A stretch of 35,147 nucleotides of DNA from Myxococcales bacterium SG8_38. GTDB lineage: Bacteria > Myxococcota_A > Polyangia > Polyangiales > Houyiibacteriaceae. Below are positions 1 to 35,147 of the stretch, in pieces. Under the pieces are notes generated by a model that worked only from the letters and a program-made list of their open reading frames with translations, was not told the DNA's origin and searched no databases. The number at the start of each line of letters is the position of its first letter. Within the stretch, counting starts at the first letter, position 1. The position numbers and the translations under genes were made by a program. The DNA lies in NCBI GenBank assembly GCA_001303415.1, contig LJTN01000028.1, forward strand, positions 1-35,147. The letters run 5' to 3'.

Positions 1-32
1 TCCTTCAATGCGGTCAGCCAGTCTGCTCCCAC
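1..32 (-). CDS. Possible 5' end of a divergent gene (partial)
   Basis: On the minus strand a GTG at 30-32 opens a frame that runs off the left edge (reads VGADWLTALK). A purine-rich GGGGGA lies a few bases upstream and a TGTTAG -10-like element sits further up. The same frame stays open upstream of the GTG into the next gene, so the start is uncertain. Only ten codons are visible; no function can be given, and chance is a real alternative. Confidence 0.3.
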   Translation of the reverse strand, partial: MGADWLTALK

Positions 33-102
33 GAGGTCCCCCGCGGCGACGCTAACATGAGTCGGGTTGCGCGAATAGACGGGACCCCGAATGAATTGAG
101 CC

Positions 103-1137
103 GTGGCGAGGCGACCGAGTGAAGTGGCGTTGGACCAGCTCGTCAGGGTTTTGGACCAAGTGCCGCTCGTGTCTGGCATCAAGAATGATTTGGCGGGGCT
201 TCGTTCGTTGCTCTATCAGCGCCGTGCTCCGCGGATTGCCGCACTGGGCCGCGCCGGAAGCGGACGCTCGAGCCTCTTGCGTTCGTTGATCGAGCGGCAG
301 GCCGATGCCGAGCCGCTACGCGCAGAGCACGGACAATGGGTGCGCATCGAGCACGAAGGGGCGATCATTCGATGGCTCGAGATCGACGTCGAAGATGACG
401 CGGCGCGTTCGCAATGGAAGGCGGCTCTCGAAAAGAGAGCGCCGGACCTGGTGTTCCTCACCTTCGAGCCCGTCCACGTGGACGATGCGATGCAAATCGT
501 AGAGCGGGCCAAGAGCTTGCTTCGCGATCTGCCGGAGGGCCCCGAGCCGCTGCGGGTCTTTCCATTGCTCACCCACGCCGATCTGATCGGCCGCGGCGAG
601 ACCGACATCGACGCCGCACGAAGCGAGCTGGAGGCCAAGCTTCGCGATCGCAGGCTGGCCGCGGACCCGCCGCGGGCAGTATCCGCAATCAGCGGTCACG
701 GCCTGGAGGCGCTATCCGAAGCAATCGTGCTGGCATTGCCCGAAGAGGCGAGACTGGAGGCCGCCCGTGCGCTCACCCGCGCACGAGAAGCGCGGCTTCG
801 CATCGCCGATGAAATCGTCCAGGCCTGCACTGCAGTTTCTGTGACGGTGGGGCTCACGCCCATTCCTTTTTCGGACCTGATTCTGCTCGGTTCGGTGCAA
901 GCGATGATGGTCAGCGCCCTGGCTTACCTGAGCGGGCGCGCCTGGGACCCCAAGACCGTCGCCCAATGGATAGGTAGCCTTGGGCTCGTGGGCGGCCTCG
1001 GAGTGGGCTTGCGCTTCACGGCGCGGACCGTCGCCAAGCTCGTGCCCGGCGCTGGCACCATCGTTTCCGCGGGGATTGCGGGGGCCGGCACGACCGCGAT
1101 GGGGCAGAGCGCGATCAAGCTGTTTCTTCGGCGCTGA
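103..1137 (+). CDS. DUF697-type GTPase-like membrane protein with degenerate P-loop
   Basis: This is a 344-residue protein starting at GTG 103, directly after an in-frame stop at 97-99. The N-terminal half looks like an Era/YcjF-style P-loop domain: GRAGSGRSS at residues 49-57 is the Walker A motif, but the key Lys is Arg55. The G4 motif (NKxD) reads THAD, the G3 DxxG is not evident, and an SAxSGxG-like G5 remains. The C-terminal part (about 240-344) has the DUF697 signature PIPFSDLILLGSVQAMM followed by glycine-rich hydrophobic helices, suggesting membrane association. Its last 23 bases overlap the 3' end of lipB on the other strand. The family is linked to membrane or envelope roles in other bacteria. 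Whether this member binds or hydrolyses GTP is doubtful. No operon partner is visible. Confidence 0.7.
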   Translation: MARRPSEVALDQLVRVLDQVPLVSGIKNDLAGLRSLLYQRRAPRIAALGRAGSGRSSLLRSLIERQADAEPLRAEHGQWVRIEHEGAIIRWLEIDVEDDAARSQWKAALEKRAPDLVFLTFEPVHVDDAMQIVERAKSLLRDLPEGPEPLRVFPLLTHADLIGRGETDIDAARSELEAKLRDRRLAADPPRAVSAISGHGLEALSEAIVLALPEEARLEAARALTRAREARLRIADEIVQACTAVSVTVGLTPIPFSDLILLGSVQAMMVSALAYLSGRAWDPKTVAQWIGSLGLVGGLGVGLRFTARTVAKLVPGAGTIVSAGIAGAGTTAMGQSAIKLFLRR

Positions 1138-1807
1138 TCTCTTCGGGCGGGCCGTCGCGCCATTCGACGTCCGTCTCGTAGACGTGGGCGAAGTGCCGAG
1201 CCACCGGCTCCATTAATTCCGCCACCCCGACTCTGCGGCCGAGCTCCTTGGAAATCGACGTGACTTCTTTGTCTCGTATGCCGCAGGGCACGATGAGCGC
1301 AAAGTGATCGAGGTCGCTCTCGACGTTGAGCGCGAACCCGTGCATCGTGACCCACCTGCTGATTCGGACACCGACCGCGCCCACTTTGCGGTCGCCGATC
1401 CAAGCGCCATTCAAGCCTGCGATGCGGGCAGCCGACAAGCCGAAGTCCACGCAAGCCTGGATCATCGTCTCCTCGAGCGACCAGACGTACTTTCGGACGT
1501 CCTGCCGGTCGGGCTTGAGGTCGATGATGGGATACGCGACGAGCTGTCCGGGGCCGTGATAGGTCACGTCGCCGCCCCGTCCGACTTCATGCACGGAAAC
1601 GCCGCGCGCATCGAGCATCTCTCGCGATGCGAGGACGTGCTCCCGTTTGGCAGCGCGTCCCAGTGTCAGCACGGGGGGGTGCTCGAGCAGGAGCACGCAA
1701 TCGCCGACCTCGCCGGCAATCCGCTTGGCCAAGATCTCTCGTTGCAGACGATGCGCTTCGGCGTATTCGACGGTCCCGAGGCGGCAAAAGAGCACGGTCG
1801 ACCTCAA
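1115..1807 (-). CDS. lipB: Octanoyl-[acyl-carrier-protein]:protein N-octanoyltransferase LipB
   Basis: LipB moves octanoyl groups from acyl carrier protein to the lipoyl domains of 2-oxoacid dehydrogenases and glycine cleavage H protein in the cytoplasm, the first step of lipoate synthesis. The family signature RGGDVTYHGPGQLVAYPI is at residues 77-94. The catalytic Lys/Cys dyad is Lys141 (in GDRKVGAVG) and Cys175 (in VPCGI). At 230 residues the length is normal. The ATG overlaps the lpdA stop by four bases (ATGA type), so translation is probably coupled; pairing with lpdA fits a lipoylated-complex operon. The 3' end overlaps the convergent GTPase-like gene by 23 bases. Confidence 0.95.
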   Translation of the reverse strand: MRSTVLFCRLGTVEYAEAHRLQREILAKRIAGEVGDCVLLLEHPPVLTLGRAAKREHVLASREMLDARGVSVHEVGRGGDVTYHGPGQLVAYPIIDLKPDRQDVRKYVWSLEETMIQACVDFGLSAARIAGLNGAWIGDRKVGAVGVRISRWVTMHGFALNVESDLDHFALIVPCGIRDKEVTSISKELGRRVGVAELMEPVARHFAHVYETDVEWRDGPPEEISAEETA

Positions 1808-3210
1808 CGATTCATGATGTGGATCGCCTCACCCAAGGCGTTCTTGAATGCTTCCATCACGCCTTCGCCGAGTGTGGGGTGCGGATGGATGGTGAGGGCC
1901 ACGTCCTCGGCAAATGCGCACATCTCGAGCGCCAGCGCCGACTCGCTGATCAAGTCGCTTGCCTCCGGGCCGACGATGGCGACGCCGAGCAGCTGATTGT
2001 CCTCCTCGTCGATGAGCACTTTGATGAATCCGTCGGTCTCACTCACGGCCATCGCGCGTCCCGATGCGGAGAAGGGAAACTTTCCGATCTTCACCTTCTT
2101 GCCCTGCGATTTGGCCTCGGTTTCGGTCAGGCCCACCGTCGCGATCTCGGGATCCGTGAAGACTACCGCAGGCATGCCCCGGTAGTCACGGGCCGACTTG
2201 TGCCCGGCGATCACCTCTGCGGCGATTTCGCCTTCCTTGGACGCCTTGTGCGCGAGATAAGGCATGCCGCTGACGTCGCCGATGGCGAAAATCGAGGAAA
2301 CGTTGGTACGCATTTGGTCGTCCACCACGACGTGGCCGCGGTCGTCGAGCGCGACGCCTACCTCTTCGAGGCCGATGTCCTTCGAGCTCGGCTTGAAGCC
2401 CACCGCGACCAGAACCTTGTCGGCCTCCACGACCTGTTCTTTGCCTTCGGTCTCGATGGTGACTCGGGCCCTTTCGCCGCTCTTGTCGAGCTTGGTGGCC
2501 TTGCTATTCACGTAGAGCTCGGCCCCGTCTTTTTCGAGACGCTTTTGAACCACGCGGACGAGGTCCGGGTCGCTGCCGGGCAGAATGCGGTCCATCAGCT
2601 CCACGACTGTGATCTTGGTGCCTAGCTTCTGATAGACCATGCCGAGCTCGAGCCCGATGTACCCGCCGCCGATGATCACCATGCTCTCGGGTGCGCTCTG
2701 CAGGCTCACCGCTTCGCGCGCGGTGATCACAACCTTGCCGTCTGGCTCGAAACCGGGAATCTGGATCATCTTTGCGCCGGTCGCGACGATGATGCCCTTG
2801 TTGGCTTTGTAGGTTTCCTTCTTTCCCTCTGCGTCTGTGACTTCGACGGTGTTCGGCCCGGTGAGCCTCGCGGTCCCCATCACGATGTCGCCCTTGTTGC
2901 CCTTGACCAAGCTCCGCACGCCGCTCGTGAGCTTCTTGACGATGCCTTCCTTCCACTCCTGCATCTTGGGTACGTCGACCTCGAGTCCCTTGATCATGAT
3001 GCCCATGTGCTCCGCATGACGGACCTTGTGCGCCAAGTTGGCCGCAGCGATGAGCGCCTTGGAGGGAATACATCCCCAGTTGAGACACACGCCACCCATG
3101 TATTCCTTCTCGACGCACAGGGTCTTCACGCCGAGCTGTCCCAGCCGAATGGCAGCGACGTAGCCACCGGGGCCGCCCCCGATGACGATTGCTTCGTATT
3201 CCTTGGCCAT
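1804..3210 (-). CDS. lpdA: Dihydrolipoyl dehydrogenase (E3)
   Basis: This FAD flavoprotein reoxidises dihydrolipoyl groups of pyruvate or 2-oxoglutarate dehydrogenase and glycine cleavage complexes, using NAD+. It has 468 residues, the family length. Visible are the FAD-binding [10 protein letters not shown] (11-20), the redox disulfide [14 protein letters not shown] (Cys42/Cys47), the NAD-binding [10 protein letters not shown], a second FAD contact IFAIGDVSG, and the catalytic HPHPTLGE near residues 442-449 (His444, Glu449). It is first in a two-gene unit with lipB. No E1/E2 genes are in the window, so which complex it serves is open. The start ATG lacks a strong Shine-Dalgarno. Confidence 0.96.
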
Positions 3211-3322
3211 CGCGCGCAGTCTGAAGCAGCGTCACCGCCAGCGCCAGCGCGTTCCAGCGCCCCCGATCCGCGAACCCCGAGCCTCGATCTTCGGGCCCCA
3301 GTCCCTCTGAAATACCGAATGC

Positions 3323-3328
3323 TATATA
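3323..3328 (+). promoter_or_regulatory. -10-like element, gloA
   Basis: TATATA ends six bases before the gloA ATG, placing the expected transcription start at or next to the start codon. No good -35 hexamer is seen at 16-18 bases upstream and no Shine-Dalgarno is present. Inferred from spacing only. Confidence 0.4.
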
Positions 3329-3333
3329 CGACC

Positions 3334-3774
3334 ATGCGCTATCTCCACACCATGATCCGTGTGAGTGACCTCGACGAGTCGCTCGATTTCTATTGCAACA
3401 AGTTGGGACTGGTCGAGACGCGGAGGCGCGACAGCGAGGGTGGACGGTATACACTGGTGTTCCTCGCCGCGCCGGAGGATCGCCGACGCGCCGAAAACGA
3501 GGCGTCTCCTTTGATCGAGCTCACCTACAACTGGGACCCAGAACAGTACACCGGGGGGAGGAATTTCGGTCACCTCGCATTCGAGACCGACGACATCTAC
3601 GAGCTCTGCCAGCGACTCATGGACGCGGGCGTCACCATCAACCGTCCACCGAGGGACGGCCGCATGGCATTCATCCGCTCGCCGGATGGCATCTCGATCG
3701 AGCTCCTGCAAAAAGGCGACGCCCTCGAGCCAAGCGAGCCTTGGGCTTCCATGCAGAACACAGGGACTTGGTAG
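3334..3774 (+). CDS. gloA: Glyoxalase I (lactoylglutathione lyase)
   Basis: This 146-residue vicinal-oxygen-chelate enzyme converts the hemithioacetal of methylglyoxal and glutathione to S-lactoylglutathione. The start at ATG 3334 ([10 protein letters not shown]) matches the usual GloA N-terminus; a second in-frame ATG lies at 3319. All four metal ligands expected from E. coli GloA are visible: His5, Glu62 (LIELTY), His80 (NFGHLAFE) and Glu123 (SIELL). The frame is open further upstream, but that stretch is antisense to lpdA and has no family similarity. A TATATA element sits just before the start with no ribosome binding site, suggesting a leaderless message. The C-terminal tail after residue 127 is slightly longer than in the E. 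coli protein. Confidence 0.93.
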
Positions 3775-3800
3775 CGGCGTTTTCGCGAGAGGCGGCGCCC

Positions 3801-4970
3801 CTAGTCGAGGGCTTCGAAGAGGCCGGCGGCGCCCATGCCGCCTCCGATACACATGGTGACGATGGCGCGCTTGCCGCCGCGGCGCTTGAGCTCGTACAGA
3901 GCCGTCGCCGTCAGCTTCGCGCCGGTGCAGCCGAGCGGATGGCCTAGCGCGATGGCGCCACCGTTCAGGTTCAGCTTCTCGTCGGGGATGCCGAGCTCCT
4001 TTTGCACGTAGACCGCCTGGCTGCCGAACGCCTCGTTCAGCTCGATGATGTCGATGTCATCGATCTTGAGGTCGTTCTTCTTCAAGAGCTTGCGAACGGC
4101 GGGGATGGGCCCGATCCCCATGATCGACGGATCGACGCCAGCCGTGGCAAATGACTTGAAGATGGCTAGCGGCTCGAGGCCCAACTGCTCGGCCTTTTTC
4201 TTCTTCATGACGATGGCCGCCGCGGCCCCGTCGGAGAGCGGCGACGAGTTGCCCGCCGTGACGCTGCCGTTGACGGCGAACACCGGCCGCAGCTGGGCCA
4301 AGCCCTCCATGGTCGTGCCAGGCCGCGGCATCTCATCGACCTTGAACTCGAACATCTGGCGCTGCCCGTTCGCGTCGTAGCGGATCCCGTGCACCGGCAC
4401 GATCTCCTCTTCGAAGGTTCCCTTCTCGATCGCCGCGATTGCCCGCTCGTGGCTCCGTACCGCAAACGCATCCTGCTCTTCGCGGCTCACGTTGAACTTC
4501 TTTGCAACGTTTTCTGCCGTGATGCCCATCGGAGTGTAGGCCTCCGGATACTGCTCCATCACCTCGGGCGAAGCGCTCAGCTTGTTGCCCGTCATCGGCA
4601 CCATCGTCATCGACTCGACTCCACCCGCGATGACGATGTCGTTGTACCCCGCCTTGATCGAGCCGGCCGCGATCGCGATGGCTTGCAGGCCGCTCGAGCA
4701 AAAGCGATTGATGGTCATCGCGGAGGTCTCTTCCGGCAACCCGCCCAACATCCCGACCATGCGCGCCACGTTCATGCCCTGCTCACCTTCCGGGAAGGCA
4801 CAGCCGAGCACGAAGTCCTCCACCATTTCCGGCTTCACCTGTGGGTTGCGCGCCAGCAAACCCCGCACGACCTCCCCAGCCAGCTCATCGGGGCGCCGGT
4901 TGGCGAGCGAGCCCTTTTTCGCGCGCCCCACGGCGCTTCGAACCGCATCTACGACGACGATCTTGCCCAT
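3801..4970 (-). CDS. fadA: Acetyl-CoA C-acyltransferase (thiolase, FadA/FadI type)
   Basis: This thiolase performs the last step of fatty-acid beta-oxidation, cleaving 3-ketoacyl-CoA to acetyl-CoA and a shortened acyl-CoA. It has 389 residues, typical. The nucleophile is Cys91 in [10 protein letters not shown]; the C-terminal catalytic residues are His344 in [10 protein letters not shown] and Cys374 in [10 protein letters not shown]. The start ATG has an AGGAG about nine bases upstream. It lies 45 bases downstream of the FadN-like gene, so the two form a beta-oxidation operon with thiolase second. A biosynthetic acetoacetyl-CoA thiolase is possible from sequence alone, but the neighbour argues for degradation. 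Confidence 0.93.
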
Positions 4971-5015
4971 GTTCTAACTCCTGATTCCTTCTTGGCTCGT
5001 GCGTTCCGGGTTGGC

Positions 5016-7382
5016 TTAGTTTCTCAGTGGCTTGTTGGTGGTCAGCATGTGCTGCATGCGCTCCTGGCTCTTCGGCTCTCCGCAGAGGCTGATGAAGGCC
5101 TCGCGCTCGAGCTCGAGCATCTGCTCTTCAGTGACCTCGCGCGCATTGCCCGAGGGACCCCCGCAAAGCACGTTGGCGATCTTGCGCGCGATGAGCGCAT
5201 CGTGCTCGCTGGCATATCCACCGGCCAGCAGCGTGTCGATCATCATGTCGAGCGTCGCAATGCCGCTCTCGCCGGGCAGCCGGTACGCGCGCCGCGGCGG
5301 CGGGTGGTAGCCCGCCTCGGCCATTCCGACCACGCGGGCCTTGGCTTCCGTCAGAAGCCGTGCCTTGTCGAGCGAGATCCCGTCGGTCTTCCGGAAGTAG
5401 CCGAACTCTCTGGCCTCGCCCGCACCCGTCGCGACACGCGCCATGGCGATGTTCTGGAAGGTGCGCGACACGAACGGGAGCGTATCGACGTCCGTGCCAT
5501 CCGGAACACCTTCGAGCGCACGCCAAAGCATGTTCATGTTGCCCGCACCGCCCGGAAGCAGCCCGACGCCCACCTCGACGAGCCCAACGTAGGTCTCCGC
5601 CGCTGCCTGGACGGCGTCCGCGCCCATGCAGACCTCGAAGCCGCCGCCGACGGTCATTCCAAAAGGCGCCGCGACGACCGGGATCGTCGAGTACTTCATG
5701 CGCTGCACCGCGCTCTGCAAGCCGCTCACGGTGTCCCGAAGCTGGTCCCACGCCTTCTGCTGTGCCGCCATCACCACGGCAAAGAGGTTTGCGCCCACGC
5801 AGAAGTGATCGCCCTGGTTGTAGATGAGAAGCCCCCGAAACTCCCGCTCCGCGAGGTCGATCGCTTTGCCGAGGGCTTCCACGATGTTGTCGTCGATGCT
5901 GTTGGCTTTGGTGGTGAAGGTGAGTCCGAGGACGCCGTCGCCGAGGTCCCATGCTTCGGCGCCGCGGTTGCTGAAGACCGGAGCGTCGTCTCGCCGCATG
6001 ACCGTAAGGCCCGCGTTGCGCGGGTCGATGTCACGCGGCTCGTACTCGCCCTTGAGCACGTTGAAGACGCGGCCGTCGTCCGTATAGAAGCTCTGCGCGC
6101 CCGATTTGACCATCCGATCGATGGAGGCCGGCAGCGACAGGCCGTCCGCCTTCATGCGGTCGTAGGCAGCCTTGAAGCCGATGGCATCCCACGTCTGAAA
6201 CGGGCCGAGATCCCAATTGTAGCCCCACTTCATGGCGTTATCGATCGCTTCGACTTCGTCTGCGATTTCGCCGATTTTGCTAGCCGAGTAGGCGAGCGTG
6301 CGGGACAAGACGTTCCATGCGAACCTGCCGGCCGGTCCCTGATTCTCGACCAGCGCCTTCACCCGCTCCGCAGGCGACCCTTTGAGGCTCTTGCAGAATT
6401 TCTTGATGTCTTCGTCGCCTGACTTGGACCGGTACTCGAGCTCGACGGGATCGAAGGTCTCGATGCCATCTTTGGTCTTCTTGTAGAAGCCCCCCTTGGT
6501 CTTGTTGCCGAGGAGCTTCCGCTCGACCATCACGTCGACGAACTCGGGGAGCTTGAACACCTCCCGCTCCGGGTCGTCCGGTAACGCGGCATAGCAGTTG
6601 TCAGAAACGTGCTTGAACGTATCGAGCCCCACCATGTCGGCGGTGCGGAAGCTGGCGCTCTTGGGGTGGCCCATGGGCGGTCCGGTGATTGCATCGACAT
6701 CCTCGGGAGTCAGCCCCGCCTCGAGCATCTCGCTCATGGTGAGGGACATCGAGTAGCAACCGATGCGGTTGCCAACGAAGTTCGGCGTGTCCTTGCCGAT
6801 GACGATGCCCTTGCCGAGTTGATCTTCACCGAAAATCTTCATCCGCTCCATCACGGCCGGGTCGGTTTCCTCGCCAGCCACGAGCTCGAGGAGCTTCATG
6901 TAGCGGACGGGGTTGAAGAAGTGCATGACGAGGAAGTTCTTGCGAAACGACTCACCCCGGCCCTGAAGCATGTCGGCGATCCGGAGACCCGAGGTGTTCG
7001 ACGCGACCACCGTGCCTTCGTCGAGCGTCTTTTCGAGCTTGTCGAACAAGCTGCGCTTGATGTCGATGTTTTCGATGATCGCTTCGATGACGAGATCACA
7101 GCCCTTGAGTAGCTCGATGTCGTCTTCGAGATTTCCGATGGAGACGCGATTGGCATGGACGGGGTGGAAGAAGGCGGCGGGCCTTGCCTTCAGCGCGCCC
7201 TGCAGACCCCCCGCGGCGAACTGGTTTCGCTTCGCCGGGTTCTTCCTTTCTGCCTCGCTCAGCCCCGGCGGAACGATGTCGAGCATCACCACGTCGACCC
7301 CGGCGTTGGCAAAGTGCGCCATGATGCCGCTGCCCATGACACCCGCTCCGATCACACCTGCTCGCCGTACTGGTTTCGTCAT
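5016..7382 (-). CDS. fadN: 3-hydroxyacyl-CoA dehydrogenase / enoyl-CoA hydratase (FadN type)
   Basis: This bifunctional beta-oxidation enzyme hydrates enoyl-CoA and oxidises the 3-hydroxyacyl-CoA with NAD+. The start ATG 7382 gives 788 residues (MTKPVRRAG) and is fixed by a GGAGGAG seven bases upstream; a longer frame to 7430 is less likely. The dehydrogenase is N-terminal: GVIGAGVMGSGIMA near residues 10-23, and the catalytic His in MHFFNPVRYMK. Two C-terminal dehydrogenase subdomains follow. The crotonase domain is at the C-terminus, with GGGFEVCMGAD and LVEVGVGLLPGGAG carrying the two acidic residues. This order is the reverse of E. coli FadB and matches Bacillus FadN. All main catalytic motifs look intact. 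It is cotranscribed with the downstream thiolase. Confidence 0.93.
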   Translation of the reverse strand: MTKPVRRAGVIGAGVMGSGIMAHFANAGVDVVMLDIVPPGLSEAERKNPAKRNQFAAGGLQGALKARPAAFFHPVHANRVSIGNLEDDIELLKGCDLVIEAIIENIDIKRSLFDKLEKTLDEGTVVASNTSGLRIADMLQGRGESFRKNFLVMHFFNPVRYMKLLELVAGEETDPAVMERMKIFGEDQLGKGIVIGKDTPNFVGNRIGCYSMSLTMSEMLEAGLTPEDVDAITGPPMGHPKSASFRTADMVGLDTFKHVSDNCYAALPDDPEREVFKLPEFVDVMVERKLLGNKTKGGFYKKTKDGIETFDPVELEYRSKSGDEDIKKFCKSLKGSPAERVKALVENQGPAGRFAWNVLSRTLAYSASKIGEIADEVEAIDNAMKWGYNWDLGPFQTWDAIGFKAAYDRMKADGLSLPASIDRMVKSGAQSFYTDDGRVFNVLKGEYEPRDIDPRNAGLTVMRRDDAPVFSNRGAEAWDLGDGVLGLTFTTKANSIDDNIVEALGKAIDLAEREFRGLLIYNQGDHFCVGANLFAVVMAAQQKAWDQLRDTVSGLQSAVQRMKYSTIPVVAAPFGMTVGGGFEVCMGADAVQAAAETYVGLVEVGVGLLPGGAGNMNMLWRALEGVPDGTDVDTLPFVSRTFQNIAMARVATGAGEAREFGYFRKTDGISLDKARLLTEAKARVVGMAEAGYHPPPRRAYRLPGESGIATLDMMIDTLLAGGYASEHDALIARKIANVLCGGPSGNAREVTEEQMLELEREAFISLCGEPKSQERMQHMLTTNKPLRN

Positions 7383-7388
7383 ACTTCT

Positions 7389-7395
7389 CTCCTCC
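7389..7395 (-). promoter_or_regulatory. Strong ribosome binding site deciding the fadN start
   Basis: The minus strand reads GGAGGAG six to seven bases before ATG 7382. It selects this start over an in-frame codon 16 residues upstream (7430). Confidence 0.8.
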
Positions 7396-7469
7396 GCTTC
7401 GGGCGGGGGAACCTTCCGCAAGACGCCCAAAAACGCAAGCCGTTTACATCGCTCGGCCGCTTTGTCCGC

Positions 7470-8270
7470 CTATTTTTGAGGAGTTGCGCGCAGAGCCGCG
7501 ACCAATTCGTCGTGAATGACGCCATTGCTCGCGATGGCGCTGCCGCCGTAGATCGTCTCTTCGCCCTCGATCGAGGTGAGCCTTCCGCCGGCTTCCCGGA
7601 TCAGCACCGCAGCTGCGCAAATGTCGTAGGGCTTCACTCCGGGGTCGACCATTGCGTCGGAGCGGCCGAGGAGCACCTGCCGGTATCCATCGAAATCGGG
7701 GAAGCCTCGTGCGGAGTCGGTCGTGTCGGCGAGCCGCACCAAAGCCGCCGCCAACCCGCTCTCGGTGAACTGCTGGAGGCAGCCGTGGGTGACGGTTGCG
7801 TCCGCTAGAGGCCCGACCTTCGACACGCGCACGCGCCGTCCATTGTGGGTGGCGCCGTGACCTTGGACCGCGGAAAAGAAGTCGCCGCAGGCGGGCATGT
7901 AGGCAATGCCCACGACCGGGACACCGGCCGCTTCGATGCCGAGCAACACCGACCACGTCGGCAAGCCGCGCACGAACGCCCGCGTTCCATCGATTGGATC
8001 CACAACGAACCGGAGGTCGGGATTATTCCCATGAGTCCCCGTCTCCTCACCGAAAAACTCGGCATGCGGATACTCGGAGAGCACGTAGTCGCGGATCGTC
8101 CGCTCGACCTCGCGATCGGCCGCGGTCACCGGGCTTCGATCCGGCTTCTTGTCCGGGATGACGCCTTCACGGAAACGCTGCATTGCAGCATCGCCCGCGC
8201 GGATGACCATTTCCTCCAGCGCTTTCAGGCCGCTCGAGCCGCCGATTCGATCGATGTCGAAGTTATTCAC
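7470..8270 (-). CDS. hisN: Inositol monophosphatase family phosphatase, HisN-like
   Basis: This is a Mg2+-dependent, Li+-sensitive-type phosphomonoesterase fold. Metal-ligand motifs are GEETG (Glu75-Glu76 from the GTG start) and DPIDGTRAFVRGLP (Asp91, Asp94); a third Asp lies in KPYDICAA. The FVRGxP stretch after DPIDGT is typical of the histidinol-phosphatase (HisN) branch, so histidinol-phosphate is the likeliest substrate. Inositol phosphate or 3'-phosphoadenosine phosphate remain possible, and no other his genes are nearby. The start is taken as GTG 8270, giving 266 residues; the open frame to 8714 is antisense to the acyltransferase and rejected. The gene is 87 bases upstream of fadN on the same strand. 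Confidence 0.8.
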   Translation of the reverse strand: MNNFDIDRIGGSSGLKALEEMVIRAGDAAMQRFREGVIPDKKPDRSPVTAADREVERTIRDYVLSEYPHAEFFGEETGTHGNNPDLRFVVDPIDGTRAFVRGLPTWSVLLGIEAAGVPVVGIAYMPACGDFFSAVQGHGATHNGRRVRVSKVGPLADATVTHGCLQQFTESGLAAALVRLADTTDSARGFPDFDGYRQVLLGRSDAMVDPGVKPYDICAAAVLIREAGGRLTSIEGEETIYGGSAIASNGVIHDELVAALRATPQK

Positions 8271-8340
8271 GCGCAAAGCATGACCTGTCCAACCCCTTGC
8301 GTGAAGCCGCAACGTCGCAAGCTCGTCGCGCCATTTCCGA

Positions 8341-8369
8341 TTGACGCCTGCGGCTTCTATCGACACGAT
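8341..8369 (+). promoter_or_regulatory. Promoter candidate for the acyltransferase-SDR pair
   Basis: TTGACG (8341-8346), 17 bases, CACGAT (8364-8369). The expected transcription start, seven bases past the -10, falls on the ATG at 8376, so the message would be leaderless. Read by eye; not tested. Confidence 0.5.
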
Positions 8370-8375
8370 GAGCCC

Positions 8376-9308
8376 ATGGTGGCGCAGCGGGGGTCCATCG
8401 TGCCATTCGCCGGGTGGCGGCGAGCGCGGTTCTTGGGGGAGTCTCCCCTTCGGCAGGCAATTCGGTCGGTCGGGGACCGCGTCGTGCGGCTTGCCGAGGA
8501 GGTGGTCGGTCAGGACCTCGACGCCCGCATCGCGGGCATCAAGACCCACCCGAACGAGGTGGGTCACGACCCCTTTGGCTTCGATCCCGAGACGAGCCGC
8601 TACGCGCTGGCCCTGGCGGCTCTGCTCCACCGGCGGTACTTCCGAACCCAGGTGTACGGCATCGACCGCATCCCGGCCGGCCGGGTGCTGATCGTCGCCA
8701 ACCATTCCGGCCAACTCCCCTTCGATGCGGTGCTCATCGCCAGCGCGCTGATGCTCGATGCGACGCCGCCCCGCTTTCCCCGCAGCATGGTCGAGACCTG
8801 GACGGCAGAGCTTCCCTTCATCTCCACGTTGTATCCCAAGCTCGGTCAGGTCGTCGGGTCACCCGAGAACGCCCGCCGGCTCCTTCGCCAGGAGGAATGC
8901 CTGATCGTCTTTCCAGAGGGCGCGAGGGGCATCAGCAAGACCTTCGATCAGCGCTACCAGCTCACCGACTTTGGGCTCGGCTTCGTCCGCCTCGCGCTCG
9001 AGACGACGACACCGATCGTCCCGGTTGCCGTCATCGGGGGCGAGGAGCAGTACCCGTCGATTGCGGACTTCAAGCCACTGGCCCGACTGCTCCGCATGCC
9101 AGCCTTTCCCGTGATGCCACAGGTGTTCTTCGGAATGATCGCCCCTCTGCCTACGAAGTATCGCCTCTACTTCGGTGAGCCCTTCTACTTCGAAGGGGAT
9201 CCGGACGATGACGACTCGGCCATCGAAGACAAGGTGTGGCTGGTGAAGAGCACGATTCAAAGCATGGTGAACCGCGGCCTGCGCGAACGAAAGGGCGTGT
9301 TCATCTGA
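8376..9308 (+). CDS. Lysophospholipid acyltransferase family protein (PlsC-like)
   Basis: This 310-residue protein has an acyltransferase core of PlsC type. Motif I is NHSGQLPFD (Asn109, His110, Asp117), the longer His-Asp spacing found in the branch related to TMEM68 and mycobacterial Rv0502, not the classic HX4D. Motif III is FPEGARG, followed by a VPVAVIG block. It probably moves an acyl chain to a lysophospholipid or another lipid acceptor at the inner membrane face; the substrate cannot be read from sequence. The ATG 8376 start is chosen because a promoter candidate ends just before it; GTG 8400 is an alternative. The next gene starts 20 bases after its stop, and an acyltransferase beside an SDR resembles the Rv0502/Rv0501 pair. 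Confidence 0.85.
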   Translation: MVAQRGSIVPFAGWRRARFLGESPLRQAIRSVGDRVVRLAEEVVGQDLDARIAGIKTHPNEVGHDPFGFDPETSRYALALAALLHRRYFRTQVYGIDRIPAGRVLIVANHSGQLPFDAVLIASALMLDATPPRFPRSMVETWTAELPFISTLYPKLGQVVGSPENARRLLRQEECLIVFPEGARGISKTFDQRYQLTDFGLGFVRLALETTTPIVPVAVIGGEEQYPSIADFKPLARLLRMPAFPVMPQVFFGMIAPLPTKYRLYFGEPFYFEGDPDDDDSAIEDKVWLVKSTIQSMVNRGLRERKGVFI

Positions 9309-9328
9309 CTCACGACGTTTTCAGTCCC

Positions 9329-10438
9329 ATGGCGAACCCCGAACCCACCAATCATCGAAAACCAAGCGCACGCGCACCCGAGCCGCGAGAGGAACGCCCT
9401 TCGGGGCGGGTGCCGGTGGCCCGAGGCGTGTTCGGCCACGGCCAGCCGCAGCCGCAAACCGCGCGGCCCGAGCCTACGATGGGGAAGCGTCCGCGTCCCG
9501 CCACGGAGGGCGCCATCCTAGTGACCGGAATCTGCGGACGGCTCGGCAAGCTGCTCGCACGCGAGCTTCACAGGACGGAGCGGGTCGTCGGAGTCGACCG
9601 GCGTCCGTTTTTCGACCGGCCCAAGGACATCGAGCATCACCAGATCGACATGCGCCGAAAGAAGATGAAGGACATCTTCCGGACCCGGAACATCGCCGCA
9701 GTCGTGCATCTCGGCGTGCTTCACGACCCCCGGCGCAGCGAGCGCGAGCGCCATTCCTGGAACATCGTCGGCTTTCAGAAGCTGCTCGACTACATGTCGC
9801 AATACGAGGTCCCGAAGCTCGTGGTCCTGTCGGGGGCCAACGTGTACGGGCCGCAACCGAACAATCCGCAGTTCCTCACAGAAGAGGCGCCGCTTCTCGG
9901 CGCACAGCACTTCGGGGCGATGCGTGACCTGGTCGAGCTCGACATGCTCGCACAAGGCTTCTTCTGGAAACATCCCGGGACCGAAACGGTCGTGCTGCGG
10001 CCGTGCCACATCGTGGGCCGGGTTCACAATGCCGCGAGCAACTATCTACGCCTCGAACGCCCCATCATGGTGATGGGATTCGATCCGATGATCCAGGTCG
10101 TCCACGAAAAGGACGTCGTACGAGCCATCGGGCTCGCGCTTCGGCCCGGTGTCCGCGGCATCTACAACATCCGCGGCCCCGGCGAAATGCCGCTTTCCCA
10201 TTTGCTGCGAAAGGCCGGTGGGCGTCCGCGTGTGGTGCCCTCGTTTGTCGCCCGCGCCGCCCTCGACCAGCTTTGGAAGCTTCGGTTGAGCTCCTTTCCT
10301 TCCGAGGAGCTCGACCATCTGCGCTACGTCTGCATGGTCGACGACTCACGCGCCCGCACGGAGCTCGGCTACGAGCCTCAGTATTCGATCGATCGAATCC
10401 TTCGGGACGTCCGGCGGCTACGCTACCAAGCGGCCTAG
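9329..10438 (+). CDS. Atypical NAD-dependent epimerase/dehydratase (extended SDR)
   Basis: This is a 369-residue extended short-chain dehydrogenase fold. A Pro/Arg-rich, probably disordered segment of about 50 residues precedes the Rossmann fold, whose nucleotide motif is LVTGICGRLGKL. Substrate-side motifs are shifted: the usual SS..YG is LSGANVYG, and at the YxxxK position there is FGAMR, so both catalytic Tyr and Lys appear replaced. Later NDUFA9-like features include LRPCHIVG and VVHEKDVVRAI. Start ATG 9329 lies 20 bases after the acyltransferase stop; a longer frame into that gene exists but is unlikely. It may bind NAD(P) and act as a structural or regulatory partner in lipid metabolism, or use other residues. 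Confidence 0.82.
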   Translation: MANPEPTNHRKPSARAPEPREERPSGRVPVARGVFGHGQPQPQTARPEPTMGKRPRPATEGAILVTGICGRLGKLLARELHRTERVVGVDRRPFFDRPKDIEHHQIDMRRKKMKDIFRTRNIAAVVHLGVLHDPRRSERERHSWNIVGFQKLLDYMSQYEVPKLVVLSGANVYGPQPNNPQFLTEEAPLLGAQHFGAMRDLVELDMLAQGFFWKHPGTETVVLRPCHIVGRVHNAASNYLRLERPIMVMGFDPMIQVVHEKDVVRAIGLALRPGVRGIYNIRGPGEMPLSHLLRKAGGRPRVVPSFVARAALDQLWKLRLSSFPSEELDHLRYVCMVDDSRARTELGYEPQYSIDRILRDVRRLRYQAA

Positions 10439-10497
10439 ACCGGGCACACCCCGAGCTGATCCGCCCTCGAATCATTTCAAGGTGCACTCGGTCTACG

Positions 10498-11439
10498 CTA
10501 GCGGCAGCTGCCGTTCACGCAGCTTTGGCCCTCGGGGCAGTCCGCCTGGACGCGGCAGTCGCTGAGCAGCTCGCTTTGTGCGTAACAGAGGTTGTCCGGG
10601 CCGCACAGCGGAACCTGGCCGTCATGAGAGGCACAAATGTCGTCTGGCTCGGGTGCAGTGATGTCGCACGCGGTGCGGCAGACGCCCTCGACGCAAACCG
10701 TTCCGTCGCAGTCTTGGTCCGTGCGGCAGAAGGGCATGGGAGCATCGGGGTCGGGGCTGGTCCGCGGACGGCAAAATCCCTGCGGCCCGCAGATCTCGAT
10801 GCTGGCGTCACAGCCCGCGTCGCAGCGCCTGAGGCACACACCCTCCACGCAATGGGTGGTCAGGTCCGGGCAGTCGCTACTGTCGATGCACTCGCCGACC
10901 ACCGGTTGGCACAGCGAGCTCTGGCATGCCGTTCCAGTCGGGCACTTCGTCTCCGGGCCGCAGAGCAGTCGGCAGCGGTTGTTTGCGCAGGTGAAGCCGG
11001 CCGCGCACTGGAAGTCGAACTGGCAGGTTTCTTCGATGGGCGTGCAGAGATTCTCGACGCAGATCCGACCCGGGTTGCAGTCGGTATCGGCGAGGCAGTC
11101 GCCTTGGGTCTCCGGCCGACAGCTATTGCGGAAGTCGCACTCGAAGCCCGACCCGCAGTCGCCGTCGGCGTTGCATTCGGCAATCGCCGGGATGTAGCAG
11201 CCGCCAACGGACAGGTCGCAGTAGCTTCCGACCGGGCAATCACCGTGGGTGAGGCAGATCCCAAAATCGTAGGCCACACAACCATTTGTCGTCGAATCGC
11301 AGAAGGACTCGGAGGGGCAGTCGCCGTCGTGTTGGCAGGACACCAACACCTCTCGCTGCACCGGGTCCGGCCCGTATACCGGGCAGCCGGCGAGGAGCAG
11401 CACCAATGGGAGAAGGGACCATGCGCGTGAGTGGGCCAT
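10498..11439 (-). CDS. Cysteine-repeat outer-surface lipoprotein
   Basis: This is a 313-residue predicted lipoprotein. Residues 1-18 form a signal peptide ending in lipobox LAGC with Cys19 lipidated; an AGAGG ribosome binding site precedes ATG 11439. The mature part consists almost wholly of short disulfide-type repeats, each near C-x-x-D-x-D-C-P-x-G-x-x-C-x-x-x-x-C, spaced 30-40 residues; about 45 cysteines in all. Such Dickkopf/EGF-like repeats are common in myxobacterial secreted proteins and usually mean an extracellular, disulfide-stabilised surface protein. No enzyme domain is visible, and no MYXO-CTERM tail is present. A role in adhesion or metal or protein binding is a guess. It stands alone between convergent and codirectional neighbours. 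Confidence 0.85.
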   Translation of the reverse strand: MAHSRAWSLLPLVLLLAGCPVYGPDPVQREVLVSCQHDGDCPSESFCDSTTNGCVAYDFGICLTHGDCPVGSYCDLSVGGCYIPAIAECNADGDCGSGFECDFRNSCRPETQGDCLADTDCNPGRICVENLCTPIEETCQFDFQCAAGFTCANNRCRLLCGPETKCPTGTACQSSLCQPVVGECIDSSDCPDLTTHCVEGVCLRRCDAGCDASIEICGPQGFCRPRTSPDPDAPMPFCRTDQDCDGTVCVEGVCRTACDITAPEPDDICASHDGQVPLCGPDNLCYAQSELLSDCRVQADCPEGQSCVNGSCR

Positions 11440-11484
11440 GCCTCTGCGACGCGACCCTGGCGCCCGGTATTCAAGGCGGGCCGC

Positions 11485-11961
11485 TCAACCGAGAAACGTG
11501 TCCCTCAGCACTTGGTTTTGACGCAGCGCTTCGTAGAGGACGATGGCGACGGCGTTGCTCAGATTCAGGCTGCGGACCGCCCCGAGCGTGGGGATGCCCC
11601 AGACGCGGCCCCGCCCGATGAGGAGCTCGGGCGGCAGGCCGACCGACTCTCGTCCGAAGACCAGGGCATCGCCGGGCGCGAACCCCGCATCGAGATAGGA
11701 CTTCGTAGCTCCGGCAGAAAAGAAATGAATTCGGCGCCCTGGGTTGGTTTTCTCGAAGGCCTCAAACGATTCGTGTCGGTGGATCTCGACGAGGTCCCAG
11801 TAGTCGAGCCCCGCCCGGCGGACGGCCTGCTCGTCGATGCGAAACCCGAGCGGGCCGACCAGATGAAGAGGCGACTGGGTTGCGCCGCAGGTGCGGGCGA
11901 CGGCGCCGGTGTTGGGCGGGATCTCGGGCTCGACCAACACCACGTGGAATGGTTTTGTCAT
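11485..11961 (-). CDS. trmL: tRNA (cytidine/uridine-34-2'-O)-methyltransferase TrmL
   Basis: This SPOUT-class methyltransferase modifies the 2'-OH of the wobble base in tRNA-Leu using S-adenosylmethionine. Family motifs are VEPEIPPNTGAVART at the N-terminus, LVFGRESVGLP in the middle, and the trefoil-knot IPTLGAVRSLNLSNAVAIV near the C-terminus. From ATG 11961 it has 158 residues, as expected. An upstream in-frame ATG at 11994 adds eleven residues and lies just after a TATCGT -10-like element, so it may be the true start. The gene is divergent from the unknown gene at 12021 and 45 bases from the lipoprotein start. Confidence 0.92.
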   Translation of the reverse strand: MTKPFHVVLVEPEIPPNTGAVARTCGATQSPLHLVGPLGFRIDEQAVRRAGLDYWDLVEIHRHESFEAFEKTNPGRRIHFFSAGATKSYLDAGFAPGDALVFGRESVGLPPELLIGRGRVWGIPTLGAVRSLNLSNAVAIVLYEALRQNQVLRDTFLG

Positions 11962-12003
11962 CGGGCGCGCCCGGAGCTTGGGGCCTTGGGGCATGGCGGT
12001 TCT

Positions 12004-12010
12004 TACGATA
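12004..12010. promoter_or_regulatory. Shared divergent -10 element between trmL and the 12021 gene
   Basis: TACGATA reads as TACGAT on the plus strand (eleven bases before ATG 12021) and TATCGT on the minus strand (ten bases before ATG 11994). The two -10 boxes would overlap, so the two genes could not be initiated at once. No good -35 is seen for either. Confidence 0.35.
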
Positions 12011-12020
12011 GAGGGTAGGG

Positions 12021-13025
12021 ATGGCAAAGCGGGTGTGGCTCGTGGCGGCGCTGGCGGCGGCGGTCGGTGTCCTCGGCGCGCTGTCGATTTGGAGCGCAGG
12101 AGGGCCGACCCCTTCGTCTCTGTTGCTGCCGCAAACGGACGTGGTCGCCGTGGCGCCTGCGCCGCGCGGGGTGGAATGGACCCCAGTGGATGCCCATCCC
12201 GCGATACGAGAAGCCGTTCGGGGAACCGATCCGGCTCGCCTGCGATCCGCGCTTCGAGATGCTGGGCTCTCGGGCCTTTGGGTCGAGGTCTCGCCCCGGG
12301 GGCCGTGGGATCCGGAGCTGCCGCTCGGAGAACGCTTTTCGGCCGGGGGCGTGGTGCGCGGGTTTCGAGGCGAGGCTCTGACGGCCGAGGGCCTGCTTTA
12401 CGTCATCGACGACACCAAATGGCCCGTCGTCATGGCCGACCGGGTGCTGGGCCGTGCCGCGCGGAGCATGCTCGAAGGAAGCCCGCCGCCTGCGCTCGAG
12501 GACTTTCCGCCGACGCTGACCAAGCCGCAGGCGGTGGAGGTGCTCGTCTTGCTCAGCAGCGGTCGAGGACCACGGCTCTGGCGCTCTGCGCGTGCGGCGT
12601 CGATCGCGGAAGGATTGATCACCGCTTCACTCGCAGCCCGAGAACGATGGGAAGAGCGCTCCGAGACGATGGGCGGGCCGCTCGGCGATCGGCTCGACGA
12701 GCTCGATGTGGAGGTCGCGCTCCTCTTCGATGACGGAACCTTCGATGAAGGGGCGATCTCGCTCATCGATGCGCTGGTCAAGCCGGTGCATGGGGTGGCA
12801 TACGAGCAGCCGTCGCGTTGGCGCTATCTGCTTCCCCGCGCCACGCTCGCAGCCGGCTCAGCAACCGAAGCGTTTGAAAGGCTGTTTCGCGACAATGGGT
12901 TGCCCGAAGACAGCTTCGAGCGGCGCGACCTCCGCCTCTACCGCATCAGGATGGAGACGGTATCCGTCAATCACGGCTCGACGGGCTCGAGGCGCACCGA
13001 CGGCCCCTCCGAGCCAAGCGAGTGA
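12021..13025 (+). CDS. Membrane-anchored protein of unknown function, faintly AMMECR1-like
   Basis: I do not recognise a definite family. The 334-residue product has one N-terminal membrane segment (residues 5-25), suggesting an anchored periplasmic protein. Its central and C-terminal parts follow the layout of AMMECR1 domains: an A-rich helix (ITASLAARERW), a strand block LDELDVEVALL, then a YLLPRATLAAG stretch and a NGLPEDSF segment like the KAGLP region, but the conserved RGCIG loop is absent (RGPRLWRS). This is a resemblance by eye, not a match. The start ATG 12021 has GAGGGTAGGG before it. The last 55 bases overlap the 3' end of the histidine kinase on the other strand; a Ser/Thr/Pro-rich tail lies in that overlap. 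Confidence 0.6.
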   Translation: MAKRVWLVAALAAAVGVLGALSIWSAGGPTPSSLLLPQTDVVAVAPAPRGVEWTPVDAHPAIREAVRGTDPARLRSALRDAGLSGLWVEVSPRGPWDPELPLGERFSAGGVVRGFRGEALTAEGLLYVIDDTKWPVVMADRVLGRAARSMLEGSPPPALEDFPPTLTKPQAVEVLVLLSSGRGPRLWRSARAASIAEGLITASLAARERWEERSETMGGPLGDRLDELDVEVALLFDDGTFDEGAISLIDALVKPVHGVAYEQPSRWRYLLPRATLAAGSATEAFERLFRDNGLPEDSFERRDLRLYRIRMETVSVNHGSTGSRRTDGPSEPSE

Positions 13026-15103
13026 TCCCGGTGCGGCTCGGTATCCAGGCCGTCGAGGGGCTCCGATTCCGATGGGAGTGACACGACGAACGTCGTTCCA
13101 AACCCCTGACGGCTTCGCACGTCGATGCGGCCGCCAGCCTCGGACACGATTCGTTGAGAGATCGCCAATCCGAGCCCGGTGCCTTGCTGCTTGGTCGTCA
13201 CGAACGGGACGAAGAGATTCGGCAGGAGACCAGGAGCAATCCCCGGGCCGGTGTCGCGGACGCTGATCTGGACCCAACGGCTCGGGCCATCACCTGGACG
13301 CATCCGATCCCGAGTCCGGGTTTCGACGTAGATCTCTCCTCCGTCGATCATGGCTTGCACCGCGTTTTGCACGAGGTTGATCAACACCTGCCGAAGGTGC
13401 TCGATGTCGATGCGGACCTTGGGGAGGTCGGGATCTGTCGTGACGTGCAAAGCCACGTTGGCCGAGTCGCATTCGGGACGTAGGAGCTGAAGGGTCAGCT
13501 GCACGGCGGCGCTCACGTCGATCGGCACGGGGTTGACTTGGCTCGGCCGCGCGTAGTCGAGGAAGGAGCTCACGACCCGGTCCAATCGATCGACCTCGTC
13601 GACGATGATGTCGAGAAACTCGCTGCGATCGTCGGATTGCTCGGACGTCTCCGAGAGATACTGAGCGCTGGCCTTGATCGAGCCGAGGGGGTTCCGGATT
13701 TCATGCGCGAGCCCCGCAGCCATCTCGCCGAGGGCAGCCAGGCGGTCCCGCTCCTTGAGTTGCAGGTAAAGCTGCGAGTTTTCCACCGTCACCGCGACCT
13801 GATTGCCGAGGCCTGCGAGAAGCTGCACCTCTTCCTTTGAAAACGCATCTCGCAATCGGTCGTCGCGAACGGTCAGAAAGCCGTACAGATGATCGGATTC
13901 GCCACGGAGCCCGAGGCACACGGATGCCTGCAGCGCGCGCATGGTGACCGCGATGTCGTGGGCCGTTTCTGCTTCGCGGTCGTCTCCGATCGCTCTTTTC
14001 TCCTCGAGCTCGCGCTCCGCGTTCTCGAGGACGGCCGTTCCCGCCTTGGCGAGTCGATCGAGGAGCGGCCTGGCCGGCGCCATCTCCACACGCTCCGGGG
14101 GCTTGGGGCCGAAGTGGTCTTTGAGAAGGAAGGCCCGTGCGTCAGGTCCGAGGAGATAGAGGGCGCCCTGGGTGAAGCGGGGGGACACGTCGAGACCTTC
14201 CATCAGCACACGTCCGAGCTCGTCGAGGTCCAGGATGTGGGTCACGGATCTACGAAGTGCGAGCACCGTCTGCTCGAGCTCGAAACGTTCGTGGAAGAAC
14301 ACCTGAGAGATCGATTGCTGCACCTTCGTGCGGATCGGGTCGAATAGGATCAGCACCACGAATGCGGAAACCACGACGTGCAGGAACAGCTGCTCGCCCG
14401 ACACGAGACGCATCAGCCAGAGCATGAATGCCAAAAGGAAGGCGAGGACGGTGAGAACGCCGAGACGTCCCGAAAGCTCGTAGAGATCGATGAGCCGGTA
14501 GCGGGTAATCGACTGGGACAGCGCGTATAGGAAGATCAAAATCAGGATCGTACCGACAGGAGGGATTTCGACGCCGGCATAGGGCAGGTACTCGATCAAC
14601 GTGAAGAGCCCGCCGAAGCCACCCACCAGCGCGATGTACCGGAGGCGTGCCCCTTCGATGCGCGAGTCGGTTCGGAAGCCATGCTTGTACAAAGAGCCGA
14701 GCGCGAGCGACAGAAAGACCGTCACGTAGAGCAAGAGACCGCCCACCACGACGGCGTGGTCGTAGAAAGGGGTCAGCATCGCGCCGAGGAGCACCACGGC
14801 CGCCACGGCCGAGGCACGGCGAAGGAGCCGTGAGAGCGTGGTTTCCGAGGGAATCAGCACGCCGAAGAAACGCACCGCCGAAAGCGGAAGCAGCACGCCG
14901 CAGATCAGGTTGAACCGCTCCCAATACGGAACGCGGCCCACGACCCCGAGCATGAACGCGCTGACGTACCAGAGCCCGGTATTGACTGCGAGGATACCGA
15001 AAAGCCAGCGATCGCGCTGACGATGGGTGCGAAGCAACACGCTTGCCGCGAGCGCAAAGCACAAGAGCGCCGCGATGAACGAGGTCTGCGTTCTTGCGTC
15101 CAC
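12971..15103 (-). CDS. Membrane sensor histidine kinase (7TM-type sensor, GAF, HisKA, HATPase)
   Basis: The protein has about 710 residues from GTG 15103 (VDARTQTSF). The first 280 residues are hydrophobic with roughly eight to nine membrane segments, like the 7TM-type sensor of PrsK-like kinases. A GAF-like region follows (about 330-465), then a HisKA helix with His in GLAHEIRNPLGSIK, and an HATPase domain with N box NLVQNAVQAM, G1 DTGPGI and G2 GTGLGLAIS. All kinase motifs look active. There is no receiver domain and no response regulator next door, so it is an orphan kinase. A CTGACC-N17-TACGAT promoter candidate would start the RNA at the GTG. The longer frame to 15253 is antisense to the next gene. 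The 3' end overlaps the convergent gene by 55 bases. Confidence 0.9.
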   Translation of the reverse strand: MDARTQTSFIAALLCFALAASVLLRTHRQRDRWLFGILAVNTGLWYVSAFMLGVVGRVPYWERFNLICGVLLPLSAVRFFGVLIPSETTLSRLLRRASAVAAVVLLGAMLTPFYDHAVVVGGLLLYVTVFLSLALGSLYKHGFRTDSRIEGARLRYIALVGGFGGLFTLIEYLPYAGVEIPPVGTILILIFLYALSQSITRYRLIDLYELSGRLGVLTVLAFLLAFMLWLMRLVSGEQLFLHVVVSAFVVLILFDPIRTKVQQSISQVFFHERFELEQTVLALRRSVTHILDLDELGRVLMEGLDVSPRFTQGALYLLGPDARAFLLKDHFGPKPPERVEMAPARPLLDRLAKAGTAVLENAERELEEKRAIGDDREAETAHDIAVTMRALQASVCLGLRGESDHLYGFLTVRDDRLRDAFSKEEVQLLAGLGNQVAVTVENSQLYLQLKERDRLAALGEMAAGLAHEIRNPLGSIKASAQYLSETSEQSDDRSEFLDIIVDEVDRLDRVVSSFLDYARPSQVNPVPIDVSAAVQLTLQLLRPECDSANVALHVTTDPDLPKVRIDIEHLRQVLINLVQNAVQAMIDGGEIYVETRTRDRMRPGDGPSRWVQISVRDTGPGIAPGLLPNLFVPFVTTKQQGTGLGLAISQRIVSEAGGRIDVRSRQGFGTTFVVSLPSESEPLDGLDTEPHRDHSLGSEGPSVRLEPVEP

Positions 15104-15109
15104 CGAGCC

Positions 15110-15138
15110 ATCGTAACAGCTCCCCTCGACGGGGTCAG
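15110..15138 (-). promoter_or_regulatory. Promoter candidate for the membrane histidine kinase
   Basis: On the minus strand CTGACC, 17 bases, TACGAT. The -10 ends six bases before GTG 15103, so transcription would start at the start codon. Confidence 0.5.
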
Positions 15139-15142
15139 TTGC

Positions 15143-15148
15143 TAGAGT
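15143..15148 (+). promoter_or_regulatory. -10-like element of the homocysteine methyltransferase gene
   Basis: TAGAGT within GCTAGAGT, ten bases before ATG 15159; the leader would be about two to four bases. No convincing -35 or Shine-Dalgarno is seen. Confidence 0.35.
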
Positions 15149-15158
15149 ATCGCTGCAG

Positions 15159-15980
15159 ATGGCCACGGAAATTCTAGACGGCGCGATCGGCACCGAGCTC
15201 GTCTTGCGGGGAGTCGCTCTCGACGGTGCGGACTGGAGCGCTCGCGCCATCACCGGGGCCCCCGAGGTGCTCGCGCAGATCCACGCCGACTATGCGCGGG
15301 CCGGGGCCACGCTTCACACGGCCAACACCTTTCGCACCCAGCCTCGCGTCTGCGGCGATGGCTGGGAGGCGGCATTGCGCTCTGCGGTTCACATTGCGCG
15401 CAGGGCAATTCCTGCGGGTTGCCAGGTGCTCGGCAGCATGGCGCCTGTCGAGGATTGCTACCGGCCCGACCTGAGCCCGGGCGCCGCGGCCCGGTCCGAG
15501 CATCGGAAGATTGCCGAAGCGCTCGCGCAAGCCGGCTGCGATATCCTCTTGTGCGAGACGTTTGCCAACCGAGATGAAGCGCTGGCGGCCGCCGAGGAAG
15601 CCGTCCGAACCGGGCTGCCCGCATGGTTGTCGCTCACCGCAGGGCCGTTCGCCGAGCTGCTGACGCCGGCACGACTGGGTGAGATCGCGCGCGATGCGGC
15701 GCGGGTGGGCATCGCGCGGCTGCTGGTCAACTGCATCGCTGCAACGAAGATGCAGCCTTACGTCGATGCGATCGCGTCCGTAGGGCTGCCGATCGGTGCA
15801 TACGCAAACGCCGGGGCCGAGCAGGAAGGGTTGGGTTGGGCGGCAACGAGCCCCGAGGCCGCCGAGGCCTATGCCGATCTGGCCGAAGGATGGGTGGCAG
15901 CCGGCGCCTCGGTGGTGGGCGGGTGCTGCGGCACCGGGCCCGAGCACATCAAGGCGCTTTCCAAGCGGTTTTCGGTCTAG
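15159..15980 (+). CDS. Homocysteine S-methyltransferase family protein (MmuM-like)
   Basis: This is a single-domain, 273-residue cobalamin-independent methyltransferase of the homocysteine methyltransferase family. The zinc cysteines are Cys192 (LVNCIAATK) and Cys256-Cys257 (GGCCGTGPEH); the barrel start LDGAIGTEL is also typical. It probably methylates homocysteine to methionine from S-methylmethionine or S-adenosylmethionine. Betaine-homocysteine or a related thiol methyltransferase cannot be excluded. It is divergent from the membrane kinase, and its stop codon directly abuts the stop of the convergent hybrid kinase. mtnA of methionine salvage lies 6.4 kb downstream. Confidence 0.88.
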   Translation: MATEILDGAIGTELVLRGVALDGADWSARAITGAPEVLAQIHADYARAGATLHTANTFRTQPRVCGDGWEAALRSAVHIARRAIPAGCQVLGSMAPVEDCYRPDLSPGAAARSEHRKIAEALAQAGCDILLCETFANRDEALAAAEEAVRTGLPAWLSLTAGPFAELLTPARLGEIARDAARVGIARLLVNCIAATKMQPYVDAIASVGLPIGAYANAGAEQEGLGWAATSPEAAEAYADLAEGWVAAGASVVGGCCGTGPEHIKALSKRFSV

Positions 15981-17405
15981 TCAGGAGCTCGCTGCGTTTC
16001 GGGTGGTTTCGCTCGACTCGACGAGCTCGCGAATGGTCACCATCAGGTCCGAGGGATCGAACGGCTTGCGAAGCCAACGCTGCGGTTGTCCGTGGGGATC
16101 TGCATCGGCGGGTGGGGGCGCGCCGCTCATGATGGCGGCGCGTGTGACCAGTCCTCGAGCGCGCAACTGACCGAGCAGAATGTCGCCCCGCTCGTCGGGC
16201 AGGGTGAGGTCGATCAACGCGGCGGAGAAGGGCCCCTCGCTACGGCGCGCTTCCTCTGCGCTCGCGACGCAAGTCGATGCGACTCCGCTCAACGCCAAGG
16301 TAGTCTCGATGAGCCCCCGGACGCCCTCGTCGTCTTCGACCACCAGCACGTGGGCTTGCTCGGCCTGGTCTGGTTTCATCACGTGGCTGATGCGCGTCTT
16401 TTTCGGAACGAGCTCGGATTCTCGCGTCGTTCCTGCTTCGGGAAGCTGAATCCGGAATCTCGCGCCTTTTCCGGGCGATGTGTCGAGACGAATCCGTCCG
16501 CCCAAGGACTCGACGGTGCCGCGAACGATCGCCAGCCCCAATCCAGTGCCTTCGGCTCGCGTCGTGTAGTACGGCTCAAACGCGCGTGCCTTTTGGGCTT
16601 TGGACATTCCGGGTCCGTCGTCGCGGACCTCGAGCTCGACGAGTGTCCCGTGCGGACGAACGTGAATCGAGACGGTGCCCCCCGCGGACACCATCTGCAC
16701 GGCGTTGTGGGCCAGGTTCCAAACGATCGAAAAGAGCTGTGAGCGCTTGGCTTCCACCCAACACGAGTCTTCCACCTCGGCGCGTAGACGCACACGCTTG
16801 CGCTGGGCCTCCGGCCGAAGGAGGCGAATGGCGTCTCGAATCACCGACGACAGATCGGTGCGCGATCGCTCGTGATTGGCGCTCCGGACCATCCGCAACA
16901 GATCCTGGGTCGCATCGCGCGCCACCTGCGCGCTCTTCTCGATGAGCGCCAAGGCCTCTTCGGGCGGCGCCTTGTCGGGTCGCTCGCGCGAAACCTGCGC
17001 CCAGCCGATGATCGCGCTGAGCGCGTTGGCGACCTCGTGGGATACGCCGGCCGCGAGGTCTGCCGCCGCGGCCTTCACCTGTACGCTTTCGGCGACCGCG
17101 CTCTGCTGTGACGTCATCAAGACGGCGGCGCGATTCGCGCCTGCCGGCACCGCCATCAACTGGACCCCAGGCTGCGGGTTGAAGGATGCGGGCTCTCCGG
17201 CGCGCGCGCGATCGAGGGCTTCTTCGAGCGGTGCGCCTTGGGTCTCTCCGAGCAGCCGCTCGGCTGCGGCGAGAAGGCTCGCGGGCGCCTCGCCTCCAAG
17301 GGCCTCGAGCGCGTGCACGTTGGCCGCAACCGTCCCGCTTTCCTCCTCCTCGAGGAACGCGAGCCGGAGCTCGTGAGCCACCCAACGAATTAGTTCTAAT
17401 GACAC
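15981..17405 (-). CDS. Soluble hybrid histidine kinase with C-terminal receiver
   Basis: This is a 474-residue protein with no membrane segment. The first 110 residues form an unrecognised sensory region. A HisKA helix follows with His123 in AGVSHEVANALS, then an HATPase domain with N box NLAHNAVQM (Asn234), G1 DDGPGM and G2 GTGLGLAI. A linker leads to a receiver domain from residue 352: acidic pair in VVEDDEG, phospho-acceptor Asp399 (LIDLTLP), and conserved Lys447 (LRKPFD). Phosphate probably passes from His123 to Asp399; no output domain or Hpt partner is nearby. The start is GTG 17405 without a clear ribosome binding site, but a TTGACG-N18-TACATT promoter lies upstream. It abuts the methyltransferase gene tail to tail with no gap. 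Confidence 0.9.
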   Translation of the reverse strand: MSLELIRWVAHELRLAFLEEEESGTVAANVHALEALGGEAPASLLAAAERLLGETQGAPLEEALDRARAGEPASFNPQPGVQLMAVPAGANRAAVLMTSQQSAVAESVQVKAAAADLAAGVSHEVANALSAIIGWAQVSRERPDKAPPEEALALIEKSAQVARDATQDLLRMVRSANHERSRTDLSSVIRDAIRLLRPEAQRKRVRLRAEVEDSCWVEAKRSQLFSIVWNLAHNAVQMVSAGGTVSIHVRPHGTLVELEVRDDGPGMSKAQKARAFEPYYTTRAEGTGLGLAIVRGTVESLGGRIRLDTSPGKGARFRIQLPEAGTTRESELVPKKTRISHVMKPDQAEQAHVLVVEDDEGVRGLIETTLALSGVASTCVASAEEARRSEGPFSAALIDLTLPDERGDILLGQLRARGLVTRAAIMSGAPPPADADPHGQPQRWLRKPFDPSDLMVTIRELVESSETTRNAASS

Positions 17406-17427
17406 CGCAAACGTCCGCTTAAGCCAA

Positions 17428-17457
17428 AATGTACGGGCTCTTGGGGGCGTTCGTCAA
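17428..17457 (-). promoter_or_regulatory. Sigma-70-like promoter of the hybrid kinase
   Basis: Minus strand TTGACG (17457-17452), 18 bases, TACATT (17433-17428); about 16 bases of leader to GTG 17405. It is the closest match to the sigma-70 consensus seen in the window. Confidence 0.55.
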
Positions 17458-17530
17458 TCTAAAGCCATGTTTTGGTGAGTGAATGCGCACTCCTCGCGTC
17501 GCAGGTCGGATCTGCTACCTTCGCCGCCCC

Positions 17531-17833
17531 ATGGCGGACGCGAGAATCTCCCTCGAGCAGGTCCTGCACGTCGCGAAGCTGGCCAGGCTGACGCTCTCCG
17601 AACAAGAGGCGCGCGAGATGCAGGAGCAGCTCGACGCGATCCTCCGATACATGGAGGGGCTCGACACATTGGACGTGTCCGAGGTGCCACCGACGTTTCA
17701 CTCGATCCCGATGCTTGCGCCGTTGCGCCCGGACGTCCCTGCGCGATGCAGCGATCGATCCGAGATCTTGGCGCAGGCCCCCGACAGCCAGTGGGGCGGG
17801 TTTGCGGTGCCGCTGGTTCTCGAGGTCGAGTGA
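17531..17833 (+). CDS. gatC: Asp-tRNA(Asn)/Glu-tRNA(Gln) amidotransferase subunit C
   Basis: GatC is the small subunit that stabilises GatA-GatB in the enzyme that amidates misacylated Glu-tRNA(Gln) or Asp-tRNA(Asn). The 100 residues from ATG 17531 fit the family: an N-terminal helix VLHVAKLARLTLSEQE, a helix ending LDAILRYMEGL, and a C-terminal region with MLAPLRPD. A longer start at 17483 is unlikely. A TACCTT -10-like box ends nine bases before the ATG and there is no Shine-Dalgarno. Its stop overlaps the gatA start by one base (TGATG), so the two are coupled. Confidence 0.9.
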   Translation: MADARISLEQVLHVAKLARLTLSEQEAREMQEQLDAILRYMEGLDTLDVSEVPPTFHSIPMLAPLRPDVPARCSDRSEILAQAPDSQWGGFAVPLVLEVE

Positions 17834-19299
17834 TGCCCGATTTTCCCTGGCAGAGCGCCTTCGAGATCCGCGAGCAGGTGGTGAGCGGCGCAGCCAGCGC
17901 AGTCGATATGGCGCGCGCGTATCTGCATCGCGCCGAAGCGCTGAATTCGACGCTGCGTTGCTTTCTCACCCTCGACTACGAGGGCGCGCTGGCGTCGGCC
18001 GCGCAGGTCGATCGTGCCCGCCGCGACGGCAAAGATCTCGGCCCTTTGGCGGGAGTCCCCGTGGCGCTCAAGGACAACCTATGCACCCGTGGCCTGCGCA
18101 CGACTTGTGCCTCGAAGATCCTCGAAGGCTACGTGCCGCCTTACGACGCCCATGTGGTCGACGCACTGCGGGCCGCGGGCGCGATCATCCTCGGAAAGAC
18201 GAACCTCGACGAGTTTGCCATGGGGTCGTCGAACGAGAACTCGGCGTTCGGCAACGTGCACAATCCTTGGGACCTGAACCGCGCGCCAGGCGGCTCTTCG
18301 GGCGGCTCCGCGTGCGCCACCGCTGCGGGCTTGACCGCGCTTGCGCTCGGCAGTGACACGGGCGGCTCCGTGCGACAGCCCGCGGCTTTTTGCGGAATCA
18401 CCGCCATCAAGCCCACGTACGGGCGGGTGTCGCGCTACGGGCTGGTCGCGTTTGCATCGTCGCTCGATCAAGTGGGCCCGATGGCGCGCTCGGTTCGGGA
18501 AGCCGCGCAGCTGCTCGAGGTCATCGCCGGTCACGACCCCCGCGATGCGACGTCGGCCGAGCGGGAGACGGGTGCGTACCTGGCCGCGTGCGATCGCGGC
18601 GTTCGCGGGCTTCGCATCGGGGTCGTTCGCGACCTTCTCGAAGGGCTGCAAGACGTGGACGTACGCAGCGCTGTCGAGGCGGCGCTCGGCGCGCTCGAAA
18701 AGGCGGGTGCCGTGTTGGTGGACGTCTCGCTGCCGCACGCCGATCACGCGGTCTCGGTCTACTACCTGATCGCGACCGCCGAGGCCTCAAGCAATCTGGC
18801 GAGGTTCGATGGAATTCGATACGGCCTTCGGGTCCAGGGCGAGGACCTGGCCGAGACATACACCAAGACGCGGGCGCAAGGCTTCGGTCCCGAGGTCCGG
18901 CGGCGCATCATGCTCGGAACCTACGCGCTTTCGGCGGGCTACTACGATGCGTTCTACTTGAAGGCGCAACGCGTACGCACGTTGATCCGCCGCGACTACG
19001 ATGCGGCATTCGAACGATGCGACGTCGTGTGCACCCCCACCACGCCGACCGCGGCGTTTGCGCTCGGCGAAAAGACGAGCGACCCGCTCCAGATGTATCT
19101 GGCTGACATCTTCACGCTGCCGCCAAGCCTTGCAGGGGTGGCGGCGCTCAGCACGCCATGCGGCCGTTCCCGCGACGGGCTTCCGATCGGCCTCCAGCTG
19201 GTGGCGCCGCCTTTCGAGGAAGAGCGGCTGTGCACCGTGGCGCAGGCAGTCGAAGACACCTCCGGTTTGGGAGACGCGCATCCTGCGGCGTTGGCCTGA
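17833..19299 (+). CDS. gatA: Asp-tRNA(Asn)/Glu-tRNA(Gln) amidotransferase subunit A
   Basis: GatA is the amidase subunit that releases ammonia from glutamine for transfer to the misacylated tRNA. It has 488 residues from ATG 17833. The amidase signature triad is visible: Lys80 (VALKDNL), Ser155/Ser156 (APGGSSGGSA) and Ser179 (SDTGGSVRQP). It overlaps gatC by one base and forms a two-gene unit. gatB is not next but 1.65 kb downstream on the same strand, beyond a gene on the other strand. No anomaly in length or motifs. Confidence 0.96.
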   Translation: MPDFPWQSAFEIREQVVSGAASAVDMARAYLHRAEALNSTLRCFLTLDYEGALASAAQVDRARRDGKDLGPLAGVPVALKDNLCTRGLRTTCASKILEGYVPPYDAHVVDALRAAGAIILGKTNLDEFAMGSSNENSAFGNVHNPWDLNRAPGGSSGGSACATAAGLTALALGSDTGGSVRQPAAFCGITAIKPTYGRVSRYGLVAFASSLDQVGPMARSVREAAQLLEVIAGHDPRDATSAERETGAYLAACDRGVRGLRIGVVRDLLEGLQDVDVRSAVEAALGALEKAGAVLVDVSLPHADHAVSVYYLIATAEASSNLARFDGIRYGLRVQGEDLAETYTKTRAQGFGPEVRRRIMLGTYALSAGYYDAFYLKAQRVRTLIRRDYDAAFERCDVVCTPTTPTAAFALGEKTSDPLQMYLADIFTLPPSLAGVAALSTPCGRSRDGLPIGLQLVAPPFEEERLCTVAQAVEDTSGLGDAHPAALA

Positions 19300-19308
19300 C
19301 CCCGACGC

Positions 19309-20853
19309 TTATTTTCCGTCCGCGTTGCCGTCCGCGTGCGGCAGCGTTTGGTCCTCGCGTTCCGACGCTCCGCTCTTGTGCATGATCGACGAGGGCTTGG
19401 TGCGACGCTCCTCGCCGGCCACCTCGACTCGATTGCGTCCCCGCGCCTTGGCTCGATAGAGCGCCTGGTCGGCTTGCTCGATGAGCGCATCGGCGTCGGT
19501 TCCCGGGCCGAGCATGGCGAGCCCGATGCTGACGCTGATCTTCTCGGGGCCGCCCTCGACCTGCGGCGTGTTGGCGAGGCGACCCCGAAGCCGCTCCGCG
19601 ACGATGCGCGCTGCGGTGAGCTTGATCTCGCAGAAGATGACCAGGAACTCCTCGCCGCCCCAGCGGGCCACGATGTCGTTCCGGCGAACGTACTCGGTCA
19701 ACGAGTCGGCGATCTGTTGCAGCACGCGGTCTCCGGCGCTGTGACCGAACTCGTCGTTGATCGCCTTGAAGTGGTCCACATCGCACATGGCGACGCAGAG
19801 CCCCGTGTTGTTTCGGCGTGCTCGCGCGATCTCTTCCGCAAGACGCAGGCTGGCGTGGCGGCGGTTGTAGAGCCCGGTCAGGCCGTCGGTCAGCGCGAGC
19901 AACTGCGTCTCTTCGACGAGAAACAGCGATTTGACGACGACCCCCATCGCGTCGGTGACCAGCTCGGCGCTTCGGATATCACTCTGTGCGCACGCGGCCG
20001 GACCGGCAAAGATCTGCAACGTGCCGAGGGTTTCGCCGCCCACGCGGATGTCAAAGGTATGCGCGCGTCCTGCGACGACGTCTTTACCCGGCCCGAACTT
20101 CGGGTCCCTGACGACGGTCGTGTGGACGGCGCCGAGGCTCTGCTCCGGAATGCCAAGCGCCGCGACGCCTGCGGTCGAGTTGCCTTCAGGCCAGGGGCCC
20201 CGGGCGAGGATCGAGTAGCTCGGACCGCCCGGACCGAGGAGCTGCAAGACGAGGTAGGGGCAGCCGATGACCTCGGCGGCCAGCTCGAGGGCCTTGTCGG
20301 CAAACTCGATGCGATTGTTCACGTGATCCATCAAACGTCGGACCTCGGACTGCAACACCACGTCGAACAAGTGGTGGTCGAGGACCGCGCTCACGCGCTC
20401 GAGCGGGGTGCCGGTGAGCTCCGGCCGGACGCTTTCGCGCGGGGTGCGCCCCTTCATGAGCTTCTCCACCGCCGGCAGCAGCTGCTCGTCCATCTCTTCC
20501 TTCGCGAGGTAGACGTCGGCGCCGGCGTTGCGGCCCCAAAAGCGGGTCTTGGCGTCCTGCGCGGCAGTCAACAGCACGAAGGCAAGGTCGGCCATGTTGG
20601 GGTCGCCGCGGAAGACTCGGCAGAGCTGGACGCCAGTGATCGTGCCCATCTCGATGTCGCTCACGACCAGGTCGAACGTGTGCTCGAGCGTGAGGGCCAA
20701 GGCTTCCTCGCCCGAGCCCGCTTCGGTGATGGCGAAGCCCTGCGTGGCGAGCTTGTCCACGACGCGGCGGCGGATCGACGGACTGTCGTCCACCACCAAG
20801 GCCCTGAAGCGCCCGGGCGCTTTGCTCCCCTGCCTGTCTGAAGGCATTTTCAC
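19309..20853 (-). CDS. Receiver-GAF-like diguanylate cyclase
   Basis: This is a 514-residue c-di-GMP synthase. An N-terminal receiver domain (about 16-130) has acidic pair Asp22-Asp23 and phospho-acceptor Asp66 (VVSDIEMG). The middle (about 160-310) looks GAF-like. The GGDEF domain (from about 320) carries LTDGLTGLYNRR, metal residues in CDVDHFK, and the active-site GGEEF at 399-403. An RxxD inhibitory site (Arg390, Asp393) lies exactly five residues before it, so product inhibition is expected. The start is GTG 20853; ATG 20847 is nearly as good. It sits antisense between gatA and gatB with no partner kinase adjacent, though two histidine kinases lie upstream in the window. Confidence 0.92.
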   Translation of the reverse strand: MKMPSDRQGSKAPGRFRALVVDDSPSIRRRVVDKLATQGFAITEAGSGEEALALTLEHTFDLVVSDIEMGTITGVQLCRVFRGDPNMADLAFVLLTAAQDAKTRFWGRNAGADVYLAKEEMDEQLLPAVEKLMKGRTPRESVRPELTGTPLERVSAVLDHHLFDVVLQSEVRRLMDHVNNRIEFADKALELAAEVIGCPYLVLQLLGPGGPSYSILARGPWPEGNSTAGVAALGIPEQSLGAVHTTVVRDPKFGPGKDVVAGRAHTFDIRVGGETLGTLQIFAGPAACAQSDIRSAELVTDAMGVVVKSLFLVEETQLLALTDGLTGLYNRRHASLRLAEEIARARRNNTGLCVAMCDVDHFKAINDEFGHSAGDRVLQQIADSLTEYVRRNDIVARWGGEEFLVIFCEIKLTAARIVAERLRGRLANTPQVEGGPEKISVSIGLAMLGPGTDADALIEQADQALYRAKARGRNRVEVAGEERRTKPSSIMHKSGASEREDQTLPHADGNADGK

Positions 20854-20935
20854 GCATCTTCATGATGGGTAATCGAGAGGGTGAATGCCAACGTATCTCG
20901 GGCTCGGGCGCCGTGGCCTTCGCGGGCTGGTGCGC

Positions 20936-20941
20936 TATAAG
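20936..20941 (+). promoter_or_regulatory. -10-like element, gatB
   Basis: TATAAG within GCTATAAG ends eight bases before ATG 20950, so the leader would be zero to two bases. No -35 of good quality and no Shine-Dalgarno. Confidence 0.45.
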
Positions 20942-20949
20942 CCCTCGGC

Positions 20950-22413
20950 ATGACTGCGTACGAGCCCGTCATCGGTCTCGAGGTGCACGCCCAGATGCGC
21001 TCCCGGACCAAGCTCTTTTGCGGGTGCCCCACCGACTACGGGGCGCCGCCAAACGAGCAAACGTGTCCGGTGTGCCTTGCGCTTCCCGGTGCGCTTCCGG
21101 TGCCCAACCGGGCCGCGATCGAGCTCGCCGTGCAGGCGGGTCTGGCGCTCGAATGTGAGATTGCCTCATATAGCGTCTTCGCGCGCAAGAACTACTTCTA
21201 TCCGGACCTTCCCAAGGGATATCAGATCTCGCAATTCGAGCTTCCGCTCAACGTGAAGGGTCACCTCGACATCGAGGTCGACGGGGAGACCAAGCGAATC
21301 GGCATCACGCGCATCCACGTCGAGGAGGATGCGGCCAAGAACATCCACGGCGTCGGGGACACGGCGGTCACGGTCGTCGACTTCAATCGGGGCGGCACAC
21401 CCCTCATCGAAATCGTGAGTGAGCCGGATCTCCGAAGCGCCGACGAGGCCGAGGCGTACCTCAGAAAGCTTCGCGACATCTTGATGTTCATCGGCGTGAA
21501 CGACGGCAACCTCGAGGAGGGGTCGTTCCGGTGCGACGCCAATGTGTCGATACGTCCGGTGGGCCAAGCAGAGCTCGGCACGCGCACGGAGCTCAAGAAC
21601 ATCAACTCGTTCCGCTTCGTGAAGAAGGCCATCGAGCACGAGATCGCGCGCCAAGAGGGGGTCGTGCAAAGCGGCGGCACGATCGTGCAGGAAACACGCA
21701 CCTGGAGCGAGGCGCAGGGTAAGACAATCTCGATGCGCGGAAAGGAAGAGGCGCACGACTATCGATACTTCCCCGATCCCGATCTTCCCCCGGTCGTGAT
21801 CGACGACACACGCATCGAAGCGCTGCGCGCCGCCATGCCGGAGCTTCCGGCGGCCAAGCGCGCTCGCTGGCAGCGGGAGCTCGGACTGACCGAATACGAC
21901 GCAGGCGTGCTCAGCAGCCATCCAAAGGTTGCCGCGTACTTCGAGGAAGCCGCTCGATCATTTGCAGAGCGTTGTACGAAAAGTGGGGCGGAGGCGGGCA
22001 AGAAGGTCGGCAACTTCGTGCAAGCAGAGGTCCTGCGACACGTCACCACCGACGGCCTGGAAGCATTGTTTCCAGTCGCGGCAACGGCGATCGCGGAGCT
22101 GCTCGCGGCGGTCGAGGACGGAACGATCAATGGCAAGATCGCCAAGACGGTCTTCGCCACCATGGTGGAGACGGGAAGAGCGCCCCAAGCCATCATCGAA
22201 GAGCAGGGCTTGGCGCAGGTCACCGACACGAGCGCCATCGAGGAAGCGGTTCGCCGCGTGATCGAGTCGAACCCCTCGCAAGTGGCGCAGTACAAGGCCG
22301 GCAAGGCCAGCCTCATCGGCTACTTCGTAGGCCAGGTGATGAAAGTGACACAAGGCGCGGCCAATCCCAAGGTGGTCAACGAGACCCTACGCCGGCTCTT
22401 GGACGAGTCATGA
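20950..22413 (+). CDS. gatB: Asp-tRNA(Asn)/Glu-tRNA(Gln) amidotransferase subunit B
   Basis: GatB binds the misacylated tRNA and activates its side chain with ATP before amidation. It has 487 residues. Near the N-terminus are [10 protein letters not shown] and a zinc site with Cys24, Cys26, Cys39 and Cys42; further on come [19 protein letters not shown], the [17 protein letters not shown] signature and the C-terminal YqeY-like tail domain. It has its own -10-like element and no Shine-Dalgarno. Its stop overlaps the start of mtnA by four bases (ATGA). Confidence 0.96.
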
Positions 22414-23486
22414 GCGCCGGGCTCTCCCGCGAGCCGTTGAGCGGCGCGGATTGGTTCGCGGTGGAGTTCGATCCCGCCACCCGAGAGGTGGTGATGCTTG
22501 ACCAGAGGCTGCTTCCGGGCGAGGTCCGGTATCACCGCTACCGCACGGCCGACGGGGTCGCCGATGCGATTCGCGACATGGTGGTGCGCGGAGCGCCGGC
22601 GATCGGGATCGCTGCTGCGTACGCGCTGGCGTTGGTCGCCCGCGACGTGACGAGCGACGCCAAGATGTTCCTGGTCGCCAACGGCACTGCAGGACGTGTC
22701 CTCAACGCGACGCGACCGACCGCGGTCAATCTAGGGTGGGCCATTGCTCGCATGTCCCGCAAGGCAGGGCAGGTTGCCGAGCGCTCGCAAGAGGAACGGT
22801 TTCAGTCGATGCTCGAAGAGGCGGAGTCGATTCATCGGCAGGACGTGGAGTCCTGCAGGCGGATTGGCGAGCTCGGGGCTGCCGACGTTCCGGATGGCGC
22901 GGTGATCCTCACCCACTGCAACGCAGGCGCGCTGGCCACGGGCGGCTATGGAACCGCGCTCGGCGTGATCCGTGCGGCGCATGCGCAGGGCAAGCAGGTG
23001 CGGGTCTTGGCCGGCGAGACCCGGCCCTACCTGCAGGGGGCGCGGCTGACCGCTTGGGAGCTCCATCAGGATGGCATTCCCGTGGAGGTGATCACCGACA
23101 ACATGGCGGGGTACTTCTTTCAGAAAGGCGAAATCCGGTTCGTGGTCGTCGGAAGCGACCGGATTGCGGCCAATGCAGATGTCGCCAACAAGATCGGGAC
23201 GTACACCCTGGCAGTGCTCGCCAACGAGCATCGGGTGCCGTTTACCGTGGCTGCGCCCTGGAGCACCGTCGATCTCCGAACACCCTCCGGCGCGGACATC
23301 CCCATCGAGGAGCGTTCTCCTCTCGAAGTCGCCCGCATCGGCAGCACGACACTGGTAGCCGATGGGATTTCGTGTCGGCATCCTGCATTCGACGTGACGC
23401 CGGCCCGGTTGATCGATGCGATTTACACCGAGCGCGGCGTGGTGAAGCCGAAGATCGGAGAGCGGCCCGACGTGCTGATCGGCTGA
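22410..23486 (+). CDS. mtnA: S-methyl-5-thioribose-1-phosphate isomerase
   Basis: MtnA converts methylthioribose-1-phosphate to methylthioribulose-1-phosphate in methionine salvage. It has 358 residues from ATG 22410. Signature parts are [16 protein letters not shown], the catalytic Cys170 ([11 protein letters not shown]) and Asp250 ([10 protein letters not shown]), and [16 protein letters not shown] near the end. The start is fixed by the four-base overlap with gatB, which implies translational coupling. Other salvage genes are not adjacent, though a homocysteine methyltransferase is in the window. Its 3' end faces lysA with seven bases between. Confidence 0.94.
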
Positions 23487-23493
23487 GCGGGGC

Positions 23494-24789
23494 TCACTCG
23501 AGGATCTCGCCCTGCCACAATGCCTCCGGGCCGCTTCGCCGCCGCACGAGACGAGAACGGGCGCCGTCCACCAGCACCTCGGGTGGCAGCGGCCGGGCAT
23601 TGTACATGCTCTGCATCTCCCGCCCGTACGCCCCGGCGCCGCGGATCACGAGCAGGTCCCCAGGCTCGACCCCGGGCAGCGGGCGGTCTCTGGCCACGAA
23701 ATCCCCCGACTCGCAGACCGGTCCCACGACATCCACGGGCGTGAGCTCGGCATCGGGTGCGGGCTCCACCAGTGGCATGATCGCATGGTATGCGCCGTAG
23801 AGCGCGGGGCGAATCAGCTCGGTCATGGCCGCGTCGACGATGACGAATCGCCGCGCGCCCTGCGTCTTGGTGTAGAGAACGCGCGTCAGCAGGGCGCCCG
23901 CATCTCCGACCAGAGCCCGCCCCGGTTCGGTGATGATCTCGATCCCCGGGCGCAACACGTCGGCCGCTTCGAGACCCTCGCGAATGGCGTCTCCAAATGC
24001 GCTTGCCGCGGGGTAGGGGTCGACCTCTTGTCCGTAGTGCATAGGCCAGCCGCCGCCGACGTCGATGGCCCGCAAACGCGCCCCCTCCTCGATGCAGTGA
24101 ATGGCGAAACGGCCGAGAATTTCGATTGCCTCGCGAAGCGGCTGCGGGGAGGAAAGCTGAGAGCCGATGTGACAGGCCACCGATTCGAGCAGAAGATGCT
24201 CGCTTCGGAGGATACGTGGAACGAGCTCCTCGGCCACGGGGATGGATAGGCCGAACTTCGACTCGCGGAGCCCCGTCGCAATGTAGGGGTGCGTCTTGGG
24301 GTCGACGTCGGGGTTGACGCGCAGACCGATCGACATGGGCCGGCCGAGCTCCCGGGCGACGCTCTCGACCACGTCGAGCTCCTGCGTGTTCTCGACGTGC
24401 AGGGCGCGAATCCCTGCCTGTGCTGCGGCTCGAATTTCTTCTCGGCGCTTTCCGACGCCGCTATAGATGATGCGCTCGGGGGGGAATCCGGCCTTGAGCG
24501 CGCGTTGCATCTCTCCGACCGAGACGATGTCCGCTCCGCAACCTTGCGATGCGAGCCGGGCGAGCACCGACAAGTTCCCGTTTGCCTTCACCGCGTACGC
24601 GATGAGGTGCGGGGCAAAGGACAGCGCTTCGTCGATCGATCGGTAGGCGTGGTCGATCGCGGCGCCAGAATAAACGAAGGCAGGCGTATCCACCTCGGCC
24701 GCGATCGACGCGAGCGGCACTTGCTCGCAAGCAAGCTCGCCGTCTCGATAGGAAAACCATGGCGACTCGGAAATGTGGGCGTTGGACAT
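23494..24789 (-). CDS. lysA: Diaminopimelate decarboxylase
   Basis: LysA decarboxylates meso-diaminopimelate to lysine using pyridoxal phosphate. It has 431 residues. PLP attaches at Lys68 (AYAVKANGN). Further motifs are HIGSQ, the glycine-rich DVGGGWP, and the second-subunit catalytic Cys in PVCESGDF. It is the last gene of a minus-strand unit, nine bases after argH. There is no sign of fusion or truncation. Confidence 0.94.
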   Translation of the reverse strand: MSNAHISESPWFSYRDGELACEQVPLASIAAEVDTPAFVYSGAAIDHAYRSIDEALSFAPHLIAYAVKANGNLSVLARLASQGCGADIVSVGEMQRALKAGFPPERIIYSGVGKRREEIRAAAQAGIRALHVENTQELDVVESVARELGRPMSIGLRVNPDVDPKTHPYIATGLRESKFGLSIPVAEELVPRILRSEHLLLESVACHIGSQLSSPQPLREAIEILGRFAIHCIEEGARLRAIDVGGGWPMHYGQEVDPYPAASAFGDAIREGLEAADVLRPGIEIITEPGRALVGDAGALLTRVLYTKTQGARRFVIVDAAMTELIRPALYGAYHAIMPLVEPAPDAELTPVDVVGPVCESGDFVARDRPLPGVEPGDLLVIRGAGAYGREMQSMYNARPLPPEVLVDGARSRLVRRRSGPEALWQGEILE

Positions 24790-24798
24790 GGCGGCGTC

Positions 24799-26190
24799 TC
24801 ATGCTCCACGACGGGCCTGCAGTCGACCCCGCAGCTCGGCAAGGGCCTCCTGCACACGCGCCCGCGCCGGGCCTCCGAGCACGCTGCGGCGTTCGACGGC
24901 CGTTTCCATGTCGAGCGCGCGAAACACGCTTTCGTCGAACGCGTGGTGCGCCGCCTGATACACCTCGAGCGGCAGCTCCGAGAGCGTCATGCCGCGTTGC
25001 ACGGCCTGCCGAACGAGCTTCCCGGCCACGTGGTGCGCTTCCCGGAAGGGGACTCCCCGCGATGCGAGCCAATCGGCTACTTCCGTCGCGTCGAGGAAGC
25101 CCTCCTTCAACGCCGCCGCCATGCGGTCCCGATCGAAGGTCGCCGACGAGATCGCTCCGCTCAGGACGGCGAGGCAGTCGTGCACCGTGTCGAACGCTTC
25201 GAACACGGGCGCCTTGTCCTCTTGCAAGTCGCGATTGTACGCCAGTGGGAGGCCCTTGAGCATGACCAGCAGGTTGACCAAGGAGCCCACGACCCGGCCG
25301 GTCTTGCCGCGCACGAGCTCTGGCATATCGGGGTTCTTCTTTTGCGGCATGATCGACGAGCCCGTGGTGAAGGCATCGCTCATTTGCACGAAGCCGAATT
25401 CCTGACTCGACCAGAGCACGAGCTCCTCCGCGATTCGCGACAGATGGACGGCGCAAATCGCCAGCGCGCTCACCGCTTCGAGCAAGAAGTCGCGACTGCT
25501 CACGGCATCGAGCGAGTTTCGCATGGGGCGATCGAAGCCGAGGGCGCGGGCCGTGGCGTCCCTGTCGAGCGGAAACGTCGTTCCGGCAAGCGCTGCGCTG
25601 CCGAGAGGAGACTCGTTCATGCGCGCGGCCGCATCGACGAGCCTTCCCCGATCCCGCTCGAGCATCTCGGCCCAGGCCAGCAAATGGTGGGCGAGGCGTA
25701 CGGGCTGGGCGCGCTGCAGGTGCGTGTAGCCGGGCATCAGAAAATCCACGTGGGCCTCGGCCTTGTCGACGAGGACCTCGAGAAGGGCGTCGATGTCTGC
25801 AGTGGTCGACTGGCAAGCCTGGCGCGTCCAAAGCCGCATGTCCGTGGCCACTTGGTCGTTCCGGCTCCGACCGGTATGCAGGCGCCCGCCTGCCTCGCCG
25901 ATGGCCTCGATCAGCGCGGATTCGATGTTCATGTGAACGTCTTCCCTCTCGGGATCCCACGCCAGCTCCCCGCCCTCGATCGACGCACGGATGCGCTCGA
26001 GACCGGCGACGACTTGCTCCACGTCGTCTTCGGACAAGATGTTGCGTTCACCGAGCATGCGCACGTGCGCGATCGAGCCCTCGATGTCCTGCGGCCACAG
26101 GCGGCCGTCGACATCCACGCTCGCGCTGAATCGCGCTGCGATGGCGTCCAGCTCCTCTTGGAAGCGTCCGCCCCATGGCTTGTCAGTCAT
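24799..26190 (-). CDS. argH: Argininosuccinate lyase
   Basis: ArgH splits argininosuccinate into arginine and fumarate, the last step of arginine synthesis. It has 463 residues. Visible are RLHTGRSRNDQ (103-112), the catalytic His157 in GYTHLQRAQP, and the superfamily signature GSSIMPQKKNP (277-287) with catalytic Ser279. It lies 13 bases downstream of the pseudo-P-type ATPase and nine upstream of lysA, so all three are probably one transcript. argG is not in the window. Confidence 0.95.
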   Translation of the reverse strand: MTDKPWGGRFQEELDAIAARFSASVDVDGRLWPQDIEGSIAHVRMLGERNILSEDDVEQVVAGLERIRASIEGGELAWDPEREDVHMNIESALIEAIGEAGGRLHTGRSRNDQVATDMRLWTRQACQSTTADIDALLEVLVDKAEAHVDFLMPGYTHLQRAQPVRLAHHLLAWAEMLERDRGRLVDAAARMNESPLGSAALAGTTFPLDRDATARALGFDRPMRNSLDAVSSRDFLLEAVSALAICAVHLSRIAEELVLWSSQEFGFVQMSDAFTTGSSIMPQKKNPDMPELVRGKTGRVVGSLVNLLVMLKGLPLAYNRDLQEDKAPVFEAFDTVHDCLAVLSGAISSATFDRDRMAAALKEGFLDATEVADWLASRGVPFREAHHVAGKLVRQAVQRGMTLSELPLEVYQAAHHAFDESVFRALDMETAVERRSVLGGPARARVQEALAELRGRLQARRGA

Positions 26191-26203
26191 CGTTTGGTCT
26201 CCG

Positions 26204-28357
26204 CTATTTCTGCATCGGCACTCGAAGGTCTACACGGCGAAGCAGGCGCGAGCCAGCCCGAAGCGCCCAAGCCTCCGTTCCAAGCGCGATCAGCGCCGCG
26301 GCCACCGGCGTCATCCACCCGAGAATTGCGCCCGCGGCGACCAGGAGCCCGACTGCCACGCACACACCGGTGCTTCGCCAAACAGAGCGTCGAACAGCAC
26401 GCGCGATCCACAGCGAGTCGGCTGCATCCCGCACGTCTCGGCTCGCGATCACGACGCCGCGCTCTTCGAGCGCCGCACCCGTGACGCGAAGCGAGATCGG
26501 CACGTCCGATGCTGCCAGCACGGCATCGTCCTCGCCGCCCCGACCGATGGCCGCAGTGATTCCGCCGGTCTCCCGAAGGGCCCGGACCTCGGCTACCCGC
26601 TCATCGGGCAGGAGCGGAGCCTTGACCTGCGAGGTGCCGAGATGGGAGGCGATGCGCTCCACGGTCCGCCGGTCATCACCAGACAAGATGACCACCTCGC
26701 AAGGGAGGTCGGCGATTCGTTGGACGGCATCGCGGGCGCCGACGTGGGTAGGATCCAAGATCGCGAGCAGCAACTCCACGCGTCCATCGACCGCGACGAA
26801 AATCGGCGTGAGGCCTTCGTTCTCCATGTGGACGGCGTCGCTATCGGCGGCAGCGACGCTGATGCCTTCGTCGAGCAAGAGTTGGCGCCGTCCGACGACG
26901 ACTGGGATGCCGTTCGTGGTGACCGCCGCGACTCCGAGCCCGGCCAGGGCGCGCTCCTTGCGCACGGCCGCAGCAGGGTAGCCGTGCTCTTCCGCGTAGC
27001 GTTGAATCGCCCGCGCGACGGGGTGGTCCTCGGCTGCCTTTTCGGCAGCCGCCGCTAGGCCCACGACCCATTCCAAATCGCCGGTTCCGAGGCGATACAC
27101 CTGGTGAACGATGGGCTCTCCCGCGGTGAGGGCGCCCCGCAGCAAGATGGCCGCGGTGCTCGTCCGGCCGGCCTCGCGCAGGGCGCGCAGGCTTCCGAAG
27201 AAGATCCCGCGGCGCGCCGACGCCAACGCTCCAGCCTCGGGCGGTCCGTCCAACGAAGCGACGAATGCGAGGACCGGCAGCCCGAGCAGCAACGTTCCCG
27301 CAGCATCGGGGCCCGCCCATGCGAGTACGGCGAGAGCCGCCAGGGCGGGCACCATCCAGCTCCAATGTGCAAGGGCAAAACGCAGCCTGGGCGCAGCGGG
27401 GACCTGCTGATTGCGCCTGCCAAGCTCAATCCCGCGCACCATCGCTCGCTCCTGGCCGGTCCGCCGGACTCGGATGGTCAGCGCGCCTTCGAGGACGCGG
27501 GTGCCGGCGAGAATGAAGTCGCCTCGGGCGTACGGCTTCGAATGCAGCGCCTTCGGGTAGCGAAGCGCGAGCCCGGCCCCCTCTTCGACCACGCCGTCCG
27601 CGGGCACGGCCTCTCCTTCCAGGACCACTGCGACGTCGCCTTGGTGGAGCTGCGTCGCGGGCACCTCCTCGTACGCCGAGGTTCCCCGCGAGGGCACGCG
27701 AGCTTTGTGCGGCAGCGTGTCACGAAGCTCGGTTGCAACGACTCGAACCGGCACGAGCATCGACGCATGAACCCAGTTGCGGCTCGAGATGATGATCGCT
27801 GCAACCGAGGCGCCGAGCAGCGCCCACTGTCGTGCGACGGGATCACCCACGGAGGCAGCTGCCACGGCCGCGAGCACGAGCCCAGCGGGTCCGACCGCCC
27901 GAAAGGACTCCGGCGCCCGAACGGTGCGCAGTGGGATGCGCGCGTTGAGCGCAGCGGACACGGTGATGAGCACGGCCGTGAGCCACCCGAGCATTTGGTT
28001 GGTGCTCAGGCCGACGATGACGAGCGAGACCAGGCTGAGACCGACAGCCAAGGCCGGATCGTGCGGGTGCGCCCCTGCGGCTTGGCCATCGGCGGCAGAC
28101 GCCTGGTCTCGGACCACCGTAGCCTCGCGCACCAAATCGGGAATCGACGGTCTCTCCACCCGAGGGCTCTTCGAAGCGGGACGGGACGGCGCATCGAAAT
28201 CACGCTCGCCCCGGAGGAACCGGGCGCGGCATTGATCGCTGCAAAGAAAACGGACGCCGTCCTCGAGCCAACACACCCGCGGTGCGCGAAGGGCGTCCAC
28301 CTCCCGCCCGCAGACGGGGCACGGACGAAACTCACCCGTAGGTCGCGCTGGAAGCAT
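26204..28357 (-). CDS. Catalytically degenerate P1B-type ATPase homologue with N-terminal YHS/TRASH-like finger
   Basis: The 717-residue product starts at ATG 28357, eight bases after a perfect AGGAGG. Residues 13-43 hold a CPVC...CSDQC finger of YHS/TRASH type. Hydrophobic segments at about 105-136, 155-190, 330-370 and 662-695 give the eight-helix P1B layout, with an A-domain-like block (235-300) and N/P domains. Family landmarks kept are [25 protein letters not shown], the N-domain HP (EDHPVAR) and [13 protein letters not shown]. Lost are the CPC ion site (LPV), the phosphorylated Asp in DKTGT (LLRGA, residues 405-409), the TGE loop, and GDGxND (GRGGED). It cannot work by the normal phosphoenzyme cycle. 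It could be a metal sensor, a subunit or a chaperone. Codon use resembles its neighbours, with no internal stop. It is first in a unit with argH and lysA. Confidence 0.85.
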
Positions 28358-28365
28358 CACGCAAA

Positions 28366-28371
28366 CCTCCT
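28366..28371 (-). promoter_or_regulatory. Consensus ribosome binding site of the pseudo-ATPase gene
   Basis: Minus strand AGGAGG, eight bases before ATG 28357 and five before GTG 28360. The spacing favours the ATG. Confidence 0.8.
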
Positions 28372-28424
28372 ACGAGGAATCGACATCGGGTCAAGGACGC
28401 GGTAAGGGTCCGGCCGGAGGTCAG

Positions 28425-29816
28425 ATGACGACGCGTGTCGAAACCGACTCGATGGGCCCCGTCGAGGTGCCCGCCGACAAATACTACGGCGCACAGACGA
28501 TGAGGTCGCGCATGAACTTCCGCATCGGTGCCGAGCAGATGCCGATCGAGATCATCCGTGCGTTTGGAATCCTCAAGAAAGCTGCTGCGATTACCAACCA
28601 CGAGCTCGACAACCTCGAAAAAGACATTTGTGATCTCATCGTGCGCGCGGCCGACGAGATCATCGAGGGCAAGCTGGACGAGCACTTTCCCCTGGTGGTT
28701 TGGCAGACCGGCTCCGGAACCCAGTCGAACATGAACGTCAACGAGGTGATCTCCAACCGAGCGATCGAGCTCGTCGGTGGCGAGGTGGGAAGCAAGAAGC
28801 CGGTTCACCCGAACGACCACGTCAACCGGTCCCAATCGTCGAACGATACGTTCCCCACGGCGATGCACGTCGCGGCCGTTATGGCGGTCGAAACCATGAT
28901 CCCGAGGGTGCGGGTCCTTCGAGACACCCTCGCCGCAAAGGCCAAGGCGTTTTCCCACATCGTGAAAATCGGCCGAACCCACCTCCAAGACGCGACGCCC
29001 CTGACGCTCGGCCAGGAGATCAGCGGGTGGGTCTCGCAGCTCGATCACGCAATGGCTGCGGTCGAAGCCACCATGCCTCCGCTTCGCGAGCTGGCGCTCG
29101 GGGGAACGGCGGTGGGAACCGGGCTCAACACCCATCCGAAATACGCGCACCGCGTCGCAGCAAAGATCAGCGAAATAAGCGGGACACATTTCGTCTCGGC
29201 GCCGAACAAGTTTGCCGCGCTTGCGGCCCACGATGCTTTCGTCGGCACGAGCGGAGCGCTCAAGCAGCTGGCGGTCGCGCTGATGAAGGTCGCAAACGAC
29301 GTGCGTTGGTTGTCATCCGGTCCGCGTTCGGGGATCGGCGAGATTCGCATTCCCGAGAACGAGCCGGGCAGCTCGATCATGCCCGGTAAGGTCAACCCCA
29401 CGCAGTGCGAGGCGATGACGATGGTGTGCACCCAGGTCATGGGGAACGACGTGACCATTGGAATCGCCGGGTCTCAGGGCAACTTCGAGCTCAACGTGTA
29501 CAAGCCGGTGATGGCCTACAACCTGCTTCAGTCGATTCGATTGCTCGGCGACGCGTGCCAGAGCTTCAACGACAACTGCGCGGTGGGAATCGAGCCGAAC
29601 CTCGAAACGATCGACGACAAGCTCCGGCGCTCGCTCATGTTGGTGACGGCGCTCAACCCGATCATCGGGTACGACAACGCGGCCAAGGTCGCCAAGCACG
29701 CCTACAAGAACAACACGACCCTGCGCGAGGCAGCCGTCGAGCTCGGGCTGTTGACCGGCGAGCAGTTCGATGAGGCAGTCAAGCCCGAAGAAATGGTGGG
29801 GCCCCTGAAGGTATGA
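28425..29816 (+). CDS. fumC: Class II fumarate hydratase
   Basis: This iron-independent fumarase interconverts fumarate and malate in the TCA cycle. It has 463 residues. Motifs: [14 protein letters not shown], the [11 protein letters not shown] block, the catalytic His in [10 protein letters not shown], and [13 protein letters not shown] near residue 315 with the catalytic Ser. The ATG has GGAGGTCAG upstream. It is divergent from the pseudo-ATPase gene across a 67-base spacer, and overlaps the following GNAT-like gene by four bases. ArgH on the other strand also releases fumarate, which may be coincidence. Confidence 0.96.
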
Positions 29817-30949
29817 GCGTCGAGGTCAAGCAGCACCAGCCCGGCAAGGATCTCGACGATTTCATTCAGGTCGCGTTCGAGGTCTATCGAGACGACCCGG
29901 CCTGGGTGCCACCGCTTCAGATGGAGATCCGGGACCGTCTCACGCCCAAGAAGAACCCGTTCTTCAAGCATGCCGAGGTCACGCTGTTTACGGCTTGGAA
30001 GGGTGGCAAGGCCGTGGGTCGCATCTCTGCGCAGATCGACCACGAGCACCTTCGCATTCACCGGGACAACGCCGGCTTCTTCGGATTCTTCGACACGGTG
30101 GACGACCAGGAGGTCGCCTCGGCGCTGGTCGAAGCGGCGGCAGAATGGCTCGCCAAGCGGGGGACGACCACGATGCGCGGGCCGTTTTCGCTGTCGATCA
30201 ACGAAGAGACCGGCATGCTGGTCGAAGGGTTCGATTCGCCGCCGACGATCATGTCGCCGCACCACCGTCCGCACCAGGGTTTGCTGGCCGAGGGCGCGGG
30301 GCTCGGGAAGGTGAAGGACTGTTACGGGTGGAAGTACCTCGTCGTGCCCGCCCCGGCACGCGCCCAACGGGCGCTCGATGCCATGAACAGCTTGCCCGAG
30401 GTGCGCTTTCGCTCGGTGAGCCCGCGCAAGCTGAAGACCGAGGTTCACGACATCCTCGCCGTCTTCAATGATGCTTGGCAACACAACTGGGGCTTCGTTC
30501 CCGCCACCGATTCGGAAGCAAAGAAGATGGCCGCGGATTTGCAGCTTATCTTGGACAAGGAGCTTTCGTTCTTTGCCGAGATCGACGGCCGGCCGGTCGG
30601 CATCTGCATTTGTCTGCCCAATCTGAACGAGGTGATCCGCGATTTCGAGGGGAAGCTGACCCCGGTCAACATCGCAAAGCTCATTTGGCGCCTGAAGATC
30701 CGGCGACCGAAGTCGGCGCGTTTGATGCTGCTCGGGATACGGACCGAGCTTCGGGGCAAGAGGCGCTATGCGCCTTTGGCGACCGCCATCATTGCCGAGT
30801 TGGTCCGTCGCGGGCTCGAGCAGGGTTACGAGTGGGCTGAGCTCGGTTGGACGCTCGAGGACAACCGGCTGATCAACGCGTCGATCCGCAGCATGGGCGC
30901 CACGATCTACAAGCGCTATCGCCTCTTCGAAAAGCCGATCGGCGCCTAG
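29813..30949 (+). CDS. GNAT-like N-acyltransferase of unknown substrate
   Basis: This is a 378-residue protein resembling the YghO-type family of double GNAT-fold proteins. The N-terminus has [12 protein letters not shown], with hydrophobic and aromatic residues typical of the family. Later come a [15 protein letters not shown] segment, a helical block around [14 protein letters not shown], and a C-terminal GNAT portion ([19 protein letters not shown]). No substrate can be named. Its ATG overlaps the fumC stop, so expression is tied to fumC. The stop overlaps comEC by four bases tail to tail. Confidence 0.75.
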
Positions 30950-33249
30950 CGCACGAGCTCGAGGCGCTCGCCGTCGGTGCTTAGGATGACACCGCCGTGC
31001 AAGTCGGTGCGCAGCACCCGCGCCCCGGCGCTCCGAAGGCGAGCGATGACTTCTGGGCTGGGATGTCCGTAGAGGTTGCTTGCGCCGCTGCTCACCACGG
31101 CGATCGAAGGGCGGACGGCCTCGAGAAACGAGGGCGAGGTCGAGGTTCTCGAGCCATGATGACCGACCTTGAGCACATCGGCGGGCTCGATGCGATGGGC
31201 GCGGATGAGCCGACGCTCAGACTCGGCTGCGAGGTCGCCGGCGAGCAAGAATGAGCGGCGGCCGAGGGTCACCCGAATTGTGAGCGAGTTGTCGTTCAGG
31301 CCGAGCTCGGGGTCGTAGCGCGGGCAAGGCCACAACACACGGAGGCGTGCATCCCCGAAGCGATGCTGGCGCTCACACAGCTCGGGAGAGAAACGGACGC
31401 GCGTGCCGCGGGAGAGAGCGGACGACACCAGCCGGTTCATCGCTCCGTCTCGCTCTTCGACCAGGAGCTGACCGTTGAGCCAGAGCTCATCGATCTCGAT
31501 TTCGTCGAGCAACGCGGACAGCCCTCCGTAGTGGTCGGGATGGCCGTGCGTGATGATCACCAGGTCGAGACGGCTGCGGCGGCGGGCTGCGAGCAACGAT
31601 CGAAGCTCACGAGCTGCGGGGTGACGGCCTCCTTGGCCCGTGTCCACCAGCGCCACGCGCCCGTCTGGAAAATCGATCAACGTGGCGTCTCCTTGGCCCA
31701 CGTCGACGAAAGTCACCCGCAGCATCTGCCGAGGGTGCTCTCGCGCTACCAAGGCGCGGTCCGCGGCAAGCCACAAGAGAGCTGCGACAGCGACGACCCC
31801 AACGCGCCGCCGCCAGCAACGCAGGAGCAGCAAGAGCAAGCAGGCGGCGCCCACGATGAAGCCTTGCGGAATGTCGAGCGGTGGGAGACGCCTGGTCAGG
31901 GCGAGCGGAGCGAACACGTCGCAAATCGAGAGCAGCAGATTGACGGCGGAGGTCAGCGCCATCGCAGCCCAGCCGGTCGCGCCTGGCACCCAGACCGCGA
32001 GCGCGAACAAATGGGCGAGCGGCACCACGACCCAGCTCCCGAAGGGCAAGACGAGGATGTTGGTGAGCCATCCGATCAGCGGAACGCCTCCAAACCACCA
32101 CCAGACCATGGGCGTGGTGGCGATCAACGTTCGCGCGCTGATCACGGCCGAAGCGCGGAGTCGAGCCCAGCGTAAGCGGCGGGAGCTGCCGGGGGCGCTG
32201 AGGATCGCAGAGGTGGCCACAATGGAGAGGAGGAACGCCGGTCGCAGCGCCATCGCAGGGTCGGGCACCGAGAGGATCAAGGCTGCCGCCGCCGCAGCGG
32301 CGCCGGAGGAGGGCCGCCGGCCGATCACCACCATGGTCCAGGCGAGGGCGGCCGTGATGGCGGCCCGCCATGCGCTCGGTGATCCACCGGCAAAGAGGGC
32401 GTGAAGCAAGGTCAGCGGAATGCCGAGTGCTGCAGCGAGCCGCCGTGCATCGAATGCGGCCGCCCAGCCGCGCAGCATCCAAGACAAGGCGCGCACTAGC
32501 GTGCCGCTCACCAACGCCACGTGAAGCCCCGACACGGCAAACAAGTGCGCCAGCCCGACCGCGGCGATGGTCTGCCGCTGCTCGTATTCGAGCGCGGCGC
32601 CGTCACCGAGGACCAACGCCCGGGCGACGCCGGCCGCGTCCTGCGGCAAGTTGTCATCCATGTGGCCGCGAAGCTCCGTGCGCGCTTCGTAGATGGCGCG
32701 AGCGAGCGGCGAGATTCCGGCGATCCCGAGCGGCGTCTCCTTATCCCACCCCGCCCCACACGCCCCGGGCTTGCCCCGCGACAAGTGGGGATGCGGCGAC
32801 GGGTTGTAGAGCTCGGTGCGCGGACGGAGCTCGGCGCGAAGATGAACCACGCTTCCCCTTGGCGGAGCTCGACGGCTCGGCATGCGCGTCTCGAGGAGGA
32901 TGCCCGAAGGGACCTGTTGCTGGGACGTGGAGAGACGGCCTTCGATGGTGCGCAATCGAACCCGCGCATCGCCCATGCCATGGCGTACCGACTCGACATG
33001 CGCGCTGATCGACGCGTCTCCACGCACGTCACAGCGGGGCTGGGCAGTCTGGGACACGCCGAGGCCCGACAGCAGCGCCAGCAGCGAAAGTGGTGCGACC
33101 CAAAGCCTCGCTCCGAGCTCTCTGCCGTGCAGCACGATGCTGAGCGCCGCGAGCAGGGCCACCCCGGCGAGCATCGGTCCCGTTTCGGCCTGCCGCTGCG
33201 CCCCGATGAACAGGCCGCTCAGCCAGCCTCCGGCGATCCAAGGAAGCAC
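30946..33249 (-). CDS. comEC: DNA internalisation competence protein ComEC/Rec2
   Basis: ComEC forms the inner-membrane channel that takes up single-stranded DNA in natural transformation. It has 767 residues: N-terminal membrane helices and a soluble OB-like part, then the competence domain with HLFAVSGLHVAL (235-246) and several membrane helices, then a C-terminal metallo-beta-lactamase domain starting near TFVDVGQGDATLID with zinc motif THGHPDHYGG. All three parts are intact. Start GTG 33249 lacks a clear ribosome binding site. No other com or pil genes are nearby, so it is probably a single-gene locus. Confidence 0.9.
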   Translation of the reverse strand: MLPWIAGGWLSGLFIGAQRQAETGPMLAGVALLAALSIVLHGRELGARLWVAPLSLLALLSGLGVSQTAQPRCDVRGDASISAHVESVRHGMGDARVRLRTIEGRLSTSQQQVPSGILLETRMPSRRAPPRGSVVHLRAELRPRTELYNPSPHPHLSRGKPGACGAGWDKETPLGIAGISPLARAIYEARTELRGHMDDNLPQDAAGVARALVLGDGAALEYEQRQTIAAVGLAHLFAVSGLHVALVSGTLVRALSWMLRGWAAAFDARRLAAALGIPLTLLHALFAGGSPSAWRAAITAALAWTMVVIGRRPSSGAAAAAAALILSVPDPAMALRPAFLLSIVATSAILSAPGSSRRLRWARLRASAVISARTLIATTPMVWWWFGGVPLIGWLTNILVLPFGSWVVVPLAHLFALAVWVPGATGWAAMALTSAVNLLLSICDVFAPLALTRRLPPLDIPQGFIVGAACLLLLLLRCWRRRVGVVAVAALLWLAADRALVAREHPRQMLRVTFVDVGQGDATLIDFPDGRVALVDTGQGGRHPAARELRSLLAARRRSRLDLVIITHGHPDHYGGLSALLDEIEIDELWLNGQLLVEERDGAMNRLVSSALSRGTRVRFSPELCERQHRFGDARLRVLWPCPRYDPELGLNDNSLTIRVTLGRRSFLLAGDLAAESERRLIRAHRIEPADVLKVGHHGSRTSTSPSFLEAVRPSIAVVSSGASNLYGHPSPEVIARLRSAGARVLRTDLHGGVILSTDGERLELVR

Positions 33250-33372
33250 GCGCTTCGAAGAGCAAGGGTCATGCCTGACGTTTCAACCCGGAAACGAAGC
33301 CCTGCCTGCAATCGAAATGCGGGCGGGCGCCGGCGGAGCCCACCCTTTCGCCGGGGGCAAGATGCTGGGGGC
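33250..33372. other. Intergenic spacer comEC/glsB-like
   Basis: A 123-base gap upstream of comEC and after the end of the small membrane protein gene. I see no gene or clear terminator hairpin. It is GC-rich and includes a CGGGCGCCGG stretch; a comEC promoter could not be picked out. Confidence 0.4.
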
Positions 33373-33624
33373 CTAGCTCTTCTTGACCACGCGATAGAGC
33401 CAGAGGGCGAGCAAGGCCCCGGCGATGGCAATGACGAAGCTCCGGATATTGAAGCCTGTGACCTTACCGAAACCGAGGAGCGTCCCGAGAAACCCGCCGC
33501 CGACCGCGCCGACAATCCCTAGAGCCGTGGTTTTCAAGATGCCGCTGGCTTCCTCCCCAGGCATCAAGACCCTCGCGAGCGCCCCCGCGACCAATCCGAA
33601 AATCACCCACGAGACGATCCCCAT
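33373..33624 (-). CDS. GlsB/YeaQ/YmgE family small membrane protein
   Basis: This is an 83-residue protein with three hydrophobic stretches and the glycine-rich GIVGAVGGGFLGTLLG middle typical of the transglycosylase-associated family. Homologues are linked to general or acid stress. ATG 33624 is set by GAGGAGGAG starting three bases upstream; the longer frame to 33687 is rejected. It ends in KKS. The neighbours do not clarify its role. Confidence 0.87.
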   Translation of the reverse strand: MGIVSWVIFGLVAGALARVLMPGEEASGILKTTALGIVGAVGGGFLGTLLGFGKVTGFNIRSFVIAIAGALLALWLYRVVKKS

Positions 33625-33689
33625 GGCTCCTCCTCGTCGCGTAGTGTTGACGAAGCGTCCCCGAAGGTAAAGAGAACGGCGTCGCATCG

Positions 33690-33718
33690 TTGCGTGCGCG
33701 CGGCCTGTTGGCTAAAGC
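33690..33718 (+). promoter_or_regulatory. Promoter candidate, ppdK
   Basis: TTGCGT (33690-33695), 17 bases, TAAAGC (33713-33718). The leader would be about 33 bases and contains the AAGGGGG ribosome binding site at 33744-33750, unlike the leaderless-type starts elsewhere in the window. Confidence 0.5.
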
Positions 33719-33756
33719 CCTTCGGTGAAACCGCGTGCGCACCAAGGGGGACTGAG

Positions 33757-35147
33757 ATGACGACCAAGTGGGTCTACACACTCGACGAGCTCGACCAGGC
33801 CGAGGCTGCCGTGGGAGGCGACTGGGATCGGGTCCGTGGTCTGCTCGGCGGCAAGGGCGCAAACCTCGCCGAGATGAACCGTCTAGGTGTGCCGGTGCCT
33901 CCCGGCTTCACCATCACCACCGAGGCCTGCAATACCTATCTCGCTGCCGGCGGCGAGCTGCCAGCAGGCCTTTGGGACGAAGTCCTCGGGGCGCTTCGGT
34001 CCATGGAACGAAGGACGGGAAAGCGCTTTGGCGATCCCTCGAATCCCCTCCTGGTCTCCTGCCGATCGGGGGCGAAGTTCTCGATGCCCGGGATGATGGA
34101 CACCGTTCTCGACATCGGCCTCAACGACGAGGTGACCGAGGGCATGATTGCGCTGACGGGCAATCCGCACTTCGCGTTCGATTCGTACCGGCGGCTGATC
34201 CAGATGTTCGGCACCGTCGTGCTCGGCATCCGCGACGAGCCGTTCGAAGATGTCCTGGCACACCACCGCGAGCGCCGCGGGGTGAGCAGCGATGCCGATC
34301 TCACCAGCAACGACTTTCGTTCGATTGTCGGCGACTTCAAAGAGATCGTCCGTCGCAATGCGCGCATCGAGTTTCCGACCGATGCGGAAGACCAGCTTCG
34401 GATGGCGGTGCAGGCGGTGTTCGACAGTTGGAACGGCAAGCGAGCGCGCGACTACCGGACGGCCGCCAAGATCCCGCACGATCTAGGCACCGGCGTCAAC
34501 GTCATCACCATGGTCTACGGAAACCTCGGGGAGGGGTCGGCCACCGGTGTGGCGATGTCGCGCAATGCGACCACCGGCGAGAACGTTCTCGAAGGCGACT
34601 ATCTGCTGAACGCCCAGGGCGAGGATGTCGTTGCGGGGACCCGTCCGACCAAGCCTCTCGAAGAGCTGAAGGTGGAGATGCCCGAGGTCTATCGGCAATT
34701 CGAAGAGATCGCCCGGCGGCTGGAGCGGCACTACCGGGACATGCAGGACATGGAGTTCACCGTCGAGCGGGGAGTCCTGTGGATTCTTCAGACACGCACC
34801 GGGAAGCGGACGGCGCAGGCGGCCGTTCGAATTGCGGTCGAGCTCGCCGACGAGGGATTGATCACTCGCGAGGAAGCGCTGTTGCGCGTCCAGCCCGAGC
34901 AAATCGAGTTCTTCTTGCATCCGCAGTTCTCGCTCGAGGCCAAAGCGGGGCATTCGGTGCTGGCTCGTGGCTTGAACGTCTCGCCGGGCGCCGCCACGGG
35001 CGTGATCGCGTTCGACGCCGATCTTGCCGAGCGCTGGGCCCACGAAGGCCGGGAGGTTCTCTTGGTTCGGCCCGAAACCAAGCCAGACGACGTGCACGGG
35101 ATGCTCGCGGCCAAAGGGATTTTGACGTCGAGCGGCGGACGGACGAG
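33757..35147 (+). CDS. ppdK: Pyruvate, phosphate dikinase (partial, 5' part)
   Basis: PpdK interconverts pyruvate, ATP and phosphate with phosphoenolpyruvate, AMP and pyrophosphate. ATG 33757 follows AAGGGGG by six bases. Visible are the N-terminal ATP-grasp domain: LLGGKGANLAEM, VPVPPGFTITTE, SCRSGAKFSMPGMMDTVL, and the later VERGVLWILQTRTGKRT. The central phosphohistidine domain begins (GLNVSPGAATGVI) and the window ends at GILTSSGGRT, just before the catalytic His expected in the next few residues. 463 codons are seen of a protein usually near 880-900. The cut is the window edge, not a truncation. Confidence 0.95.
   Translation, partial: MTTKWVYTLDELDQAEAAVGGDWDRVRGLLGGKGANLAEMNRLGVPVPPGFTITTEACNTYLAAGGELPAGLWDEVLGALRSMERRTGKRFGDPSNPLLVSCRSGAKFSMPGMMDTVLDIGLNDEVTEGMIALTGNPHFAFDSYRRLIQMFGTVVLGIRDEPFEDVLAHHRERRGVSSDADLTSNDFRSIVGDFKEIVRRNARIEFPTDAEDQLRMAVQAVFDSWNGKRARDYRTAAKIPHDLGTGVNVITMVYGNLGEGSATGVAMSRNATTGENVLEGDYLLNAQGEDVVAGTRPTKPLEELKVEMPEVYRQFEEIARRLERHYRDMQDMEFTVERGVLWILQTRTGKRTAQAAVRIAVELADEGLITREEALLRVQPEQIEFFLHPQFSLEAKAGHSVLARGLNVSPGAATGVIAFDADLAERWAHEGREVLLVRPETKPDDVHGMLAAKGILTSSGGRT

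Follow-up and report, generated by a model that had tools for sequence, protein, structure and literature searches.

P-type ATPases are defined by a phosphorylated aspartate, and pseudokinases and pseudophosphatases are well known. One such protein, the tyrosine pseudokinase EcpK, has been reported in Myxococcus xanthus (PMC12004946). In a generated P-type transporter, a D-to-A change at the position of the phosphorylated Asp abolished ATPase activity (PMC12395301), and the actuator domain has been described as the built-in phosphatase of these pumps (PMC10654040). Human TMEM94 (ERMA) was reported in one study to bind nucleotide without ATPase activity (PMC12134183); a 2026 paper disputes this inactivity and argues that the protein is a Mg2+ ATPase (PMC13322241). 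Metal-binding fingers are described from other settings. Ribosomal protein L24e is a TRASH domain in which Cd2+ is held by four Cys residues, and the copper-activated adenylyl cyclase of M. phlei contains a YHS domain with D178, C181, C204 and C208 as ligands (PMC4626032). Among the papers listed by a literature search in a collection that leaves out most subscription journals, none dealt with a family of pseudo-P1B-ATPases as judged by title and start of abstract, and such a family was not found in the accessible part of a 2023 review of open questions on P-type ATPases (PMC10654040). The 35,147-nucleotide stretch of DNA analyzed here (the window) encodes a protein that is P1B by descent and is not a P1B pump.

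Layout of the locus and the altered motifs

The features of the locus are as follows, with residues numbered from the ATG.

26204–28357, minus strand: pseudo-P1B-ATPase gene, 717 aa counted from the ATG at 28357
28358–28424: intergenic region common to the pseudo-ATPase gene and divergent fumC, with strong conservation across 15 members of the genus
28366–28371, minus strand: Shine-Dalgarno sequence AGGAGG, 8 nt ahead of the ATG
28229–28321, minus strand: N-terminal TRASH/YHS-like finger, C-x2-C-x22-C-x3-C (Cys13, Cys16, Cys39 and Cys43)
27392–27757 (borders approximate), minus strand: actuator-like domain, TGE loop replaced (YPKA)
27272–27280, minus strand: LPV in M4 at the position of the CPC metal site, residues 360–362
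27125–27145, minus strand: LLRGALT at the DKTGTLT phosphorylation motif, residues 405–411
26777–27085 (borders approximate), minus strand: N domain, with HP, GxG and VGR retained
26438–26776 (borders approximate), minus strand: P domain, second half, under the strongest constraint of any region (dN/dS 0.05)
26528–26545, minus strand: GRGGED at the GDGxND position, residues 605–610
24799–26190, minus strand: argH, the next gene on the same strand (NCBIfam TIGR00838, 1.4e-188)
23494–24789, minus strand: lysA, after argH (NCBIfam TIGR01048, 1.6e-136)

The longest frame (26204–28360, minus strand) is opened by a GTG at 28360 in frame with the ATG; alignment of the genus orthologues favours the ATG at 28357 as the start. 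The AGGAG core of the Shine-Dalgarno sequence does not vary among the genus members (15 of 15). argH starts 13 nt past the stop codon of the pseudo-ATPase gene and is followed by lysA, with fumC divergent. GC content by codon position is 0.77/0.54/0.77 in the pseudo-ATPase gene versus 0.72/0.46/0.82 in argH. The region from 28358 to 28424 was inspected by eye for an ArgR or metal box, and none is claimed. An inverted repeat in this region, TCCT-N3-AGGA, overlaps the Shine-Dalgarno sequence and could be an operator. At the other end of the unit, a 354-aa frame (22736–23800, plus strand) converges on lysA. It has no Pfam or NCBIfam match, and its match recurs close to lysA in many loci of the order at 43–82% identity, marking a conserved uncharacterised family.

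Pfam E1-E2_ATPase (1.1e-9) and Hydrolase (5.3e-12) both match the window protein above cut-off, and the general P-type model of NCBIfam accepts it (67.1 bits versus a cut-off of 62.3); TIGR01525 matches at 2.4e-57, yet below its cut-off. The AlphaFold2 model has a P1B-like architecture (pLDDT 85.4, pTM 0.78). Ranked by E-value, the first fold match in the PDB was 4bbj (TM 0.41/0.44); the second and third were 7r0g, which had the highest TM among the matches listed (0.69/0.75). The nearest solved chain by sequence was CopA 3j09 (1.3e-80). A preceding sequence-only reading had described a frame with P1B architecture from end to end, and the full-length homology, Pfam matches and model agree with it. 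Its motif readings were also reproduced (LLRGALT, LPV, GRGGED, TGE absent, the finger kept and HP kept as DHP at residues 444–446), as were a strong Shine-Dalgarno sequence, AGGAGG 8 nt 5' of the ATG, and a unit in which argH, 13 nt after the stop, and then lysA follow on the same strand.

Residues were aligned for 83 loci with distinct protein sequences plus one further locus (L149), and compared with 22 canonical pumps. The phosphorylated Asp was present in 0 of 83 readable pseudo rows versus 22 of 22 canonical rows. Its position was occupied by Cys in 47 rows, Leu in 12, Ser in 11 and other residues in 13, the full set besides Cys being L, S, A, V, N, Q, F, M and P. At the third position of the motif, Arg (63 of 83) and His (12) stood in place of Thr, which was kept in 2, and the catalytic Lys was replaced by Arg in 75 and Gln in 6 of the 83 rows and kept in 2. 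The Asp of GDG was Arg (41) or His (26) in 67 of 82 rows, with at least one member (L024) keeping it. The second Asp of the GDGxND motif was kept in 79 of 82, and none of the pseudo rows had the motif intact. The Glu of TGE, found in all canonical rows, was Ala in 80% of pseudo rows. The CPC of M4 is LPV in the window protein and APLL-like in most of 25 aligned rows, in an alignment uncertain by one column. One member of family f5 (L037/L074) reads TPC at this place in M4, which may be left over from the metal site.

The nucleotide side of the protein differed. The N-domain residues E, H, P, G and G were found in 69, 59, 76, 82 and 81 of 83 pseudo rows, the E being present in 14 of 22 canonical rows and Gln in the remainder. 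Basic residues filled all three of three pocket positions in 62 of 82 pseudo rows, two in 14, one in 4 and none in 2, versus always one basic residue in canonical pumps. Thus, of the features of an active P1B pump, the N-domain nucleotide residues are present, and the Asp, TGE, GDGxND with the catalytic Lys, and a CPC-type M4 site are all missing; full-length homology and the P1B domain order place the protein in the P1B family by descent. From the residue counts we conclude that the pump chemistry is dead and that the finger and the nucleotide-site glycines are nearly fixed. The D-to-A control of the generated P-type transporter (PMC12395301) supports the view that ATP turnover stops when the Asp is lost.

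The sequence-only reading had also raised recurrence of the LLRGA and LPV replacements, which held in part: loss of the Asp is general (kept in 0 of 83), and the exact LLRGALT is confined to the genus, the position elsewhere being mostly Cys. A new role for this Cys as nucleophile is unlikely because the Asp position is variable. A frameshift or read error hiding DKTGT was ruled out, as re-reading revealed no frameshift that restores it and the orthologues are altered at the same positions.

In the finger, Cys13, Cys16 and Cys39 were present in 79 of 79 rows reaching this region and Cys43 in 77 of 79; five rows (L036, L075, L131, L136 and L149) lack the region because contig ends cut them. Comparison of the finger with two YHS domains by hhalign gave 89%. 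For a finger-only model (pLDDT 93.6), the nearest Foldseek match was ribosomal L24e, with a probability of 1.00 but an E-value of 0.045, and no match fell below 0.001. Among 25 members, Pfam returned weak DUF7576 matches in 12, weak TRASH matches in 3 and no YHS match at E ≤ 0.1. By sequence and model, the four ligands have the spacing and fold known from TRASH/YHS domains.

Distribution, descent and constraint

All 57 related genomes have some match to the window protein, canonical pumps included. Orthologues of 672–725 aa with 57–69% identity and no stops were found in 13 of the 18 other genomes of the genus. Of the remaining five, one has a copy cut by a contig end (L020), one a 31-residue piece only (G001), and three, 66–82% complete, no orthologue (G009, G010 and G014). 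One genus member (L053, from G016) lacks 46 residues in the area of the linker and the first pair of helices, with the frame intact. More distant relatives were mostly 31–44% identical to the window protein.

A profile (A1) built from 25 members was searched against 191 class genomes of at least 80% completeness, 79 of which belong to the same order (Polyangiales) by kinship rows. At E ≤ 1e-70, 68 of these 79 matched, and reading the best sequence identified a pseudo member in 66. In the other two (G023 and G048) the best sequence was canonical; G023 contains, in addition, a piece of 43% identity in a frame of 118 codons, so the pseudo gene may be partly present there. Eleven genomes of the order had no A1 match at this threshold. 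Outside the order, where more divergent members below the threshold could be missed, 34 genomes of the class matched, and the four that were read (G063, G093, G108 and G160) all had DKTGT. Among 235 genomes of the phylum, 8 outside the order matched at 1e-80, and 8 of 8 carry DKTGT. A scan of named genomes (at least 30 loci) included, among the matches listed, 7 from non-myxobacterial organisms, all with DKTGT. The NCBI label of some metagenome-assembled genomes differs (Myxococcaceae). Score alone was rejected as a test of family membership because the weakest true members (258–274 bits) overlap canonical pumps from outside (up to 284–288 bits); motifs and finger decide.

In a quick tree with 22 canonical pumps, a set confined to good matches from the phylum, the 84 members grouped as a single clade (SH-aLRT 100). 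Branches within the clade broadly track families: f5, f12 together with f7, and the rest. Pump chemistry was most likely lost once, before Polyangiales radiated, with vertical inheritance since. The actuator core, about 85 residues, has been deleted in frame in L041 and L042, from one genus of f1, and in L043 of f12, whereas L127, from the same small clade as L043, retains it. This amounts to losses in two separate lineages, on the evidence of a single assembly for L043 and two genomes on long branches for L041 and L042; the finger, P and N regions stay in each.

Estimates of dN/dS by the NG86 method were 0.13–0.21 in the four closest genus pairs. The median for the pseudo-ATPase was 0.16 (91 pairs, of which the distant ones may be saturated, dS having been inspected in the closest), compared with 0.09 for argH (78 pairs) and 0.06 for fumC (91 pairs). 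By region, in five close pairs, values were 0.08 and 0.05 in the P domain, 0.10 in the N domain, 0.13 in M3–M4, 0.15 in M5–M6, 0.18 in the A domain, 0.19 in the finger, 0.28 in MA–M2 and 0.33 in the linker. The dead P domain is therefore the most constrained part; by this measure the finger is not, despite its invariant Cys residues. Among the pseudo rows of the 191-genome scan, a TGA lies within the match in one (G044), near its C-terminal end, and the others have no stop. Two expectations of the sequence-only reading were borne out here, namely maintenance by selection, with dN/dS far below 1 (0.13–0.21 in the closest pairs), and homologues recoverable by profile, in which loss of the Asp is common across the order (66 of 79 genomes).

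Gene neighbourhood and other P-type ATPases

Arginine genes adjoin the pseudo gene in 63 of the 83 distinct loci. The neighbour is a downstream argH of the same strand in 31 and a divergent argH in 2; in the other 30, argD, argF or both are found upstream with the same orientation as the pseudo gene. Conservation of the context, which the sequence-only reading had proposed to check for argH, holds for arginine genes at large, argH itself accounting for the 31 downstream and 2 divergent cases. In four genomes the NCBIfam match that identifies argF exceeds its cut-off, and the name argD was given because a class-III aminotransferase is placed before argF. In 20 of the 83 loci there is no arginine neighbour, and in 8 of these 20 the contig ends less than 200 bases from the gene on one side. 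Gaps to neighbours were taken from tblastn match edges against the stop-to-stop pseudo frame and are approximate, some being negative.

Other neighbours recur as well. A Fur-family gene follows the pseudo-ATPase gene in 17 of 83 loci, all in f12 (L112–L120, L122–L125, L129, L135, L136 and L148; one example confirmed). Divergent fumC precedes it in 15 of 83, an L,D-transpeptidase gene precedes it in 8 and frr follows it in 4 (one example of each of the latter two confirmed). The argH gene lies elsewhere in four f12 genomes and argF elsewhere in four f1 genomes, and the pseudo gene itself lies away from arginine genes in f5, beside frr (L039, L134, L137 and L138), and in other contexts in f3 (L046/L151). 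On one reading, an ancestral argD–argF–pseudo–argH–lysA cluster was later split. Hitchhiking on arginine genes as the whole cause of retention is not favoured because some clades hold the gene elsewhere.

The genome from which the window derives (92% complete) has three E1-E2 hits: the window gene, L001, which is Ca-type P2 by best match although below its cut-off, and L002. The latter, a P1B ATPase, keeps DKTGT, CPC and GDGLND and has PF12156, and the sequence-only reading had proposed looking for just such a canonical pump elsewhere in the genome. Given its PF12156 domain, L002 is probably FixI/CcoI-like. The window protein gave no PF12156 match up to E 1 and does not belong to the FixI/CcoI family (FixI/CcoI/CtpA-type, Saier family 27). 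Canonical P1B ATPases with similar profile scores are present in five typed genomes (G000, G003, G012, G015 and G020), PF12156 being shown for the G000 copy only. Two of these genomes (G012 and G015, both rated 100% complete) have three E1-E2 hits each, comprising the pseudo gene, a P1B with scores like those of L002 and an untyped protein, and CopA/ZntA-type exporters appear to be missing from both; a partner of that type is therefore unneeded for retention of the gene. A canonical heavy-metal pump is present in genus members G002, G007, G016 and G018. Within the flanks examined, no second P-type ATPase frame (at least 200 aa, A1, E ≤ 1e-20) was found in the pseudo-gene loci.

Function and comparison with known systems

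The shared loss of the Asp, dN/dS far below 1, the lack of a frameshift and the arginine context in 63 of 83 loci together uphold the earlier picture of a selection-kept pseudo-ATPase with a finger. Because the pump parts are lost and the metal-binding finger is intact, sensing or organizing rather than pumping is the most likely role. We regard the chances as evenly balanced that the protein would be a membrane-bound regulator or scaffold, responsive to metal and perhaps to nucleotide, and not a transporter. By homology, the finger would bind a transition metal and the N/P headpiece may be a binding site for ATP or ADP at which no hydrolysis occurs, basic residues having taken the places of the phosphate and Mg2+ ligands; the resulting conformation might then be read by a putative partner. 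Of the roles offered earlier, that of metal sensor would fit best, given the TRASH/YHS-like finger. Several findings count against this regulator reading. The N-domain His is present in only 59 of 83 rows, and the GxG may be purely structural. The neighbours suggest arginine biosynthesis rather than metals, except for Fur in 17 of 83 loci; the finger matches the PDB with an E-value of 0.045 at best, and its Pfam DUF7576 and TRASH matches are weak. Ancestral features also persist in single members (TPC in L037, the GDG Asp in L024 and the Lys in two rows). A more elaborate proposal, tentative and somewhat unlikely as a whole, is that the P-type fold was turned once into order-wide non-pumping receptors that combine TRASH metal sensing, a Mg2+-independent basic pocket for ATP or ADP, and a headpiece output tied to arginine supply or Fur.

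The same neighbourhood could instead point to a membrane factor of arginine (or arginine and lysine) metabolism, in which the fold would serve to hold or tune enzymes of arginine synthesis, or deal with a metabolite, and the role of the finger would be structural. Arginine genes beside 63 of 83 loci in differing arrangements (31, 2 and 30) speak for it, but members of the order in f5 and f3 also keep the gene away from arginine genes and common descent could account for the linkage with no functional tie; we consider it unlikely. That the protein regulates, as a partner, a canonical P-type ATPase of its own membrane, such as a FixI/CcoI-like P1B, is a doubtful explanation with a lower chance still. 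The similar-scoring canonical P1B of the five typed genomes would suit it, as would the reported dimer of MgtA (PMC10925321), but no second P-type frame accompanies the pseudo gene within the flanks examined, and CopA/ZntA-type exporters appear to be missing from two genomes rated 100% complete that have it.

Transport might also persist without phosphorylation or by unusual chemistry, the protein acting as a channel or facilitator. Its membrane helices are kept and Cys is the commonest substitute for the Asp (47 of 83), but the position is variable, the Mg2+ and TGE residues have largely disappeared, two lineages have lost the actuator core and most of the 25 rows aligned in M4 no longer have its metal site, so that we judge this improbable. 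Decay of a pump would account for the lost motifs and for the TGA near the C-terminal end in G044. It has next to no probability and is already refuted: dN/dS (0.13–0.21 for the closest pairs, with its minimum in the P domain) and conservation contradict it, with one order-wide clade and no stop in the other pseudo rows of the 191-genome scan.

A large, old and selected bacterial family without the Asp provides a clean system in which to study the role of a scaffold unable to pump. It also calls for caution among annotators: because the general P-type model of NCBIfam accepts the sequence, the pseudo-ATPase is likely to be annotated as an active ATPase.

Among the described systems, TMEM94 resembles the window protein in having A/P/N-like domains and no TGES, but it is eukaryotic with ten helices, and the accessible part of its description mentions neither a P1B relation nor a finger (PMC12134183). 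The FixI/CcoI/CtpA-type ATPases (function from PMC3924187) share the P1B fold and have a copy in the same genome, and differ in that this copy, L002, retains DKTGT, CPC, GDGLND and PF12156. TRASH/YHS domains are matched by the L24e-like finger model and by the hhalign result of 89% to two YHS domains, and the ligand spacing of the M. phlei YHS cyclase (D178/C181/C204/C208) equals that of Cys13/16/39/43 in the window finger (PMC4626032); here, in contrast, the finger sits on a dead pump, has four Cys as in TRASH and carries a near-invariant VDPLRA loop. The closest relatives are the P1B copper ATPases of the CopA type (7r0g and 3j09), which supply the best sequence and fold matches and share the domain order MA–MB, M1–M6, A, P and N, with GxG and HP in the N domain. 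Unlike them, the window protein is without the phosphorylated Asp, TGE, CPC and the GDG Asp, and has basic pocket residues and an N-terminal TRASH-like finger.
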